Positions 1 to 64,000 of a stretch of DNA of 64,000 bases are shown here, one piece after another (position 1 is the first letter of the stretch; every line of letters starts with the position of its first letter). The translations under genes and the position numbers were made by a program. Source of the DNA: Leifsonia sp. EB41 (lineage in GTDB: Bacteria > Actinomycetota > Actinomycetes > Actinomycetales > Microbacteriaceae); the NCBI RefSeq assembly GCF_041262565.1, contig NZ_JBGCCJ010000001.1, positions 2,294,001 to 2,358,000 of the forward strand, in the 5' to 3' direction. The notes under the pieces were generated by a model. It did not search any database. It was given only the letters and a program-made list of their open reading frames with translations, and was not told the DNA's origin.

Positions 1-290
1 ACCACCCACAGGTTCGAGTAGGTGGGCCCGTCGTGGTAGTCGGTGACGCCCTCCACGAAGTATTGCGACCCGTCCTGGCCGAGCAGCCGCCACTCGAAGT
101 CGACCGAGCCGGGGTCGTCCTGCGCGTCGAGCCAGCCCTCCACGATCTCGAGGTGACCGTCCCACGGCTCGGCGAACGGCTCGGTGCGGTAGCTCGCGTC
201 CTCGGTGAAGAGGGCCCGGATGTCGTCGGGGTCGTTCGTCTCCCACGCGCGGCGATAGCGGTCGATCCAGGACGTGATCGCGTCGGCCAT
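1..290 (-). CDS. SnoaL/NTF2-like family protein, C-terminus cut off by window edge
   Basis: The reading frame starts at an ATG at 288-290 and runs off the left edge, so only the first 96 residues are visible. The start reads MADAITSWIDRYRRAW, followed by an acidic TNDPDDIRALFTEDASY segment and an EPFAEPWDGH stretch. This is the usual N-terminal layout of the SnoaL/DUF4440 nuclear-transport-factor-2-like fold: helix, then a turn before the first strand. Such proteins are small cytoplasmic alpha+beta barrels, some of them enzymes (isomerases, cyclases) and many of unknown role. Nothing visible identifies a substrate. It is divergent from the small membrane-protein gene at 358. The family call is fairly safe; the function is not. 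Confidence 0.6.
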   Translation of the reverse strand, partial: MADAITSWIDRYRRAWETNDPDDIRALFTEDASYRTEPFAEPWDGHLEIVEGWLDAQDDPGSVDFEWRLLGQDGSQYFVEGVTDYHDGPTYSNLWV

Positions 291-345
291 GTTCCCCGTT
301 ATACGCCCAGGCCGTGCGCGCCCGCCAGACTTGACAGCGCGCCGC

Positions 346-351
346 TACTCT
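346..351 (+). promoter_or_regulatory. -10 hexamer TACTCT of a leaderless gene
   Basis: TACTCT ends 6 nt before the ATG at 358. There is no Shine-Dalgarno sequence, so transcription probably starts at the start codon. The TTGACA at 331-336 is only 9 nt upstream and cannot be its -35 box. Confidence 0.55.
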
Positions 352-357
352 GGGCGC

Positions 358-858
358 ATGGTGGGGATCTTCCGCGAGTGGTCGGAGTTCAACGTCGCTG
401 TCGCGGGCGCCGGCGCGGCCCTGGGCGGCCTCCTGATCGTGGCGCTGTCGGTCAACATCCGGCAGATCGCGGAGTCGCGGGGGCTCGCCGCGCGGGCCGG
501 TGCGTCGATCGCGACCCTCATCCTCGGCGTCGCGCTGAGCTGCGCGGCGCTCATCCCCGGGCAGGTGCCGTGGGGGTTCGGCGTGCAGGTGGTCGTGGGG
601 ACGCTGATCGGCGGGTTCGTCGCCGTCCGGTCGTCGATCGCGATCCGGCGGGACTCGGCGACGACGGGGTACGGACGGTACGACGCCGAGCGCATCTCCC
701 TGTTCACGGTGCCGTTGCTGCTGGACCTGGCCGGCGGAGTGCTGCTGCTCAGCGGGGTCGCGGCGGCCGGGCTCGTGCTCGTTGCGGTGGCGACGATCCT
801 CGCGATCGTGACCACCGTGGTCTTCTCGTGGGTGGCGCTGGTGGAGGTGCTGCGGTAG
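358..858 (+). CDS. Small polytopic membrane protein, unknown function
   Basis: A 166-residue protein with about five hydrophobic segments: near residues 10-33, 46-66, 70-92, and two within 110-165. The connecting loops are basic, for example RSSIAIRRDS. No motif of a known family was recognised. The ATG at 358 was preferred over an in-frame upstream ATG (274) because a TANNNT hexamer ends 6 nt before 358 and the upstream stretch is antisense to the SnoaL-like gene. It probably lies in the cytoplasmic membrane as a monocistronic gene and is convergent with the MarR gene. No function can be offered. Confidence 0.6.
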   Translation: MVGIFREWSEFNVAVAGAGAALGGLLIVALSVNIRQIAESRGLAARAGASIATLILGVALSCAALIPGQVPWGFGVQVVVGTLIGGFVAVRSSIAIRRDSATTGYGRYDAERISLFTVPLLLDLAGGVLLLSGVAAAGLVLVAVATILAIVTTVVFSWVALVEVLR

Positions 859-883
859 GTCGCGCGGTCAGCTCCGGGCCCGA

Positions 884-1336
884 TCAGCTTCGCGCGAGGG
901 CGAGCTGCGGCAGGGCGTCGAGCAGCGGCGCGAGCTCGGGGATGCTGTGCGCCTCCTGGAGGGCGGCCTCCAGCGCGTCGTCGTGCACCGGACGGGCGCT
1001 GTCGAGCAGTTCGTGGCCTCCGGAGGTCAGCTCGGTGTAGATGCCGCGCCGGTCGTCCAGGCAGTCGATGCGGGTCAGGAGGCCGCGCTCCTCCAGGCGG
1101 TTGACCAGTCGGGTGGTCGCTGACGGGCTCAGCGCGCTGGCGCGGGCGAGCTGCTGCATGCGCATGTGCCAGCCGTCCTGCCGGCTGAGTGCGTCGAGGA
1201 CGGTGTACTCGACGACGGAGAGGCCGGCTGCGCGGGAGAGCGCCTTCTCCAGCTCGTTCTCGATGAAGTTGTGCAGTGCGGCGAGGGTGCGCCAGCCCTG
1301 TGCGCGCACCTCGACGGCGTCGTCGGCGATGCCCAT
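884..1336 (-). CDS. MarR-family transcriptional regulator
   Basis: A 150-residue winged-helix regulator starting MGIADDAVEV. The DNA-binding region around residues 45-85 reads DGWHMRMQQLARASALSPSA, then TTRLVNRLEERGLLTR, which is the MarR recognition helix, followed by the wing DCLDDRRGIY. The start at 1336 is chosen because GAGGAG lies about 7 nt upstream; the frame is open to 1396 but would run into the operator. It is divergent from the MFS gene at 1471 with an inverted repeat between them. The likely role is autorepression and repression of the efflux gene, relieved by a small aromatic or toxic ligand. The ligand is not deducible. Confidence 0.85.
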   Translation of the reverse strand: MGIADDAVEVRAQGWRTLAALHNFIENELEKALSRAAGLSVVEYTVLDALSRQDGWHMRMQQLARASALSPSATTRLVNRLEERGLLTRIDCLDDRRGIYTELTSGGHELLDSARPVHDDALEAALQEAHSIPELAPLLDALPQLALARS

Positions 1337-1384
1337 GTGCGGTCTCCTCGTGTTCTGTTGGTGGCTCGTGCTTGCGCAAAGTAA

Positions 1385-1396
1385 TTGCATGTGCAA
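1385..1396. promoter_or_regulatory. Palindromic MarR-type operator
   Basis: TTGCAT-GTGCAA has perfect 5-bp arms (TTGCA/TGCAA) in the divergent spacer between marR and the MFS gene. A shorter TTGCGCAA lies at 1372-1379 and a further TGCAA half-site near 1412. A TAGTGT at 1423-1428 could be the -10 box of the MFS gene. Binding by the adjacent MarR is inference. Confidence 0.5.
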
Positions 1397-1470
1397 CTAT
1401 TTATGACGCGTCTGCAAGTACTTAGTGTACGCGGTCGCCCCTCCCATCCCCGACTTTCCCAGGAGTTCTC

Positions 1471-2700
1471 ATGCCTGCTGGCCTGATCGCCCTCGCGCTG
1501 GGCGGCTTCGGCATCGGCCTCACCGAGTTCGTCATCGCCGGCCTGCTGCCCGAGGTGGCCGCCGACTTCCACGTCGACGCCGCCGCGGCCGGCTGGCTCA
1601 TCTCCGGCTACGCGCTCGCCGTCGCCGCCGGCGCGATCGGCCTCACCGCCGCCGTCACCCGCCTCCCGCGCAAGACCGTGCTGCTGGGATTGATGGTGCT
1701 GTTCATCCTCGGCAACGCGATCTCCGCCCTGGCGACCGACTACCCGACGATGCTCACCGGACGCCTCGTCGCCGCCCTCTGCCACGGCGCCTTCTTCGGC
1801 ATCGGCTCGGTCGTCGCCGCGAGCCTGGTCGACCCCAGCCGCAAGGCGCGGGCCATCGCCATCATGTTCACCGGTCTGACGGCCGCAAACGTCCTCGGCG
1901 TGCCGTTCGGGACGCTGCTCGGTCAGCAGTTCGGGTGGCGGTCGACGTTCTGGGCGATCACGGTCGTGGGAGTAGTGGCGTTGGCGGGTGTGGCGGTGCT
2001 GGTGCCGGGCGGCTCCGCGGCTTCCGGCCAGGACTCCGGTGCTGCCTCCGGTCTCCGCACCGAGCTCCGCGCCTTCCGCTCCGGCCAGCTCTGGCTCTCG
2101 CTGGCGGCGACCGTCCTCGGCTTCGGCGGGATGTTCGGCGCCTTCACCTACATCGCCTACACACTGACCGGGCTCTCGGGCTTCCCCGCGGCCGCGGTCC
2201 CGTGGCTGCTGATCCTGTTCGGGCTCGGGCTGTTCGCCGGGAACGCGGTCGGGGGGAGGTTCGCCGACCGCTCGATCGACGGGACGCTGCTCGTGGTGCT
2301 GGGCGTGCTCGCGGTGATCCTCGCCGCGTTCGCGCTGCTCGCCGCCCAACCGGTCGCCGCCGTCATCGCGCTCGTGCTGATGGGGGCGTTCGGCTTCGCG
2401 ACGGTCCCCGGCCTCCAGCTCCGCGTCCTCCGCTCGGCCGACGCCGCTCCGACGCTGGCCTCCGGCGCGAACATCGCCGCGTTCAATGTCGGAAACGCCC
2501 TCGGCGCCTGGCTGGGCGGCCTCACCATCGCGGCCGGGCTCGGCTACGCGTCGCCGCTGTGGGTCGGAGCGGCGATGACCGTCGCAGCCCTCGGCGTCGT
2601 CGCGGTCGCGGCGGCCGCCCGAAGCGGACGCTTCCGGTCCAGTAGACGGGGGGGTACACTCGCACCTGTCTCGAACGGAAGACCGACGATCAGGGGGTGA
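1471..2700 (+). CDS. MFS efflux transporter (DHA1, AraJ/YdhP-like)
   Basis: A 409-residue transporter with about 12 membrane segments. It starts MPAGLIALALGGFGIG, followed by LTEFVIAGLLPEVA, the typical first helix of DHA1 drug-proton antiporters. GRLVAALCHGAFFGIGS near residues 95-110 is typical of the AraJ/YdhP/PucI subgroup. AGGAG at 1461-1465 sits 5 nt before the ATG. The C-terminus ends in a basic soluble tail. The divergent MarR regulator with a palindromic operator suggests inducible export of a toxic small molecule. The substrate cannot be told from sequence. Confidence 0.85.
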   Translation: MPAGLIALALGGFGIGLTEFVIAGLLPEVAADFHVDAAAAGWLISGYALAVAAGAIGLTAAVTRLPRKTVLLGLMVLFILGNAISALATDYPTMLTGRLVAALCHGAFFGIGSVVAASLVDPSRKARAIAIMFTGLTAANVLGVPFGTLLGQQFGWRSTFWAITVVGVVALAGVAVLVPGGSAASGQDSGAASGLRTELRAFRSGQLWLSLAATVLGFGGMFGAFTYIAYTLTGLSGFPAAAVPWLLILFGLGLFAGNAVGGRFADRSIDGTLLVVLGVLAVILAAFALLAAQPVAAVIALVLMGAFGFATVPGLQLRVLRSADAAPTLASGANIAAFNVGNALGAWLGGLTIAAGLGYASPLWVGAAMTVAALGVVAVAAAARSGRFRSSRRGGTLAPVSNGRPTIRG

Positions 2701-2704
2701 TCGT

Positions 2705-3715
2705 GTGGTGGATGTGCCCGAAGTGCGGCGCTCCTCTCTCGCTCCCCTGCGGCTTCTGATCGGATCCCTCGTCCTCGGCGGCGGCATCGTCGCGCTGGGA
2801 CTGCTGTTCGGCGGCGGCACCGCGAACGCGGTCGATTCGCCGGCCCCCGGCCCGCTGGGCGGAGTGGCCGCGACTGTTGCGTCGGTGACGCCTGCGGCTC
2901 CGGCTCCCGTGCGGGAGGTGGCGGCGCAGGTCGTCCAGCCGGTGGCGAGCGTGGTGCAGCAGGTGGCCGCCGCCGCGCCGGTGGAGGCCGTGGTGAGTCC
3001 GGTCGCCCACGTGGCGGATCGGGTGGTGGCGGCGCCGGCGGAGCTGGTCGCTCCCGCCGCTGCGGCACCGGCCTCGGGTGGCGGGGCCTCGGGCGCTGGG
3101 TCCTCGACCTCCGGAGCGTCCGGGCAGGCCGCCGACACCACTGCTTCACTGGCGCCGAGCACCCTCGCACTGGTGAGAACTCTTGCCGCGCCGCTCACTC
3201 AGGTGACGTCGGTGCTCGCGAACCACCCCGTCGGCACGCTCACCGCGCCGATCGCGGCCGCCGCTGACGGCGTCCTCGCGGGCGTCGCGGGAGTCGTGGT
3301 GGGCACCGTCCGACCGGTTGCCGTTCCCGGAGTCGCTGGGCCCGCGGGCGAGCAGTCCGCCATCCCGTCGGTCGACGTCCAGCCGGCCGTCGCTCCTGTG
3401 TCTGCCGCTGCGGCGAGCACTGTGCGTGCCGATGCTCCCTACTCGCCGACCTTCGTGTCGACCGCCGGCGCGCCCTCCGCGCTGCTAGCTGACGCCCCGC
3501 GCGGCGACTCCGACGTGCCATCGCCGGGAACCCCTTCGGGTGTGCTCGGCACGAGCCCGGGCGCCGCCCAGGCTGGCGGTTACAGCTCAGGGTTCGCCAC
3601 GCTCGGAGGCAGCGCGGCCTGGCCCGCAACGGCCGTGAGTGGCCGCGCCGGCCTCCCGGCGGACGACGACCTCCCGACTTCACCCGGATTCGATCACGAC
3701 ATCAGCCCCGACTGA
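2705..3715 (+). CDS. Secreted Ala/Val/Pro-rich low-complexity protein
   Basis: A 336-residue protein with a basic N-terminus and a hydrophobic segment (LLIGSLVLGGGIVALGLLFG, residues about 17-36) ending before ANAVDSPAPG, which looks like a signal peptide. The mature part is almost wholly Ala, Val, Pro, Gly and Ser. A helical-looking region rich in VxxVVxPVAxVxxxV periodicity covers roughly residues 60-120 and a Ser/Gly/Pro region follows. It ends in an acidic DHDISPD tail with no sorting signal. It starts 4 nt after the MFS stop, with GGGGG upstream, and lies 91 nt before the chaplin-like gene, so the two surface proteins may be co-made. No known domain was recognised. Confidence 0.55.
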   Translation: MVDVPEVRRSSLAPLRLLIGSLVLGGGIVALGLLFGGGTANAVDSPAPGPLGGVAATVASVTPAAPAPVREVAAQVVQPVASVVQQVAAAAPVEAVVSPVAHVADRVVAAPAELVAPAAAAPASGGGASGAGSSTSGASGQAADTTASLAPSTLALVRTLAAPLTQVTSVLANHPVGTLTAPIAAAADGVLAGVAGVVVGTVRPVAVPGVAGPAGEQSAIPSVDVQPAVAPVSAAAASTVRADAPYSPTFVSTAGAPSALLADAPRGDSDVPSPGTPSGVLGTSPGAAQAGGYSSGFATLGGSAAWPATAVSGRAGLPADDDLPTSPGFDHDISPD

Positions 3716-3806
3716 GTGGGCCCCTTCTGCTGAGCGCATCCGCGCGACGCAGAAACGGACCCGAGCTCCCGACCGGGAGTCACGAACTCACTCGAAAGGC
3801 TGAACG

Positions 3807-5198
3807 ATGAACAAGTATGTCTCCAGAGGGTTGTGGTTCACCCTCTGCGTCGGCGGGCTCTGGCTCGCCGGCACCGCGGCCGCGAACGCCGCGGAACAAC
3901 CGATAACAACAGGATCCGGCGGCGTCGCATCCGGCGACCAGACTGCGATCGGCGTCACGGCGCCGGTGACCGTGACCGGAAACGGGATCGCCGTGCTCGG
4001 CGACTCCACGGCCTCCGGCACCTCCGCCGCTCCGGCAGCGCCTGCGCAGGCTCCCGTCGTCACCACCAGCGGACTCGGGTCCGTGGCCGGCGGCGACCAG
4101 GCCCTGCTCAGCGTGTCCGTGCCGGTCACGGTGTCCGGGAACGCGGCGAGTGCGGCGGGCGACGCGACCAGCGGCGCTGCGCCGGCGGCCGTGGCACCTG
4201 CGCCCGCGGCTGCCGCGCCCGAGCCTGCGACGACCTCGGGTTCGGGTGGTGTGCTGTCCGGCGCGCAGGCGCCGGTCGCCGCGGCGGTTCCGGTGAACGC
4301 GACCGGCAACTCGGTGGCGGTGTTGGGTGACGCGAGCAGCGGAGGTTCGGCCGCTCCGGCGTCCACCACCTCCACCGCTCCCGCCTCAGGTCTGACGACC
4401 TCAGGTTCCGATGGTGTGCTGTCGGGTGCTCAGGCGCCGGTCGCCGCGGCGGTTCCGGTGAACGCGACCGGCAACTCGGTGGCGGTGTTGGGTGACGCGA
4501 GTAGCGGCGGATCTTCGACGTCCGCTCCTGCGTCTGCTGCTGGCACTCCTTCCACCTCGGGCGCGAACGGTGTGCTGTCCGGGGCGCAGGTTCCGGTGGG
4601 CGCGGTGGCTCCTGTGACCGCTTCCGGCGACTCGGTGGCGGTGTTGGGTGACGCGAGCAGCACCGGTGGCGTGACCGCTCCTGCCACGTCGGGCGCGGTC
4701 ATGCCGGTCACGACGGGTGACGGCAGCATCCTCGGTGGCGCGCAGGTGCCGATCGGTGTCGCACTTCCGGTCACAGCGGGCGGCGACGCCGTGGCTGTCG
4801 GCGGGAATGCGACGACCGGCGCCGTGACCACTCCGGTCGCGTCCGGTACGACGATCACGGGGACGGGTCAGACCGACGGGACCGCAGGGCCCGGAGCCAC
4901 GACCGGGATCGTGACCGACCCGGCAACGGGGGCCTCCGCCGCACTGGGCTCGACGGCGCTCGGCGGAACCGCCCTGGGCTCGTCAGCGCTGGGCTCGTCA
5001 GCCCTGGGCTCGTCAGCGCTGGGTTCATCGGCGCTGGGTTCGACCGCGCTCGGATCCACCGGGCCGACCGCATCCGTGCTGGCGTCGACCGGTTCGGACG
5101 CGCTGACCTTCGGGTCGATCGCCGCACTGCTGGCGATGCTCGGAACCGTGCTGCTCTTCGGAGCGGCGAACAGGGAGCGCCGCCACCACACGCGGTGA
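3807..5198 (+). CDS. Chaplin-like repeat surface protein with LASTG sorting signal
   Basis: A 463-residue secreted protein. Residues 1-30 are a signal peptide ending in AANA. Six repeats of about 38 residues follow, each with the pattern GVLSGxQxPVxxxVPVxxTGNSVAVLGDA, starting near residues 33, 84, 141, 195, 245 and 295. This is the layout of chaplin domains (the hydrophobic aerial-surface proteins of Streptomyces), but without the two cysteines some chaplins carry. Residues 379-418 are eight ALGSx repeats. The end is LASTG (425-429), a hydrophobic stretch and a basic tail, a sortase signal of the LAXTG type used by class E sortases. It is probably wall-anchored and may form amyloid-like or hydrophobic surface material. 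The chaplin relationship rests on pattern, not a search. Confidence 0.65.
   Translation: MNKYVSRGLWFTLCVGGLWLAGTAAANAAEQPITTGSGGVASGDQTAIGVTAPVTVTGNGIAVLGDSTASGTSAAPAAPAQAPVVTTSGLGSVAGGDQALLSVSVPVTVSGNAASAAGDATSGAAPAAVAPAPAAAAPEPATTSGSGGVLSGAQAPVAAAVPVNATGNSVAVLGDASSGGSAAPASTTSTAPASGLTTSGSDGVLSGAQAPVAAAVPVNATGNSVAVLGDASSGGSSTSAPASAAGTPSTSGANGVLSGAQVPVGAVAPVTASGDSVAVLGDASSTGGVTAPATSGAVMPVTTGDGSILGGAQVPIGVALPVTAGGDAVAVGGNATTGAVTTPVASGTTITGTGQTDGTAGPGATTGIVTDPATGASAALGSTALGGTALGSSALGSSALGSSALGSSALGSTALGSTGPTASVLASTGSDALTFGSIAALLAMLGTVLLFGAANRERRHHTR
4266..4501 (+). repeat. Two identical 71-bp copies inside the chaplin-like gene
   Basis: Positions 4266-4336 and 4431-4501 are identical over 71 bases and are offset by 165 bp (55 codons). 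The other repeats of the gene match only at protein level. Such identity suggests recent duplication or gene conversion and makes repeat-number change by recombination possible. Confidence 0.9.
4941..5060 (+). repeat. Tandem 15-bp array coding for eight ALGSx pentapeptides
   Basis: Eight in-frame copies of a 15-bp unit (for example CTGGGCTCGTCAGCG) encode Ala-Leu-Gly-Ser/Gly-Ser/Thr. The middle copies are nearly identical in DNA. It forms the stalk between the repeats and the sorting signal. Slippage would change length by five residues without breaking the frame. Confidence 0.9.
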
Positions 5199-5278
5199 CG
5201 GAGGCTCTCGCACTACGCGACAGGGCTGGGTCGGTCGCAGGACCGGCCCGGCCCATCGCCGCGCGCACTCCGCACTCC

Positions 5279-5641
5279 TCAGAACCCGATCGGCCGCCCC
5301 GGTGTCAGCGGCGCCTCGCTTGCGTCGAACATCTCCCCGCAGTTGTATTCGGCCTCCCGCCGTTCGACCTCCGCGATCAGGGCCTTGTTCAGCATCTCGG
5401 ACCAGCTGCTGTCCTTCTCTTCGAAGGAGGTCGAGCGGTAGGCCGCGCGGGCGCGGTTGCGCAGCGTCTCGGACAGGTAGAACGTGACCGTCGTCCTCCG
5501 GGCCGTGGTCACGGTGCCGGCGACAGCGGTCGGCCGCTCGGGCGTCTCCGCCGGACGCTCATCCGCGAGCGGGCACTCCTCCTGCACGTCCAGGATGTCC
5601 TCCGCGTCCGGGATGGCCGGGGAGAGGTCTTGAAGAGTCAC
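5279..5641 (-). CDS. Ribbon-helix-helix DNA-binding protein, ParB/ParG-like
   Basis: A 120-residue protein from a GTG at 5639-5641, which has GAGG about 8 nt upstream; an ATG at 5684-5686 gives a 15-residue longer form with no ribosome site. Residues 1-50 are acidic and probably disordered. From about residue 51, RRTTVTFYLSETLRNRARAA gives the strand and first helix of a ribbon-helix-helix fold. SSWSEMLNKALIAEVERRE gives the second. The end has an EYNCGEMF...PGRPIGF tail. I recall similar tails in actinobacterial plasmid partition-type proteins; that is memory, not a search. No ParA partner is adjacent. It may be an orphan repressor. Confidence 0.6.
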   Translation of the reverse strand: MTLQDLSPAIPDAEDILDVQEECPLADERPAETPERPTAVAGTVTTARRTTVTFYLSETLRNRARAAYRSTSFEEKDSSWSEMLNKALIAEVERREAEYNCGEMFDASEAPLTPGRPIGF

Positions 5642-5734
5642 GAACGAACCTCGCAAAATACCGCATGTGTCATCTACCGGCAACATACTACGAGATGAGA
5701 TGGCAGGAGACCAGAGAAGGAGCAGACGCCTGTC

Positions 5735-6775
5735 TCAGCGCGACAGGCGCTCGACGATCGCGCCGAAGAGCTGCGGCCGCGCGGTCGCGGTCGGCACGAT
5801 CCGCGGACGGAACGGCGACCGCGCGGCGACCACCAGCCCGGTCGTCAGCATCCGGAAGTCCCGCGTCGTCGCCCGCCACGCACGCTCGTACTGCTCGGTG
5901 TTCCCCGCGCGCACGGCGGCGACGGCGGCGCGCGCCTGCGCGAACCCCACCCGCATCCCCTCGCCGGTGAGCGCGTCGACGTACCCGGAGGCGTCCCCCG
6001 CCAGGAGCACGCGGCCGGACGCCCGGGAGCGCGAGCGTTGCAGGAGCGGTCCGGCGCCGCGCGCGTCCGTCACCGGTTCCGCACCCGCCAGGCGGTCGGC
6101 GAGCTCCGGGATCGTGGCGATCGCGCCCTCCTGGTCGAGCGGGCGCGGGCCGAGCACGGCGACGCCGACGGTGCGGTCGTCCACAGGCGTCACGTAGGCC
6201 TCCACGAGGGGGGACCAGTGCACCTCGACCAGGTCCGTCCACGGCGCGACCGCGTAGTGCCGGCGCAGCCCGTACCGCCGCCGGACGGGGTGCTGCGCGC
6301 GCCCCTCCAGCCCGAGCAGCCGCCGGACGGGGGAGTGGAGGCCGTCCGCGGCGATCACCCACGGTGCGTCGATCGTCTCCCCGCCGGCGAGGCTCAGCTC
6401 CACACCGTCCCTGCGCTGGGTCAGCGCGGCCACGCGTCCGCGGACCACCGGCGTCCCCAGCTCGGCGGCGCGCCGGGCCAGCTCGCGGTGCAGCACCGTG
6501 CGGCGGACGCCGCGTCCCGGCCGCTCGGCGAAGCGGTGCTCGACGCGTCGCGCGCCGTCCAGGTAGGCGATCCCGTCGAGCCGGTGGCCGGGCGGGTCGA
6601 CCCCGATGCGGTGGAGGGCGGCGAGGGCGCCAGGCATGAGGCCCTCCCCGCAGGCCTTGTCGATCGGATCGTCGCGGGGCTCCACCACGACGACCTCCAT
6701 GCCCGCGAGCCGCGCTTCGATGGCGCACGCCAAGCCGATCGGACCACCGCCGACCACGACGAGCTCGGTCGTCAT
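5735..6775 (-). CDS. FAD-dependent oxidoreductase, SrsC-like
   Basis: A 346-residue flavoprotein of the geranylgeranyl-reductase/aromatic-hydroxylase fold. MTTELVVVGGGPIGLACAIE carries the dinucleotide-binding GGGPIG, ACGEGLMPGALAAL follows, and VLLAGDASGYVDALTGEGM is the second FAD motif. The start at 6775 overlaps the stop of the methyltransferase gene by ATGA. It is the third gene of the operon type III PKS, methyltransferase, flavoprotein, the order of srsA-srsB-srsC of Streptomyces griseus, where the flavoprotein hydroxylates the methylated alkylresorcinol towards an alkylquinone. By analogy this enzyme would oxidise a phenolic lipid ring. The exact product is unknown. Confidence 0.75.
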   Translation of the reverse strand: MTTELVVVGGGPIGLACAIEARLAGMEVVVVEPRDDPIDKACGEGLMPGALAALHRIGVDPPGHRLDGIAYLDGARRVEHRFAERPGRGVRRTVLHRELARRAAELGTPVVRGRVAALTQRRDGVELSLAGGETIDAPWVIAADGLHSPVRRLLGLEGRAQHPVRRRYGLRRHYAVAPWTDLVEVHWSPLVEAYVTPVDDRTVGVAVLGPRPLDQEGAIATIPELADRLAGAEPVTDARGAGPLLQRSRSRASGRVLLAGDASGYVDALTGEGMRVGFAQARAAVAAVRAGNTEQYERAWRATTRDFRMLTTGLVVAARSPFRPRIVPTATARPQLFGAIVERLSR

Positions 6776-7320
6776 GCTGAGGCGGAGGAGGCCGACGAGG
6801 CGGACGCGGCGGCGGGGGAGGCGAGCGCCCGGTTCTCGCACGGGAGCCGGAAGGCGAGCAGCAGCACCGCGTTCAGCACGGTGAAGGCGAGCGCGGTGAT
6901 CCACGCCGTGTGCACGAGCGGGAGGGCGAACCCCTCCACGACGACGGCGACGTAATTCGGGTGACGCAGCCACCGGTACGGGCCGCGCTCGACCAGCGGG
7001 AGGCCGGGGACCACGATGACGCGCGTGTTCCAGCGCGGGCCGAGCGTCGCGATGCACCACCAGCGCAGCGCCTGGCTCGCCAGCACGAGCACGAGCATGG
7101 GCCAGCCGAGCCACGGCAGGAACGGCCGGTCGAGCAGCCAGACCTCGGCGAGGCACGCGAGCAGGAGGCCGGTGTGGAGGGCGACCATCGGCGGGAAGTG
7201 CGCGCGACCGTACTCGACGCCGCCGCGGGCGAACGACCAGCGGGCGTTGCGCGCGGAGACGACGAGCTCGGCGATCCGCTCGGCGCCGGTGGCGAGGATG
7301 AGGACGGTGTACCAGATCAC
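6772..7320 (-). CDS. Isoprenylcysteine-type (ICMT-like) methyltransferase, SrsB-like
   Basis: A 182-residue integral membrane protein with about five hydrophobic segments. The diagnostic ICMT/PEMT-like signature RGPYRWLRHPNY lies near residue 128, the S-adenosylmethionine-binding stretch shared by these enzymes. It starts at a GTG overlapping the stop of the PKS gene (GTGA) and ends in ATGA overlap with the flavoprotein gene. In the srs cluster the equivalent enzyme O-methylates the alkylresorcinol made by the PKS, so a membrane-bound phenolic-lipid O-methyltransferase is the natural reading. A low-complexity Ala/Ser tail closes the protein. Confidence 0.75.
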   Translation of the reverse strand: MIWYTVLILATGAERIAELVVSARNARWSFARGGVEYGRAHFPPMVALHTGLLLACLAEVWLLDRPFLPWLGWPMLVLVLASQALRWWCIATLGPRWNTRVIVVPGLPLVERGPYRWLRHPNYVAVVVEGFALPLVHTAWITALAFTVLNAVLLLAFRLPCENRALASPAAASASSASSASA

Positions 7321-8429
7321 GCGGCCGAGCCGATCGTGCGCGCGGCGGTGTCCGCGGCCTCCGTCCCCGCCGCCCACCTCAGCAGCACCAGCTCGCTGGT
7401 CACGCCGGGCCCGAGCGCGAACAGCAGCCCGACCGTCCCGGCCGGGTGCGCGTCCAACTGCTCGGCCAGCACGTGCAGCACCGCCGCCGACGACAGGTTG
7501 CCCACGCGCGCCAGCGACCGCCAGCTCGCCTCCAGGGCGTCCTCCGGCAGGTCGAGCGCCCGGGCGAAGGCTTCCAGCACCTTCGGGCCGCCGGGGTGCG
7601 CGGCCCAGGCGCTGACGTCGGACACCTCCAGATCGTGCTCGGCGAGGAGGCCGCGGGCATCGTCGGCGAAGTTGTTGTCGATCACGTCGGGCACACCGGC
7701 GCTCAAGACGATGCGGAAGCCGGTCCCGCCGATGTCCCAGCCGATCACGTTCTCGGTGTCGGGGTAGATGCGGCTGCGGGTGTCGACGACCTCCGGGCCG
7801 GGGAGGCCGAGCTCGCGGGCGCGATCGTCGCCCGCCATCACGACCGCTGCGGCGCCGTCGCCGAAGAGCCCGCTCGCGACGATGTTCGCCATCGAGTCGT
7901 CGCGCGCCTGCACGGTCAGCGAGCACAGCTCCACCGAGAGCAGCACCGCGATCTCGCCGGGGTGCCCGGCCAGGTAGTCGTGCACGCGGGCGATCCCGGC
8001 CGCGCCGGCGACGCAGCCGAGCCCGAAGCTCGGTAGCCGCTTGACGTCGGGCCGCATCCCGAGCCGCTGCACGAGCTGGGCGTCGATGGAGGGGGCGGCG
8101 ATCCCGGTGACGGAGGTGAAGAGGAGGTAGTCGACGTCCGTGGCCTGCAGGCCCGCGGTCGCGAGCGCCTGGGTCACGGCGCGCTCGGCGAGCGTGGTGC
8201 CCTCGGCGATGAAGAAGTCGTTCGACTCGCGGAACGATGCGATCGAGCTGTACCGCTCGAGCGGCATCACGAGGCTGCGCGTCTCGACCCCGCTGGCGGC
8301 GTGGATGCGCCGCATGACGGCCTGCCGCTGCGGGTCGCTGGTGATCATCGCGAGGAGCGCGGCGGTGATCTCGCCCTGGCTGTAGCTGCGGGCGGGCAGC
8401 ACAGGCGCCACGGCGACGATACGGCTCAC
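7317..8429 (-). CDS. Type III polyketide synthase (alkylresorcinol-type, SrsA-like)
   Basis: A 370-residue chalcone-synthase-fold enzyme. The catalytic Cys lies in SFGLGCVAGAAG, the His in WAAHPGGPKVLEAF and the Asn in RVGNLSSAAVLHVL, which together form the Cys-His-Asn triad. GLFGDGAAAVVM and ALGPGVTSELVLLRW are further family blocks. Length is normal for the family. It condenses malonyl-CoA onto an acyl starter; a fatty-acyl starter giving an alkylresorcinol is inferred from the two downstream genes. The GTG at 8427-8429 is preceded at 6 nt by a TANNNT hexamer and no ribosome site, so translation is probably leaderless. Confidence 0.88.
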   Translation of the reverse strand: MSRIVAVAPVLPARSYSQGEITAALLAMITSDPQRQAVMRRIHAASGVETRSLVMPLERYSSIASFRESNDFFIAEGTTLAERAVTQALATAGLQATDVDYLLFTSVTGIAAPSIDAQLVQRLGMRPDVKRLPSFGLGCVAGAAGIARVHDYLAGHPGEIAVLLSVELCSLTVQARDDSMANIVASGLFGDGAAAVVMAGDDRARELGLPGPEVVDTRSRIYPDTENVIGWDIGGTGFRIVLSAGVPDVIDNNFADDARGLLAEHDLEVSDVSAWAAHPGGPKVLEAFARALDLPEDALEASWRSLARVGNLSSAAVLHVLAEQLDAHPAGTVGLLFALGPGVTSELVLLRWAAGTEAADTAARTIGSAA

Positions 8430-8435
8430 ATGCGA

Positions 8436-8441
8436 AACGTA
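8436..8441 (-). promoter_or_regulatory. -10 hexamer TACGTT of the phenolic-lipid operon
   Basis: On the minus strand TACGTT is followed after 6 nt by the GTG at 8429. There is no Shine-Dalgarno sequence, so the operon probably starts with a leaderless codon. Confidence 0.5.
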
Positions 8442-8500
8442 CCACCGGGGTGGTTCCGGAGTGTGAGGTCGGGGTGAACTGCCAGACCGGGGCGGCGCGG

Positions 8501-8905
8501 TCAGCTCACGATGGCGAACGCGTCGATCTCCACCAGCATCTCCGCCCGCGGCAGCCCCGTGAACACCGTGGTGCGTGCGGGAAGCACCCCGGAGGCGACG
8601 CGGCCCGCCAGGAACTCCCCGTACGCCTCGTTCATGGCCGCGAAGTCGTCGCGCGTGGTCAGGTAGACGCGGAGCATCATCACGTCGTCGAAGCCGGCGC
8701 CGCCCGCCGCGAGCACGGTCTCCACGTTGCGGAGGGTGCGCTCGGTCTGCGCCTTCACGTCGCCGGGGTGGAGGTACTCGTTCGTTTCCGGGTCCACCGG
8801 ACCCTGGCCCGAGACCTGCAGGAACGGGCCGCGCCTCACCCCTTGCGAGAAGGTGTGGGCGGGAGCGGGGGCGTCGGTGGTGGTGACAGCGATGCGGTCG
8901 GTCAT
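8501..8905 (-). CDS. RidA-family enamine/imine deaminase
   Basis: A 134-residue protein with RidA hallmarks: FSQGVRRGPFLQVSGQGP near residue 19, ASGVLPARTTVFTGLP with the conserved Arg that contacts the substrate carboxylate, and MLVEIDAFAI with the conserved Glu. RidA proteins hydrolyse reactive enamines/imines released by PLP enzymes such as serine/threonine dehydratases, giving the keto acid and ammonia. The start overlaps the IclR stop by ATGA, so it is translated with the regulator and sugar-acid kinase. The divergent operon carries a PLP-dependent dehydratase/aldolase-like enzyme, so it may finish that enzyme's reaction. Confidence 0.85.
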   Translation of the reverse strand: MTDRIAVTTTDAPAPAHTFSQGVRRGPFLQVSGQGPVDPETNEYLHPGDVKAQTERTLRNVETVLAAGGAGFDDVMMLRVYLTTRDDFAAMNEAYGEFLAGRVASGVLPARTTVFTGLPRAEMLVEIDAFAIVS

Positions 8906-9696
8906 GGGGTCTCCTTCGGTGGGGCGTGGGACGGCGTGGGCGCGGAGGCGGTCGCAGGCGACGCCCCCAACTCACCCGAGATGCGCTCGGTCGCCTCGCG
9001 CAGCACCGGCAGCAGCGCGAGCACGCCGTCGTGCGGCAGCACCACGTTCGGCACGGAGATCGACACGGCGGCGGCGACCCGTCCGTCCGGTCCGTGGACG
9101 GGCGCGCCGACGCAGTTCATGAAGGTCTCGTGCTCCTCGTGGTCCTCCGCCCAGCCGCGCTCGGTGCTGACCGCGACGTCGGCGAGCAGCCCGGCGACGG
9201 TGACGTGCGTCCGCGGGGTGAAGGCGTGGAGGTCGAGGCCGGCGGCGACGCGCTCGCGCTCGGCCGGGTCGAGGCCGCCCAGCAGAACCTTGCCGACCGC
9301 GGTCGCGTGAATGGCCGCGGGGAGGCCGATCCGGCTGTACATCCGCAAGCCCTGGCGGGACTCGACCTTGTCGATGTAGGTGACGACGCCGTCCTGGTAG
9401 GTCGCCAGGTGGACGGTCTGGCCGGTCTCGGCGGCCAGTGCGCGCAGGATCGGCGCCGCCGCGGTGCGCACGTCGACGGCGTCGAGCGCGTCGGACGCCA
9501 GCGCGAACACCGCCGGGCCGACGCGGTAGCGGTGCGCGGTGTCGTGGGCGGCGAACCCGCGCGACTCCAGTGTCTGCAGCAGTCGCAGGACGGTCGACTT
9601 GTGGACGCCCAGCTCGGCCGACAGCGCATCCAGTGTGCGCACGCCCCGCGACAGGAGGTCGAGGACGTCGAGCGCGCGGGCGACGGACTGGCTCAT
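8902..9696 (-). CDS. IclR-family transcriptional regulator
   Basis: A 264-residue regulator. Residues 1-60 hold the winged helix (SVARALDVLDLLSRG, then GVHKSTVLRLLQTLESRGF). The rest is the IclR effector-binding domain, with ATAVGKVLLGGL and a core ending near VNVVLPHDGV-type residues. The C-terminal 25 residues are Ala/Pro/Thr-rich. It lies between a PfkB kinase and RidA with ATGA overlaps on both sides. KdgR, the classic sensor of 2-keto-3-deoxygluconate, is an IclR protein, which suits a regulator of a KDG pathway. The 24-bp palindrome at 10824-10847 between the two divergent operons is its likely operator. Confidence 0.85.
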   Translation of the reverse strand: MSQSVARALDVLDLLSRGVRTLDALSAELGVHKSTVLRLLQTLESRGFAAHDTAHRYRVGPAVFALASDALDAVDVRTAAAPILRALAAETGQTVHLATYQDGVVTYIDKVESRQGLRMYSRIGLPAAIHATAVGKVLLGGLDPAERERVAAGLDLHAFTPRTHVTVAGLLADVAVSTERGWAEDHEEHETFMNCVGAPVHGPDGRVAAAVSISVPNVVLPHDGVLALLPVLREATERISGELGASPATASAPTPSHAPPKETP

Positions 9697-10754
9697 CGGA
9701 TGCGATCCACGGGCGCGGCGGCCAGGGGCGCCGAGGACGGTGGCGCCGCGTGCCACGGGATCTCGCCCGGATGAACCCGCCAGCGCTCCCACACGTCGTC
9801 CGCCGCGCCCGCGATCGCGTCGCGCTCGCCGAAGGTCGGCACGGTCAGCGGCCGGTCGCCGTGGCCGATCAGCGTCAGTGCGGCGAGCGAGTGCCCGAGG
9901 CGGAGCGCGGCCGTGTCGTCCCGGCCCTCCGCGAACCCGGCGAGGAACCCCGCCGCGAACGCGTCGCCTGCGCCGACCGGCTCCACGACCTCCACGGTCA
10001 GGCATGGCACATGGGTCTCGCCGCCGTCGCGCCGGTACGCGGAGGCGCGGCGCTCCTCGTCCTTGAGCACGAGCGTCCGCAGGTGCGGGAGGTCGGCGAA
10101 GAGCCGGGCGGGGTCCGCGTGCCCGAAGTGGGCGTGCGCCTCCTCGTGCCCGGCGAAGAGCAGGTCGGCCTGGCCGAGGAGGCTGTCGAGCGCCGCGCGG
10201 TCGCGGCCGGTCCAGAGGGCGGGGCGGAGGTTGAGGTCGACGCTGACGAGGGTGTCCGGGCCGACGAGCGTGCGGAGGTTCGCCGCCACCTCCGCGGTGG
10301 AGTCCGAGAGCGCCGGCGTGATGCCCGAGGTGTGGACGATGGTCGCGCCGCCGAGCAGCGCGGCGGTGGGTTCGGCGCGGAGCTGCTCCACGCCGAGCGC
10401 GGAGGCCGCCGACCAGCTCCGGTAGTAGTGCATCCGGGTCCGTACGCCGCCGGGGCCGGCCACGGGCTCCTTCACGTAGAGGCCGGTCGGGCGGCCGGAG
10501 TCCCGCTCGACGGCCGAGGTGTCGACGCCGGCCTCGCGCGCGGCCGCGAGGACGCGGTCGCCGAAGCCGTCCACCCCGAGCCGTGACACCCACGCGGTCG
10601 GGAGGCCGAGGCGGGCGAGCGTGGTGGCGACGTTGAACTCCGCGCCGCCGACGTCGGACCCGAAGCTGTGCGCCTCCGCCAGCGGGAGGTGGTGGTCGGG
10701 ATAGAGCACGACCATCGCTTCGCCGATGGTGACCAGAGCTGCAGGCGTCGCCAT
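9693..10754 (-). CDS. PfkB-family sugar-acid kinase, probable 2-keto-3-deoxygluconate kinase
   Basis: A 353-residue ribokinase-fold protein. VTIGEAMVVLYPDHHLP opens the fold, GGAEFNVATTLARLG is PfkB signature 1, and EPVGAGDAFAAGFLAGF near residue 258 is signature 2 with the catalytic Asp. Overall it resembles KDG kinases rather than ribokinases or fructokinases. It would phosphorylate 2-keto-3-deoxygluconate to KDPG, the substrate of the aldolase in the divergent operon. It is the first gene of the leftward operon, with AAGGGGAG before its ATG. Substrate assignment depends on the KDPG aldolase, deacylase and IclR neighbours. Confidence 0.75.
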   Translation of the reverse strand: MATPAALVTIGEAMVVLYPDHHLPLAEAHSFGSDVGGAEFNVATTLARLGLPTAWVSRLGVDGFGDRVLAAAREAGVDTSAVERDSGRPTGLYVKEPVAGPGGVRTRMHYYRSWSAASALGVEQLRAEPTAALLGGATIVHTSGITPALSDSTAEVAANLRTLVGPDTLVSVDLNLRPALWTGRDRAALDSLLGQADLLFAGHEEAHAHFGHADPARLFADLPHLRTLVLKDEERRASAYRRDGGETHVPCLTVEVVEPVGAGDAFAAGFLAGFAEGRDDTAALRLGHSLAALTLIGHGDRPLTVPTFGERDAIAGAADDVWERWRVHPGEIPWHAAPPSSAPLAAAPVDRIR

Positions 10755-10823
10755 CCGTGCTCCCCTTCTCGTACCGTCGGCCTTTCGCGAGGGACTGGGC
10801 TCATGCTAGACAAGAGTGCACTG

Positions 10824-10847
10824 GATGCGCAACGAGCGTTGCGCATC
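10824..10847. promoter_or_regulatory. 24-bp perfect palindrome, probable IclR operator
   Basis: Arms GATGCGCAACG and CGTTGCGCATC are exact reverse complements of 11 bp around an AG centre. It lies in the divergent spacer 10755-10867 between the kinase-IclR-RidA and PLP enzyme-aldolase-deacylase operons, 20 nt before the second start. One site could control both directions. Confidence 0.7.
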
Positions 10848-10867
10848 GTGCAATGACGAGGAGACGC

Positions 10868-12118
10868 ATGGACGAGTTCAAGGCGGTGCCGCTCGGCTTC
10901 ACCTCCGCCGACGTCGTCGACCTCCCGCGCACGCGCCCGCTGCTGCGCGACTTCCCGACGCCGATCGTGACCCTGAGCGAGTCCGCGGTCGCCCACAACC
11001 TCGCGACGATGGCCGACTGGTGCGCTGAGGCGGGCGTCGCCGTCGCGCCGCACGGCAAGACGACGATGAGCCGCGAGCTCTGGCAGCGCCAGCTCGACGC
11101 GGGCGCCTGGGGCATCACGGTGGCGACGCCGTGGCAGGCGTCGGTCGCGCTCGGCTGGGGTATCCCGCGGGTGCTGCTGGCGAACGCGCTGGTGCAGCCG
11201 GCGGCGCTGCGTGCGCTCGCGCCCGACGCGGACCGGCTGACCGTGTGGGCCGACTCGCCGCGCTCGGTGGAGATCATGACGGAGGCGCTGACGGACGCCG
11301 ACCCGGCTGCCCCGCTCGCGGTCCTGGTCGAACTCGGCGGGGCCGGCGGGCGCACGGGGGCTCGCGGGGTGGAGGCGGCGCTCGCCGTCGCTGCGGCGGT
11401 CGCGGGCTCCCCGGTCCTGCGACTCGCCGGGGTCGCCGGGTACGAGGGCGCCCTCGCGCACGACGCGACGCCGGAGTCGCTCGACCGCGTCCAGCGCTAC
11501 CTGGAAGAGCTGCTTGCCCTGCACGACGCGATCGAGGCCGCCGGGCTCTACCCGCCGGGCGGGCCGGTCATCCTCACGGCGGGAGGCAGCGCCTACTTCG
11601 ACCAGGTCGCTGACGTGCTCGCGCCGCGCCGCACGACGGGAGGCGGCGCCCGGGACGTGGAGGTGCTGCTGCGGTCGGGCGCCTACATCACGCACGACGA
11701 CGGCTTCTACCGCTCGATCACTCCGCTGCGCCGTGTCGGAGGCGGACGGCGCGAGTTCCACGCCGCGATCCACGGCTGGGCGACCGTGGTCTCCCGCCCC
11801 GAGCCGGGGCTGGTGCTCGTGGACGCGGGCAAGCGCGACCTCCCGTACGACGAGGGACTGCCGATCCCGCAGGCCATCCGGCGGTTCGGGGAGCCCGTGG
11901 CCGTCCCGCTGGAGGGCGCCGCCGTCAGCGCGCTCAACGACCAGCACGCGTTCGTGCGGGTGCGGGACGGCACAGCGGTGGAGGTCGGCGACGTCATCCG
12001 CTTCGGGCTCTCGCACCCGTGCACGACGTTCGACAAGTGGCGCGCGCTCGCCGTGGTGGACGACGCGCTCGCGGACGAGCCGAGGGTGATCGGGATGCTG
12101 GAGACGACGTTCGGATGA
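10868..12118 (+). CDS. PLP-dependent D-threonine aldolase/D-serine dehydratase-like enzyme
   Basis: A 416-residue fold-type III (alanine-racemase-like) enzyme. VAPHGKTTMSRELW near residue 58 holds the PLP lysine. SHPCTTFDKWRAL near the C-terminus is the DSD-type metal and substrate site. The start at 10868 has GAGGAG at 10858-10863. Family members cleave beta-hydroxy D-amino acids or eliminate ammonia from D-serine; as I recall, a D-glucosaminate dehydratase also belongs here. With KDPG aldolase, KDG kinase, an N-acyl-D-amino-acid deacylase and RidA around it, D-glucosaminate (or a related 2-amino-2-deoxy sugar acid) to KDG is the most coherent reaction. D-serine or D-threonine remains possible. 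Confidence 0.7.
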   Translation: MDEFKAVPLGFTSADVVDLPRTRPLLRDFPTPIVTLSESAVAHNLATMADWCAEAGVAVAPHGKTTMSRELWQRQLDAGAWGITVATPWQASVALGWGIPRVLLANALVQPAALRALAPDADRLTVWADSPRSVEIMTEALTDADPAAPLAVLVELGGAGGRTGARGVEAALAVAAAVAGSPVLRLAGVAGYEGALAHDATPESLDRVQRYLEELLALHDAIEAAGLYPPGGPVILTAGGSAYFDQVADVLAPRRTTGGGARDVEVLLRSGAYITHDDGFYRSITPLRRVGGGRREFHAAIHGWATVVSRPEPGLVLVDAGKRDLPYDEGLPIPQAIRRFGEPVAVPLEGAAVSALNDQHAFVRVRDGTAVEVGDVIRFGLSHPCTTFDKWRALAVVDDALADEPRVIGMLETTFG

Positions 12119-12765
12119 CCACGCTCGACACGACAGGGAGCCCCATGCTGATCGAGACCCTCACCGCCGACCGCGCGCTCGCGGTGGTCCGCGCGCCGCG
12201 CATCGACGATCCCGCCGCGCTCTGCCGCGCGCTCGTCGCCGGCGGCATCCGCACCGTCGAGTTCACCTTCACCACTCCGGACGTGGAGGCCGTGATCGAG
12301 GCGGCCGCCGCCGACCCGCACGGCGCGCTGGTCGGGGCGGGCACCGTGACGGACGAACGCACCGCGGAGGCGGCCATCGCGGCGGGCGCGCAGTTCTTGG
12401 TGACGCCCGGGCTCAGCGCGGGCGCGGCAGCGGTCGCGCGCGAGGCGGGGGTGCCGATCATGCTCGGGGCGCTCAGCCCGTCGGAGGTCATGCGGGCGGT
12501 CGAGCTGGGATCGGCCGCGGTGAAGGTGTTCCCGGCGTCCGCTGTCGGGCCCGGCTACCTGAAGGATCTGCGCGGGCCGTTCCCCGGCACCCCGTTCGTG
12601 CCGTCGGGCGGCCTCCACGCGGGCAACGCGCGCGAGTGGATGGCGGCGGGCGCCCTCGCCGTCACGGCCGGGTCGAGCGTGGTCGGGGTGGGGGACATCG
12701 AGTCGGCGGCGTGGGACGCGGTGACCGAGAAGGCGCGCGCGTTCACCGCGGCGGCGGCCGGGTGA
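12115..12765 (+). CDS. eda: KDPG/KHG aldolase
   Basis: A 216-residue TIM-barrel aldolase. The Schiff-base lysine lies in SAAVKVFPASAVGPGY, the catalytic Glu in GIRTVEFTFTTPD, and VGAGTV and FVPSGGLHAGN are phosphate-site blocks. It splits 2-keto-3-deoxy-6-phosphogluconate into pyruvate and glyceraldehyde-3-phosphate. The ATG at 12115 overlaps the upstream stop (ATGA); an alternative ATG at 12145 has a good AGGGAG and gives a start more like other Eda proteins, so the first ten residues are uncertain. It follows the PLP enzyme and precedes the deacylase in one operon. Confidence 0.85.
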   Translation: MTTLDTTGSPMLIETLTADRALAVVRAPRIDDPAALCRALVAGGIRTVEFTFTTPDVEAVIEAAAADPHGALVGAGTVTDERTAEAAIAAGAQFLVTPGLSAGAAAVAREAGVPIMLGALSPSEVMRAVELGSAAVKVFPASAVGPGYLKDLRGPFPGTPFVPSGGLHAGNAREWMAAGALAVTAGSSVVGVGDIESAAWDAVTEKARAFTAAAAG

Positions 12766-14381
12766 GCGCTGCCGTGGATGCCGCGCCGCTGCTCATCCGC
12801 GGCGGCCTCCTCCTCGACGGCAGCGGCCGGCCCGGACGCGTCGGGGACGTGCTCGTGGTGGGCGACCGGATCGTGGAGGCCGGCCGCCCGCTGAACGCCA
12901 CCGGCGCCCGTACGATAGACGCCGCCGGTCTCGCTGTGGCTCCCGGCTTCATCGACATGCACGCGCACGCCGACCTGGCCGTCCTCGACGATCCGCTGAA
13001 CCTGGCCGCCGTCACCCAGGGCGTGACGACGCAGGTCGTCGGCCAGGACGGCCTGTCGTACGCACCGGCGAGCGAGGGGACGCTCGGCGTCCTGCGCGAG
13101 CAACTCGCCGGCTGGAACGGCCCGCGGGGTCCGGAGGCCGGCTGGGCGGAGGTCGCCGGCTACCTGGCCGAGGTCGATCGGCGCGGACCCGCGGCGAATG
13201 TCGCCTACCTGGTCCCGCACGGCACGGTCCGCCTCAACGTCGTCGGGACGGACGACCGGCCGGCGACACCGGCCGAGCTCGCGGCGATGCGCGCCCAGGT
13301 CGACCGCGGGATGCGCCAGGGGGCCTTCGGTCTGTCGGCGGGCCTCAGCTACGCTCCGGGGATGTTCGCGGACACCGCGGAGCTGGTCGCGCTCTGCGAG
13401 GTCGTCGCGGCGCGCGGCGGGTACTTCGCCCCGCACCAGCGCTCCTACGGCGCGGGTGCGCTGGAGGGCTACGCGGAGATGATCGGGATCGCCCGCCGCT
13501 CCGGCTGCGCCCTCCACCTCACGCACGCGACCATGAACTTCGCCGTCAACCGCGGGCGCGCGGGCGAGCTGCTCGCCCTCATCGACGGGGCGCTCGCGGT
13601 CGGCGTGGACATCACCCTCGACAGCTATCCGTACCTCGCCGGGTCGACCACGCTCTCCGCCCTGCTGCCCGGTTGGGCGGCGGCCGGCGGCCCCGATGTC
13701 ACGCTGCGACGACTTCGGGACCCCGCGGACCGGGCACGCATCGTCCACGAGCTGGATGTCGCAGGCTCCGACGGCGCGCACGGCGTCCCCGTCGACTGGA
13801 GTGCCGTGGAGGTCTCCGGGGTCCGCGATCCCGTGCTCTCGAACCGGGTGGGTCGCACGATCGCCGACCTCGCCGCCCGGGAGGGCCGGCCTCCCGCCGG
13901 CCTCGCCCTCGACCTCCTGGCCGCCGACCGGCTCGGCACCGGCATCCTCCAGCACGTCGGCGACGAGGACAACGTCCGCACGGTGATGCGCCATCCGCGG
14001 CACACCGGCGGCAGCGACGGCCTCCTCGTCGGGGACAAGCCGCACCCGCGCGCGTGGGGGACCTTCCCGCGCTACCTCGGTCACTACGTCCGCGAGGAGG
14101 GCGTCCTGACCCTGGAGGACGCGATCGTCCACCTGTCGGCGCGGCCGGCAGCGCGGCTCGGGCTCACCGACCGGGGCAGGATCGCGCCGGGGATGGTCGC
14201 CGACCTCGTGCTGTTCGACCCGGACACCGTCACCGACCGCGCCACTTTCGCCGAGCCGCGCCTCCAGGCTGCCGGCATTCCGTGGGTGCTCGTCGCGGGC
14301 GTCCCGGTCGTCGCGGACGGTCACCGGACGGAGGCCACGCCCGGCCGGGCGCTACGCTCGGCCTCATGCGCGCCTTCCTGA
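12762..14381 (+). CDS. N-acyl-D-amino-acid deacylase-like amidohydrolase
   Basis: A 539-residue amidohydrolase. FIDMHAHADLAVLDDP carries the HxH metal site, HLTHATMNFAVNRGRAG the central His, and GGSDGLLVGDKPHPRAWGTF the catalytic Asp and the PHPR-GTF block of D-aminoacylases. The usual GNCG metal cysteine is replaced: the corresponding place reads VVGQDGLSYAP, an Asp-containing variant. It starts at a GTG overlapping the aldolase stop (GTGA) and runs 16 nt into the next gene. In this setting it would remove an acyl group from an N-acyl-D-aminosugar acid before deamination. Its substrate is inferred from neighbours only. Confidence 0.75.
   Translation: MSAAVDAAPLLIRGGLLLDGSGRPGRVGDVLVVGDRIVEAGRPLNATGARTIDAAGLAVAPGFIDMHAHADLAVLDDPLNLAAVTQGVTTQVVGQDGLSYAPASEGTLGVLREQLAGWNGPRGPEAGWAEVAGYLAEVDRRGPAANVAYLVPHGTVRLNVVGTDDRPATPAELAAMRAQVDRGMRQGAFGLSAGLSYAPGMFADTAELVALCEVVAARGGYFAPHQRSYGAGALEGYAEMIGIARRSGCALHLTHATMNFAVNRGRAGELLALIDGALAVGVDITLDSYPYLAGSTTLSALLPGWAAAGGPDVTLRRLRDPADRARIVHELDVAGSDGAHGVPVDWSAVEVSGVRDPVLSNRVGRTIADLAAREGRPPAGLALDLLAADRLGTGILQHVGDEDNVRTVMRHPRHTGGSDGLLVGDKPHPRAWGTFPRYLGHYVREEGVLTLEDAIVHLSARPAARLGLTDRGRIAPGMVADLVLFDPDTVTDRATFAEPRLQAAGIPWVLVAGVPVVADGHRTEATPGRALRSASCAPS
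14353..14358 (+). promoter_or_regulatory. -10 hexamer TACGCT of a leaderless gene inside the deacylase end
   Basis: TACGCT ends 7 nt before the ATG at 14366 and lies within the last codons of the deacylase gene. It suggests separate transcription of the hydrolase gene. Confidence 0.45.
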
Positions 14382-14941
14382 TCCTGCACGGCTGGGGCAA
14401 CTTCCGCCCGCCGGGGCATTGGCAGTACGAGCTCGCCGCCGCGCTGCGCGAGCGCGGTGAGCGCGTCGTCTACCCGCAGCTCCCGGACGCGCAACAACCG
14501 GACCTGAGCGCGTGGCGCGAGGCCGCGGCGGCAGCTCTCGCAGAGGCGTCGGAGGGCGAAGCCCGGGTGACTGTGATCGCCCACAGCCTGAGCGCGATGC
14601 TCTGGCTGGGCGCGCGGCCTGACGACACGGAGGCCGGGTCGGCCGTGGAGCGCGTCCTCCTCGTCGCACCGCCGTCGCCGGGTTACCTGCGTGAGAATCC
14701 GGAGGTCGCCGCGTTCGCCGCGCTCGAACCGACCCGCCCCGCGGCAGGGACCCGCATCGTCGCGTCCGACGCCGACCCGTGCAACCCGGAGGGCGCGGTC
14801 GCCGTCTATGCCGAGCCGCTCGGCATCCCGCTCACGACCATCCCGGGCGGCGGGCATCTCACGCCCGCGTCCGGATACGGGAGGTGGCCGTCGGTTCTCG
14901 ACTGGTGTCTCGACCCGACGGCCACGATCGTCCCGCGCTAG
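14366..14941 (+). CDS. RBBP9/YdeN-family serine hydrolase
   Basis: A 191-residue alpha/beta hydrolase of the small RBBP9/YdeN type. MRAFLILHGWGNFRPPGHWQ is the characteristic start, VIAHSLSAMLWLG holds the nucleophile Ser, SDADPCNPEGAV the Asp and IPGGGHLTPASGYG the His. These proteins are cytoplasmic esterase-like enzymes with mostly unknown substrates. The start overlaps the deacylase end by 16 nt and has no ribosome site but a TANNNT hexamer. It could serve the sugar-acid operon, for example as a lactonase, but that is speculation. Confidence 0.8.
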   Translation: MRAFLILHGWGNFRPPGHWQYELAAALRERGERVVYPQLPDAQQPDLSAWREAAAAALAEASEGEARVTVIAHSLSAMLWLGARPDDTEAGSAVERVLLVAPPSPGYLRENPEVAAFAALEPTRPAAGTRIVASDADPCNPEGAVAVYAEPLGIPLTTIPGGGHLTPASGYGRWPSVLDWCLDPTATIVPR

Positions 14942-14960
14942 CGCCGCGGGGGCGGAACGC

Positions 14961-16112
14961 TCAGCGTTCGGCGGCGCGCACGACCGCCACAAGGGGCTCG
15001 AACAGCGGGTCGCCGCGCTGGACGTCCATGACCTCGTCCACGATGTCCTCCGGCTCGGCGCGCTGGAGCAGCAGTTGCAGCTCCACGCTCTGCGTGTCCT
15101 CGGGCACGTCGAAGCGGAGCGCAGCGCCGATCGCGGCGAGCAGCGCCTCCGGGACGCCGCCGACGTACTGCACGTAGTCGGCGGCCGGGCCGACGAACCG
15201 GTCGTTGCGGCCGAGCTTGCGCAGCGGCTCGCGGCCGACGCGGGTCACCTCGTCCACCAGGTACGGGTTGCGGAACCGGTTCAGGATCTTCGCCCGGTAC
15301 GCGGCCAGTTCCTCCGGGTCGAGCCCGTGCTTGGCGCTCAGCGCAGCCGACGTCTCCTCCAGTGCGGCCTCCGTCGCCGCCAGCACCGACGGGATGCCGA
15401 TCGCCTCGCTGATGATCGTGGCGCCCGCCAGGAAGCCCGTGTAGGCCACCGTGGCGTGCCCCGTGTTGACCGTGAACAGCTTGCGCTCGATGTACGGCCC
15501 GAGGGAGTCCACGAAGTGCGCGCCCGGGATCGGCGGCACGTTCCCGTTGAACGGGCTGCGGTCGACCACCCACTCGTAGAACGTCTCCACCGTCACGTCG
15601 ATCCCCGCGTCCGGCGCCTGGGCCGGCACGATCCGGTCGACGGCCGTGTTCGCGAACACCGCGCGCGCGGCCAGCTCGTCGCGGGTGTCGTCGTCCGGGA
15701 GGCCGTCCATCAGTTCGGCCGCGAGCAGGTCGGTCGCGCCGATGGCGTTCTCGCACGCCATCACCGCGAGCCGCGGAGCGTCGGACGCCCGGGCGGCGAG
15801 CCCGCGTGCGATCACCGGCGCGACGAAGCGCAGGATGCGCGGGCCGACGGCGGTGGTCACCACGTCCGCGGTCGCGATCTCCGCGACCAGCGCGTCCTCC
15901 GCGGTCGCGCTGTTGATCGCCCGGAAGCCCGTGACGGTCTTGGTCTCCGCGTCGTCCCCGACCAGGTGGACCTCGTACGAGTCCGCCGCGTCGAGCGCGT
16001 CGATCAGTTCGGCGTTGACGTCCGCGAACACCACCTCGTACCCGGCCTCGTGGAGCAGGAGCCCCACGAAGCCGCGCCCGATGTTGCCCGCGCCGAAGTG
16101 AACGGCTTTCAT
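14961..16112 (-). CDS. mtlD: Mannitol-1-phosphate 5-dehydrogenase
   Basis: A 383-residue NAD-dependent dehydrogenase starting [20 protein letters not shown], the MtlD-type Rossmann start. [20 protein letters not shown] and [20 protein letters not shown] are the conserved polyol-dehydrogenase blocks holding the catalytic Lys/Asn/His region. It oxidises mannitol-1-phosphate to fructose-6-phosphate. It is the last gene of the PTS operon, 12 nt after mtlF. Length matches the family. Confidence 0.93.
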
Positions 16113-16124
16113 GCGACCCCCGTC

Positions 16125-16562
16125 TCAGTCGTTGACGTCGCCGAGCAGCGCGAACAGGGCGTCCGCGTCCGGCGCGTCGATGAGCTGCTGCACATCGTCC
16201 TCCTCCGAGAAGAGGATGGCGATCTTGCTCAGGATGTCGAGGTGCTCGTTGTTCTTCCCGGCGATGCCGACGACGAACCGCACCTCCTCGCCGCCCCAGT
16301 CGAGCGGCGAGGAGTAGCGGATGAAGGAGAGCGCCGAGCGCACGATCTCGTCCTTGGACTCGTTGGTGCCGTGCGGGATGGCCAGGCCGTTCCCCATGAA
16401 GGTGGAGACGGTCGCCTCCCGCTGCCCCATCGAGTCGACGTACCCCGGCTGCACGGCGCCCGCCCTGACGAGCAGCTCACCCGCCTCCCGGATCGCGTCC
16501 TCCCGCGTGGTCGCGCTGCCCGCGGCCACGACGTTCGCCCGGTCGAGAATCGTGTCGGTCAT
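16125..16562 (-). CDS. mtlF: Mannitol PTS enzyme IIA
   Basis: A 145-residue IIA protein of the fructose-mannitol family. The phosphorylated His is in GNGLAIPHGTNESKDE. It takes phosphate from HPr and gives it to the IIB cysteine of MtlA. Its start overlaps the mtlA stop by ATGA, giving a soluble IIA separate from IICB, a common Gram-positive arrangement. Confidence 0.92.
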   Translation of the reverse strand: MTDTILDRANVVAAGSATTREDAIREAGELLVRAGAVQPGYVDSMGQREATVSTFMGNGLAIPHGTNESKDEIVRSALSFIRYSSPLDWGGEEVRFVVGIAGKNNEHLDILSKIAILFSEEDDVQQLIDAPDADALFALLGDVND

Positions 16563-18172
16563 TTGGTGGCGTCCTCCGTGACGGTCTGCTGCTTGGCGAC
16601 GAGGTCGACGACCTCGTCGTACTTGGGGCTGTTCATGAAGTTGTCGACGGACACGTGCAGCGAGTCAGGCGACTGGCCCTTGGCCCGGTCGGTGAGCTCC
16701 CGCTGCGTGATCACCAGGTCGGCCGTGCCGTCGAGGTTGCTGATGGCCTGATTCGTCACCGTGACCCCCTCCACGCCGGCCTTCTTGATCTTGTTCCGCA
16801 GCACGGACGCGCCCATCGCGGACGAACCCATCCCAGCGTCGCACGCGAAGACGATGTTGCGCACCAGCCGGTCGGTGCCGTCGCCCTGCGCGTCGCCGGT
16901 GTCGTGCTCGCCCTCCTGGACCAGGCCCTCGAGGATCGAGGACTCTTTGCCCTTGTTGGCCTCGGTCTGCGCGACGGCGGCGTGCAGGTCGCCCGCGTTG
17001 CCGCTGGCCAGGTCGCGCTTGCGGCTGGCCCGCAGGATGATCGAGGCGACCACGAACGACACCGTCGCGGCGCCGATCACCGAGAGCGTGACGCCCACGA
17101 TGCTGCTGGCCGGCGACTGGATGAGCACCGCGATGATCGATCCGGGCGACGCGGGAGCGCGCAGGCCCGAATTGAACGTCACGTTGATCGCGATGCCGGT
17201 CATGCCGCCGAGGATCGCCGCGATGACGATCATCGGCTTCATCAGAACGTACGGGAAGTAGATCTCGTGGATTCCGCCGACGAACTGGATCAGCGCGGCG
17301 CCCGGGGCGCTCGCCTTGGCGATGCCGAGGCCGAAGATCGAGTAGGCGATCAGGATGCCGAAGCCGGGGCCGGGGTTGGCCTCCAGCAGGAACAGGATCG
17401 ACTTGCCCTGCTGCTGCGCCTGCTCGATGCCGAGCGGGGTGAGCACGCCGTGGTTGATGGCGTTGTTGAGGAACAGCACCTTGCCCGGCTCGATCAGGAG
17501 GCTCGCGAACGGCAGCAGGTGCGCCGTGACCAGCCAGTTGACCGCGTTGCTCAGGATCGAGCTCAGCCACTCGACGAGCGGCGCGATGCCGAAGAAGGCG
17601 CCGATCGACAACAGCATTCCGACGATGCCGGCGGAGAAGTTGTTCACCAGCATCTCGAAGCCGGCTTTGATCTTCCCCTCCCACAGGCGGTCCACCTGCT
17701 TCATCACCCAGGCGCCGAGCGGGCCCATGATCATCGCGCCGATGAACATCGGGATGTTCGAGCCGACGATGACACCCATGGTCGCGATCGCGCCGACCAC
17801 GCCGCCGCGGACGCCGTAGACCATGCGGCCTCCGGTGTTCGCGATCAGCAGGGGCAGCAGGTAGGTGATCATCGGGCCGACGAGGCCCACGTACTGCTGG
17901 AAGGTGTGGCCGCTCGGGTCCTGGGCGAGCACGGTGGCCGCGCCGCTCCAGCCGATCTTGGCCTGGTCGCCGAAGCCGCCCAGGATTCCGCTGATCGCCC
18001 AGCCGGTGTTCTGGAGCCAGCCGGTGGCGATGAAGAGGGCCGTGATGAACCCCCAGGCGATGAACGCCGGGATGTTCGGCATGACCATGTTCGAGAGGAA
18101 GGTCCCGAAGCGCTGCACGTGGACGCGAGCGCTACTGGGCTGCTTCGGCGTCGTCGCTGTCGCCGATGTCAT
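16559..18172 (-). CDS. mtlA: Mannitol PTS enzyme IICB
   Basis: A 537-residue membrane permease. Residues about 20-350 form the IIC domain with multiple hydrophobic segments, including FLSNMVMPNIPAFIAWGFIT and the sugar-site-like NNAINHGVLTPLG. The IIB domain (about 440-537) has the phosphocysteine in IVFACDAGMGSSAMGAS. It imports and phosphorylates mannitol. GAGG lies about 9 nt before the ATG and the gene begins 30 nt after ptsI. The linker is Lys/Glu/Asp-rich. No fused IIA is present; that is the mtlF gene. Confidence 0.93.
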   Translation of the reverse strand: MTSATATTPKQPSSARVHVQRFGTFLSNMVMPNIPAFIAWGFITALFIATGWLQNTGWAISGILGGFGDQAKIGWSGAATVLAQDPSGHTFQQYVGLVGPMITYLLPLLIANTGGRMVYGVRGGVVGAIATMGVIVGSNIPMFIGAMIMGPLGAWVMKQVDRLWEGKIKAGFEMLVNNFSAGIVGMLLSIGAFFGIAPLVEWLSSILSNAVNWLVTAHLLPFASLLIEPGKVLFLNNAINHGVLTPLGIEQAQQQGKSILFLLEANPGPGFGILIAYSIFGLGIAKASAPGAALIQFVGGIHEIYFPYVLMKPMIVIAAILGGMTGIAINVTFNSGLRAPASPGSIIAVLIQSPASSIVGVTLSVIGAATVSFVVASIILRASRKRDLASGNAGDLHAAVAQTEANKGKESSILEGLVQEGEHDTGDAQGDGTDRLVRNIVFACDAGMGSSAMGASVLRNKIKKAGVEGVTVTNQAISNLDGTADLVITQRELTDRAKGQSPDSLHVSVDNFMNSPKYDEVVDLVAKQQTVTEDATK

Positions 18173-18202
18173 GATGGTGCCTCGTTTCTGTGTCGGTCCT
18201 GC

Positions 18203-19906
18203 CTAGGCAGGTGGTTGGGCGAACCCGGCGGCCGTGGTTCGGACGGCCTCCCGGGCTTCGGCCGCGCCATCGGCGGCCAGTGCTGCCCCGGCCAGGGCTC
18301 TCGCCTGGTCGAGGGTGTAACGCGTGAGGGACAGCCGCACGTCGGCGAGGGCCGCGGGCGACATCGAGAGGGTGGTCGCGCCGAGGCCGACGAGCACCAC
18401 CGCGAGCAGCGGGTCGGCCGCGGCCTCGCCGCAGATCCCGACCGGCTTGCCGTGCGCGGCCCCGGCAGCGCCGACCTCGCCGACGAGGCGGAGGACGGCA
18501 GGGTGCCACGGGTCCTGGAAGCCGGCGACCGAGCCGAGCAGGCGGTCGGCGGCCATCGTGTACTGGGTGAGGTCGTTGGTGCCGATGGAGGCGAAGGAGG
18601 CCTCCCGCAGCACCCGGTCGGCCAGCAGCGCGGCGGACGGGACCTCCACCATGACGCCCACGGTCTTCAGCCCGAACTCGCCGGCCAGCGTCATGAAGTA
18701 GCGGGTCTCCTCGACGGTCGCGACCATCGGGGCCATCACCCACAGGTCGGCCTTCGTCAGCGCGTCGGCCTCGGCGAGGGCGGTGAGCTGCTCGCGGAGG
18801 ATGTCCTCGTTGGCGCGGAGCGCCCGGATGCCGCGCAGGCCCAGCGCCGGGTTGTCCTCGTGGGCGTCGTTGAGGAACTCCAGCGGCTTGTCCGCGCCCG
18901 CGTCGAGCACCCGCACGACGACCTTCTTGCCGGGGAACGCATGCAGCAGCTTCACGTACTGCTCGCGCTGCTGCTCCACGGTCGGCGCCATGCGCGCGTC
19001 GAGGAAGAGGAACTCGGTGCGGAACAGGCCGACGCCCTCCGCTCCTGCGTCGATCGCCTTTTGCGCGCCCTCGGCCGAGCCGAGGTTGGCCAGCAGCGGG
19101 ATCGCGGTGCCGTCGGCCAGCGCGCCGGGCTCGAGACCGCCGGAGAGGGCGGCCTCCCGCTCGGCGATGCGGCGGCGGGCGTCGTCGGACTGCGCCGCGG
19201 TCGGGGCGACGGTGACGGCGCCGGCTCCGGCGTCGAGGATCACCTCGGTGCCCGCAGCCAGGTCGTCAGCGCCTGCGACGCCGACGATCGCGACGATCGC
19301 CTTCTCGCGGGCCAGGATCGCGGTGTGGGAGGTCGGCCCGCCCTCCCGGGTGACGAGGCCGAGGACCTTCGTCAGGTCGAGCAGCGCCGTGTCGGCCGGA
19401 GCGAGGTCGCGGGCCACCAGGATGTACGGCTCGTCCGACTCCGGAACGCCCGGCGCGGCGTGGCCCTCCAGAGCCGCGATCACCCGCTGGGCCACGTCGT
19501 CCAGGTCGGTGGCGCGCTCGCCCATGTAGCCGCCGAGGCCGATGAGCATGTCGCGGAACACCCCGAAGCCCTCGAACACCGCTCGCTCGGCTGTCGTGCC
19601 GCCGTCGATCCGGGAGGCCACGTCGTCGGCGAGGGAGGAGTCCTCCGCCATCATCGACTGCGCCTCCAGAACGTCCGCCGCGGTCCCGGTCACCCGGCCG
19701 GCGCGCTCGCGCAGGTCGGCGGCGACGGTCGCGACGGCCTGCGCGACGCGGGCCTTCTCCTCGTCCGGGGTGCGGGTGCTCGGGGTCGCCTCCGGCTCGG
19801 GCAGCGGGTCGGACATCCGGAGCACGCGGCCCAGCGCGATGCCCTGCCCGATGCCGGCCCCGGTGAGTTGCGTCGTCGCCGCTGTCTGGTCTGTGGTCTC
19901 GGACAT
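18203..19906 (-). CDS. ptsI: PTS enzyme I (phosphoenolpyruvate-protein phosphotransferase)
   Basis: A 567-residue enzyme I. The phosphorylated His is in REGGPTSHTAILAREKA. GVGLFRTEFLFLDARMAPT is the PEP-binding block, and GIRALRANEDILREQ and SIGTNDLTQYTMAADR are the conserved C-terminal blocks. It passes phosphate from phosphoenolpyruvate to HPr. Placing the general PTS enzymes inside the mannitol operon suggests they rise with mannitol and that mannitol is a leading PTS sugar here. Confidence 0.95.
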   Translation of the reverse strand: MSETTDQTAATTQLTGAGIGQGIALGRVLRMSDPLPEPEATPSTRTPDEEKARVAQAVATVAADLRERAGRVTGTAADVLEAQSMMAEDSSLADDVASRIDGGTTAERAVFEGFGVFRDMLIGLGGYMGERATDLDDVAQRVIAALEGHAAPGVPESDEPYILVARDLAPADTALLDLTKVLGLVTREGGPTSHTAILAREKAIVAIVGVAGADDLAAGTEVILDAGAGAVTVAPTAAQSDDARRRIAEREAALSGGLEPGALADGTAIPLLANLGSAEGAQKAIDAGAEGVGLFRTEFLFLDARMAPTVEQQREQYVKLLHAFPGKKVVVRVLDAGADKPLEFLNDAHEDNPALGLRGIRALRANEDILREQLTALAEADALTKADLWVMAPMVATVEETRYFMTLAGEFGLKTVGVMVEVPSAALLADRVLREASFASIGTNDLTQYTMAADRLLGSVAGFQDPWHPAVLRLVGEVGAAGAAHGKPVGICGEAAADPLLAVVLVGLGATTLSMSPAALADVRLSLTRYTLDQARALAGAALAADGAAEAREAVRTTAAGFAQPPA

Positions 19907-19908
19907 GA

Positions 19909-20175
19909 TCAGGCGTCGTGGTCCGTGGTGAGGATCACGGCCAGGTCGTCGAGGACGGATTCGCCGTTCGCGGCGTCGGTCGTCAGCACGATCTTGTCGC
20001 CGTGGTCGATGCCCAGCGAGATGACGCCGAGGATGCTGCCGGCGTCCACCGTGCGGCCGCCCTCCTTCGACAGCGACACCTTCGCACCGGAGGCGCCGAC
20101 GGCCTCCACGAAGAGCTTGGCGGGACGGGCGTGCAGCCCGTGGGTCGATCCGACGGTGATGATCCGCTCAGCCAT
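19909..20175 (-). CDS. ptsH: Phosphocarrier protein HPr
   Basis: An 88-residue HPr. VGSTHGLHARPAKLFVEAV holds the active His. A serine at the regulatory place occurs in VDAGSILGVISLGIDHGD. It carries phosphate from enzyme I to the IIA proteins. It ends 2 nt before ptsI begins. Whether the Ser is phosphorylated cannot be told. Confidence 0.93.
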   Translation of the reverse strand: MAERIITVGSTHGLHARPAKLFVEAVGASGAKVSLSKEGGRTVDAGSILGVISLGIDHGDKIVLTTDAANGESVLDDLAVILTTDHDA

Positions 20176-20238
20176 TGTTCCGGTCTCCTTCGTTGTCGAG
20201 TGGCACGGTACGCCGCAGTTCCGCGGTGCCAGTGGCTC

Positions 20239-20547
20239 TCATCGTGCCCCGGCCTTCGCGTTCAGGGCCAGATCCAGCGCGAGTGCACCGTCGAGTGCGG
20301 CGGGCGACACGGGCGGCAGGACGGCGACGGCGGTGCCGGTGGCGGCGGCCCGCGCACGCAGCGCGGGGACCACGGACTCCAGGTGCGCGCCGACGAGCAC
20401 GACGTCCACCGCGGCGAGCGAGTCGAGCTGGCTCGCGCTGCCCGCGGCGACCTGCACCCGCAGCCCGCGTGCCGCAGCGGCGCTGCGGAGCTTCACAGCG
20501 ACGAAGGTGCTGGAGGCGCCGGCGCCGCAGACAACGATGATCTTCAT
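20239..20547 (-). CDS. Stand-alone PTS IIB-like protein (lactose/galactitol type)
   Basis: A 102-residue protein starting MKIIVVCGAGASSTFVAVKL. It has the CGxGxSS phosphocysteine loop of the small IIB family at residue 8 and a Rossmann-like alternation after it (VDVVLVGAHLESVVPALRA). It is the first gene of the leftward PTS operon, 63 nt before ptsH. MtlA already has a IIB domain, so this is an extra one without a matching IIC nearby. It may be a phosphorylatable regulator or serve another permease. A start nine bases upstream (20556) is also possible. Confidence 0.7.
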   Translation of the reverse strand: MKIIVVCGAGASSTFVAVKLRSAAAARGLRVQVAAGSASQLDSLAAVDVVLVGAHLESVVPALRARAAATGTAVAVLPPVSPAALDGALALDLALNAKAGAR

Positions 20548-20712
20548 CGACCTCATGCCTTCCGGTGGTGCACGAACGGGTGAAACGGGGTGGAACGGGT
20601 GGTCCGGTGGATCGTGACCATGCTCGCCCTGACGCCCAGGTGGGGGCCAGGAGGGTTTCTTCCTGGGGGTGCGGAAACCGACAGACAGTTCATCATGCAT
20701 TAGTGTTTCAAT
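20548..20712. promoter_or_regulatory. Divergent spacer between PTS operon and BNR gene
   Basis: It contains an inverted repeat at 20647-20666 (CCAGGA / TCCTGG, 8-nt loop), a candidate regulator site. A rightward promoter reads CCGACA (20678-20683), 17 nt, TAGTGT (20701-20706), then 6 nt to the GTG at 20713, so the BNR gene is probably leaderless. No clear leftward promoter was seen. Confidence 0.4.
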
Positions 20713-22419
20713 GTGAATCACAAGAGTATTACCAACTTTCTGGCGTTCGGAGCGGTCCTGACCGTTCTGGCCGGCGGCTCTATGCGAGCCACGCCCGTGC
20801 AGGCGGCCGCAGCTCTCAACTGCAACCCCGCGAATGTCGCGGCGCCCGTGCTTGAAGACGGCCCGGAGGTCCTCGCCTCACGTCCAGTCACCGATGCCAC
20901 CGGGAGGCAGGAGAACACGGCCGCAGCGTTCTCGCTGAATCAAGCGGTGGTTCGAGATGAACCCCGGGGGATCACCTACGTCGCGTACTACGACGCGACG
21001 TTCACCTTGACGGTCGCCGCTCAGACTGCAGACGGTGCGTGGTCGACCGAGAAACCACGAAAGCTGCTGTTGGATGCGTCCGATAACCGCGTGGGTTGGT
21101 CCGAGGTGACCCTGGAGAGGGATCGTAGCGATTCGCACCAGGAACTGAGCATCGCAGTCGACTCTTCCGGCGCGCTTCATCTGGCAGGCGCCATCCACAA
21201 CGAGGACATCCTGTACTGGCGCGAAACCGTACCCGGGGACCTTGGATCGCTGACATTCCGTTCGGAGCTGCCCGGCGCGTCGAAGAACGGCTGGATGTCA
21301 TCTCTTTCCAATGAGCGCGTTGCAAGCTATCCCACCTTCTTTCAGGGTGGGGACGGAGCGCTGCACATGATCTTCCGAGATGGGATCACGAACGCAGCGA
21401 ACAACTTCATCTATTCGTACGACGCCGCTTCGACCCGCTGGTCGAGTGTGACGGGGCTTGCCCCCCTCTGGAACGGTGACGGCAAAGACTTCAAGACGGC
21501 GCCCGGCGTGTACGGGGCATACCCGACCACACCGGTGTGGCGGGACGATAAGTCGGGTGGGATGTTCCACGTGGCTTGGGTTTGGCGAGGCCACGACAGC
21601 AAGAACACGAACCTTTCGTATGCATGGTCGAGGAACCTGAAGGACTGGTATCCGATGAATCGGAATCCGGTTGACCCAGGAATTGCGTTGAGTCTTCCTT
21701 TCACTCCAATGAGGTCTGAGACGTTGGTCGATGCCGGTACTCACGGGGGGTTGGTGAATGGTCAGGTTCAAGTCGGCTTCGACTACTCCGGCCGCGTGAT
21801 GCTCACCTACCCGCGCAACAATCCGCACGGTGACACGAAGCTCTACGCAGCGCGCCCGACCGGGCAGGTCAACTCTGCCGGGACGACATGGCGGATCAGC
21901 GACCTCACCGCGGTGGCGAACGATATGAACAACGTCGCGGGCGAGCCTCTCGCGACCTACATCTCCACCTGGAACGGTGCCCAGACGCTGGAGCAGCCGC
22001 GGATGTGGCACCCCTCGCCGGTCTCCCTCGGAGGCGGGCGATTGATCGTCCGCTACGCATGCACGAATCCGGTGACCTGGCAGACCGAATTTCGAATGTT
22101 CAAGGCGTCAGACACGGGCATTTCCGGGGTGACCTTCGGCATGGAAGACACGTTCGACAGCAAGCGGGAAATCCCTGAGGAGATAAGCGAACGAGACTCG
22201 TCGACGGGCCGATACCCGTTGGCCACCCGCTACGCCAGCACGGCGCCCTTCGTGGTCGAGGCAGGCACCGGATGGGCTCCCGAACTCACCGGAAGGACGG
22301 CACGCATCATCATGCGATGGGAAGCAGGAGGGTATGTCTCCAACAATGTGTGGCCTAGTGCGGAATACTTTCCGGCGTCGGGTAGTGCCCTGCGCATCTA
22401 CCTTGTGGATGCGGGCTGA
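20713..22419 (+). CDS. Secreted BNR-repeat protein, possible polysaccharide lyase (BNR_4-like)
   Basis: A 568-residue exported protein. Residues 1-31 are a signal peptide ending VQAAA. The mature part looks like a seven-bladed propeller of the BNR_4 type: FSLNQAVVRDEPRGITYVAY, SHQELSIAVDSSGALHLAG, YPTFFQGGDGALHMIFRDG, MFHVAWVWRGHDSKNTNLSY and QVQVGFDYSGRVMLTYPRNN. These blocks match the family I know from ulvan lyases and rhamnosyl-glucuronate lyases. Base composition is far below the surroundings (47% and 57% G+C in two 60-base lines I counted), which suggests acquisition. It separates the mtl operon from its regulator. The substrate is unknown. Confidence 0.6.
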   Translation: MNHKSITNFLAFGAVLTVLAGGSMRATPVQAAAALNCNPANVAAPVLEDGPEVLASRPVTDATGRQENTAAAFSLNQAVVRDEPRGITYVAYYDATFTLTVAAQTADGAWSTEKPRKLLLDASDNRVGWSEVTLERDRSDSHQELSIAVDSSGALHLAGAIHNEDILYWRETVPGDLGSLTFRSELPGASKNGWMSSLSNERVASYPTFFQGGDGALHMIFRDGITNAANNFIYSYDAASTRWSSVTGLAPLWNGDGKDFKTAPGVYGAYPTTPVWRDDKSGGMFHVAWVWRGHDSKNTNLSYAWSRNLKDWYPMNRNPVDPGIALSLPFTPMRSETLVDAGTHGGLVNGQVQVGFDYSGRVMLTYPRNNPHGDTKLYAARPTGQVNSAGTTWRISDLTAVANDMNNVAGEPLATYISTWNGAQTLEQPRMWHPSPVSLGGGRLIVRYACTNPVTWQTEFRMFKASDTGISGVTFGMEDTFDSKREIPEEISERDSSTGRYPLATRYASTAPFVVEAGTGWAPELTGRTARIIMRWEAGGYVSNNVWPSAEYFPASGSALRIYLVDAG

Positions 22420-22524
22420 GCGAGCGCCCAGCCGTTCTTCCTGAGGGCCGGAAATCTGGCGCGGCCCGCCTGCGGTAACCCCGGCCGAGTGATTGACTCG
22501 GTTGCGGAAAGGTGGTCGCGTCGC

Positions 22525-24426
22525 ATGGCGCTCTCGGCGAAGCAGACGAGGATGCTCGACATCCTGTCGCGTCGTGCTGCCTGGGTGACGGCCGCCGAGC
22601 TGGCGCACGACCTGGGCGTGACCTCCCGCAGCATCCGCAGTTACTCCGCCGCGCTCGGCGAGCTGGTCGAGTCGGGGCCGAACGGCTACCGCGTGAAGGG
22701 GGAGGCCTACGCCGCCTACCTCGCCGACACACCAGGGTCCTCCCCGTCGGCGGGTTCGCCGCAGGAGCGCCTCGCCTTCCTCGCCCGGCGGCTGCTCGAC
22801 GAGCCGGAGGGGATCGACGTCTACGAGACGGCGGAGAGCCTCTTCGTGAGCGATTCGACCATCGAGTCGGACCTCACCCGGGTCCGCAGCCTCCTCGCCG
22901 ACACCGAGCTCGAACTCGACCGGCACGGTCCGGTCGCGCGGTTGAACGGGCCGGAGATCGCGCGGCGCAAGCTGATCAGCCGGCTGTTCCGGGACGAGAT
23001 GCGGCAGGGCGTCGTCGACATCTCGCGCATCCAGGAGGCGTTCGAGTCGGAGGGGCTGGCCGCGTTCAAATCCGATCTGGTCGAGATGCTGGACGCGCGC
23101 GGGTTCTTCGTCAACGAGTACGGCATCAACGACGTGCTGCTGCACATGGCCGTCGCCCTCGACCGCGTCGCCAAGGACCGGGTGCTCCCGGCGGCGGGCG
23201 CGGCGGAGGCGGGGGAGGCCCTGCGCGGGCTGGCGGACGACCTCGGCGGGCTCGTGCGCACCCACTTCGACGTGGAGCTCGACCCGACCGAGCTGCGCTA
23301 CCTCGCCATCCTGCTGCGCACGCGGGTCATCGCGCCGGGAGCGCGCGCCGACAGTGTCGCCGAGTTCGTCAGCGAGGCCGACCTCGAGACCGTGCGCGGG
23401 ATCGTCGCGCGGGCCTCCACCGAGTACCTGGTCGACCTCCGCGACGAGGACTTCATCGTGCGGCTCACCCTGCACGTCCAGAACCTGGTGGCGAGGGCGC
23501 ACGAGAACACCTACTCGCGCAACCCGCTCACCCGCTCCATCAAGAGCTCGTACCCGATGACCTACGAGCTGGCCGTCTACATCGCCAGCCGGTTGCAGGC
23601 GGCCGAGGGGATCGCGGTCAACGACGACGAGATCGCCTACATCGCGATGCATGTCGGCGCCTATCTGGAGCAGCAGTCGCGCCGCAGGGACGCCGTGCGC
23701 ACCGCGGTCGTCTGCCCGAACTACTACGACATGCACATCCTGCTGCGCGAGAAGCTGGAGAGCGCGCTCGGCGACGAGTTGGACATCGTGAGCGTCATCA
23801 CCTCCACCGACGCCGACTGGTCAGCGATCGACGCCGACCTGGTGCTGACCACGATCGACCCGCGCGGGCGGCGGGAGAACACGGTCATCGTGCAGCCGTT
23901 CCTCACCGCGACCGACGTGGAGCACATCCGGCAGTCGGTCGCGCGCATCCGCCGGCAGCGCCGCAGGGCCGGGATCAAGAACGAGCTGCTGGAGTACTTC
24001 GACGAGAGCCTGTTCCTGCGCAACTTCTACGCGCGCGACGCGATCACGATGATCCGCGCCCTCGGGGACAGGATGATCGCGACGGACGCGATCGGCCGCG
24101 ACTACGTGGAGCAGGCGGTCGAGCGCGAGCAGATGTCGTCCACGGCCTTCACGGACACCCTCGCAGTGCCGCACGCGATGACGATGAACGCCAAGCGGAC
24201 GGCGATCGCGATCGTCGTCAACGACACCGCGATGGACTGGGGTGACGCGCGGGTGAACGTGATCGCGTTCATCGCGTTCTCGGAGGGCGGCCGGGCGGCG
24301 TTCCAGACCGTCTTCGATCAGTTCGTGGAGGTCTTCTCCGACCGGGAGGCCGTCCTCGGCCTCATCCGCCGCGCCGACACCTTCACCGCCTTCATCGACG
24401 AACTCGTCCGCATCATCGACGCGTAG
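22525..24426 (+). CDS. mtlR: PRD-domain PTS-regulated activator, MtlR/LicR type
   Basis: A 633-residue multidomain regulator. Residues 1-60 hold an HTH (LAHDLGVTSRSIRSYSAALG) and a second Mga-like HTH follows near 110 (ESLFVSDSTIESDLTRVRSL). Two PRD domains span about 180-400 (HMAVALDRVAK, EIAYIAMHVGAYLEQQ), then a IIB-like domain (AVVCPNYYDMHILLREKLES). The C-terminal IIA domain has its His in LAVPHAMTMNAK. PTS phosphorylation of these domains tunes activity according to sugar supply. GGAAAGG upstream supports the ATG at 22525. The mtl operon lies leftward beyond the BNR gene, so MtlR is the natural assignment. Confidence 0.8.
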   Translation: MALSAKQTRMLDILSRRAAWVTAAELAHDLGVTSRSIRSYSAALGELVESGPNGYRVKGEAYAAYLADTPGSSPSAGSPQERLAFLARRLLDEPEGIDVYETAESLFVSDSTIESDLTRVRSLLADTELELDRHGPVARLNGPEIARRKLISRLFRDEMRQGVVDISRIQEAFESEGLAAFKSDLVEMLDARGFFVNEYGINDVLLHMAVALDRVAKDRVLPAAGAAEAGEALRGLADDLGGLVRTHFDVELDPTELRYLAILLRTRVIAPGARADSVAEFVSEADLETVRGIVARASTEYLVDLRDEDFIVRLTLHVQNLVARAHENTYSRNPLTRSIKSSYPMTYELAVYIASRLQAAEGIAVNDDEIAYIAMHVGAYLEQQSRRRDAVRTAVVCPNYYDMHILLREKLESALGDELDIVSVITSTDADWSAIDADLVLTTIDPRGRRENTVIVQPFLTATDVEHIRQSVARIRRQRRRAGIKNELLEYFDESLFLRNFYARDAITMIRALGDRMIATDAIGRDYVEQAVEREQMSSTAFTDTLAVPHAMTMNAKRTAIAIVVNDTAMDWGDARVNVIAFIAFSEGGRAAFQTVFDQFVEVFSDREAVLGLIRRADTFTAFIDELVRIIDA

Positions 24427-24430
24427 CCGC

Positions 24431-24488
24431 CGAAACGTGAGAAGTCGCGGGAATCGACCGTGCGATTCCCGCGACTACTCACTGTTCG
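24431..24488. repeat. 58-bp palindromic element, copy 1; also a likely terminator
   Basis: The inner arms, 24437-24456 and 24463-24482, pair over 20 bp with one mismatch around a 6-nt loop; the outer 6 bp pair partly. It lies in the convergent gap between mtlR and the lipoprotein gene and would make a strong hairpin in both transcripts. A second copy is at 59701-59758, matching at 43 of 58 positions without gaps by my count. Confidence 0.85.
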
Positions 24489-24492
24489 ATCG

Positions 24493-24903
24493 TCAGTTGG
24501 CGGTGACGAGATACGTCACGGCGACGCCGGGGGTGCCCACGGCGACGGTGTACGTGGCGTTCTTGTAGACGGCCTTGCTGTCGGTCGCGCCGGGCTGGAC
24601 CGTGTAACCGGCCTTCTCGAGAGCGGCCTTCGCGTCGGCGAAGCCGTTCTTGTCCTTCGGCTGGACGGTGACGGACCAGCCGTCGTTCTTGTCGCCGTTG
24701 GCCACGAGGACGGTGCCCGCGACGATCGGGACGTCCGACTTCGGGAAGTCGGACGGGAGCGACATGGAGGTCGCCTCCTGGGAAGCCGACGCCGAGGGCG
24801 TCGAGCTGGAGCCGTTACCGCTGCCGGAGCAGCCGGTCAGTGCGGCGATGGACAGTGCCGCGACGAGGGCGGCGGGGACGAGCAGTTTGCTGTTGGTGCG
24901 CAT
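24493..24903 (-). CDS. Putative lipoprotein, unknown function
   Basis: A 136-residue protein. A basic start is followed by LLVPAALVAALSIAALTGCS, a type II signal peptide with lipobox LTGC. A Ser-rich linker follows, then a small domain with VPIVAGTVLVANG, GWSVTVQPKD and GFADAKAALEKAGYTV, the last resembling a PASTA-type helix but not convincing as one. It is probably anchored to the outer face of the membrane. AGGAAGA supports the start at 24903; an ATG three bases upstream is equivalent. It stands alone between the palindrome and the HAD gene. Confidence 0.7.
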   Translation of the reverse strand: MRTNSKLLVPAALVAALSIAALTGCSGSGNGSSSTPSASASQEATSMSLPSDFPKSDVPIVAGTVLVANGDKNDGWSVTVQPKDKNGFADAKAALEKAGYTVQPGATDSKAVYKNATYTVAVGTPGVAVTYLVTAN

Positions 24904-24998
24904 CATTCTTCCTAGTGCTGTATGCGGTTCGGTAGTACAACACTCCAGCGTACTGCGCAGCCTCCGACACTGATCGCCGCGGGCCTCCGGCGCCCGGC

Positions 24999-25694
24999 TC
25001 AGCCCAGCAGCAGCGTGCTGAGCTGGTCGGCCGAGTGCACGACCGCGATCGCGCCCGCCGCCTCGGCCGGGGAGCCGTAGCCCCACTCCACGAGGATCGT
25101 CGGGATGCCGTGCTCGCCCGCACCCTCCACGTCGTATGCCCGGTCGCCCACCATCACGGTGTGGTCGAGCGCGACGCCCAGCTCGCCGAGGCGACGCAGC
25201 GCGTCGGCCACGACATCCGCCTTCGCGCTGCGGCTCTCGTCCTCGGTCGCGCCGGCGATCACGTCGAAGAACTGCGCGAGCTCGAAGTGCTCCAGGATGC
25301 GCGTGGCCTGGGCCTCCGGCTTGCTGGTGGCGACGGCGAGCGGGATGCCGGCGGCCTGCAGACGCTGCAGGAGGCCCCGGACGCCGGGGAACACGGCGCT
25401 GTCGAACGCGCCGTTGGCCGCGTAGTCCGCGCGGTAGACCGTGAGGGCGGCGCGAGCGCCGGCCTCGTCGAAGCCGGCCATCTCCTGCAGCGAGTCGAGC
25501 AGGGGAGGCCCGACGTACTCCACGAGTTCGGCGGGGGTGGGGATCGGGAGGCCGAGCGTCTCGAACATACGCACCAGGGAGGACGTGATGCCCGGCGCGG
25601 AGTCCGTGAGGGTGCCGTCGAGGTCGAAGAGGACGCAGGTCCAGGTGCGCGCGACGGGCGCGGGGGCCTCGGTGATCGTGGTCGGGTTCGTCAT
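24999..25694 (-). CDS. HAD-superfamily phosphatase, Gph/phosphoglycolate-phosphatase-like
   Basis: A 231-residue HAD hydrolase. Motif I is VLFDLDGTLTDSAPGI (nucleophile Asp), motif II is VATSKPEAQATRIL, motif III is the Lys in ESRSAKADVV, and motif IV is VMVGDRAYDVEGAGEHG. A helical cap between motifs I and II places it in subfamily IA. Likely substrates are small phosphate esters such as phosphoglycolate. It lies 37 nt downstream of sseB on the same strand and may be its operon partner. Confidence 0.85.
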   Translation of the reverse strand: MTNPTTITEAPAPVARTWTCVLFDLDGTLTDSAPGITSSLVRMFETLGLPIPTPAELVEYVGPPLLDSLQEMAGFDEAGARAALTVYRADYAANGAFDSAVFPGVRGLLQRLQAAGIPLAVATSKPEAQATRILEHFELAQFFDVIAGATEDESRSAKADVVADALRRLGELGVALDHTVMVGDRAYDVEGAGEHGIPTILVEWGYGSPAEAAGAIAVVHSADQLSTLLLG

Positions 25695-25731
25695 AGCCGT
25701 CTAATGCTATGTGAGATGTACGAATGTATCG

Positions 25732-26154
25732 TCAGTGCTCGCTGAGAGCCGACTCGATGTGCGAGCGCGCGACGACCATCGTGTGGGCGGCTCCCGGGTC
25801 GAACTGCACGGCCACGAAGTCGGCGTTGGCGATGTAGCCGAGCGCTTCGGCAGCCGGGACGATCACGGCCTGCACCCGCGTGCCCTTCCCTCCCGCGGCG
25901 CCGACGGCGTTGCGCAGCGCCTTCATCGAGGTGAACAGCGGCAGCACCGGCTCGCCCGCTGTGGACTGGATGGTCCGCAGCCGCACCTCCCCGGGCTCGG
26001 ACCCGGTGACGTCGACAACGAGGCCGCCCTTCGTCGCGGCGTCGAGCAGCGCCTGGAGGTTCTCCAGCGTCGGCTCGGCGGCGATCGCGGCGAGGGCCTT
26101 GCGGACGGGGCCGTTCTCGTAGGTCTGCGGGAAGCGGCCGGCGGGGGCGGCCAT
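25732..26154 (-). CDS. SseB N-terminal-domain protein
   Basis: A 140-residue protein matching the SseB N-terminal domain pattern: PVRKALAAIAAEPTLENLQA at the start, LPLFTSMKALRNAVGAAG in the middle and VQFDPGAAHTMVVARSHIES at the end. The domain occurs alone in many actinobacteria; its biochemical role is not settled. The ATG shares one base with the nucS stop (TGATG), so the two are translationally coupled. An association with mismatch repair is only positional. Confidence 0.75.
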   Translation of the reverse strand: MAAPAGRFPQTYENGPVRKALAAIAAEPTLENLQALLDAATKGGLVVDVTGSEPGEVRLRTIQSTAGEPVLPLFTSMKALRNAVGAAGGKGTRVQAVIVPAAEALGYIANADFVAVQFDPGAAHTMVVARSHIESALSEH

Positions 26155-26849
26155 CAGAAGAGCCTGCTGTCGCTGTCGTCCAGGCCCCGCATGGCGTCGT
26201 AGTCGAGCACCAGGCAGCGGATGCCCCGGTCCTCGGCCAGTGTGCGGGCCTGAGGTTTGATCTCCTGCGCCGCGAACACCCCGGACACCGGCGCCAGCAG
26301 CGGGTCGCGGTTCATCAGCTCCAGGTAGCGGGTGAGCTGCTCGACGCCGTCGATGTCGCCGCGGCGCTTCAGCTCGACCGCAACCGACGCCCCGTGCTCG
26401 TCGCGGGCCAGGATGTCCACCGGGCCGATCGCGGTCATGTACTCGCGGCGGACCAGCACGTGGCCGTCGCCGAGGAGGTGGATCTGCTCGGCAAGCAGCT
26501 TTTGGAGGTGCGCCTCCACGCCGTCCTTCTGCAGCCCGGGGTCGACGCCCAGCTCGTGCGCGGAGTCGTGCAGCACCTCGTGGATGGACACGATGAGCAT
26601 GTCGGCCGTCTTCGCCTGGGTGACGCGCCAGACCTCGGTGATCCCGGCCTCCTGCTGCAGCTCGTCCGGCTCGTCGACCGTGAGCGTGCAGGGCGGGCTC
26701 ATCCAGTTGAGCGGCTTGTAGGAGCCGCCGTCGGAGTGGACGAGGAGGCTGCCGTCGGCCTTGAGCATGAGCAGGCGCTTGGCGAGCGGGAGGTGGGCGC
26801 TCAGGCGGCCGGCGTAATCGACGGAACAGTTGGCTATCACGAGGCGCAC
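26154..26849 (-). CDS. nucS: Mismatch-specific endonuclease NucS/EndoMS
   Basis: A 231-residue protein starting (GTG) [20 protein letters not shown], the conserved NucS start. The N-terminal DNA-binding/dimer domain is followed by the nuclease core with [20 protein letters not shown] (Asp, Glu and Lys of the PD-(D/E)XK site) and [14 protein letters not shown]. The protein ends in SRLF, a clamp-binding-like tail. In actinobacteria lacking MutS/MutL it cuts both strands at mismatches and keeps mutation rates low. A TACACT hexamer on the minus strand ends 6 nt before the GTG, so it is probably leaderless. Confidence 0.92.
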
Positions 26850-26855
26850 CGGTCA

Positions 26856-26861
26856 AGTGTA
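26856..26861 (-). promoter_or_regulatory. -10 hexamer TACACT of nucS, overlapping a rightward hexamer
   Basis: The hexamer ends 6 nt before the nucS GTG (26849). A rightward TACGGT at 26860-26865 overlaps it by two bases and could serve the divergent lactonase gene, though CAGGAT at 26871-26876, 6 nt before the ATG, fits the leaderless spacing better. Confidence 0.5.
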
Positions 26862-26882
26862 CGGTGCTGGCAGGATGTGAGG

Positions 26883-27926
26883 ATGGCCCACGACCTCCTC
26901 ATCGGCACGTACACGCAGCGCCTCCCGCACGTCGACGGTCACGCCGATGGCGTGCTCTCAGCGCGCTTCGACGGCACGGCGGTCGTGGAGGTGGCCGTGG
27001 CGGCCGAGCTGCCGAACCCGTCGTGGGTGGCGGTGGCGGCGGACGGCTCCCACGTCTACGCGGTCGAGGAGACCGGACCCGACGGCGGCGTCTCGGCGTT
27101 CGCGCGCTCGGCGGACGGCTCGCTGCGCCTGCTCGGCCGGGTGTCGAGCGGCGGGGACTCGCCCGCGCACCTGGCGCTGCATCCCTCCGGTCAGTTCTTG
27201 CTGACCGGGACCTACGTCGGCGGCACGGTCTCGGTCTTCGCTCTCGGCGGCGGTGCGATCGGCGAGCGGACGGCCTTCATCCAGCACGAAGGCCATGGCC
27301 CGGACCCTGCGCGCCAGGAGGTTCCGCACGTCCATCAGCTCTCGGTCGACCCGGTGACCGGGGATGTCGTGGTGGTCGACCTCGGGCTGGGGGAGGTGCG
27401 CTGGTACGAGCTGTCGTCGTCCGGTTCGCTGACACTGCGCCCCGAGGCGACCGTCACGGTCGGCGCGGCGGGCTCGCGCCATCTCGCGTTCCACCCGGAC
27501 GGTCGGCACGCCCTCCTGTTGAACGAGCTGGACAGCACGCTCGACGTGCTGCGCCGGGAGGGCGACCGGTTCGAGCGGGTCGCCTCGGCGGGCACGCGCG
27601 GCCCGGACACCGCGGGCGCGAACCTGCCCGCCGCCGTGCGGGTGACGGACGACGGGCGCACGGTGCTCGTCACCAACCGCGGGGACGACACGATCGCGGT
27701 GTTCGCCTTCGACGCGGCGTCGTCGGCCGTCGACCTCGTGGATGTCGTGCCGGTGGGCGGCCGCGCCCCGCGAGACCTCGTGCTGTCGCCGGAGGGCGAC
27801 CGCGTGCTCGCCGCGTGCCAGGACAGCGACGAGGTGGTCGTCTTCGCGTTCGACGCCGCGTCGCGCGCGCTGCGCCGGCTCGGCTCGTCGCCGGTCCCGA
27901 CCCCCGTCTGCCTGGCGTTCGCGTAG
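26883..27926 (+). CDS. Lactonase-family beta-propeller protein, 6-phosphogluconolactonase-like
   Basis: A 347-residue protein of the 3-carboxymuconate-cyclase/Pgl-type propeller family. The start is HDLLIGTYTQR. Repeated blades include PSWVAVAADGSHVYAVEE, PAHLALHPSGQFLLTGTYVG and RHLAFHPDGRHALLLNEL. The last blade gives APRDLVLSPEGDRVLAACQD. Members hydrolyse sugar lactones such as 6-phosphogluconolactone, though many are untested. An in-frame GTG six bases upstream is an alternative start. It is divergent from nucS and convergent with an MFS gene. Confidence 0.8.
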   Translation: MAHDLLIGTYTQRLPHVDGHADGVLSARFDGTAVVEVAVAAELPNPSWVAVAADGSHVYAVEETGPDGGVSAFARSADGSLRLLGRVSSGGDSPAHLALHPSGQFLLTGTYVGGTVSVFALGGGAIGERTAFIQHEGHGPDPARQEVPHVHQLSVDPVTGDVVVVDLGLGEVRWYELSSSGSLTLRPEATVTVGAAGSRHLAFHPDGRHALLLNELDSTLDVLRREGDRFERVASAGTRGPDTAGANLPAAVRVTDDGRTVLVTNRGDDTIAVFAFDAASSAVDLVDVVPVGGRAPRDLVLSPEGDRVLAACQDSDEVVVFAFDAASRALRRLGSSPVPTPVCLAFA

Positions 27927-27933
27927 CGCACGC

Positions 27934-27990
27934 ACATTCGTGCCGAATGTCACGTTTCGCGCCGCGATACCCAACATTCGTGCCGAATGT
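27934..27990. repeat. Two copies of a 17-bp inverted repeat in a convergent gap
   Basis: ACATTCG-TGC-CGAATGT occurs at 27934-27950 and 27974-27990, 40 bp apart, between the lactonase and MFS stops. Each copy is a 7-bp-arm hairpin, and the two could also pair with each other. It may serve as a bidirectional terminator. Confidence 0.8.
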
Positions 27991-27998
27991 GCGGCGGG

Positions 27999-29255
27999 CT
28001 ACTCGGCGGCGGGCTCCAGGCGCGTCCGGCGCTGCGCAGCGGGGCGCACCGCTGGCGCCGCGAGGAACGACGCGACCAGCAGCACGAGGATGAGGTACAG
28101 CGCGTTCAGGAGGCCGAACTCCTTGCCCAGGAACCCGATCAGCGGCGGCCCGACCAGGAACGCGCAGTACCCGATGATCGCCACCGCCGACACGCGAGCG
28201 GCCGGGTTCTCGTTGCCCTCCGACGCGGCCGACATCCCGAGCGGGAAGCCCAGCGAGACGCCGAAGCCCCACAGCACCGTGCCGATCACGGCCACCCAAA
28301 GCGGGCCGCCGAGGATGAAGAGCAGCAGGCCGGCCACGCCCATCGCCGCCGTCACGCGGATCGCGGCGACGCGTCCTACCCGGTCGACGATCGGTCCGCC
28401 GAGCACGCGGCCGAGCGTCATCGCCGCGACGAAGAAGCCGAATACGAGCGCGCCGGTGGAGTTGGACTGGCCGTGGCCGTCGACCGTGGCCAGCGCGATC
28501 CAGTCGTTGGCCGAGCCCTCGCCGAACGCCATGCCGAGCATGACCACGCCGATGAGGATGAGCCGCCAGTCCGCCCACACCGCCAGCGACGCGCGCAGCC
28601 GCTGACCGAACGGGACGCGCGGCTTCTCGGCCGTCTCGTCGCCGAGGTCGGCCTCCCGCGGGATGAAGCGGATCGCGACCAGCGCCACCACGACGAGCAC
28701 GACGGCGATGAAGGAGAGGTGCCAGACGACGCCGATGTGGAGGGCCGCGGCGGCCGCGCCCATCCCGGCGCCGAGCACCGTGCCCAGGCTGAAGAAGGCG
28801 TGCATGAGCGGCATCAGCGTCTTGCCGATCTCCCGCTCGACCGCCGTGCCCTCGACGTTCATCATCACGTCGACCATCCCGTTGCCGAAGCCGAGCAGGA
28901 TGAGGCCGACCGCCACCATCGGCACCGCGTGGAACACAGTCGAGCCGAAGCCGATCGCCAGCGTGCCGATCGCTACGATCACCAGGCTCCCGACCATCCC
29001 CTTGTGCGGGCCGAAGCGCACCAGCACGAGGGAGGACACCGACAGCCCGACGATGGCGCCGGCCGACATCCCGAGGATGAGCAGTCCGACCGACGACGGG
29101 TCGCGGCCGAGGTCGAGGTCGTCGCGCACGCCGGGGATGCGGGCCACCCAGGTCGCCATCGCGAGTCCGCTGAGGATGAAGATGACGAAGACCGCGTTGC
29201 GCCAGGCGCGCAGTTCGCCGCGGTCGCGGGTCGTCGTCGGGGTCGGCTGTGACAT
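27999..29255 (-). CDS. MFS transporter, YbjJ/fucose-permease-like
   Basis: A 418-residue transporter with about 12 membrane helices. ATWVARIPGVRDDLDLG near the first loop is typical of the YbjJ subgroup, and VDVMMNVEGTAVEREIG and LMHAFFSLGTVLGAGMGAAA are further subgroup blocks. The ATG at 29255 has AGGA about 7 nt upstream; the frame extends to 29324 but would touch the operator. It is divergent from a LacI regulator with a 28-bp palindrome between, so uptake or efflux of a sugar-like compound under LacI control is likely. The substrate is unknown. Confidence 0.82.
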   Translation of the reverse strand: MSQPTPTTTRDRGELRAWRNAVFVIFILSGLAMATWVARIPGVRDDLDLGRDPSSVGLLILGMSAGAIVGLSVSSLVLVRFGPHKGMVGSLVIVAIGTLAIGFGSTVFHAVPMVAVGLILLGFGNGMVDVMMNVEGTAVEREIGKTLMPLMHAFFSLGTVLGAGMGAAAAALHIGVVWHLSFIAVVLVVVALVAIRFIPREADLGDETAEKPRVPFGQRLRASLAVWADWRLILIGVVMLGMAFGEGSANDWIALATVDGHGQSNSTGALVFGFFVAAMTLGRVLGGPIVDRVGRVAAIRVTAAMGVAGLLLFILGGPLWVAVIGTVLWGFGVSLGFPLGMSAASEGNENPAARVSAVAIIGYCAFLVGPPLIGFLGKEFGLLNALYLILVLLVASFLAAPAVRPAAQRRTRLEPAAE

Positions 29256-29324
29256 CGGCTGTCCTGGGAGGAGCGGGGGCCGCGAGCGGCCGGCGGGTTC
29301 TGGTGGGGGAGCGGATTTCGCCAC

Positions 29325-29352
29325 TCGAATCGTTTCGATCGAAACGATTCGA
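29325..29352. promoter_or_regulatory. 28-bp perfect palindrome, LacI operator
   Basis: The two 14-bp halves, TCGAATCGTTTCGA and TCGAAACGATTCGA, are exact reverse complements meeting at the centre. The site lies between the divergent MFS and lacI-type genes and ends 1 nt before the regulator's -10 hexamer, so binding should block the regulator's own promoter. Confidence 0.85.
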
Positions 29353-29353
29353 C

Positions 29354-29359
29354 TAAGCT
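29354..29359 (+). promoter_or_regulatory. -10 hexamer TAAGCT of the LacI-family gene
   Basis: TAAGCT ends 7 nt before the GTG at 29367, with no ribosome site. It directly abuts the operator palindrome, which covers the -35 region. Confidence 0.6.
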
Positions 29360-29366
29360 ACCACAC

Positions 29367-30434
29367 GTGAACGACAGCAGCACACCCCTCGCGGGCACCC
29401 GGCCGACGCTGGCCGCCGTCGCCCGCCTGGCCGGTGTCTCCAACTCCACCGCCTCCCTCGCCTTCTCCGGCACGGGCCCCGTCTCGGACTCCACGCGCGA
29501 GCGTGTCCTGGACGCCGCCAAGCAGCTCAACTACGCCGGGCCCGACCCACGCGCCCGCTCGCTGCGCCGCGGCCGGTCGGGGATCGTCGGCGTCGTGATG
29601 GAGGAGCGGGTCGGCGACGCGTTCCGCGACCCGATCAAGATCGCCCTGCTCGACGGCATCTCCGACGAGATCGCCGCCGTCGACGCCGGCCTCCTCATCC
29701 TCACCGACGCGGGGGAGACCGCCCAGCGCATCGAGGACGCCCCGATGGACGCGGTGGTGCTGGTCGGCTGCAGCCCGCGCCTCGACGAGTCGGTCGCGAT
29801 GCTGCGCCAGCGCGGCATCCCGCTCGTGGCGATCGAGGGCGACCCGGCCGACGACGTCCCCTCGATCGGCCAGGACAACCGGGAGGCCACCCGCCTCGCC
29901 GCCCAGCACCTCCACGACCTCGGCCACCGCGACGTCGCGGTCGTCACACTGCCGCTCCCGCGCGACCGCGTGCGCGGTCCGCTGACCCCCGCGATCGTGC
30001 GCGCCAGCAGCTCCACCACCGCCACCGAGCGCCTCGCCGGCGCCAGGGACGTGTTCCCCGACGCGGGCGGCTGGACGACCCGCGGCTCGTTCGTGGAGGA
30101 GGGCCGGATCGCCGGCGCCGCGCTGCTCGGCGACCCGTCCCACCGCCCCACCGCGATCGTCGCCCAGAGCGACCTGCTCGCCGCCGGCGTGATCCGCGCC
30201 GCCGAGGAGCTCGGCCTGTCGGTGCCGGGCGACGTCAGCGTTGTCGGCTTCGACGGCGTCCGCGTCGACGGCCTCTGGCCCTACGACCTCACCACCCTGG
30301 TCCAGCCCGCCGTCGAGAAGGGCCGCGCCGCCGGCCGCGCCATCGTCGACATGCTGGAGGGCCGCGCCCCGACCCCCACCTCCTTCACCAGCGAGTTCCA
30401 CCCCGGCAACACCACCGCCGAACCCCACCCCTAA
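29367..30434 (+). CDS. LacI-family transcriptional regulator
   Basis: A 355-residue regulator. The HTH is TLAAVARLAGVSNSTASLAF near residue 14, followed by the hinge ARSLRRGRSGIVGVVMEE. The periplasmic-binding-like effector domain follows, with DNREATRLAAQHLHDLGHRD and DVSVVGFDGVRVDGLWPYDL. It probably represses itself and the divergent MFS gene through the 28-bp palindrome and releases on binding a sugar-like ligand. Leaderless start at GTG 29367. The ligand is not deducible. Confidence 0.88.
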   Translation: MNDSSTPLAGTRPTLAAVARLAGVSNSTASLAFSGTGPVSDSTRERVLDAAKQLNYAGPDPRARSLRRGRSGIVGVVMEERVGDAFRDPIKIALLDGISDEIAAVDAGLLILTDAGETAQRIEDAPMDAVVLVGCSPRLDESVAMLRQRGIPLVAIEGDPADDVPSIGQDNREATRLAAQHLHDLGHRDVAVVTLPLPRDRVRGPLTPAIVRASSSTTATERLAGARDVFPDAGGWTTRGSFVEEGRIAGAALLGDPSHRPTAIVAQSDLLAAGVIRAAEELGLSVPGDVSVVGFDGVRVDGLWPYDLTTLVQPAVEKGRAAGRAIVDMLEGRAPTPTSFTSEFHPGNTTAEPHP

Positions 30435-30479
30435 CCCCTAACCCCTCACCCCGCCCCACCCCGCTCCCGTCCCCCCCCC
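30423..30479. repeat. C-rich tract with G-quadruplex potential on the minus strand
   Basis: It holds five runs of exactly four C (including CCCCTAACCCCTAACCCC), several runs of three to five, and a run of nine at 30471-30479. It begins in the last codons of the LacI gene and fills the start of the gap to the amidohydrolase gene. The opposite strand could fold into a G-quadruplex. Confidence 0.8.
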
Positions 30480-30575
30480 GTCGCCAACGGAGGACTTCCA
30501 CCCCGCCACCGCTCGGATCTCCTCCGCTGACCGACTTCCCGTGCCACAGCCCCACCGATCTCCTCCGTTGCCGAC
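30480..30575. repeat. Three related 15-20-bp repeats upstream of the M20 gene
   Basis: Direct copies at 30516-30535 (GATCTCCTCCGCTGACCGAC) and 30557-30575 (GATCTCCTCCGTTGCCGAC) are joined by an inverted copy at 30480-30494 (GTCGCCAACGGAGGA). The last ends 7 nt before the -10 hexamer of the M20 gene. They could be regulator sites. Confidence 0.6.
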
Positions 30576-30582
30576 ACCCGCA

Positions 30583-30588
30583 TAGGGT
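30583..30588 (+). promoter_or_regulatory. -10 hexamer TAGGGT of the M20 amidohydrolase gene
   Basis: TAGGGT ends 7 nt before the ATG at 30596, and no ribosome site is present. This decides for 30596 over the in-frame GTG at 30587, which overlaps the hexamer. Confidence 0.55.
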
Positions 30589-30595
30589 GGACCGC

Positions 30596-31804
30596 ATGGA
30601 CCTCGAAGCCCTCTACCGCGACCTCCACGCCCACCCTGAGCTCTCGTTCCAGGAGCACCGCACCGCTGGCATCGTCGCCGAGCACCTGTCCGCCCTCGGT
30701 CTGGAGGTGCACACCGGCATCGGCCGCACCGGCGTCGCCGGCGTGCTCCGCAACGGCGACGGCCCGACCGTGCTGCTGCGCGCCGACATGGACGCGCTGC
30801 CCGTCCGCGAGGAGACCGGCCTCCCGTGGGCGTCGACCCAGACCGCGCCCGGCGACGATGGCAACCCCGTCCCGGTCATGCACGCGTGCGGCCACGACAT
30901 CCACATCACCTGCCTGCTCGGCGCCGTCGAGCGCTTCGCCACCTCCACCGACGACTGGTCGGGGACGGTCGTGGCCGTGTTCCAGCCGGCGGAGGAGCAC
31001 GGCGGCGGCGCGGACGTGATGGTCCAGGACGGCCTCTACGCGAAGGTCCCCACGCCGGACATCGTGCTCGGCCAGCACGTCACCCCGTTCCCCGCCGGCA
31101 TGGTGGGCGCCCATCCCGGCCCCGCGATGGCCGCGGTCGACGCCTTCGAGGTGACGCTGCACGGCCGTGGCGGTCACGGCTCGCGCCCGGAGACGACCAT
31201 CGACCCGGTGGTCATGGCGGCCTCAGCGGTCATGCGCCTGCAGACCGTCGTGTCGCGCGAGACAGCACCGCAGGACACAGCGGTGGTCACGGTCGGCACC
31301 CTCCACGCCGGCACCAAGAACAACATCATCGCGCCGTCGGCGACCCTCGGGATCAGCGTGCGCAGCTTCGACGAGACCGTCCGCGCCCGCGTGCTGGAGG
31401 GCGTCGACCGCATCCTCCGCGCCGAGCTGCTGGCCAGCGGCTCCCCGCACGAGCCGACGACGGAGTGGGGCGAGCGCTACCCGGTCACGGTCAACGATCC
31501 GGAGGCCACGGCCCGCGTGAACGCCGCGTTCGCGTCCGAGTTCGGCGAGGAGGCCGTCCTCGAGCCGGGTGCGCTGTCCGGCAGCGAGGACGTCGGCAAC
31601 CTGGCGACGGCCGCGGGCGTCCCGCTCGTCTACTGGCTGCTCGGCGGTGGCGACCCGGAGACCGTGCGCGCGGCGATCGCGGCGGGGACCGTGGAGACGG
31701 ACATCCCGTCCAACCACTCGCCGTTCTTCGCGCCGGTGGCGCAGCCGACGATCGACGTGGGCGTGCGGGCGCTGGTGGCGGCGGCGCGGGAGTGGTTGGG
31801 CTAA
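30596..31804 (+). CDS. M20D-family amidohydrolase
   Basis: A 402-residue metallohydrolase. HPELSFQEHRT opens it, and LLRADMDALPVREETGLPW holds the first metal Asp region. HACGHDIHITCLLGA gives the metal Cys/His and FQPAEEHGGGADVMVQDGL the catalytic Glu pair. A dimerisation domain follows (LHGRGGHGSRPETTIDPVV, GTKNNIIAPSATLGISVRSF), with a final metal His in NHSPFFAPV. M20D members remove acyl or amino-acid groups from amides such as N-acyl amino acids, hippurate or auxin conjugates. Cytoplasmic. The substrate is open. Confidence 0.88.
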   Translation: MDLEALYRDLHAHPELSFQEHRTAGIVAEHLSALGLEVHTGIGRTGVAGVLRNGDGPTVLLRADMDALPVREETGLPWASTQTAPGDDGNPVPVMHACGHDIHITCLLGAVERFATSTDDWSGTVVAVFQPAEEHGGGADVMVQDGLYAKVPTPDIVLGQHVTPFPAGMVGAHPGPAMAAVDAFEVTLHGRGGHGSRPETTIDPVVMAASAVMRLQTVVSRETAPQDTAVVTVGTLHAGTKNNIIAPSATLGISVRSFDETVRARVLEGVDRILRAELLASGSPHEPTTEWGERYPVTVNDPEATARVNAAFASEFGEEAVLEPGALSGSEDVGNLATAAGVPLVYWLLGGGDPETVRAAIAAGTVETDIPSNHSPFFAPVAQPTIDVGVRALVAAAREWLG

Positions 31805-31835
31805 GCCGGAGGTAGCGGGGTGCGCCTGCGCCCCG

Positions 31836-33170
31836 CTACCGCTCCGCCCCCGCCCGCATCCACACCCGCCCGCGCGCCCGCAACCCCAGCGTCACCGCCC
31901 GCGCCCCGAGGTACCCGAACGCGAACGCCGCCGTCAGCGCCGCGAGCCCGCCCGCGTCAGGCGACCCCCAGGCCACCACCGCGAGCGCCAGCGGCACGAA
32001 CACCGCGACGTTCAGCACCCCCGTCAGCGCAAGATAACGCGCGTCTCCCGCGCCGATCAGCACACCGTCGAGCACGAACACGTAGCCGCCCAGCGGCGCG
32101 CTCACCCCGATGATGGCGAGCGCCGCCGGCAGCAGCGCCGCCACCGACGGGCTGCTCGTGAACAGTCCCGCCGCGACCGGGCTGAGCGCGACGGTCGCCG
32201 CGCCGAGGACCACGCCGGCGCCGAGCCCCCACTGCACGCACCGGCGCAGGACCTCGCGGACGTCGCCGGGCTCCCCGGCGCCGAGCCCCTTGCCGACCAG
32301 CGCCTGCGCCGCGATCGCGAGCGCATCAAGGGCGAACGCGAGCGTCGCGAAGACGGTCATCGTCACCTGGAAGGCCGCGAGCTCGTCCGGTCCCAGCCGG
32401 GTCGCGCAGAACACGGCCAGCAGCATCGCCGCGCGCAGGCTCGCCGTGCGCAGGAACAGCCACCCTCCCGCGCGGGCGGTCCGGCCGATCCCGGCATGGT
32501 GCGGGAGCAGCGGTGAGCCGACGCGTCGCGCGTGCCGGACCACCACGACCGCGTACACGACGACCATCGCCCACTGCGCCACGACGGTCCCGAGCGCGGA
32601 GCCGGCGATACCGAGTCCGGCCAGATAGATGAAGCAGAAGTTGAGCAGGATGTTCGCCCCGAACCCCGCGACGGCGACTGCGAGCGGGGTGCGCGTGTCC
32701 TGGAGGCCGCGGAGCAGCCCGGTCATCGCGAACACGAGCAGCATGGCCGGGAGGCCGAGCATCGAGATCGAGAGATAGGTCTCCGCCTGGGAGGCGACCT
32801 CGGCCGACGCGCCGAACAGCCCCACCAGCAGCGGGGAGGCCGCCCATCCGGCCGCCGCGAGCACGACTCCGAGGGCGAGCGCCAGCCAGCTCCCGTCCAC
32901 CCCGGCGGCGACCGCCCCCCGTTCGTCACCCGCGCCCAGCCGGCGCGCGACGGCGGGCGTGGTCGAGTAGGCGAGGAACACCATGAGCCCCACGACGGTC
33001 TGCAGGATGGCACTCGCGATCCCGAGCCCGGCGAGTGGCGCAACCCCGAGGTGCCCGACCATGGCCGAGTCGGCCAGCAGGAACAGCGGCTCGGCCACGA
33101 GCGCGCCGAGCGCAGGGACGGCGAGCTGCAGGATCTCGCGATCGAGCGGGCGGCGGGGGAGGACGTTCAC
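31836..33170 (-). CDS. MATE-family efflux transporter (DinF-like)
   Basis: A 444-residue protein with 12 hydrophobic segments in two related halves. ALVAEPLFLLADSAMVGHLG near residue 20 and GLLRGLQDTRTPLAVAVAGF are MATE/DinF blocks; GYVFVLDGVLIGAGDARYL matches them in the second half. It probably exports cationic or organic drugs by Na+ or H+ exchange. The GTG at 33170 is chosen because upstream codons are not starts until a TTG at 33230. No good ribosome site is seen, so the start is uncertain. A TAGCGT lies 10 nt upstream. Confidence 0.85.
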   Translation of the reverse strand: MNVLPRRPLDREILQLAVPALGALVAEPLFLLADSAMVGHLGVAPLAGLGIASAILQTVVGLMVFLAYSTTPAVARRLGAGDERGAVAAGVDGSWLALALGVVLAAAGWAASPLLVGLFGASAEVASQAETYLSISMLGLPAMLLVFAMTGLLRGLQDTRTPLAVAVAGFGANILLNFCFIYLAGLGIAGSALGTVVAQWAMVVVYAVVVVRHARRVGSPLLPHHAGIGRTARAGGWLFLRTASLRAAMLLAVFCATRLGPDELAAFQVTMTVFATLAFALDALAIAAQALVGKGLGAGEPGDVREVLRRCVQWGLGAGVVLGAATVALSPVAAGLFTSSPSVAALLPAALAIIGVSAPLGGYVFVLDGVLIGAGDARYLALTGVLNVAVFVPLALAVVAWGSPDAGGLAALTAAFAFGYLGARAVTLGLRARGRVWMRAGAER

Positions 33171-33334
33171 GGCGGGGACAACGCTACCGCGAGGGGATGA
33201 CACGGGCGGTGCCGGTGACCGATATCCCAATACCGTCCCGGAATACCGTCGCAGAACACAGCGCTTCCACCACCGGTCGCCGCCGAGCGTCCCGGTGACC
33301 TCGTGTCGGTCGCCCCGGTGTCGGTGGCTGTTCC

Positions 33335-33340
33335 TACAGT
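33335..33340 (+). promoter_or_regulatory. -10 hexamer TACAGT of the duplicated-domain gene
   Basis: TACAGT ends 6 nt before the ATG at 33347. The intervening GGAGGG abuts the ATG and is too close to act as a ribosome site. Confidence 0.5.
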
Positions 33341-33346
33341 GGAGGG

Positions 33347-33973
33347 ATGAGCCACCTGATGCCGGAACTGCTGTCCACCTGGTCCTGGCGTCTCGAGCGG
33401 GTCCGCAATGGGCGCACGGTGCTCACCAAGGGGCAGGCGGCGTCCGCGCGCACCGACCTCCTCCACGATCGGTCCGCGCATCCGGCCGACTACTCGGGCT
33501 ACGAGGAGGAGTACAGCTCGGCTGTCGACGCGCTGGGCGTGCTCGCGCAGCAGGCCAACCGCAGCGACGACCTCCTCTCGGTGCTGCGTTCCGAGCGGCG
33601 GCAGGCCGACGGCCCGCCGCGCGAACGGTACGCCACAGCGCCCGACAGCGCGGGAGCGCAGCGCGCCTCCCTCGCCGCCGAGCACGATCGCGTTCCGGCG
33701 GGGCTCCCGGAGGCTCTGGACCAGTGGGTGCACCGGCTCATCCGCTTCCGCAGCGGCGCCAAGATCATCGCCCCGGTCGAAGCCGCGCGCGCCGAGATCC
33801 GGCTGCGCAACGAGGCCGACCTCAACCCGGGCGCCTACCGCAACGCGACCGCGGCGCCGTACTTCGGGAGGGTGATGCGGGAGCTCGGCGAGATCGCGAC
33901 CTCCCAGCGGCCGGGAGTCCACCTCTCCCGCCGCGGGCTCCACCGCGGCCTCTCCGACGACTCGTTCCTGTGA
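33347..33973 (+). CDS. Unrecognised protein with an internal duplication
   Basis: A 208-residue soluble protein, Arg- and Ala-rich, without signal or membrane segment. Two halves resemble each other: residues 8-60 (TWSWRLERVRNGRTVLTKGQ ... ARTDLLHDRSAHPADYSGYEEEY) and about 123-178 (QWVHRLIRFRSGAKIIAPVE ... ARAEIRLRNEADLNPGAYRN). The shared pattern is W-x2-RL-x-R-x-R-x-G, then A-x-AR and a P-x-x-Y, with a charged linker between. No family was recognised. Its stop overlaps the GTG of the secreted HNH nuclease gene (GTGA), so the pair was built to be made together. A nuclease-linked role, such as protection, is only a guess. Confidence 0.55.
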   Translation: MSHLMPELLSTWSWRLERVRNGRTVLTKGQAASARTDLLHDRSAHPADYSGYEEEYSSAVDALGVLAQQANRSDDLLSVLRSERRQADGPPRERYATAPDSAGAQRASLAAEHDRVPAGLPEALDQWVHRLIRFRSGAKIIAPVEAARAEIRLRNEADLNPGAYRNATAAPYFGRVMRELGEIATSQRPGVHLSRRGLHRGLSDDSFL

Positions 33974-34720
33974 GCAGGACGTCGGCGCGGCGCCGTCGTG
34001 CGGCGCCGTGGCCGGTCGCTGCGGTCGCGCTGCTGCTGGCCCTCGCCGGAGCGGGAGGCTACGCCGCGCTGAACGGCGGAGGCGCTCCGGCCGGACCGAC
34101 GGCGGCAGGCGCCTCGACGCCGGCGCTCCCCTCCCCGCCCGGCGCCCGCACGGCTGCGGGCGTGCTCGACGCGTCAGGCGCACGTGCCGCGCTCGCTCAG
34201 CTCCCGGTGAAGGGCCGCGCGCCCGCGACCGGGTACGACCGCGTCGCCCGCTTCGGCGAGGCGTGGCTCGACGTCGACAGGAACGGCTGCGACACGCGGG
34301 ACGACATCCTCGCCCGCGACCTCGCCGCGGCCACCCGGCGCGCGGACTGCGCGGTCCTCACCGGCACCCTGAGCGACCCGTACACCGGCCGCAGCATCGC
34401 GTTCACCCGTGGGGTGCAGACGTCGGCGCTCGTCCAGATCGACCACGTCGTCGCGCTGCTCGACGCCTGGCAGACCGGCGCCCAGGGGTTGAGCCAAGAG
34501 GGCGCGCGTCCAGCTCGCGAACGACCCGCTCGAGCTGCTGGCGGTGGACGGGGCGACGAACCAGGCGAAAGGCGCGGGCGACGCCGCGACCTGGCTGCCG
34601 CCGAACCGCGGATTCCGCTGCGAGTACGCGGCCCGCCAGGTCGCGGTGAAGGCGAAGTACGGACTGTGGGTGACGGCCGCGGAGGGCGCAGCGCTCAAGG
34701 GGATCCTGGCGGGGTGTTGA
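33970..34720 (+). pseudogene. Secreted HNH (DUF1524-like) nuclease gene with a frameshift
   Basis: It starts at GTG 33970. The N-terminus is basic with a membrane/signal segment (PVAAVALLLALAGAGGYAAL). The HNH region begins LDVDRNGCDTRDDILARDL and continues TSALVQIDHVVALLDAWQTG. After codon 34498-34500 the frame goes wrong: dropping one G of the GGG at 34500-34502 restores the expected continuation, with ARVQLANDPLELLAVDGATN, WLPPNRGFRCEYAARQVAVK and a stop at 34718-34720. That continuation is the standard second half of this family. So the gene carries a one-base insertion or the sequence has an error there. If real, the metal-site second half is lost. Confidence 0.75.
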
Positions 34721-34758
34721 GCGCCGCGTCGGCACTGTGTCGGGCCGCGACCGGCCGC

Positions 34759-34764
34759 TACGAT
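34759..34764 (+). promoter_or_regulatory. -10 hexamer TACGAT before the 19-codon ORF
   Basis: TACGAT ends 6 nt before the ATG at 34771, the leaderless spacing seen elsewhere in the window. Confidence 0.45.
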
Positions 34765-34770
34765 CAACGC

Positions 34771-34830
34771 ATGCAGCAGCCAGAGCGCATGATCCCCGGC
34801 CAGTCCGGCGTCACCGCGGTGCGACCGTGA
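34771..34830 (+). CDS. 19-residue leaderless ORF overlapping the next start
   Basis: An ATG at 34771 opens a frame of 19 codons (MQQPERMIPGQSGVTAVRP). Its TGA (34828-34830) overlaps the GTG start of the following gene (GTGA). A TANNNT hexamer sits 6 nt upstream. It may be a translated leader coupling translation into the next gene. Alternatively, a one-base error near 34825 would join it to that gene as its true N-terminus. Confidence 0.4.
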   Translation: MQQPERMIPGQSGVTAVRP

Positions 34831-35777
34831 CGCCCGCCGAGGCGGCCGCCCTGCTCGGGCTCCCCGAGAACGCGACGGAAGCGCAGATCGGCGAAGCGTA
34901 CGCCGCACACATCGCGACCGTCCCGGAAAGGGACATCGCCGCCGTCGACGCGCTCGCGCGGGCGAGGGACGCCCTGCTCGCCGGGGTCCGCTGGCAGCCG
35001 CCGCAGAGCGCTGGTGCGCCGCAGGACTGGGGACGGCCGCAGGGTGGGACGACGCCGATCGGGCTCGGGACGCAGCCGGGAGGGGGAGTGCCGCCGACGC
35101 CGCCGGCTGGTGCGCCGCAGGGCGGATTCATGCCGCCGACGCCGAACACGAATCAGCCCGCCTATGCGCCTCAGCCGACTCCAGCGCCGCAGGGAGCACC
35201 CCGGCACGCCGCATACCCGCCGCCGCAGCCCGGGTTCCACTCGCAGACTGCCCCCGCGCCGCAGTACACCACTCCTCAGCAGCCCGCATACCAACAGCCC
35301 TACCCCGGCTACCCCCAGGCCCCCGCCCACCCCCGCAAACCCCTCTCCAACGGCGCCATCATCGGCATCGCCCTCGGCAGCACCGCCCTCCTTCTCGTCG
35401 TCCTGCTCGTCGCGGTCATCGCCCTTACCGGCAATGCCCAGCGCAGCCTCGCGGGCGCCTCCCAGAACGGCTCCGCAGCCGCGCCGTCCACGGTCCCGTC
35501 GAGCGGCGACCCGTCGGCGGCCGACCAGAGTTACGTCATCGACGGCGTGACGATCCAGCCGGAGCAGGGGTGGACCTTCCTGCTGACCTCCCAGCGCGAC
35601 TGCCCCGCCGCCGAGGTGATCGTCGGATTCGCGGACACCGTCGACGGCGACTCCATCGATCAGCACACCGACACCGTGTCGCTGAAGGCGGGCGTCCCAT
35701 ACACCTACACGGTTCCCGACACGGCCTCCACGCACCAGTACGCGGGCATCGACGACCTGCAGTGCATCCCGACCTGA
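34827..35777 (+). CDS. Pro/Gln-rich single-pass membrane protein, unknown function
   Basis: A 316-residue protein from GTG 34827. Residues 1-55 look like a cut-down J-like helical segment (TPAEAAALLGLPENATEAQI, then RARDALL). Residues 60-170 are a Pro/Gln/Gly/Tyr-rich linker. AIIGIALGSTALLLVVLLVA near 180 is a membrane helix, and a Ser/Ala linker and an outer domain with two Cys (QRDCPAAEVIVGF, DDLQCIPT) follow. The layout, cytoplasmic Pro-rich arm plus outer domain, occurs in many actinobacterial envelope proteins. It lies downstream of the 19-codon ORF. No function can be assigned. Confidence 0.65.
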   Translation: MTPAEAAALLGLPENATEAQIGEAYAAHIATVPERDIAAVDALARARDALLAGVRWQPPQSAGAPQDWGRPQGGTTPIGLGTQPGGGVPPTPPAGAPQGGFMPPTPNTNQPAYAPQPTPAPQGAPRHAAYPPPQPGFHSQTAPAPQYTTPQQPAYQQPYPGYPQAPAHPRKPLSNGAIIGIALGSTALLLVVLLVAVIALTGNAQRSLAGASQNGSAAAPSTVPSSGDPSAADQSYVIDGVTIQPEQGWTFLLTSQRDCPAAEVIVGFADTVDGDSIDQHTDTVSLKAGVPYTYTVPDTASTHQYAGIDDLQCIPT

Positions 35778-35809
35778 CCCGGACACGCGTAAGGATTCCG
35801 TTAAAAGTT

Positions 35810-35838
35810 TTCACAATTTACTGAATCAAGCGTAGAGT
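35810..35838 (+). promoter_or_regulatory. Sigma-70-type promoter of the ABC exporter operon
   Basis: TTCACA (35810-35815), 17 nt, TAGAGT (35833-35838), then 7 nt to the ATG at 35846. This is the most complete promoter of the window, set in an unusually A+T-rich patch. No ribosome site is present. Confidence 0.7.
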
Positions 35839-35845
35839 CACGCAC

Positions 35846-36790
35846 ATGACCACAGTGATTGAGGCCTCGGGCCTCGAGAAGCGATTCGGCCGGGTCCGGG
35901 CACTCGACGGGCTCGACCTCACCGTCACCGAGGGTGAAGTCCACGGATTCCTCGGGCCGAACGGCGCAGGCAAGTCGACGACCATCCGCGTCCTCCTCGG
36001 CCTCGCGCGCTCCAACGGCGGCACCGCCCGCGTCTTCGGCAGCGACCCCTGGCGGGACGCCGTCGCCCTGCACCGCCGCATCGCCTACGTCCCCGGCGAC
36101 GTCAGCCTCTGGCCGAACCTCTCCGGCGGCGAGGCCATCGACCTCCTCGCGCGGCTGCGCGGAGGCACCGCCGACAAGGCCGCCTACGCCGAGCGCAAGA
36201 AGCGGCTGATCGAGGTGTTCCAGCTCGACCCGACCAAGAAGGGCCGCGCCTACTCCAAAGGCAACCGGCAGAAGGTCGCGCTCGTCGCCGCCTTCGCGAC
36301 CCCGGCCGACCTCTACATCCTCGACGAGCCGACCAGTGGACTCGACCCGCTGATGGAGGCCACCTTCAACGCCGAGATCGCCCGCATCTCCCGGGACGGC
36401 GCGACCGTCCTGCTGTCCAGCCACATCCTCTCCGAGGTGGAGCAGCTCTGCGACCGGGTCAGCATCATCCGCGAGGGCAAGACGGTCGAGACCGGTACGC
36501 TCGACGAGCTCCGCCACCTGACCCGCACCGAGATCTCGTTCGCGGCCGACGGGACGACGGACGAGCAGCTCGCCCGCATCCCGGACGCCCACGATCTGCG
36601 CACCGACAACGGCCGCGTGAAGTTCACCGCCGACAGCGACCGCCTCCCGCCCGTACTCGCGGCGCTCGCGGACCTGAACGTCAAGAGCCTGACCGTCGCC
36701 CCGCCGTCGCTGGAGGAGCTCTTCCTCCGCCACTACGGCGACGAGCTCGCCGGTGTGACCGAGCTGGAGGCGGAGGCGAAGGGGCGATGA
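35846..36790 (+). CDS. ABC exporter ATP-binding protein (DrrA-like)
   Basis: A 314-residue ATPase. [20 protein letters not shown] is Walker [19 protein letters not shown] Walker B, and [15 protein letters not shown] the switch His. The signature loop reads [15 protein letters not shown] instead of LSGGQ. A C-terminal regulatory extension follows residue 215. It powers the permease encoded next, whose ATG overlaps this stop (ATGA). Such pairs export antibiotics or lipids. The following MarR-like gene suggests drug-responsive control. Confidence 0.88.
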
Positions 36791-38484
36791 GCACCACGAC
36801 CACCGACCTCCCGGCCACGCGCGCCGGGCACACCGCGGTCCCTGAACGCGGACGCGTCGCGACCCTGGGCGTCCTGCTCCGCCAGCGCCTGCGCCGCGAC
36901 CGCTGGCAGCTCCTCATCTGGATCCTCTGCATCGCGTTCCTCGCGCTGTTCTCGGCGGCGAGCATCGACCAGACCTACGGGTCGGCGTCCGGCCGCGCGG
37001 AGCTGATCCGGCTCGCGATCGCGAACCCGACGGTCCTCGTCCTCCGCGGCCTCCCGCAGGGCACGGGCCTCGCCGCGGTCACCTTCTTCGAGATCTACAC
37101 CTTCCTCGCGCTGCTGGCCGGGCTGATGAACACGTTCCTCGCCGTCCGGCACTCCCGGGCGGAGGAGGAGTCGGGTCGCGCCGAGCTCGTCGGCTCGACC
37201 CCCGCTGCGCGGATCACCCCCACGGTCGCGACGGTCATCCACGGCGTCCTCGCGGACATCGTGCTCGCGCTGGCCACGGCGCTCGGCTTCATGGCGTCCG
37301 GTCTCCCGGCGTACGGCTCGCTCGTCGCGGGAGCCGCGGTCGGAGGGGCGGGCATCGCCTTCCTCGCCGTCGGCCTCCTGCTCGCCCAGGTGATGAGCAC
37401 CTCGCGCGGCGCGAACGGCTACGCCTCCGCGGTCGTGGTGCTCGCCTGGGTGCTGCGCGGGATCGGCGACGCGATCGGCACGGTCACCGGCTCCGGCACG
37501 ACGATGGTCTCCGGCTGGCCGACCTGGCTCACCCCGATCGGCTGGGGCGAGCAGTTCTCGCCGTACGTCCGCAACGACTGGACGCCGCTGCTCCTCCAGC
37601 TCGGCTTCGCGGCCGTGCTCCTCGCGGCGGTGTTCGGCCTCCAGGCCGTGCGCGACTCGGGTGCGGGAATCGTCCCGGAGCGTGCGGGCAGGCGGGACGC
37701 CCTCCCGACGCTGAACGGCCCGCTCGGGCTGGCCTGGCGCCTCCAGTGGCCGACCGTCCTCGGCTGGACGATCGGCGGCCTCGCCACCGGCGTGCTCGCC
37801 GGCGCGCTCGGCAGTGTGGTCAGCACGTCCATCGCGAACGACCCGAGCCTGGGGAACATCCGGGATGCCGTCGCCCACCTGGGCGCGGGCGGCTCCGGCC
37901 CGATGACGGCGCTCTTCCTCTCCGCGATCATGTCGATCGTCGGCGTGCTCGCCGCGGCGTGCGCGGTGCAGGCGGTCATCCGGCTGCGCCAGGAGGAGGT
38001 CGGCGGCTCGGCCGAGGTGATGATGTCGACCCCGGTCTCCCGGGTCCGCTGGCTGCTCGACTTCGTGCTGGTCGGACTGATCGCGATCGTGCTCGTGCTG
38101 CTGGCGGCGGCACTCGCGGCGGGCCTGTCTGCGACGGCGGCCGGGGAGAAGGCGACCGTCTTCAACGACGCGTTCGCCGCCGCGGCGGCCCAGTTCCCGG
38201 TGGCGCTCGTCTACCTCTGCGTGCTGACGCTGGTGTTCGTGGTGCTGCCGAGCTGGACCGTCCCGGTCGGCTGGGCCGCCCTCGGCGCCGGCGCCTTCCT
38301 CGGCATCTTCGGCGCCCTGATCAAGGTGCCGGACTGGCTGCGCCACTTCTCCCCGTTCGCCGACGCCCCTGTCGTCGTCGGGAAGGTCGATTGGACCGGT
38401 GGATACTGGATGTTCGGCATCGCGGTGGTCGCGCTCGCCGCCGCCGCGGCGCTCATCCGACGCCGGGACTTCGCGATCGGTTAG
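36787..38484 (+). CDS. ABC-2 type permease, polyketide-antibiotic exporter type
   Basis: A 565-residue membrane protein with about 12 hydrophobic segments in two similar halves. The first half starts [20 protein letters not shown] and the second [20 protein letters not shown]. Both have a charged cytoplasmic elbow ([38 protein letters not shown]), which is the duplicated ABC-2 design of exporters annotated for polyketide antibiotics. It works with the ATPase before it. The substrate is unknown, though a phenolic-lipid operon exists in the same window. Confidence 0.85.
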
Positions 38485-38492
38485 GGACGGGC

Positions 38493-38966
38493 ATGGCCAG
38501 GGACGAACGGGCTCTGACGGAGATGATGGAGCACTCCGCGGCGGTGCTGACCGCCGCGGGGTTCCCGAAGATGCCCGCCCGCGTGCTGATGGCGCTCACG
38601 GTCACCGACTCGGCCGGGCTCACGGCGGCCCAGCTCGCCGAGCGGCTGGACGCGAGCCCGGCGGCGATCTCCGGGGCGGTCCGCTACCTCCAGACCCTCG
38701 GGATCGTCCGGCGCCTGTCGCAGAACGGCAGCCGCCGCGACCTCTACCAGATGCCGGCCGACTGGTACGCGCTGATGGTCCGCAACAGCCCGATCTACGG
38801 CGTGCTCGCCGACCAGGCGGACGCCGGCCTCGCGGCGGTCGACGACCCGGACGACCCTGCAACGGAGCGGCTGCGCGACATGGCCGGCTTCTACCGCTTC
38901 ATGCAGGACCGGCTGCCGGAGATGCTGAACGAGTGGGAGCAGATCCGGGCATCCCGGGATGCGTGA
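38493..38966 (+). CDS. MarR/GbsR-like regulator of the ABC exporter
   Basis: A 157-residue winged-helix protein. PKMPARVLMALTVTDSAGLT, AAQLAERLDASPAAISGAVR and YLQTLGIVRRLSQNGSRRDL form the helix-turn-helix and wing; a helical dimer region follows (ERLRDMAGFYRFMQDRLPEM). It starts 8 nt after the permease stop with AGGG upstream, so the operon encodes its own regulator. Repression lifted by the exporter's substrate is the usual scheme. No operator was found. Confidence 0.82.
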   Translation: MARDERALTEMMEHSAAVLTAAGFPKMPARVLMALTVTDSAGLTAAQLAERLDASPAAISGAVRYLQTLGIVRRLSQNGSRRDLYQMPADWYALMVRNSPIYGVLADQADAGLAAVDDPDDPATERLRDMAGFYRFMQDRLPEMLNEWEQIRASRDA

Positions 38967-39064
38967 GCGCGTCGGCACGCGGATCGGTTCGGCGACCGGC
39001 GTGCCTCGCCGACCGCTCGTGAACATCTGAAATGCTAATGATCGGACTCACCAGGGGGATCGAC

Positions 39065-39520
39065 ATGCGTTTCACCACTCCGGCGCGGAAGGCGCTGGTG
39101 GTCGCGGTGCTGCTCGCGGTCAACGTGGCGCTCGCGCTGCTGTTCGACGCCCTCCACTCGGAGCCGGCCTCCATCGTGCTGACCGTGCTGCAGGTCGCCG
39201 GGTGGTACATCGTCTCCAGGATGTTCCGCGGGCCGGGGGAGGCTGTGCGCGCCGCGCGCCCGTGGTGGCGGATGACGAACCGGCCGCTCCTGTCCGGGGT
39301 CTTCGGCGTCGGCTATGCGCTGCTCGCCGTGGTCAACATCGGGTTCTCGCTCGCCGGGTTCGGCAGCCTCTCCGGCACGGTCTCGATCCTCGCCGAGCTG
39401 GTCCTGGCGGCGCTCTTCCTGAACTCGTACGCCTGCCTCCGTCCGCGGCGCGGCGCGCCTCGACAGGTCCCTGCCCGGCGGCAGTCCCGCCCGCGCGTCC
39501 CCGGCGGCGCGCGCACCTGA
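39065..39520 (+). CDS. Small polytopic membrane protein
   Basis: A 151-residue protein. Four hydrophobic segments lie near residues 10-30 (ALVVAVLLAVNVALALLF), 36-56, 80-100 (LLSGVFGVGYALLAVVNIGF) and 108-128. An Arg/Pro-rich tail follows. AGGGGG at 39053-39058 supports the ATG at 39065. No family was recognised. It stands between the exporter operon and the M13 peptidase with about 98 nt of upstream spacer in which nothing clear was seen. Confidence 0.6.
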   Translation: MRFTTPARKALVVAVLLAVNVALALLFDALHSEPASIVLTVLQVAGWYIVSRMFRGPGEAVRAARPWWRMTNRPLLSGVFGVGYALLAVVNIGFSLAGFGSLSGTVSILAELVLAALFLNSYACLRPRRGAPRQVPARRQSRPRVPGGART

Positions 39521-39546
39521 CAGGCGGGGCGCCCGCGCCGTAGGCT
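39517..39546 (+). promoter_or_regulatory. Promoter of the M13 peptidase gene
   Basis: CTGACA (39517-39522), 18 nt, TAGGCT (39541-39546), then 7 nt to the ATG at 39554. There is no ribosome site. The -35 box lies on the stop codon of the preceding gene. Confidence 0.6.
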
Positions 39547-39553
39547 GGAGCGC

Positions 39554-41509
39554 ATGACGCTCTCCTCCGGCATCGCCACCGACGAACTCGATCCCACGAT
39601 CCGCCCGCAGGACGACCTGTTCCGGCACGTGAACGGCACCTGGATCGACCGTACAGAGATCCCCGGCGACAAGGCGCGCTGGGGCTCCTTCATGGAGCTC
39701 GCCGAGAAGTCGGAGGCCGCCGTCCGCGAGATCGTGGAGGCCGCGCAGACCGCCCCCGAGGGCACAGAGGAGCGCAAGTTCGGCGACCTCTACACGAGCT
39801 TCCTCGACGAGGACCGCGTCGACGCGCTCGGCGTCGAGCCGATCCGGGCGCAGCTCGCGATCGCCGACGACGTCGCCAGCATCCCGGAGTTCCTGAAGAC
39901 CCTCGGCGAGCTGGAGCGGCACGGCGTCGGCGGCATCTACCAGCTGTTCGTCGACAACGACCCGGGCGACCCCAGCCGCTACCTCGTGTTCGCCGAGCAG
40001 GCGGGCATCTCGCTGCCCGACGAGTCCTACTTCCGCGAGGAGCGGTTCGCGCCGATCCGGGAGGCCTTCGCCGCGCACGTGCAGCGGATGTTCGAGCTGG
40101 CCGGCTTCCAGGACGCCCCCGAGCGCGCCCAGCGGGTCTACGACCTCGAGGTGGAGATCGCGGCGCAGCACTGGGACAACGTGACCTCCCGCGACTCCGA
40201 GAAGACCTACAACCTGTTCTCGTGGGCCGACGCCACGGCCCTGTTCGGCTCGACGGACCTGGACGACTGGGCCGCCGGTCTGGGCGCACCGCAGGGCGCG
40301 CTCGCCGAGGTGGTCCTGCGCCAGCCGTCCTTCACCTCCGGCGTCGCCGGCCTCCTCACCGAAGACAAGCTGCAGTCCTGGAAGGACTGGCTGGCCTGGC
40401 AGATCATCCACGACTCCGCCCCGTACCTGACCGGCGACTTCGTGGACGCCAACTTCGACTTCTACGGCCGCACCCTCACCGGCACGCCGGAGATGCGGGC
40501 CCGCTGGAAGCGCGGCGTCTCACTCGTGGAGGGCGTGATGGGGGAGGCCGTCGGCCGCATCTACGTCGAGAAGCACTTCCCGCCCGCCGCCAAGCAGGAG
40601 ATGGACGAGCTGGTCGCCAACCTGATCGAGGCCTACCGGCAGAGCATCCAGAAGCTGGAGTGGATGGGCGAGGACACCCGCCACCGCGCCCTCGACAAGC
40701 TCGGCAAGTTCACGCCGAAGATCGGCTTCCCGGTGAAGTGGCGCGACTACTCCGCGCTCGTCATCGACCCCACCGACCTGGTCGCAAATGTGCGCGCCGC
40801 CGCGCTGTTCGAGTTCAACCGCGAGCTGAACAAGATCGGCAAGCCGATCGACCGCGACGAGTGGTTCATGACCCCGCAGACGATCAACGCGTACTACAAC
40901 CCCGGCTTCAACGAGATCGTGTTCCCCGCGGCCATCCTGCAGTACCCGTTCTTCGACGAGAGCAGGGACGCCGCCGCGAACTACGGCGCGATCGGCGCGG
41001 TCATCGGTCACGAGATCGGCCACGGCTTCGACGACCAGGGCTCCAAGTTCGACGGCGACGGCAAGCTGGACGACTGGTGGACCGCCGCCGACCGTGCCGC
41101 GTTCGAGAAGCGCACCGGCAGTCTGATCGCCCAGTACGACGCGCTCGCCCCGGCGCAGGTGCCCGACCACCACGTGAACGGCGCCCTCACCATCGGCGAG
41201 AACATCGGCGACCTCGGCGGTCTCGGCATCGCCTGGAAGGCGTACCTCCTCTCGCTCGGCGGCGAGCAGCCTCCCGTGGTGGATGGTCTGAGCGGCGCGG
41301 AGCGGTTCTTCCTGAGCTGGGCGCAGGCCTGGCAGCAGAAGGGTCGCGACGAGGAGGTCATCCGCCTGCTGGCGATCGACCCGCACTCGCCGAACGAGTT
41401 CCGCTGCAACCAGATCGTCCGCAACATCGACGCCTTCTACGAGACGTTCGGGGTCGCGGACGGCGATGCGCTATGGCTGTCGCCGGAGGAGCGCGTGACC
41501 ATCTGGTGA
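39554..41509 (+). CDS. M13-family zinc metallopeptidase (PepO/neprilysin type)
   Basis: A 651-residue peptidase. VIGHEIGHGFDDQGSKFD has the HExxH zinc site, and NGALTIGENIGDLGGLGIAW gives the third ligand Glu and the conserved ENIxD. NAYYNPGFNEIVFPAAILQ is the substrate-binding NAYY block. The N-terminal half is the usual helical M13_N domain (RPQDDLFRHVNGTWIDRTEI). No signal peptide or anchor is present, so it is probably cytoplasmic like lactococcal PepO, cutting oligopeptides. It is monocistronic with a leaderless start. Confidence 0.93.
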   Translation: MTLSSGIATDELDPTIRPQDDLFRHVNGTWIDRTEIPGDKARWGSFMELAEKSEAAVREIVEAAQTAPEGTEERKFGDLYTSFLDEDRVDALGVEPIRAQLAIADDVASIPEFLKTLGELERHGVGGIYQLFVDNDPGDPSRYLVFAEQAGISLPDESYFREERFAPIREAFAAHVQRMFELAGFQDAPERAQRVYDLEVEIAAQHWDNVTSRDSEKTYNLFSWADATALFGSTDLDDWAAGLGAPQGALAEVVLRQPSFTSGVAGLLTEDKLQSWKDWLAWQIIHDSAPYLTGDFVDANFDFYGRTLTGTPEMRARWKRGVSLVEGVMGEAVGRIYVEKHFPPAAKQEMDELVANLIEAYRQSIQKLEWMGEDTRHRALDKLGKFTPKIGFPVKWRDYSALVIDPTDLVANVRAAALFEFNRELNKIGKPIDRDEWFMTPQTINAYYNPGFNEIVFPAAILQYPFFDESRDAAANYGAIGAVIGHEIGHGFDDQGSKFDGDGKLDDWWTAADRAAFEKRTGSLIAQYDALAPAQVPDHHVNGALTIGENIGDLGGLGIAWKAYLLSLGGEQPPVVDGLSGAERFFLSWAQAWQQKGRDEEVIRLLAIDPHSPNEFRCNQIVRNIDAFYETFGVADGDALWLSPEERVTIW

Positions 41510-41667
41510 CGCGTGGGGGAGTGCGTGAAAGGGATCGCCCAGCCACCCCTCCGGCGAGGTAACATCGTCCCTATCGCGTCGAGGAAACCCTGCCTCGCCG
41601 CGTCGCGGGCCGGGGGGACCGCAGCACGGACCGAAGCCCCGACTCGGAAGAAAGACCCAGCGCGACT
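41510..41667 (+). promoter_or_regulatory. 158-nt leader with a possible structured RNA
   Basis: TAACAT at 41560-41565 could be a -10 box, giving a transcript of about 95 nt before the GTG. It holds GAGGAAACCCTGCCTC, GCGGGCCGGGGGGACC and ACGGACCGAAGCCCCGACT. The last two loosely recall the GGGGAACC and CGAAUCCG blocks of the c-di-AMP (ydaO) riboswitch, but the GGGUGAAU block is not seen. Treat it as an unproven structured leader. Confidence 0.25.
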
Positions 41668-42582
41668 GTGACGATCCAGACCCCGGAGACCGACCACCGC
41701 CGCCGGCACGCGAGCCCACGCCGTGGACGGCACCGCCGGACTGCTGCCGCCGCTCCGGAGGTGTTCAGCCGCGGCTTCGACGCGCTCGGCCGGCTGGCCA
41801 TGCAGGGCGTCCAGGTCTCGGCGCGGGCGACGGACCTGTCCACCGGCGAGGTGCTGTTCTCGGTGGACGACCACGTCGTGATGCCGACGGCGAGCATCGG
41901 CAAGGTGCTCCTGCTGGTGGAGGTCGCCGCGCGCCTCCAGTCCCGGCAGCTCAGCCCGCTGGCCCAGCTCGACCGCGCCCCGCAGGACACGGCGGGGGAG
42001 TCCGGCATCTGGCAGCACCTCCAGGTCCCCGCCCTCCCGGTCGCCGACCTGGCAGCCCTCGTCGGGGCGACGAGCGACAACCTCGCGACCAACGTCCTGC
42101 TGCGCCGCGTCGGCCTGGAGGCCGTGAGCGCCCGCACGGAGTCCCTCGGCCTCACCCGCACCGCCCTCCTCGACCTGGTCCGCGACCACCGCGGCCCGGA
42201 CGACGCCCCGCAGCTCTCGGTCGGCAGCGCGAACGAGCTCACCTGGCTGTTCTCGGCGCTGGCCCGCGGCGAGGTCGTGGACGCCGCGACCAGCCGCCAG
42301 GTCATCTCCTGGCTGTCCCTGAACAGCGACTTCTCCCTGGTGTCGAGCGCGTTCGGCCTCGACCCGCACTCGCACCGCCACCCGGAGCACGGCATCCTGC
42401 TGGTCAACAAGACCGGCACCGACGCGGGAGTCCGCAGCGAGGTCGGCGTGCTGCGCGGGCCGCGAGCCGGGGTGACGTATGCGGTGTCGACGTACTTCGA
42501 CGACACCGCGCTGCCGGCGCGGCTGTCGGTGATCGACGGGATGCGGACGGTGGGGCTGGATCTGCTGGAGTATGTGTTCTGA
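41668..42582 (+). CDS. Class A beta-lactamase-like serine hydrolase without signal peptide
   Basis: A 304-residue protein. VVMPTASIGKVLLLVEVAAR has the SxxK motif, LVGATSDNLATNVLLRRVGL the SDN motif, and GILLVNKTGTDAGVRSEVGV the KTG motif, all in family order and spacing. The N-terminus is an Arg/His-rich stretch (RRRHASPRRGRHRR) with no hydrophobic segment, so export by a standard signal is not evident. It may be a cytoplasmic DD-peptidase-like hydrolase or be exported some other way. The GTG start has only a distant GGAAGAAAG upstream. Beta-lactamase activity is not shown by sequence alone. Confidence 0.75.
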   Translation: MTIQTPETDHRRRHASPRRGRHRRTAAAAPEVFSRGFDALGRLAMQGVQVSARATDLSTGEVLFSVDDHVVMPTASIGKVLLLVEVAARLQSRQLSPLAQLDRAPQDTAGESGIWQHLQVPALPVADLAALVGATSDNLATNVLLRRVGLEAVSARTESLGLTRTALLDLVRDHRGPDDAPQLSVGSANELTWLFSALARGEVVDAATSRQVISWLSLNSDFSLVSSAFGLDPHSHRHPEHGILLVNKTGTDAGVRSEVGVLRGPRAGVTYAVSTYFDDTALPARLSVIDGMRTVGLDLLEYVF

Positions 42583-42585
42583 GGG

Positions 42586-43632
42586 TCAGCGCCCCGCGAT
42601 GAACCCATCCTCCGCCGCATAGTCGAACCAGCGGTCGTCCCTGGCGCGCTGCGCGAGCGTCGGGAACGCCTCCTCCCAGCCCTCACCGCGGCGCTCGGCC
42701 GAGCGCGCCTCCCGCACGGCCCAGTCCACCGCATCCACGACGGCCTCCCGGTACGGGACCGGCTGGCGATACCCGAGCTGCACCGTGGCCGCCGCCATGC
42801 TGAGCAGCAGCGGGTTCGCGACGCTCCAGGGCGTGCCGCCGACCCCGTCCACGGGCGGCCCGGGGAAGCCGACGACTTCCACGTCCTGGTCGAGCGCCGC
42901 GTACACCGCGCGGGCGATCTCCGCGACACTGACGGCGTCCTCGTCCACCGCGTTGAGCACGCGGTGGCCGGGGTGCGCGGCGCACAGCGCGATCAGCTCG
43001 GCGATGTTCACGGTGGACGACGTGCTGAACCGGTTGGCGCCGTCGTCGGAGAGCAGCACCGTGCGGCGGCCGTCCAGCGCGCGCTTGATGAAGTACCACT
43101 CCCGCAGCGCCGGGCTGAGCGGGCCGTGGATCGCGCCGGGGCGGAGGATGCTCACTGGCAACCCTTCGACCGCCAGCAGCCGGCGCTCCATCGCCGCCTT
43201 GAGCGGTGAGTACGTTCGCTCGTCGTTGTCGACCGTCGGATCGGTCTCGCGCAGCGGGAGGGGATAGTCGGGGAAGTCGTCCGGCCCGGTCACGATGTCC
43301 AGGTAGCCGCCCTCCCGGCCGACGTAGACGGAGCCGGTGGAGATCACCACGAGCGAGCCGACGTCGCCCGCGAGCGCGGCGAGCTGATCGGCGTGCTTCG
43401 GCTCGTACGCCACCGTGTCGAGGACAAGATCGTGGCCGCGGGCCAGCGCGAGCAGTGCGTCCGTGTCGTCGCGGTCGAGGCGGACGGTCGTGACGTCCAG
43501 GTCGTTCAGGGCGGTGTCGCCGGGGTGGCGGCCGCGGTGGGCGACCAGCACCGACCAGCCGTCGGCGGCGAGCCGGCGCGCGGCGGCCGAGCCGATCTGC
43601 CCGGTCCCGCCGATGACCATCGCGGTGCGCAC
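42586..43632 (-). CDS. NAD-dependent epimerase/reductase (SDR extended)
   Basis: About 348 residues. MVIGGTGQIGSAAARRLAAD holds the GxxGxxG dinucleotide site. LVVISTGSVYVGREGG contains the catalytic-type Ser/Tyr region, ERTYSPLKAAMERRLL the YxxxK, and VSILRPGAIHGPLSPAL a substrate block. The start is uncertain between GTG 43632 and ATG 43620; AGGGG overlaps the preceding stop. It follows the MprF-like gene by 5 nt, which suggests coupling. It is a nucleotide-sugar or isoflavone-reductase-like enzyme; the substrate is unknown. Confidence 0.75.
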   Translation of the reverse strand: MRTAMVIGGTGQIGSAAARRLAADGWSVLVAHRGRHPGDTALNDLDVTTVRLDRDDTDALLALARGHDLVLDTVAYEPKHADQLAALAGDVGSLVVISTGSVYVGREGGYLDIVTGPDDFPDYPLPLRETDPTVDNDERTYSPLKAAMERRLLAVEGLPVSILRPGAIHGPLSPALREWYFIKRALDGRRTVLLSDDGANRFSTSSTVNIAELIALCAAHPGHRVLNAVDEDAVSVAEIARAVYAALDQDVEVVGFPGPPVDGVGGTPWSVANPLLLSMAAATVQLGYRQPVPYREAVVDAVDWAVREARSAERRGEGWEEAFPTLAQRARDDRWFDYAAEDGFIAGR

Positions 43633-43637
43633 GCCCC

Positions 43638-46205
43638 TCACCCCAGCAGCGTCCGCGCCAGCGCCAGGTACTCCCGCGCGTTCGCGTCGGGCAGGTACGC
43701 CCGCCCGATCGCGTTGCCGATCGCCGGCAGCGACACCGCGTCCGGGTACGCCAGCCACAGCGTCTCGTACGTCGGGTTGAACTTGCTCTTGAACGCGAAC
43801 AGCGAGGCGAACCCGTAGGCCGGCTCCAGCGTCCGAGCCAGGAACGCGAGCAGTCGGTCCATCACTGCCGGTCCCTCGGCAGAGGAGTCTGCATCGGCAG
43901 CGGCAGGCCCCGCCGGCTTCGTCGCCAGGGGCGCCCCCGACAGACTCAGCACCTCCACCCCCTCGCCGCGCATCCGCTGGGCCGCCGACGCGATGACGAA
44001 CTCCATGATGCCCGGGATGCTCTTGTCCGCCCGGCGCATGAAGTCGATCGTGTAGCCGACCACCCGGTCGTCGTGCCAGCTCGGCAGCCAGCTCGTGACC
44101 GCCTGGAGGTCGCCCTGCGGGTTGTAGGCGAGGTAGAGCCGCACCTCGGGGTCCTTCAGCTCGGCCATCCCGCCGAGGGTGAAGCCCATCTCGGGCAGCT
44201 CCTTCTCGGACACCCACTGCTCGCTCAGCGCGACGATCTGGTTCTGCTGGATCGGGGCCAGCTCGGCCCACGTCGTCCACAGCGTCGAGATGCGCTCCTT
44301 CACCCCCCGGTTGTGCGCCTGGCGAACCTTCTGCCAGGGCTTGCCCTGCATGTCGAAGGTCTGCGGGTGCATCAGCGTCTCCTCGCCGACCGACACGCTC
44401 TGCCAGCCGAGCGACTCGAACACCGGGAGGAACGCGCCGTGGATGCTGTAGAACGCGGGCGTCCAGCTGTTCGCGTCGCAGAAGCCGATGAAGTCGATGA
44501 TCGTCTGCTCGGCACGGTCGGGGCGGCACACCGGGTCGGACAGGGTGATCGCCACCCCGTTGATCACCCGGTAGGCGACGGCGGCCTCCCCGTCCTCCGA
44601 GAACCAGTAGACGTTGTCGGGCCAGGTGCCCATGAAGCCGAGCGTCCCGCCGCCGCCCGCGCGCAGGAGCTCCCGGAAGCGCAGCTCGTCGCCGACCGTG
44701 CGGCCGGTGGAGGTCGCCCGGTACAGCCGCATCGTGCCGATCACGAAGATCAGCCAGAACACCGGGCCGACCCACTGGTAGAGCAGCAGCGTGAACGGCG
44801 ACGTCGGCACGATGACGGGGCCCAGCACGGACTCGAAGCCCGAGGGCACGAACCGGCGCAGCGCGGACGCGAACACGTCGCCGATGGAGGCCTCCGGCAC
44901 GAACGACGACAGCGTGGCCAGGCCCGCGATCAGGTACAGGACCGCGAGCAGCGCGAACGCGACGACCGCCAGGATGGTGAAGCGCACGACCGCGTCCCTG
45001 GGCGCGCGGATCTGGAACTGGCGCCGCGTCGCCACCAGCAGCGCGATCGACGCCAGCGGAACCAGCAGCGTCGCCAGCAGCCACAGCAGCACCTCGATCG
45101 CGGGCGCGAGGGCGTCGATGCTGTCCACGTTGATCGAGATGTCGCCGCCGGGCAGCGCCGTGAACGGGAGGAGGATCATCGCCGCGTTCACGACGATCCC
45201 GAGCAGCCACGCGAAGTGCCGGCCGCGGCGGAGGCCGATGGCCGTCACGATCAGCAGCACGAGCGGCAGCAGGCTGAGCAGCAGCGGGCCGACCCCCTGC
45301 ACCGAGACGGCTGCGAGCTCGTCATGGCAGTTGGTCGTGTCGGCGGCCTTGCACGCCGCCAGCACCGTTGCCGCGGCGACCTCCCGATGCTGGAACAGCG
45401 CCGAGACGAACGAGAGCGGGCCGAGTCCGCCGGGCGGCAGGAGCGCGGCGAGCGGGCCGATCGCGGTGATCGCGACGATCGCGGCGACCAGGTTGCGGGT
45501 CTCCCCGTGCGAGCTGCGGCGCATCCGGTGCAGTGGGCCACGGCGGAGGATGACGCCGAGCGCGAGGCCGAGCAACGCCGCGAACAAGCGATAGACGTTG
45601 TTCTGGTCGCCGTTGTAGAGCACGAACATGATGACGGTGGCGAAGGTGAGCAGCCGGATCCGGCGTCGCCACAGGGTCGTCGCGAACGCGCTCGCCGTGA
45701 CCAGCGCCCCGACGATCCCGATGGTCGGGTCCAGGGTGAAATCGAATTCGGTGGCGTGCGCGAGGATCTCGCCCACGTTCGCCGCCGCCCACTGGCCGAG
45801 CACGCCGAGCGTGATGCCCAGCACCCCGGTGACCAGGAAGGCGACGATCAGGCGCACGGTGCCGAGCAGCCGTTCGGCCGCCGCGAGCACCGTCAGCGCC
45901 AGCAGGAACGAGACCACGAGCTGGATCGGGTCCTCCGGCACGAAGAGCGCCGTGAACGGCGTCCACCAGTACCCGGCCCGGATGGTCGTCGGTACGCCCG
46001 CCGCCCAGACCAGCGAGCCGCCGCCCACGCTTGCGGCGCTCCACAGCGTGCCGGTCGCGATGGAGGTCGCGAGCACGATCAGGGCGAGGGCGACGCTCGC
46101 GGGCGCGACCTGCACGTAGGCGCGCAGCATCGCCAACGCCGGGGGTCGCCCTGGGGGCGGATCCGCCTGCGGCGCTGGTGCGGTGTTCGTGGGGGCCGTG
46201 CTCAT
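43638..46205 (-). CDS. MprF-like aminoacyl-phosphatidylglycerol synthase with rhomboid-like N-terminus
   Basis: An 855-residue protein. Residues 30-230 form about six membrane helices with rhomboid-family traits (YWWTPFTALFVPEDPIQLVV, AAAERLLGTVRLIVAFLVTG), but the catalytic GxSG place reads DPTIGIVGALVTAS and no catalytic His is seen in the last helix. More membrane helices fill 250-490. From about 510 lies a DUF2156/GNAT-type synthase domain (GGTLGFMGTWPDNVYWFSED, GKPWQKVRQAHNRGVKER, SIPGIMEFVIASAAQRMRGE). Such domains transfer Lys or Ala from tRNA to phosphatidylglycerol and make membranes resist cationic peptides. A flippase role for the membrane part is inference. Confidence 0.75.
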   Translation of the reverse strand: MSTAPTNTAPAPQADPPPGRPPALAMLRAYVQVAPASVALALIVLATSIATGTLWSAASVGGGSLVWAAGVPTTIRAGYWWTPFTALFVPEDPIQLVVSFLLALTVLAAAERLLGTVRLIVAFLVTGVLGITLGVLGQWAAANVGEILAHATEFDFTLDPTIGIVGALVTASAFATTLWRRRIRLLTFATVIMFVLYNGDQNNVYRLFAALLGLALGVILRRGPLHRMRRSSHGETRNLVAAIVAITAIGPLAALLPPGGLGPLSFVSALFQHREVAAATVLAACKAADTTNCHDELAAVSVQGVGPLLLSLLPLVLLIVTAIGLRRGRHFAWLLGIVVNAAMILLPFTALPGGDISINVDSIDALAPAIEVLLWLLATLLVPLASIALLVATRRQFQIRAPRDAVVRFTILAVVAFALLAVLYLIAGLATLSSFVPEASIGDVFASALRRFVPSGFESVLGPVIVPTSPFTLLLYQWVGPVFWLIFVIGTMRLYRATSTGRTVGDELRFRELLRAGGGGTLGFMGTWPDNVYWFSEDGEAAVAYRVINGVAITLSDPVCRPDRAEQTIIDFIGFCDANSWTPAFYSIHGAFLPVFESLGWQSVSVGEETLMHPQTFDMQGKPWQKVRQAHNRGVKERISTLWTTWAELAPIQQNQIVALSEQWVSEKELPEMGFTLGGMAELKDPEVRLYLAYNPQGDLQAVTSWLPSWHDDRVVGYTIDFMRRADKSIPGIMEFVIASAAQRMRGEGVEVLSLSGAPLATKPAGPAAADADSSAEGPAVMDRLLAFLARTLEPAYGFASLFAFKSKFNPTYETLWLAYPDAVSLPAIGNAIGRAYLPDANAREYLALARTLLG

Positions 46206-46260
46206 CGTGTCTCCGTCGCGGTGGCCCCCACCCTAGCGGTCGCCCTCCGTTTGCGGAGGG

Positions 46261-47649
46261 TCAGATCTCGCGCAGACGCTCCGCGAGGTAGCGGTCGAGG
46301 CCTTCGAGCGGGATGCGCTCCTGCTTCATCGTGTCGCGATCGCGCACGGTCACCGCGTCGTCCTCGAGCGAGTCGAAGTCGACCGTGACCGCGAGCGGCG
46401 TGCCGATCTCGTCCTGGCGGCGGTACCGGCGGCCGATCGCGCCCGAGTCGTCGAAGTCGACGTTGCGGCGCTTGCGGAGCTTGTCGGCCAGGCCGCGCGC
46501 GAGCGGCGACAGCGCCTCGTTGCGGGACAGCGGGAGGACGGCGACCTTGACGGGCGCCAGGCGCGGGTCGAGGTGAAGGACCGTGCGCTTGTCGGTGCCG
46601 CCCTTGGCGTTCGGCACCTCCTCCTCGTCGTACGCGTCGACCAGGAACGCCATCAGCGCGCGGGTGAGGCCGAAGGACGGCTCGATCACATACGGGACAT
46701 AGCGCTCGTTCTTGTTCTGGTCGAAGTAGCTGAGGTCTTTGCCCGAGTGCTCGATGTGCGTCTTCAGGTCGAAGTCGGTGCGGTTGGCGACGCCCATCAG
46801 CTCGCCCCACTCGCTGCCGACGAAGTCGAACTTGTACTCGATGTCGATCGTGCGCTTGGAGTAGTGCGCGAGCTTGTCCTTCTCGTGCTCCAGGCGGCGG
46901 ATGTTCGCCGGGTCGATGCCGAGGTCCACGAACCAGTCCCAGCAGAGGTCGATCCAGGTCTGGAACCAGTCCTCGTCGGTACCGGGCTCGACGAAGAACT
47001 CGATCTCCATCTGCTCGAACTCACGGGTGCGGAAGATGAAGTTGCCCGGCGTGATCTCGTTGCGGAAGGCCTTGCCGATCTGGCCGATGCCGAACGGCGG
47101 TTTCTTGCGCGCGGCCTGCAGCACGTGCGCGAAGTCGGTGAAGATGCCCTGAGCGGTCTCCGGGCGCATGTAGTGGAGGCCGGACTCGTCGTCCACGACG
47201 CCGAGGAAGGTCTTCATCAGGCCGGAGAACTGCCGGATCGGCGTCCACTGGCCCACCTTGTCCGGGTGGTCCGGGTCGGCGATGTCGTCGAGGCCGTTCG
47301 CCGGCGCGTGGCCGTGCTCGGCCTCGTACGCCTCGAAGAGGTGGTCGGCGCGGTAGCGCTTGTGCGTGATGAGCGACTCGGTCAGCGGGTCGCTGAACAC
47401 CTGGACGTGACCGGAGGCCTCCCACACGGCGGTCGGCAGGATGATCGCCGAGTCGAGGCCGACCATGTCGCCGCGGCCGCGCACGAAGGAGTTCCACCAC
47501 TCGCGCTTGATGTTCTCCTTGAGCTCGACGCCGAGGGGACCGTAGTCCCACGCCGAGCGGGTGCCGCCGTAGATCTCCCCGGAGGGGAAGACGAATCCGC
47601 GGTGCTGCGCCAGCGTGATGACGGATTCCAGTCTCGACGGTGCGGCCAT
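46261..47649 (-). CDS. glyS: Glycyl-tRNA synthetase, class II alpha2 type
   Basis: A 462-residue enzyme, the normal actinobacterial length. [20 protein letters not shown] is the conserved start and [20 protein letters not shown] is motif 1/2. [20 protein letters not shown] is motif 2, and [18 protein letters not shown] is motif 3. It charges tRNA-Gly. AGGGAG lies 7 nt before the ATG at 47649; a further in-frame ATG at 47694 has no ribosome site. It is followed 55 nt later by the MprF-like gene. Confidence 0.95.
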
Positions 47650-47715
47650 GGGTGCTCCCTGTTCGGTGCCGGGGGTTGTGGGGGACCCGTCCATCCTACT
47701 GAGGATGCGCCGACC

Positions 47716-48339
47716 TCACCGGCCCGCGCGGAAGTCGTCCTCCAGGATCGCGTACACGGCGGTGTCCGACCACTCGCCCTTGAAGATCTCGCTCTGGCGC
47801 AGCAGTGCCTCCTGCTTCATCCCGATGATCCCGCAGAGCCGCGCCGACGCCTCGTTGCGGGCGTCGAGCTGGGCGAAGACGCGGTGGCCGCCGAGCGTGT
47901 CGAAGCAGAGCTCGAGGAGGCGGGTCGTCGCCTCGGTGGCGTAGCCGCGGCCGTGCACAGCGGGGTGGAACACCCAGCCCATCTCGAACTTCGCCCACTC
48001 CGCCTTCTTGAGGAACAGGCTCACGTGGCCGATCACCCGGCTGTGGCCGCCCTCCGGGTCCGGGAGCTCGACCGCGTACACGATGCCGTCGCCGTCGGCG
48101 GCGAGGCGGTTCATCGCGATGCGCTTGCGCAGGTGCTCCGCCGACTCGTCGTGGTCGTGCACCTCCCAGAAGAGGTAGCGGGCGACATCCTTCAGGCGCT
48201 CGAACTCGTGCCCGTTCTCCAGGTCGCCGCTGTTCAGCGGGCGGAGCAGCAGGCGCTCGGCGCGCAGCTCCTCCGCGGCGTAGGGCAGGCCGGTGGCCGC
48301 GTGCGGCTCGGTGGCGGTGATCGTGGCCTCGTCGCTCAC
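47716..48339 (-). CDS. GNAT acetyltransferase, RimJ/RimL type
   Basis: A 207-residue N-acetyltransferase. ERLLLRPLNSGDLENGHEF starts the fold, VIGHVSLFLKKAEWAKFEMG gives the central strands, and GWVFHPAVHGRGYATEATTR is the acetyl-CoA-binding motif A. HRVFAQLDARNEASARLCGI and GMKQEALLRQSEIFKGEW close it. GAGGAGG precedes the GTG at 48339. It lies between hemA and glyS. Substrates of this subgroup include N-termini and small amines; none can be named here. Confidence 0.85.
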   Translation of the reverse strand: MSDEATITATEPHAATGLPYAAEELRAERLLLRPLNSGDLENGHEFERLKDVARYLFWEVHDHDESAEHLRKRIAMNRLAADGDGIVYAVELPDPEGGHSRVIGHVSLFLKKAEWAKFEMGWVFHPAVHGRGYATEATTRLLELCFDTLGGHRVFAQLDARNEASARLCGIIGMKQEALLRQSEIFKGEWSDTAVYAILEDDFRAGR

Positions 48340-48373
48340 GTGTCCTCCTCTGGTGGGTGCTCCTGGACGGACG

Positions 48374-49690
48374 TCAGGAGGCGGCGGTCTCGTCGTCGAC
48401 GGCTCGGAGCGCGTGCGGGCGGGGCGCCTCTTCGACCTCCACGCCGAACAGCGCCGACGTCGCGTCCACGAACGCCTGCGCCTCGCCGTTCCTGGCGAGC
48501 TCGCGCCCTCGGACCGACGGGGTGTGCAGGAGCACACCGGCCAGGTGGCGCAGCGCCGCCTCGGTCTGCTCGGAGGAGTCGCCGCGCGAGCGGGCCCGGG
48601 CGATCTCCGCGTCCAGGATGCCGAAGACGTGGGTGCGGAGGGCGACGAGCGCGGGCGTGACGGCCTGCTCGGCGTTCTGCGCCGCGAACTCCGCGGCGGC
48701 GGCGCCGACGAGCTCGCGGGCGTCGGCCGCGGCGTTCAGCTCCTCGACCGGCGCGTGGATGCTGATGGTCTCCAGGTCGAGCAGCTCGACGTCGCGGAGC
48801 GCGGCGACGGCCGGGTCGACGTTGCGGGGGAGGCCGAGGTCGATGACGAGGCGGCGCTCGGCGGCGTCCGGCGCGGCGATGGCATCGGCCAGCAGGGAGC
48901 GGGTGATGACGTGATCGGTGACGGCCGAGCAGGTGACGACGAGGTCCGCGGCGCCGAGCGCCTCCAGGAGGTCGTCGGACTCGACGGGGACGACATCGTG
49001 CGAGAGGGCGAACTTCGCCGCGCGCCCGGTCGGCGAGAACACCTGCACGTCGACCACGCCGCGCTCGCGCAGTGCGGCCAGGCTGGCGCCGGCGTACTTG
49101 CCGGTCCCGACGAGGAGCACGCGCACGGCGGCCCAGTCGCTGATCCGGCTCTCCGCCAGCTCGAGCGCGAGGCGGACCATCGAGCGGCCGGCCGTCATGA
49201 TGCCGGTCTGGTTCTTGACCCCGCGGGAGGTCCGCGACGCGACCTGGAAGACGCGCTCCAGGCTTGCGGTCACGGTGCCGGAGGCGCGGGCCGACTCCAA
49301 CGCCCTGCGCACCTGCCCGGCGATCTCGCCCTCCCCGACCACGACCGACTCGAGGCCGCTGGAGACGGAGAAGAGGTGCTCGGCGACGGCGTCGTCGCTG
49401 TAGACGGCGCTGGAGGAGCGGAGCAGGGCGGCGTCGATGCCGCTGGCGGCGGCGACGGTCTCGATCACCTGGTCCGTGGTCGCGCCCGCGGCGAGCGGCT
49501 GCGCGTCCACGTCGAGCGCGTGTACGTCGAGATAGGCCTCGAAGCGGTTGCAGGTGGCGAGGACGACCGAGCCTGCGACGATTCCGTGCTGCTCCGCGAG
49601 TGCCGCGGTGACGGCGGGCGCATGGCGCTCGAGCCGTTCGAGGAGGTCGAACTCCGCAGTGCGGTGGCTCGACGAGAAGCAGAGAAGCAC
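48374..49690 (-). CDS. hemA: Glutamyl-tRNA reductase
   Basis: A 438-residue enzyme. The GTG at 49688-49690 gives the start [36 protein letters not shown] holds the catalytic Cys, [20 protein letters not shown] and [20 protein letters not shown] the substrate and NADPH sites. It reduces glutamyl-tRNA to glutamate-1-semialdehyde, the first committed step of haem synthesis; HemL at 58338 acts next. The frame is open 23 codons further up, but a TATTCT hexamer ends 7 nt before this GTG, so the shorter leaderless form is chosen. It is divergent from hemE. Confidence 0.93.
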
Positions 49691-49697
49691 GGGGGAA

Positions 49698-49703
49698 AGA
49701 ATA
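49698..49703 (-). promoter_or_regulatory. -10 hexamer TATTCT of hemA
   Basis: On the minus strand TATTCT is followed after 7 nt by the hemA GTG, with no ribosome site. It settles the start of hemA. Confidence 0.65.
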
Positions 49704-49773
49704 CGCTCGGCGCCGACCAGACTCGAATCGGGATACCCCGTCCTGTGGCTGTTCGACATGATTCCCGGGGGAT

Positions 49774-49798
49774 TGGCAGATTCGGCCCTGGCAGAATC
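49774..49798 (+). promoter_or_regulatory. hemE promoter region with a direct repeat
   Basis: CAGAAT (49792-49797) ends 6 nt before the hemE GTG and is a near -10 hexamer for a leaderless start. It lies in the second copy of a direct repeat, TGGCAGATTC (49774-49783) and TGGCAGAATC (49789-49798), 15 bp apart, which could be a regulator site. Confidence 0.4.
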
Positions 49799-49803
49799 AT
49801 CGG

Positions 49804-50952
49804 GTGACCTCCCTCGACCCGACCCACCCGCTCTCCGAAGGCCGAACAGCGGGCAGTCGCCTGATCCGCTCCTATCAGGGCGAACGGCAGGAGACCGTCC
49901 CCGTCTGGTTCATGCGCCAGGCCGGACGGTCGCTGCCCGAGTACCGGGAGCTGCGCGTCGGCACGCGCATGCTCGACGCCTGCCTCGACCCCGCGATGGC
50001 GAGCGAGATCACGCTGCAACCGGTGCGCAGGCACGGCGTGGACGCGGGCATCTTCTTCAGCGACATCGTGGTGCCGCTGAAGCTCGCCGGCGTGGCCGTG
50101 GAGATCCAGCCCGGCAAGGGTCCGGTGTTCGAGAGCCCGGTGCGCACCTCCGACGACGTCGCACGGCTGGAGGAGGTCGACCCGGCCTCCCTCGGCGCCG
50201 ACACGTTCGCGCCGATCGCGGAGGCCGTGCGCCTGACGACGGCCGAGCTCGGCGACACCCCGCTGATCGGCTTCGCCGGCGCCCCCTTCACCCTCGCCGC
50301 CTACCTCGTGGAGGGCGGCCCCTCCAAGGACCACATCCGCGCGCGGACGCTCATGCACGCCGACCCGGAGACCTGGGCCCGCCTGATGGCGTGGAGCGCC
50401 GACGTGACGGGAGCCTTCCTGCGGGCGCAGCTCCTGGCGGGCGCGAGCGCCGCCCAGCTGTTCGACTCGTGGGCGGGGTCGCTGTCGCTGCACGACTACG
50501 TCGAGCACGTCGCCCCCGCCTCCGCGCGTGCGCTCTCGCACATCCGCGATCTCACCTACGAGGTGCCGCGACCGCAGGACGCCGACACCGACGCTCCCGT
50601 GAACGACGAGCCGCTGGTGCGCAACGTGCCGATCGTGCACTTCGGCGTCGGGACCGGCGAGCTCCTCAAAGCCATGCACGAGGTGGGCGCCGACGCGGTC
50701 GGGGTCGACTACCGCACGCCGCTGGACGAGGCCGCCCGCCGGCTCGGGCACGTCGTCCCGGTGCAGGGCAACGTCGACCCGGCGATGCTCGACGCGCCGT
50801 GGGAGGTCCTGTCGGCTCACGTCGTGGACGTCCTGGAGCGCGGCCGGGAGGCGCCGGCGCACGTGCTGAACCTGGGCCACGGCGTCCCGCCGGAGACCGA
50901 CCCGACGGTGCTGACCCGCGTGGTCGAGCTCGTCCACGGATGGCGGGCATGA
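49804..50952 (+). CDS. hemE: Uroporphyrinogen decarboxylase
   Basis: A 382-residue enzyme. [19 protein letters not shown] is the diagnostic start with the Arg of the active site, [18 protein letters not shown] has the conserved Asp, and [20 protein letters not shown] is signature 2. It converts uroporphyrinogen III to coproporphyrinogen III. It starts at GTG 49804 and overlaps the next gene by ATGA. A short Asp-rich insert ([12 protein letters not shown]) near residue 260 looks lineage-specific. Confidence 0.95.
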
Positions 50953-52592
50953 CCTCCGAGCCGCTCGATCACGACGCCGTCACGGAGAGCATCCGGCACG
51001 CGGTGGAGGCCCCGCCGACGCGCATCGTCGTGATCGGCGGCGGCGTCTCGGGACTGGTCGTCGCGCGCGAGTGCGCCCGCCCGGGCTTCGAGGTCACCGT
51101 GCTGGAGGCCTCCGCTCGGGTGGGCGGTTCGGTGGCGCCGCTGGAGCTCGGCGGCATCACGGTCGACGCCGGCGCAGAGAGCTTCGCGACCCGCGGCGGC
51201 CACGTCGCCGCACTCCTCGCCGACCTGGGCCTCGCGGACGACGTCGTGGAGCCGAACCCGGCAGGCGCGTGGGTGCGCAACGGAACGCGCACGGTCCCAC
51301 TGCCGAAGGCCGGCCTGCTCGGCATCCCGAGCTCGCCGTTGGCGACGGACGTCGTCGCCGCGATCGGCTGGGGCGGCGCGGTGCGCGCCTATATGGACCG
51401 GCTCCTCCCCGTGCTGAAGATCGGCCAGGAGCGCAAGCTCGGCACCCTGGTGCGCAAGCGCATGGGGTCGAAGGTCCTCACCGAGCTGGTATCCCCGGTC
51501 GTGACCGGCGTGTACTCGGCCGATCCCGACGACCTCGACGTGGATGTCGTCGCCCCCGGACTCAACGCGGCGCTCACGCGGCTCGGATCGCTGTCCGGCG
51601 CCGTGGGCGAGCTGCGCTCGGCCGCCAAGGCGGGGAGTGCCGTGGGGGGCATCCGCGGGGGCATGTGGCGCCTTCCGGCGGCGCTCGCCGCGGACATCGA
51701 GGCGCGGGGCGGGATCATCCGCACCGATGCGGCGGTCGCGTCGGTGTCGCCGTGGGTCGCACCCGACCCGGAGGACGTCGCCGCTGCGGCGGTGGAGGCG
51801 GCGATGGCCGACGCCGTCGACGAGGCGGCGCTCGACGGGCTCGAGCTCGCCGGGCAGCTCCCCGCGGAGCCGACCGAACCTGCCGCGGAGCCCGCCACCT
51901 CGCGCCCGGCCCGCTGGACCGTCACGCTCGCGGACGGCTCTGCCCTCGACGCCGACGCCGTGGTGGTCACCGCCCCCGCCGACGCCGCCCTTGCGCTCCT
52001 CCCCGGCATTGACGCCGCCCTCGGGGACCTCGCCGGTCTCGACTGGCCTCCCGCGTCCAGCGTGGAGCTGGTCACGCTGGTCCTCACCGACGACCGGGTC
52101 GGCGCCGCACCGCGCGGCACCGGCGTGCTGGTCGCCGACGGGCCGGACTCCGGCGTCGCCGCCAAGGCGATGACGCACTCCAGCGCCAAGTGGGCGTGGG
52201 TCGCGGAGGCCGCCGGTCCGGGCCGCCACGTCGTGCGGCTCTCGTACGGCCGCGCCGGCCGCGCGTCCGAGACGCTCGCCCTCTCCGACGCCGAGCTCCG
52301 GGAGCGTGCGATCGCCGACGCCGCCGCGCTGCTGAATATTCCGCTCACGGAATCCGCTGTCTCCGCGTTCGCCCGGACCCCCTGGACGAACGCCCTCCCC
52401 TATGCGACAGTGGGGCAGCGGGAGCGCATCCAGCGCGTCCGCGACGGAGCTGAGAACGTCGACGGGCTCGAGGTGACCGGCTCCTGGCTGACCGGAACCG
52501 GTCTCGCGTCCGTCATTCCGGACGCGCGCCGGGTGGCGGAACGGGCCAGGGGTCTACGCTGGAAGGCACTGACCGACGACCTGGAGGGGTGA
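50949..52592 (+). CDS. cgoX: Coproporphyrinogen III oxidase, oxygen-dependent flavoprotein (HemY/CgoX)
   Basis: A 547-residue FAD enzyme. RIVVIGGGVSGLVVARECAR is the FAD site and VTVLEASARVGGSV follows. GAESFATRGGHVAALLADLG and VSPVVTGVYSADPDDLDVDV are protoporphyrinogen-oxidase blocks, and WLTGTGLASVIPDARRVAER ends it. In Gram-positive bacteria it oxidises coproporphyrinogen III to coproporphyrin III. An Ala/Glu/Pro-rich insert of about 50 residues (near 275-325) breaks the second half and makes the protein longer than most relatives. It overlaps hemE by ATGA. Confidence 0.92.
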   Translation: MTSEPLDHDAVTESIRHAVEAPPTRIVVIGGGVSGLVVARECARPGFEVTVLEASARVGGSVAPLELGGITVDAGAESFATRGGHVAALLADLGLADDVVEPNPAGAWVRNGTRTVPLPKAGLLGIPSSPLATDVVAAIGWGGAVRAYMDRLLPVLKIGQERKLGTLVRKRMGSKVLTELVSPVVTGVYSADPDDLDVDVVAPGLNAALTRLGSLSGAVGELRSAAKAGSAVGGIRGGMWRLPAALAADIEARGGIIRTDAAVASVSPWVAPDPEDVAAAAVEAAMADAVDEAALDGLELAGQLPAEPTEPAAEPATSRPARWTVTLADGSALDADAVVVTAPADAALALLPGIDAALGDLAGLDWPPASSVELVTLVLTDDRVGAAPRGTGVLVADGPDSGVAAKAMTHSSAKWAWVAEAAGPGRHVVRLSYGRAGRASETLALSDAELRERAIADAAALLNIPLTESAVSAFARTPWTNALPYATVGQRERIQRVRDGAENVDGLEVTGSWLTGTGLASVIPDARRVAERARGLRWKALTDDLEG

Positions 52593-52599
52593 GGACGGA

Positions 52600-52920
52600 A
52601 TGCGGGGCAAGATTCTCTTCGTGACGGGGGCGGCGGTGGGCTACGTGCTCGGCACGCGCGCCGGTCGCAAGCGTTACGACCAGATGAAGTCGGCCGCCCT
52701 CAAGGTCTGGGAGTCGCCGGGGGTGCAAAAGCAGGTGAACGCCGTGGAGGACTTCGTCGCGGCGAAGATCGGCGAGGCGCCGGAGGCGATCTACATCACG
52801 ATCAAGAAGGCCGTGGTCCGGGCGAACGATCGCCGCAAGGAGGCTCGCGCCGACTCCCGCACGACGGGGGTGGCCGTGGTCGCCGTCACGCGAGATGATC
52901 CTGACGAAGTGATCCGGTAG
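52600..52920 (+). CDS. YtxH-like small protein
   Basis: A 106-residue protein. The start ILFVTGAAVGYVLGTRAGRK is a short membrane-associated segment with the GYxLGxRAGR motif of YtxH-like proteins; a helical, Lys/Glu-rich region follows (QVNAVEDFVAAKIGEAPEAI). It begins 7 nt after cgoX with GGAGG upstream. These proteins are stress-linked envelope proteins of unknown mechanism. Its place inside the haem operon is noteworthy. Confidence 0.7.
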   Translation: MRGKILFVTGAAVGYVLGTRAGRKRYDQMKSAALKVWESPGVQKQVNAVEDFVAAKIGEAPEAIYITIKKAVVRANDRRKEARADSRTTGVAVVAVTRDDPDEVIR

Positions 52921-52958
52921 CGCAGTCAGTACGAGTGTCACGGAAGGGCGGTGAGCCG

Positions 52959-53369
52959 ATGACCGATCGGGAACGTGCCAGGTCGCAGTCGCTCGGTGAG
53001 CTGATCGCGTCGCTCCCGCGGCTGCTGATCCAGCTCGTCAAGGCCGAGCTGGCGAACCTGAAGGCCGAGTACTCCGAGAAGGCGAAGTATGCCGGGATCG
53101 GCATAGGCCTCTTCGTGGTGGCCGCTGCCTTCCTGTTCTTCGCGCTCGGGGTGCTCGTCGCCGCGGCGATCCTCGGGCTCTCGCTCGTGCTGCCCGGCTG
53201 GGCCGCCGCGCTCATCGTCTTCGGCGGGCTGGTCGTGATCGCGGTGATCCTCGCGCTCATCGGCGTCGGCTCGCTCAAACGGGTGGACGGCGCCGCGCCC
53301 AAAGAGACCATCGCCAGCGTCAAGTCCGACATCGACGCCGTGAAGGGGCTGGGCAAGTATGACAACTGA
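52959..53369 (+). CDS. Actinobacterial holin-X/DUF1469-like membrane protein
   Basis: A 136-residue protein. A cytoplasmic helix ([20 protein letters not shown]) is followed by two membrane helices ([20 protein letters not shown] and [20 protein letters not shown]). This is the pattern annotated as phage-holin family or DUF1469, which is not phage-derived. GGAAGGGCGG precedes the ATG at 52959. It overlaps the DUF3618 gene by 11 nt, and the trio YtxH-like/DUF1469/DUF3618 is common in actinobacteria. Role unknown, probably envelope stress or membrane shaping. Confidence 0.75.
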
Positions 53370-53574
53370 CCGAAGCGGCGTCGAGAAGGCCCGCGCCGAC
53401 CTGGCCGCGACCATCGACGCCATCCAGTACAAGGTCAACGTGCCCGCGCGGGCGTCCGAGCGGTTCCGCAGGCTCCGCGACGACAACCCGCTGGCGCTCG
53501 TCGGACTGGCGGTCGGGGTGGCCGTCGTCGTGGGAGGCGCGGTCTGGGGGATCGTCGCGGCCTCCCGCCGCTGA
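53359..53574 (+). CDS. DUF3618-like small membrane protein
   Basis: A 71-residue protein. [20 protein letters not shown] is the family's helical start, then [20 protein letters not shown] and a C-terminal membrane helix ([20 protein letters not shown]). It starts within the end of the preceding gene. Function unknown; its constant partner is the DUF1469-type protein before it. Confidence 0.75.
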
Positions 53575-53617
53575 GCCTGGTTTTTGCCTTCTCAGCTTTG
53601 CGAGGGAGACTGTCGGT

Positions 53618-54352
53618 ATGAGTACCCCGGCTGCCGTTCCGGCAGAGTCGACCGCCCCCGAAGACACCGCCCCCGAAAGCCCCAGCGGCTTCACGCTGTG
53701 GGCCGTCCTGCGCCGGGACCCCGCCCGTCCTGACGACCTCGACGGAACCGACGTCCCCAAGGCCGTCCAGGAGCTCGAAGGCGTCATCGCCGACATCGAG
53801 CTGCAGGGCGTCGTCACCCGCGGACTCTACGACGTGAGCGGCCTCAAGGCCGACGCCGACATCATGATCTGGCTGCACGGACCGGAGGCCGAGGCCCTGC
53901 AGTGGGGTCTCCGCCAGCTCCGCCGCACCCGCCTGTTCAAGGCGCTCCTCCCGACCTGGAACGCGATGGGCGTGCACCGCGACGCCGAGTTCAACCGCCA
54001 GCACGTCCCCGGCTTCCTGCGCGGCAAGGAGCCGAAGGGCTGGCTGTGCGTCTACCCGTTCGTGCGCAGCTACGAGTGGTATCTGCTGCCCGACGAGGAG
54101 CGCTCGAAGATGCTCGCCGAGCACGGCCGCAAGGGCGCCGCATTCCGCGGGGTGCTGGCCAACACGGTCGCGTCGTTCGCGCTCGGCGACTACGAGTGGA
54201 TCCTGCCGCTGGAGGCCGACGAGCTCACCGACCTGGTCGACGTGATGCGCGAGCTCCGCTACACCGACGCGCGCCGCCACGTGCGCGAAGAGGTCCCGTT
54301 CTTCACCGGCCGCCGCATCCAGCCCGCCGAGGTCGTCGAGGTGCTGCAGTGA
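53618..54352 (+). CDS. chdC: Coproheme decarboxylase (HemQ/ChdC)
   Basis: A 244-residue chlorite-dismutase-fold protein. [19 protein letters not shown] starts the fold, [20 protein letters not shown] and [20 protein letters not shown] hold the catalytic Tyr region, and [19 protein letters not shown] the probable haem-ligand His. It removes two propionate carboxyls from coproheme to make haem b, the last step of the coproporphyrin route. GAGGGAGA precedes the ATG. Its stop overlaps the cpfC start by GTGA. Confidence 0.93.
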
Positions 54353-55530
54353 CGGACACGGAGGCCGTACCGCGAGTGCTCGGTGCGACGGACGCCGCCG
54401 CGTCCGGCCCGGAGCACGTGACCGAGCCGGTCGCGTACGACGCGATCCTGCTCGCCGGGTTCGGCGGCCCGGAGGGTCAGGACGACGTCATCCCGTTCCT
54501 CCGCAACGTGACCCGCGGCCGCGGCATCCCGGAGGAGCGCCTGGAGGAGGTCGCCCACCACTACCGCCATTTCGGCGGCGTGAGCCCGATCAACGACCAG
54601 AACCGCGAGCTGAAGGCGGCGCTGGAGGCCGAGCTCGCCTCCCGCGGCATCGACCTCCCCGTGCTGTGGGGCAACCGCAACTGGGACCCGTACCTGGAGG
54701 ACGCCCTCGCCGAGGCGCAGGAGCGCGGCCTCACCAAGCTGATCGCCATCGCGACGAGCGCGTACTCCTCCTACTCGAGCTGCCGGCAGTACCGCGAGGA
54801 CTTCGCCCGCGTGCTGGAGGAGAAGGGATTGGAGGGCACCATCCAGATCGACAAGGTGCGCCAGTTCTTCGACCACCCCGGCTTCGTCGAGCCGTTCATC
54901 GAGGGCGTCCGCAACGCCGTGGACGAGCTGCGCGAGCGCGTCCCGGGCATCGACCCGGCGACGGAGATCCGCATCCTGTACTCGACGCACTCCATCCCGT
55001 CGACGGACGCCGCCAAGTCCGGCCCCGCCGACCGCGGCTTCGGTGAGGGTGGAGCCTACGCGGCCCAGCATCTCGCCGTCGCGGAGGTCGTCTCGCAGGA
55101 GGCCGCCGGCGGCGTCATCGGCTGGGATCTGGTCTACCAGTCCCGCTCGGGCCCGCCGTCGATGCCGTGGCTGGAGCCCGACATCAACGACCGCATCGCG
55201 GAGCTCCCGGCGCTCGGCGTCAAGGCCGTGATCATCGTCCCGCTCGGTTTCGTGAGCGACCACATGGAGGTGCTCTGGGACCTCGACAACGAGGCGATGG
55301 AGACCAGCGAGGAGAACGGCCTCGTCGCCGTCCGCGTGCCCACCCCCGGTACCCACGCCCGCTACGTGAAGGGCCTGGTCGACCTCGTGCTGGAGCGCCG
55401 CGACGGCGTCCCGGTCGAGCAGCGCCCAGCGCTGACCACGCTCGGCCCCTGGTACGACGTGTGCCGCCCGGGCTGCTGCGAGAACGTCCGCCTCGGCTTC
55501 AAGCCGGCCGCCGCGGGACTCGCGCCGTGA
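54349..55530 (+). CDS. cpfC: Coproporphyrin ferrochelatase
   Basis: A 393-residue ferrochelatase. [20 protein letters not shown] starts it, [19 protein letters not shown] is a substrate block, [17 protein letters not shown] holds the metal-site His, and [20 protein letters not shown] the active Glu/His region. Cysteines at [12 protein letters not shown] and [13 protein letters not shown] fit the [2Fe-2S] cluster known in actinobacterial ferrochelatases. It inserts Fe2+ into coproporphyrin III. GTG start overlapping chdC. Confidence 0.94.
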
Positions 55531-56525
55531 ACGGCACGGTGAGCAGGGCCGACGGCGCGTCCGCGCGCCGTGACGGCGTGCTGCGCATCGGCACGCGGGG
55601 CAGCGCGCTCGCTGTCGCGCAGACGACCGCCGTCGCCGAGTCGATCGCCCGGGCGACCGGCCTCGACATCGAGCTGGTCACGATCACCACGCACGGCGAC
55701 ACCTCGCGCGAGTCGCTGTCGGAGCTCGGCGGCACGGGGGTGTTCGCCACCGCGCTGCGGGAGGCCCTCCTCGCCGACGAGTGCGACCTCCTCGTCCACT
55801 CGCTCAAAGACCTCCCGACCGCCCCGGCCCCCGGCCTGGTCATCGGCGCCGTGCCCAAGCGGGCGGACGCCCGGGACGCGCTCTGCGCGCGCGACGGCCT
55901 CACGCTCGACACGCTGCCGCAGGGCGCGAAGGTGGGCACCGGCTCGCCGCGCCGCGTCGCCCAGCTCAAGTCGGTGCGCCCTGACCTGGAGGTCGTGGAC
56001 ATCCGCGGCAACGTGGACACCCGGCTCGGCAGGGTCGCGGAGGGCGACCTCGACGCCGTCGTGCTCGCCGCGGCCGGCCTCGGCCGGCTCGGCCGCCTCG
56101 ACGCGGTGACCGACTTCTTCGCGCTGTCGCAGGTGCCGACCGCTCCCGGCCAGGGCGCGCTCGCGCTGGAGGTGCGCGCGGGCGAGCAGACCGGCCGCGG
56201 CGACGTCGCCCGGGCGCTCAAGGCCGTCGACCACGCGACCACGCACGCCTGCGCCTCCGCCGAGCGCGCCGTGCTCGCGGGGCTCGAAGCCGGCTGCGCC
56301 GCCCCGATCGGAGCGTCCGCGCTCGTCGACGACGGCCTCCTGTTCCTCACCGCCACCGTGTACCGCCCGGACGGGACCGAGCGGCTCACGGCATCCCACG
56401 CCGCTACTCCGGACTCCTTCGGCCTCGCCGACCTCGACGAGGCCGCGCGCGAGGTCGGCGCCCGCGTGGTGGCCGAACTGCTCGGCGCGGGGGCTGCCGA
56501 CCTGGCCCCGCTCGGGAGCGAATGA
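55527..56525 (+). CDS. hemC: Hydroxymethylbilane synthase
   Basis: A 332-residue enzyme. LRIGTRGSALAVAQTTAVAE starts it, DLLVHSLKDLPTAPAPGLVI is a substrate-binding block, and GTGSPRRVAQLKSVRPDLEV and VDIRGNVDTRLGRVAEGDLD follow. LEAGCAAPIGASALV has the Cys that holds the dipyrromethane cofactor. It links four porphobilinogens. The GTG overlaps the cpfC stop, and the stop overlaps the hemD ATG. Confidence 0.94.
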   Translation: MNGTVSRADGASARRDGVLRIGTRGSALAVAQTTAVAESIARATGLDIELVTITTHGDTSRESLSELGGTGVFATALREALLADECDLLVHSLKDLPTAPAPGLVIGAVPKRADARDALCARDGLTLDTLPQGAKVGTGSPRRVAQLKSVRPDLEVVDIRGNVDTRLGRVAEGDLDAVVLAAAGLGRLGRLDAVTDFFALSQVPTAPGQGALALEVRAGEQTGRGDVARALKAVDHATTHACASAERAVLAGLEAGCAAPIGASALVDDGLLFLTATVYRPDGTERLTASHAATPDSFGLADLDEAAREVGARVVAELLGAGAADLAPLGSE

Positions 56526-57319
56526 TGCCCTCAACGCCGTCCTCTCCGAAACCGCTCGCCGGCTGGCGGGTGCTCGTGCCCCGGGGAGGGCCCTGGGGCG
56601 ACTCGGTCGCCGCCGACCTCCGCGCCAAGGGCGCGTCGCCGGTCGTGGCCGCGATGATCAACTTCGCGCCGACCGCCGACGCCCCGGCTCTGGAGGCCGC
56701 CCTCGCGCGGCTCGCGGCCGGCGGATTCGACTGGGTGACGGTCACCAGCGCCACCACCGTCGACGTGCTGAGCGCCGCCCGCGCGGTCGTCCCGCCCTCC
56801 ACGCGGATCGCGGCCGTCGGCGAGACCACCGCCGCCGCGCTGGCCGCCGCGGGGTACGCCGTCGACCTGGTCCCGGCGGAGGACAACTCCGCGCGCGGAC
56901 TGCTCGCCGAGTGGGAGGCCGCGACCGAGGGCGTCGTCCCGCTGCGCATCCTCACCCTCCGCTCCGAGATCGCCAAGCCCCTCCTCACCGAGGGGCTGCG
57001 CCGTATCGGGCACGACGTGGAGTCCGTCGTCGCGTACCGCACGATCGGCATCCGCGTTCCGGAGAACATCGTCTCTGACGTGCGGGACGGCCTCGTCCAG
57101 GCCATCCTCGTCACGAGCGGCTCCGTGGCCGAGCAGGTGCAGGTGCAGCTCGGCCCGATCCCCGAGACCACCCTCGTCGCCGCGATCGGCCCGCAGACCG
57201 CGCGCGACGCCAGGGAGTACGGCCTCCGCGTCGACGTGATCGCCGACGAGCGCACGGCGGCCTCCCTCATCGAGGCGGTCGCCGCCGCCGCGACCGCGCA
57301 CCGGTCCGCCGCCTCCTGA
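56522..57319 (+). CDS. hemD: Uroporphyrinogen-III synthase
   Basis: A 265-residue protein with the loosely conserved HemD pattern: [60 protein letters not shown] and [20 protein letters not shown] with the final [19 protein letters not shown]. It closes hydroxymethylbilane to uroporphyrinogen III. ATGA overlap with hemC. No methyltransferase fusion. Confidence 0.9.
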
Positions 57320-57347
57320 GCGTGCGCTGGCACCCAGCGGCGCGGCG

Positions 57348-57353
57348 TAGGCT
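57348..57353 (+). promoter_or_regulatory. -10 hexamer TAGGCT of hemB
   Basis: TAGGCT ends 7 nt before the GTG at 57361, the same hexamer and spacing as at the M13 peptidase gene. It suggests a second promoter inside the haem cluster and fixes the hemB start. Confidence 0.6.
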
Positions 57354-57360
57354 GGGGAGA

Positions 57361-58341
57361 GTGAGTGAGTTGCATCCCGTCGTACGGCCCCGGCGCCTCC
57401 GGCAGTCACCTGCCATGCGCCGTCTGACGGCCGAGACCCGCCTCCACCCGGCCGAGCTGATCCTCCCGCTGTTCGTGCGGGAGGGCGCCTCCGAGCCGCA
57501 GCCGATCGGCTCCATGCCGGGCGTCGTGCAGCACAGCCTCGACTCCCTGAAGCGCGCGGCCGTGGAGGCCGCGGAGGCAGGGGTCGGCGGCGTCATGCTC
57601 TTCGGCGTCCCGGAGACCCGCGACGCGACCGGCACCGCCGCGACCGACCCGGACGGCATCCTCAACGTCGCCACCCGCGCGCTCGCCTCCGAAGTCGGCG
57701 ACGCGCTCGTCGTGCAGACCGACCTGTGCCTGGACGAGTTCACCGACCACGGCCACTGCGGCGTGCTCGACGGCGAGGGCCACGTCGACAACGACGCCAC
57801 CCTGCTGCGCTACCGGGACATGGCCATCGCGCAGGCGGAGGCCGGCTCGCAGCTCCTCGGCCTGAGCGGGATGATGGACGGCCAGGTCGCCGCCGTGCGC
57901 GACGCGCTCGACGCCGCCGGCCGCATCGATGTCGTCATCCTCGCCTACGCCGCCAAGTACGCCTCCGGCTTCTACGGTCCGTTCCGGGAGGCCGTCGACT
58001 CGCAGCTCTCCGGCGACCGCCGCGCCTACCAGCAGGACCCGGCCAACCGCCGCGAGGGTCTGCGCGAGGCGCAGCTCGACCTGGACGAAGGCGCCGACAT
58101 CCTCATGGTGAAGCCGGCCCTCAGCTACCTCGACGTCCTCAGCGACGTCGCCGCCATCAGCGACGTGCCGGTCTGGGCCTACCAGGTCTCCGGCGAGTAC
58201 GCGATGGTGGAGGCCGCAGCCGCGAACGGCTGGATCGACCGCGAGCGCGTCATCGAGGAGACCCTGATCGGCACCCGCCGAGCGGGCGCCGACGCCGTGC
58301 TCACCTACTGGGCGACCGAGGTCGCAGGATGGCTCCGATGA
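57361..58341 (+). CDS. hemB: Delta-aminolevulinic acid dehydratase (porphobilinogen synthase)
   Basis: A 326-residue TIM-barrel enzyme. The active lysines are in [20 protein letters not shown] and [19 protein letters not shown]. The metal loop reads [20 protein letters not shown], in which the first and third metal Cys are present and the middle one is Asp, between the zinc and magnesium types. The GTG at 57361 is preferred over 57322 because of the hexamer and spacing. The stop overlaps hemL by ATGA. Confidence 0.94.
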
Positions 58342-59693
58342 ACAACACCGACTCCCAGGACCTGCAGGGCCTGGCCGACGGCGCCGCCATCGGCGACGTG
58401 AACCTGGCCCAGTTCGAGCGCGCGCAGCGCGTGATCCCCGGCGGCGTGAACTCCCCGGTCCGCGCCTTCCGCTCGGTCGGCGGCACGCCGCGCTTCATGG
58501 TGTCGGCACACGGGCCCTACATCGTGGACGCGGAGGGGCGCGAGTACGTCGACCTGGTCGCGTCATGGGGTCCGGCGATCCTCGGCCACGCGCACCCGGC
58601 CGTGATCGACGCCGTGCAGGCGGCCGCCGCGCGCGGGCTCTCGTTCGGCGCCTCGACACCGGCCGAGACCGAGCTGGCGGAGGCCGTGCTCAGGCGGGTG
58701 CCGTTCATCGACAAGCTGCGGCTCGTCTCCACCGGCACCGAGGCGACCATGACCGCGATCCGCCTGGCGCGCGGCTTCACGGGCCGTCCGCTGCTGATCA
58801 AGTTCGCCGGGCACTACCACGGCCACTCCGACAGCCTCCTCGCCGAGGCCGGCTCTGGGCTCGCGACGCTGTCGCTGCCCGGCTCCGCCGGCGTCACCGA
58901 GGCCACCGCCGCGCAGACCCTGGTCCTCCCGTACAACGATCTGGACGCCGTGCGCGCCGCCTTCGAGGCGAACGGTCCGGACATCGCGGCCGTCATCACC
59001 GAGGCCGCGGCCGCGAACATGGGCGTCGTCGCCCCCGACGAAGGCTTCAACGCCGCGCTGACCGACCTCGCCCACGAGTACGGCGCGCTGCTCATCCTCG
59101 ACGAGGTGCTCACCGGCTTCCGCGTGAGCGATGCGGGCTACTGGGGTCTGGATCGCGGCTACACGCCCGATCTGGTCACCTTCGGCAAGGTCATCGGCGG
59201 CGGGATGCCGCTGGCGGCCGTCGGTGGACGCGCGGAGCTGATGGACTTCCTCGCACCGACCGGCCCGGTCTACCAGGCGGGCACCCTCTCGGGGAACCCG
59301 GTCGCGGTCGCCGCGGGCCTCGCCACGCTGGCCCACGCCGACGAGGCCGTCTACGACCGGCTGGACGTCGTGGCCGAGACGCTGTCGGCCGCGGTCTCGG
59401 ATGCGCTGGCCGCGGAGGGTGTCGCCCACCGCGTTCAGCGTGCGGGCAACCTGTTCAGCTTCGTCTTCGGCGACTTCGCGGCCGCTCCGCGGACCTACGC
59501 CGAGGTGCTGTCGCAGGAGGCGTTCCGCTACCGGCCGTTCTTCCACGCGATGCTCGACGCGGGCGTCTCACTGCCGCCGAGCGTCTTCGAGGCCTGGTTC
59601 GTCACCGCCGCCCACGACGACACCGCCGTCGCGCGCATCCTCGACGCCCTCCCCGCCGCCGCCCGCGCCGCCGCCCAAGCCACCCCGGCCTGA
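58338..59693 (+). CDS. hemL: Glutamate-1-semialdehyde 2,1-aminomutase
   Basis: A 451-residue PLP enzyme. [19 protein letters not shown] starts it, [20 protein letters not shown] and [19 protein letters not shown] follow, [20 protein letters not shown] has the PLP Asp, and [20 protein letters not shown] the Schiff-base Lys. It makes 5-aminolevulinate from the product of HemA. ATG 58338 overlaps the hemB stop; an in-frame ATG at 58329 is also possible. It is the last gene of the cluster, followed by a palindrome. Confidence 0.95.
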
Positions 59694-59700
59694 CCTCACT

Positions 59701-59758
59701 CGAGACGTGAGTAATCGCGGGAATCCAATCGCGGATTCCCACGATTACTCACGTCTCG
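59701..59758. repeat. 58-bp palindromic element, copy 2; also a likely terminator
   Basis: The 26-bp arms 59701-59726 and 59733-59758 pair with one mismatch around a 6-nt loop. It fills the convergent gap between hemL and a small gene. It is the same element as 24431-24488: CGARACGTGAG at the outer end, CGCGGGAATC towards the loop. Confidence 0.88.
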
Positions 59759-59995
59759 TCAGGTGTCGGCGGGGGAGGGGGTGCGGGAGAGGGATTCGAC
59801 GTAGGTGTAGGTGGCCGAACTCGGCCAGCCGTCGGCGTCGAGGAGCGCGTAGACGTCGAAGTTGAGCTCCCCGCCGCCACCAGCCGCGCGCCGCAACGTC
59901 CGCGGCGGGATGTCCGACGACGCCCGCACGGTCACCGTCTGCGGGTCGACGCCCGAACGGAGAAGGCGGGCGTGGAAGGTGGTGGTTCGGGTCAC
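59759..59995 (-). CDS. Small hypothetical protein
   Basis: A 78-residue protein from GTG 59993-59995, with AAGGTGG about 4 nt upstream. It reads as strands and turns without membrane or signal segment: TTFHARLLRSGVDPQTVTVR, GELNFDVYALLDADGWPSSA, TYTYVESLSR. No family was recognised. Its stop codon touches the palindromic element. Codon pattern and ribosome site suggest a real gene, though it is short. Confidence 0.5.
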   Translation of the reverse strand: MTRTTTFHARLLRSGVDPQTVTVRASSDIPPRTLRRAAGGGGELNFDVYALLDADGWPSSATYTYVESLSRTPSPADT

Positions 59996-60033
59996 CGGTC
60001 CACCTTCTCACACCCGCCCAGAGGGCTGTCCGC

Positions 60034-61287
60034 CTAGGCTTGCCCGTGCGATTCGCGCGAGCGGCGGGACAGCGAGTCGATGATCACGGCCAGCAGAAGC
60101 ACCGCTCCGGTGATCATGAAGCGGTACGACGAGTCGAGGTTCATCAGCGTCAGACCGTTCGAGATGGACTGGATGACCAGGATGCCGAGCAGCGCCGACC
60201 ACGCCGACCCGCGTCCGCCGAAGAGGCTCGTACCGCCGATGACGGCCGCAGCGATCGCGTTCAGGTTCGTGTCGGTGCCGCCCGATCCGGCGCTCACCGA
60301 CGCGAGTCGCGCAGCGGCGAGCAGGCCGCCGATCGCCGCGAACGTCGAACACAGGATGAACACGCTGATGAACACCCGGTTCACCTTGATACCGGCACGT
60401 CGTGCGGCCTCCACCGAACCTCCGACGGCGAAGACCGAACGGCCCCACTTCGTGCGCGTCAGGAAGAAGTTCATGATGATGACGAGCACGACGAAGAACA
60501 GGAACATCGCTCCGGTGCCGCGGTCCGTCGAGAGGTACCAGACGGCGATGCACAGGCCGATCAGGAGCAGTCCCGCCTTGATCAGGACGACGGCCATCGA
60601 CCCCTCGGACAGCCCGGCGTTGCGACGGCGGACGTTGCGGCGCCAGTCGGACCAGAACATCGAGCCCGCGGCGATGACCGCCAGCGCGTACGCCGCCCAC
60701 GGCGGGAGGAACGTCTGCTGGGCGAAGTTGACGATCCACGAGTTGTAGGGGATGTTGATCGAGCTGTTCGGTCCGAGGATCCAGAGCTGCACGCCCAGGA
60801 AGCCCAGCAGACCGGCCAGCGTGATCACGAAGCTCGGCACGCCGAACCGGGTGAAGAGCTGGCCGTACAGGAAGCCGATCGCCGCGCCCGCCAGGATGGC
60901 GACGATCACGGTGAGCGCCAGCGGCCAGTGCAGCTGCGTGAATCCGACGCCGAGGATGGCCGCGGACACACCGCTCACCGAGCCCACCGACAGGTCGATC
61001 TGACCCAGCAGCAGCACGAGCACGATGCCGATGGAGATGGTCCCGATCGCCGCGCACTGCAGTGTCAGGTTGACCAGGTTGTTGGCGCTGAGGAAGTTCG
61101 GGTTGAGGATCTGGAAGACCACCCAGATCACGACGAGCCCGACGACGACCGGCAGGGAGCCGAGGTCGCCGCCGCGCACACGGCGCCCGAAGGCGCGGAC
61201 CGCGCCGCCGAGCCCCTCCTCGCGGATGAGCCGCTCGTCCTGGAGGTCGGCCGCGACCTGGGCCGGAGTCTCTGGTGCCTTGGTCAT
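60034..61287 (-). CDS. xylH: Sugar ABC transporter permease, xylose type
   Basis: A 417-residue membrane protein with about 10 to 12 helices. NNLVNLTLQCAAIGTISIGI and LLGQIDLSVGSVSGVSAAIL form the conserved block of ribose/xylose permeases, and GIKVNRVFISVFILCSTFAA and NLNAIAAAVIGGTSLFGGRG the cytoplasmic loop that meets the ATPase. The length and the extra helices match XylH rather than RbsC. Its ATG shares one base with the ATPase stop. Confidence 0.85.
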   Translation of the reverse strand: MTKAPETPAQVAADLQDERLIREEGLGGAVRAFGRRVRGGDLGSLPVVVGLVVIWVVFQILNPNFLSANNLVNLTLQCAAIGTISIGIVLVLLLGQIDLSVGSVSGVSAAILGVGFTQLHWPLALTVIVAILAGAAIGFLYGQLFTRFGVPSFVITLAGLLGFLGVQLWILGPNSSINIPYNSWIVNFAQQTFLPPWAAYALAVIAAGSMFWSDWRRNVRRRNAGLSEGSMAVVLIKAGLLLIGLCIAVWYLSTDRGTGAMFLFFVVLVIIMNFFLTRTKWGRSVFAVGGSVEAARRAGIKVNRVFISVFILCSTFAAIGGLLAAARLASVSAGSGGTDTNLNAIAAAVIGGTSLFGGRGSAWSALLGILVIQSISNGLTLMNLDSSYRFMITGAVLLLAVIIDSLSRRSRESHGQA

Positions 61288-62129
61288 CAGTCCTGCTTCC
61301 CTTCGCTGTGCTCGACGTGCTCCACGCGTTCCTCGATGCGTTCGGCTCGCTGCGCGACGACGTTATCGGTGGCGCCGGTGATCGCCGAGATGATCTCTTC
61401 GTAACTGACGTCGGGGACGCGGAAGTCCCCGTTGTTGCGGCCGAGGCGCAGCACGGCGACCCGGTCGGCGACGGCTTGGACGTCGGCCATGTTGTGGCTG
61501 ATCAGGATGACCCCGAGCCCGCGTTCGCGCAGCCGCTCGATGAGGTTCAGAACCTCAGCGGTCTGGGCGACGCCGAGGGCCGCAGTCGGCTCGTCGAGGA
61601 TGACGACGCGCGGTTCGCCGATCAGCGAGCGGGCGATCGCGACCGTCTGGCGCTGACCGCCAGAGAGCGACGCGACCGCGATGCGCACCGACGGGATGCG
61701 CGCCGAGAGCTGCCGCAGCAGGCTCCACGACCGCTTCTCCATCTCCTCCTCGTCGAGCGTTCCTCGGGTGACCTCCCGTCCGAGGAAGAGATTGGACACG
61801 ACGTCCAGGTTGTCGCAGAGCGCGAGGTCCTGGAACACCGTGGCGATGCCGAGCCCGCGGGACGCCGACGGCGAGGGGATGTTAACATCCTGTCCGTCGA
61901 ACGTGATCGTTCCGGCGTCCTGCGGGTGCACTCCCGCGAGGATCTTGACCAGGGTCGACTTGCCTGCCCCGTTGTCGCCGACGAGCGCGACGACCTCCCC
62001 CGGGTAGACGTCGAGGTGGATGTCGGTGAGCGCCTGGACGGCACCGAATCCCTTCGACACTCCTCGTAGAGAGAGGATGGGCTCTCGGCTGGACCGCTCC
62101 TGGTCGGTGACCGCGGATTCCATCGTCAC
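61287..62129 (-). CDS. Sugar ABC transporter ATPase, single-domain XylG-like
   Basis: A 280-residue ATPase. VALVGDNGAGKSTLVKILAG is Walker A, VASLSGGQRQTVAIARSLIG the signature, VVILDEPTAALGVAQTAEVL Walker B, and VILISHNMADVQAVADRVAV the switch. Carbohydrate importers of this class usually have two fused ATPase domains of about 500 residues; this protein has only one, so two copies must pair. The GTG at 62129 has AGGAG 6 nt upstream. An acidic Glu/His tail (RIEERVEHVEHSEGKQD) is unusual. Confidence 0.85.
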   Translation of the reverse strand: MTMESAVTDQERSSREPILSLRGVSKGFGAVQALTDIHLDVYPGEVVALVGDNGAGKSTLVKILAGVHPQDAGTITFDGQDVNIPSPSASRGLGIATVFQDLALCDNLDVVSNLFLGREVTRGTLDEEEMEKRSWSLLRQLSARIPSVRIAVASLSGGQRQTVAIARSLIGEPRVVILDEPTAALGVAQTAEVLNLIERLRERGLGVILISHNMADVQAVADRVAVLRLGRNNGDFRVPDVSYEEIISAITGATDNVVAQRAERIEERVEHVEHSEGKQD

Positions 62130-62263
62130 GGCGTTCTCCTTCGGGCCTGACGCGTCGTACGCGTGTAGCTGTCGGTGCTTGGGCTAACTGTATGGCGGAA
62201 CCACCCGGTCCGGGGATGCGGGATTCCGCGCCCCGGGCCGGGTGGCCCCTGGTGGTTCGACGA

Positions 62264-63382
62264 CTACTTGATGCCGTACTTGTCGCACGCCGCCTTGTAG
62301 TCCGCGGTGCAGATCATCGCAGCGGAGTTGGGACCGTAGAACTGGTCCTTCACGACCGTGGACTCGATGTTGTCCGTGGTCACCGCGACCGGGGTCAGCA
62401 GGATGGACGCGATCTTCGCGCCGCCCGCCGTGGCCACCTGAACGGTCTGCTCGGACGGCTTCTGGCCCTTGGTCAGAGCGATGGCGAGCGTCGCCGCCTG
62501 CTCAGCCTCCGGCTTCAGCGCCTTGTAGACCGTCATGTACTGGTCGCCGGCGAGGATCCGCTGGATACCGGCGAGCTCGGCGTCCTGACCGGTGACAGGC
62601 GGGAGCGGGCTCACGTTGGCGGCCTTCATAGCGGCGATCGCGCCGCCGCCCGTGCCGTCGTTGGCGGCGTAGACGCCGGTGATCTTCTTACCGAACTGCG
62701 ACACCTGGCCGGACACCCAGTTCTGGGCCTGGGCCGGGTCCCATCCTGGTGTGTCGTACTCGGCGAGGACCTTGTAGCCGCTGCTGTCGATGACGCTGTG
62801 CGCGCCCTTCTTGAACAGGGTGGCGTTGTTGTCGGTCGGCGAGCCGTTGACCATCAGGATGCCGCTGCCGGACGGGACGCCGTCCTTCTTCAGCTTGTCG
62901 ACCAGCGCGGTCGCCTGGAGCTGTCCCACCTTCTCGTTGTCGAACGAGATGTAGTAGTTGAGGTCCGGGCTGTTGATGAGGCGGTCGTAGGAGATGACCG
63001 GGATGTTCTTGGCCTTGGCCTCTCCGACGATCGACGCGGCGGCCTGCCCGTCGAACGGGTCGAGGACGAGCACCTTGACGCCCTGGGTCAGCATGGACTC
63101 GGCCTGCTGCTGCTGCTTGCTGGCGTCGCCGTCCGCGTTCGCGTACAGGACGGTGCAGCCGGAGCAGAGCGACTTGACCTTCGCCTCGAAGTAGGGCTTG
63201 TCCGCCGCCTCGTAGCGGGCCGTGACGGAGTCGGGGAGGAGGAGACCGATCTTGGCGTTCGCGGCGCCCGACGCGTTGTTCGTAGAGGTGTTGCCGGAAC
63301 CGTTCGAACAGGCTGTGAGGGTGAGTGCTGTGGCCAGGATCGCAGCGGACACCATGACCGCTCTCTTGGTGGCGATCTTCAT
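62264..63382 (-). CDS. xylF: Sugar ABC transporter substrate-binding lipoprotein, xylose type
   Basis: A 372-residue exported protein. VSAAILATALTLTACSNGSG is a lipoprotein signal with lipobox LTAC. The mature part follows the XylF pattern: AKIGLLLPDSVTARYEAADK, VLVLDPFDGQAAASIVGEAK, VISYDRLINSPDLNYYISFD and ITGVYAANDGTGGGAIAAMK, ending near YMTVYKALKPEAEQAA. YDRLI and DNEKVGQ are typical of xylose-binding proteins. It is the first gene of the operon, GGAGGT 6 nt upstream. Ligand assignment to xylose is likely but not proven. Confidence 0.87.
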   Translation of the reverse strand: MKIATKRAVMVSAAILATALTLTACSNGSGNTSTNNASGAANAKIGLLLPDSVTARYEAADKPYFEAKVKSLCSGCTVLYANADGDASKQQQQAESMLTQGVKVLVLDPFDGQAAASIVGEAKAKNIPVISYDRLINSPDLNYYISFDNEKVGQLQATALVDKLKKDGVPSGSGILMVNGSPTDNNATLFKKGAHSVIDSSGYKVLAEYDTPGWDPAQAQNWVSGQVSQFGKKITGVYAANDGTGGGAIAAMKAANVSPLPPVTGQDAELAGIQRILAGDQYMTVYKALKPEAEQAATLAIALTKGQKPSEQTVQVATAGGAKIASILLTPVAVTTDNIESTVVKDQFYGPNSAAMICTADYKAACDKYGIK

Positions 63383-63427
63383 TGAAAAACCTCCGATTCG
63401 AAGCCGCCGACGTTGGCGACTGGGTTG

Positions 63428-63457
63428 AGTGTGTCAGGGGCCGCGGCTTGGCGTCAA
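63428..63457 (-). promoter_or_regulatory. Promoter of the xylose-type ABC operon
   Basis: On the minus strand TTGACG (63452-63457), 18 nt, CACACT (63428-63433). This lies 46 nt before the xylF start and just downstream of the palindrome at 63460-63471. Confidence 0.5.
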
Positions 63458-63459
63458 TA

Positions 63460-63471
63460 CTTGAATTCAAG
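63460..63471. promoter_or_regulatory. Palindrome CTTGAATTCAAG, probable ROK/XylR operator
   Basis: A perfect 12-bp palindrome 2 nt upstream of the -35 box of the xylF operon, in the 148-nt gap after the ROK gene. TTGAATTCAA-like sites are what ROK-family repressors of xylose genes often use, by general knowledge. Confidence 0.5.
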
Positions 63472-63530
63472 CTTTCGATAACGGTTCGTCACGGACGGGG
63501 GTCAACGGGGGACACCGGCTCGTCGCGGTC

Positions 63531-64000
63531 TCAGACGGCGACGCCGCCGCCCGTGATCGAGATGCTGTCGACCGCGTGCGCGACCGCGCCGAGGGTCGCC
63601 GCCCGGACGCCGAGCTGGCCCTGGACGATGTCGGGCATCAGGTCCTCGCTGACGATGATCGAGCGTTCGACCGCATGACGCATCGGGCCGAGCAGCAGCT
63701 CCCCGGCGCGGGCGAGTTCGCCACCGACGACGACCCGCTCCGGGTCGAGGAGGTTGCAGAGGTTGGCTGTGGCGATCCCGATGTGCCGGCCGGCGTCCGC
63801 GATCGCGCGGATGCAGCGGGCGTCGCCGGCCATCGCCTGCAGGACGACGTCGCCCAGCTTCAGGCTGCCGAGGTGGTCGCGCAGCTCGTCGAGGACGGCG
63901 GGGCCCCCGGCGATGGCCTCCAGGCAGCCGCGGTTGCCGCAGCGGCAGAGCGGGCCGTTCTCCCGGATCGTGGTGTGGCCGAACTCGCCGGCCACGCCGT
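63531..64000 (-). CDS. ROK-family protein, N-terminus beyond the window
   Basis: Only the C-terminal 156 or so residues are visible. [14 protein letters not shown] and [16 protein letters not shown] are the ROK signature with the zinc-binding CxCGxxGCxE. [20 protein letters not shown] is the second ROK block. The family includes sugar kinases and XylR/NagC-type repressors that add a helix-turn-helix at the N-terminus, which is not in the window. Standing upstream of a xylose-type importer with a palindrome between them, a XylR-like repressor is the better guess. Confidence 0.82.

Follow-up and report, generated by a model that had tools for sequence, protein, structure and literature searches.

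A putative two-gene, sortase-anchored surface module with chaplin-core repeats in Leifsonia and other Microbacteriaceae

Genes and features of the locus

The window, a 64,000-nucleotide stretch of the genome of Leifsonia sp. EB41, contains two adjoining genes on the forward strand, which encode a chaplin-repeat protein of 463 amino acids with a predicted wall anchor and, upstream of it, a partner protein of 336 amino acids. A preliminary description of this DNA had placed the host in Microbacteriaceae, as was borne out, and at the level of genes its account was partly right about the repeat protein and overlooked the upstream partner, which is present in every locus examined. The following features were assigned.

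2705..3715, + strand: partner gene, 336 aa, GTG start after GGGGGTGATC (linkage to the repeat gene, A2 profile)
2705..2830, + strand: probable signal peptide of the partner, residues 1-42, ending TANA (sequence, A2, helix in the model)
3662..3712, + strand: conserved C-terminal peptide of the partner, DDDLPTSPGFDHDISPD (column statistics, tail profile)
3716..3806, + strand: intergenic stretch of 91 nt with a CTCCCGACCGGGAG hairpin (sequence; fold z-score of only -2.0)
3807..5198, + strand: chaplin-repeat protein with predicted wall anchor, ATG start, 463 aa (ORF, Pfam, controls)
3807..3893, + strand: signal peptide, residues 1-29, MNKYVSRGLWFTLCVGGLWLAGTAAANAA (sequence; strong conservation across genera)
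3906..4007, + strand: chaplin-core repeat 1, residues 34-67 (PF03777 search, repeat parsing)
4062..4166, + strand: chaplin-core repeat 2, residues 86-120, the most degenerate (repeat parsing)
4230..4334, + strand: chaplin-core repeat 3, residues 142-176 (PF03777 search, repeat parsing)
4395..4499, + strand: chaplin-core repeat 4, residues 197-231, the best Pfam stretch (PF03777 search, repeat parsing)
4551..4655, + strand: chaplin-core repeat 5, residues 249-283 (repeat parsing)
4710..4811, + strand: chaplin-core repeat 6, residues 302-335 (repeat parsing)
4812..5078, + strand: low-complexity spacer with ALGSS/ALGST repeats, residues 336-424 (sequence; pLDDT ~40)
5079..5093, + strand: LASTG sorting signal, residues 425-429 (alignments A1 and A3)
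5094..5195, + strand: hydrophobic helix and basic tail ANRERRHHTR (sequence; helix 431-460 in the AlphaFold model)

No promoter or terminator consensus was found at 2400-5500, Rfam gave no match in the window, and comparison with plasmid records returned no match either. Just before the pair, at 1471-2700, lies a gene for an MFS transporter resembling Cmx/CmrA chloramphenicol exporters (343.6 bits, below the curated cut-off of 400), conserved within Leifsonia only, and on the minus strand at 5279-5686 a 135-aa protein with a match to CB_ParB_C (ParB C-terminal) is encoded, which is found beside the module within the genus.

The six repeats of the chaplin-repeat protein are 34-35 aa each, with GVLSGAQAPVAAAVPVNATGNSVAVLGDA exact in repeats 3 and 4 and degenerate in repeats 1, 2, 5 and 6. 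Parsing thus agreed with the six-repeat, cysteine-free form initially described, as the sole cysteine is residue 14 within the signal peptide and the mature protein is hence Cys-free. The mature protein also contains no Lys or Arg between the signal peptide and the anchor. The spacer preceding the anchor is Thr/Pro- or Asp/Pro-rich in relatives. An LAxTG-type wall anchor had likewise been proposed and was recovered: LASTG at 425-429, the helix at 431-460 and the terminal RRHHTR together fit a class E sortase substrate, L425, T428 and G429 are invariant in alignments A1 and A3, and the sorting signal is LAxTG in 68 and LPxTG in 6 of 80 named relatives. The AlphaFold model of this protein is of low confidence (pLDDT 57.6). 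Foldseek and VIA-align rows naming FapC and SufB/SufD were at noise level (FapC row with E=4.5 and probability 0) and were rejected as structural relatives, and PDB profile matches of A2 and A3 fell on Val/Pro-rich or Asp/Pro-rich stretches and were judged compositional.

Class E sortases are known to use LAxTG substrates and anchor ChpA-C in Streptomyces coelicolor (PMC5148588). The search for such an enzyme, suggested at the outset as a check that could have refuted the idea, located one in the host genome at G000:C1:2236354 (NF033747, 235.9 bits; cut-off 160). Each of 24 module carriers tested had a class E sortase scoring over the cut-off, and so did seven of eight genomes chosen as non-carriers, which means that the enzyme is not specific to the chaplin-repeat protein. 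A class C (pilin-type) sortase is encoded elsewhere in the genome, at G000:C1:1903446-1903823 (L004; 243.3 bits, cut-off 160).

Relation of the repeats to the chaplin domain

Chaplins undergo amyloid assembly at air-water interfaces and have a role in aerial growth; their domain has two conserved cysteines and three GN motifs 12-13 residues apart, and a chaplin system comprises several genes in one genome, some of them for short chaplins. PF03777 (ChpA-C) matched the 463-aa protein in four stretches with 49 bits and E=5.4e-13 (gathering score 21 bits), the match being partial and covering profile positions 2-45 of 57, and single repeats scored 22-27 bits as compared to about 100 for Streptomyces-type chaplins. 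This match was lost when the same protein was reversed, shuffled by residue (two controls) or shuffled in 5-mer blocks (one control); shuffled controls with the C-terminus left intact still gave a weak anchor match. Profile-profile comparison of the repeats with Streptomyces-type chaplin domains, taken from genomes that measure 7-10 Mb, hold 6-15 chaplin matches apiece and are so labelled from genome size, chaplin number and sequence, yielded a probability of 96.8%, E 2.5e-10 and 45% identity over 31 ungapped columns. Judged by these comparisons, the repeats are true relatives of the chaplin core. The early remark that they recall chaplins is thus upheld, and the profile search against the chaplin family, named beforehand as a possible refutation, found a match and did not overturn it.

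The ungapped alignment of 31 columns implies that the repeat covers the chaplin domain only over its first two thirds, keeping just the first ~33 of 45 residues, and the label "chaplin", sound as to homology with the core, was overstated to that extent. The consensus of the Streptomyces-type domain is SPGVLSGNxVQxPVxVPVNVCGNTVxVIGLLNPAFGNTC and that of the repeat is xxGVLSGTQxxxxVxxPVTVGGNAISVIGD, with a constrained core PV...GN[AS][IV]SV[IL]GD in 354 distinct examples, all of 34-36 aa. The first GN of the domain is mostly GTQ or GAQ in the repeats, the middle GN is retained as near-invariant G26 N27 (alignment A4) and the third is absent. None of the 354 distinct examples contains cysteine, the first chaplin cysteine being replaced by Gly or other residues and the second having been lost along with the third GN strand. 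ChpE is also without cysteine (PMC5618241), as is the second ChpB domain (PMC13251363), and the cysteine criterion for chaplins is thus not absolute. A relative at locus L143 stands closer to the classical domain, with seven stretches, 131 bits and a match reaching profile position 53. The sequence has the long-chaplin layout of a signal peptide, more than one chaplin domain and an LAxTG-helix-basic tail, with six repeats rather than two. No second chaplin gene was found in the host genome, since all three PF03777 matches fall in the 3807-5198 gene, although short divergent forms might score below the threshold.

Distribution and linkage of the two genes

Of 400 Microbacteriaceae genomes, 84, from 26 of the 85 genera, gave a PF03777 match, nearly always in long frames, and what had been described from one genome is a family-wide protein, whose reading frame and architecture are conserved in many genera. 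Named relatives come from Leifsonia, Agromyces, Agrococcus, Microbacterium, Cryobacterium, Agreia, Plantibacter, Mycetocola, Labedella, Schumannella, Homoserinibacter, Protaetiibacter and Janibacter. Among the 80 named loci, 74 partner tails were recognised by pattern and four more by eye (ending NPD, TPG, SRPD or CPD), and two loci were cut by a contig end; in all 78 evaluable loci, covering 13 genera, the partner adjoins the repeat gene upstream on the same strand, with a gap of about 77-141 nt in most relatives. The partner was present as well in 21 of 21 further loci with a repeat gene, each time with a signal peptide, a Val/Pro-rich middle and a DDxLPxSPxFDTDxSPD-type C-terminus, and the pair is retained at both loci of one assembly (L073/L081). 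Other flanking genes are shared no further than a genus or a set of closely related species. The linkage is not a matter of general synteny, because beyond that range the gene shared by BLAST is the repeat protein. Co-occurrence was judged by reading locus by locus; the raw tallies (84 chaplin and 117 partner genomes) were not used for it because few candidates were scored per genome and single repeats lie near the threshold. Two equal-length loci of one Agrococcus assembly (L048 and L051), which agree in their match statistics and lie on a single contig in opposite orientation, represent either a duplication or an assembly artefact.

The repeat protein behind the partner appears to be exchangeable. 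When the downstream gene was inspected at 16 partner loci lacking a significant ChpA-C match, ten had a chaplin-like protein after all, five (L125, L126, L130, L131 and L134) had a secreted, sortase-anchored repeat protein of another kind, its signal peptide similar and its repeats different and often acidic, and one (L135) was a draft contig without a clear downstream frame. The non-chaplin proteins, located at 1421-3022 in L125, 1288-2607 in L126, 1429-3378 in L134 and on the reverse strand in L130 and L131, have quite different repeats, acidic and VDADV/VVD-rich, and those of L126 and L134 contain collagen-like stretches. Elsewhere in the order, in other families, the pair with chaplin repeats was found at L141 and L144-L146, the repeat protein also at L140, and the partner with non-chaplin repeat proteins at L148-L152. 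At L148, L149 and L150, all from another family, the C-terminus of the partner reads ARPGFAPD or TRPGFAPD, and a single SVTRPGFVLDG or SVSRPGFVLDG motif lies close to the end of the protein downstream, so that a terminal motif may be common to both.

The partner protein

The partner consists of a probable signal peptide, a Val/Ala/Pro-rich middle and a C-terminal peptide of the type DDxLPxSPxFDTDxSPD. Two Ala near its signal cleavage are invariant in alignment A2, and the signal region forms one helix in the AlphaFold model, with pLDDT of about 93 at residues 21-30 in a model otherwise of low confidence (pLDDT 54.4). No family match near the cut-off was found in Pfam, NCBIfam or PHROG. The A2 whole-partner profile identified a single copy in the host genome (E 3.2e-56) and a match in 117 of 400 genomes of the family, with weaker matches in other families of the order; the partner was found in none of 11 genomes of other families, seven of which are chaplin-rich. 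The tail is conserved: across 56 distinct tails many columns carry 2-4 bits, as compared to some 1 bit or below in most of the columns immediately preceding the tail, the last two columns being fixed by selection because the tail-counting regex required those residues. A tail profile picked out one protein per carrier genome (E <= 9e-7 in eight of nine carriers and 0.097 for the remaining one); three genomes lacking the module gave no significant match. The occurrence in one protein per genome excludes the tail as a general sorting signal. Leifsonia L136, L137 and L138 carry a second partner paralogue, which is shorter, ends PPGEHDVSPG or PPGDHDVSPG and precedes a large LuxR-type regulator-like frame and not an anchored protein.

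Proposed mechanism and alternative explanations

Taken together, these findings favour, with a probability of about 0.55, a two-gene surface-coat module that sortase E anchors and whose repeats are exchangeable. The genes at 2705-3715 and 3807-5198 would constitute one exported surface module, both products leaving the cell by the Sec route, and the class E sortase would process the repeat protein at LASTG and join it, presumably covalently, to peptidoglycan. The six chaplin-core repeats would then project from the wall on flexible linkers, each probably folded into a small beta unit, and stacking of repeats within a chain or between several, possibly as amyloid, may give a beta-rich, largely uncharged layer, which as a coat could alter wetting, adhesion or cell-cell contact. 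The partner, in view of its helical Val/Pro-rich segments, its disordered stretch and a C-terminal peptide carried by no other protein, is most likely dedicated to this layer as an assembly or retention factor that contacts the repeat protein and is recognised through its tail, even if gene linkage by itself is no proof of physical interaction between the two and the promoter search revealed none that they share. As a speculative and rather doubtful extension, the partner may found an unnamed family of surface-assembly partners, recognised via DDxLPxSPxFDTDxSPD and building wall-anchored coats from exchangeable repeat proteins throughout Micrococcales, with chaplin repeats as one cargo and the aerial coat of Streptomyces as a specialised offshoot of an older wall-surface use.

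Other explanations differ in what the repeats would do and where they came from. A hydrated surface brush or adhesin stalk, made of flexible, poorly charged to acidic spacers with no ordered fibre or surfactant activity, is a possible though not a favoured reading, in which the repeats would screen the wall or present it to surfaces and the Ser/Thr-rich linkers would perhaps be O-glycosylated. The low AlphaFold confidence, the Ala/Ser/Thr/Pro linkers and the exchange of the chaplin repeats for quite unlike ones, acidic or otherwise, in combination with the same partner and anchor are in line with it, and the acidic ectodomains with almost no Lys/Arg (median of 41 Asp/Glu per relative) suit such a brush no less well than they do a hydrophobic coat. 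The lack of cysteines and of the third GN strand, which matter in chaplins, also counts against the coat. However, tight constraint of the repeat in length and sequence would be needless for a mere spacer.

At the other extreme, a true chaplin with the Streptomyces job, raising hyphae or cell groups into the air under an amyloid, rodlet-like coat, is very unlikely. Leifsonia is not known to form aerial hyphae, and the single chaplin gene, the cysteine-free repeats lacking the third GN motif and the failure to find the partner in the Streptomyces-type genomes searched speak against this role, although core, LAxTG anchor and class E sortase are the same as for ChpA-C (PMC5148588). Equally little probability attaches to low-complexity Gly/Ala/Val repeats that arose by chance or convergence without chaplin descent. 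The biased composition and the modest scores of single repeats could be so explained, but the loss of the PF03777 match in shuffled and reversed controls, the ungapped profile alignment and the intermediate form L143 run counter to it, and this origin is already disfavoured on the sequence comparisons.

Significance and comparison with known systems

Chaplins are regarded as a hallmark of aerial growth in filamentous actinobacteria. A short, Cys-free, multi-repeat form in a large part of Microbacteriaceae, tied to an uncharacterised partner, would detach the chaplin core from aerial hyphae and offer rod-shaped, tractable hosts for asking what this core does alone, and the C-terminal peptide of the partner would be a testable handle on the assembly of such layers. 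The different use of the chaplin module suggested for this host at the outset is plausible, and the evidence suggests that actinobacteria, most of them non-filamentous, have an as yet undescribed surface layer made of two proteins, of which the strictly linked, previously unnamed partner is the most interesting part. No description of the multi-repeat Microbacteriaceae form or of its partner was found in the literature searched, subscription journals being mostly outside its scope; matches for "chaplin" in Microbacteriaceae papers were author names.

By analogy, the imperfect repeats on linkers together with a dedicated neighbour gene resemble CsgA/CsgB, FapC/FapB and TasA/TapA, systems with no shown sequence relation to the Leifsonia pair. 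CwpA/CwpB of Actinoplanes missouriensis are SrtE-dependent, hydrophobic and largely disordered wall proteins with a role in colony spread, and in these respects similar, but their authors conclude that they have no chaplin domains, and the organism is filamentous (PMC13251363). A chaplin relative outside filamentous actinobacteria was likewise noted by Chandra and Chater, 2013 in the non-sporulating, non-filamentous Arthrobacter chlorophenolicus, with attachment proposed as the older role (PMC4255298); that passing mention, without repeats, anchor, partner or wider distribution, is set apart by description only. The long chaplins ChpA-ChpC of Streptomyces (PF03777; SrtE1/SrtE2-anchored) share with the Leifsonia protein the signal peptide, chaplin-type repeats, flexible spacer, LAxTG-helix-basic tail and a genomic class E sortase. 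In contrast to their two domains, the Leifsonia protein has six repeats, each of which stops after strand two without the NPAFGNTC part, and its genome combines one chaplin gene, with no short chaplins found, with a fixed upstream partner.
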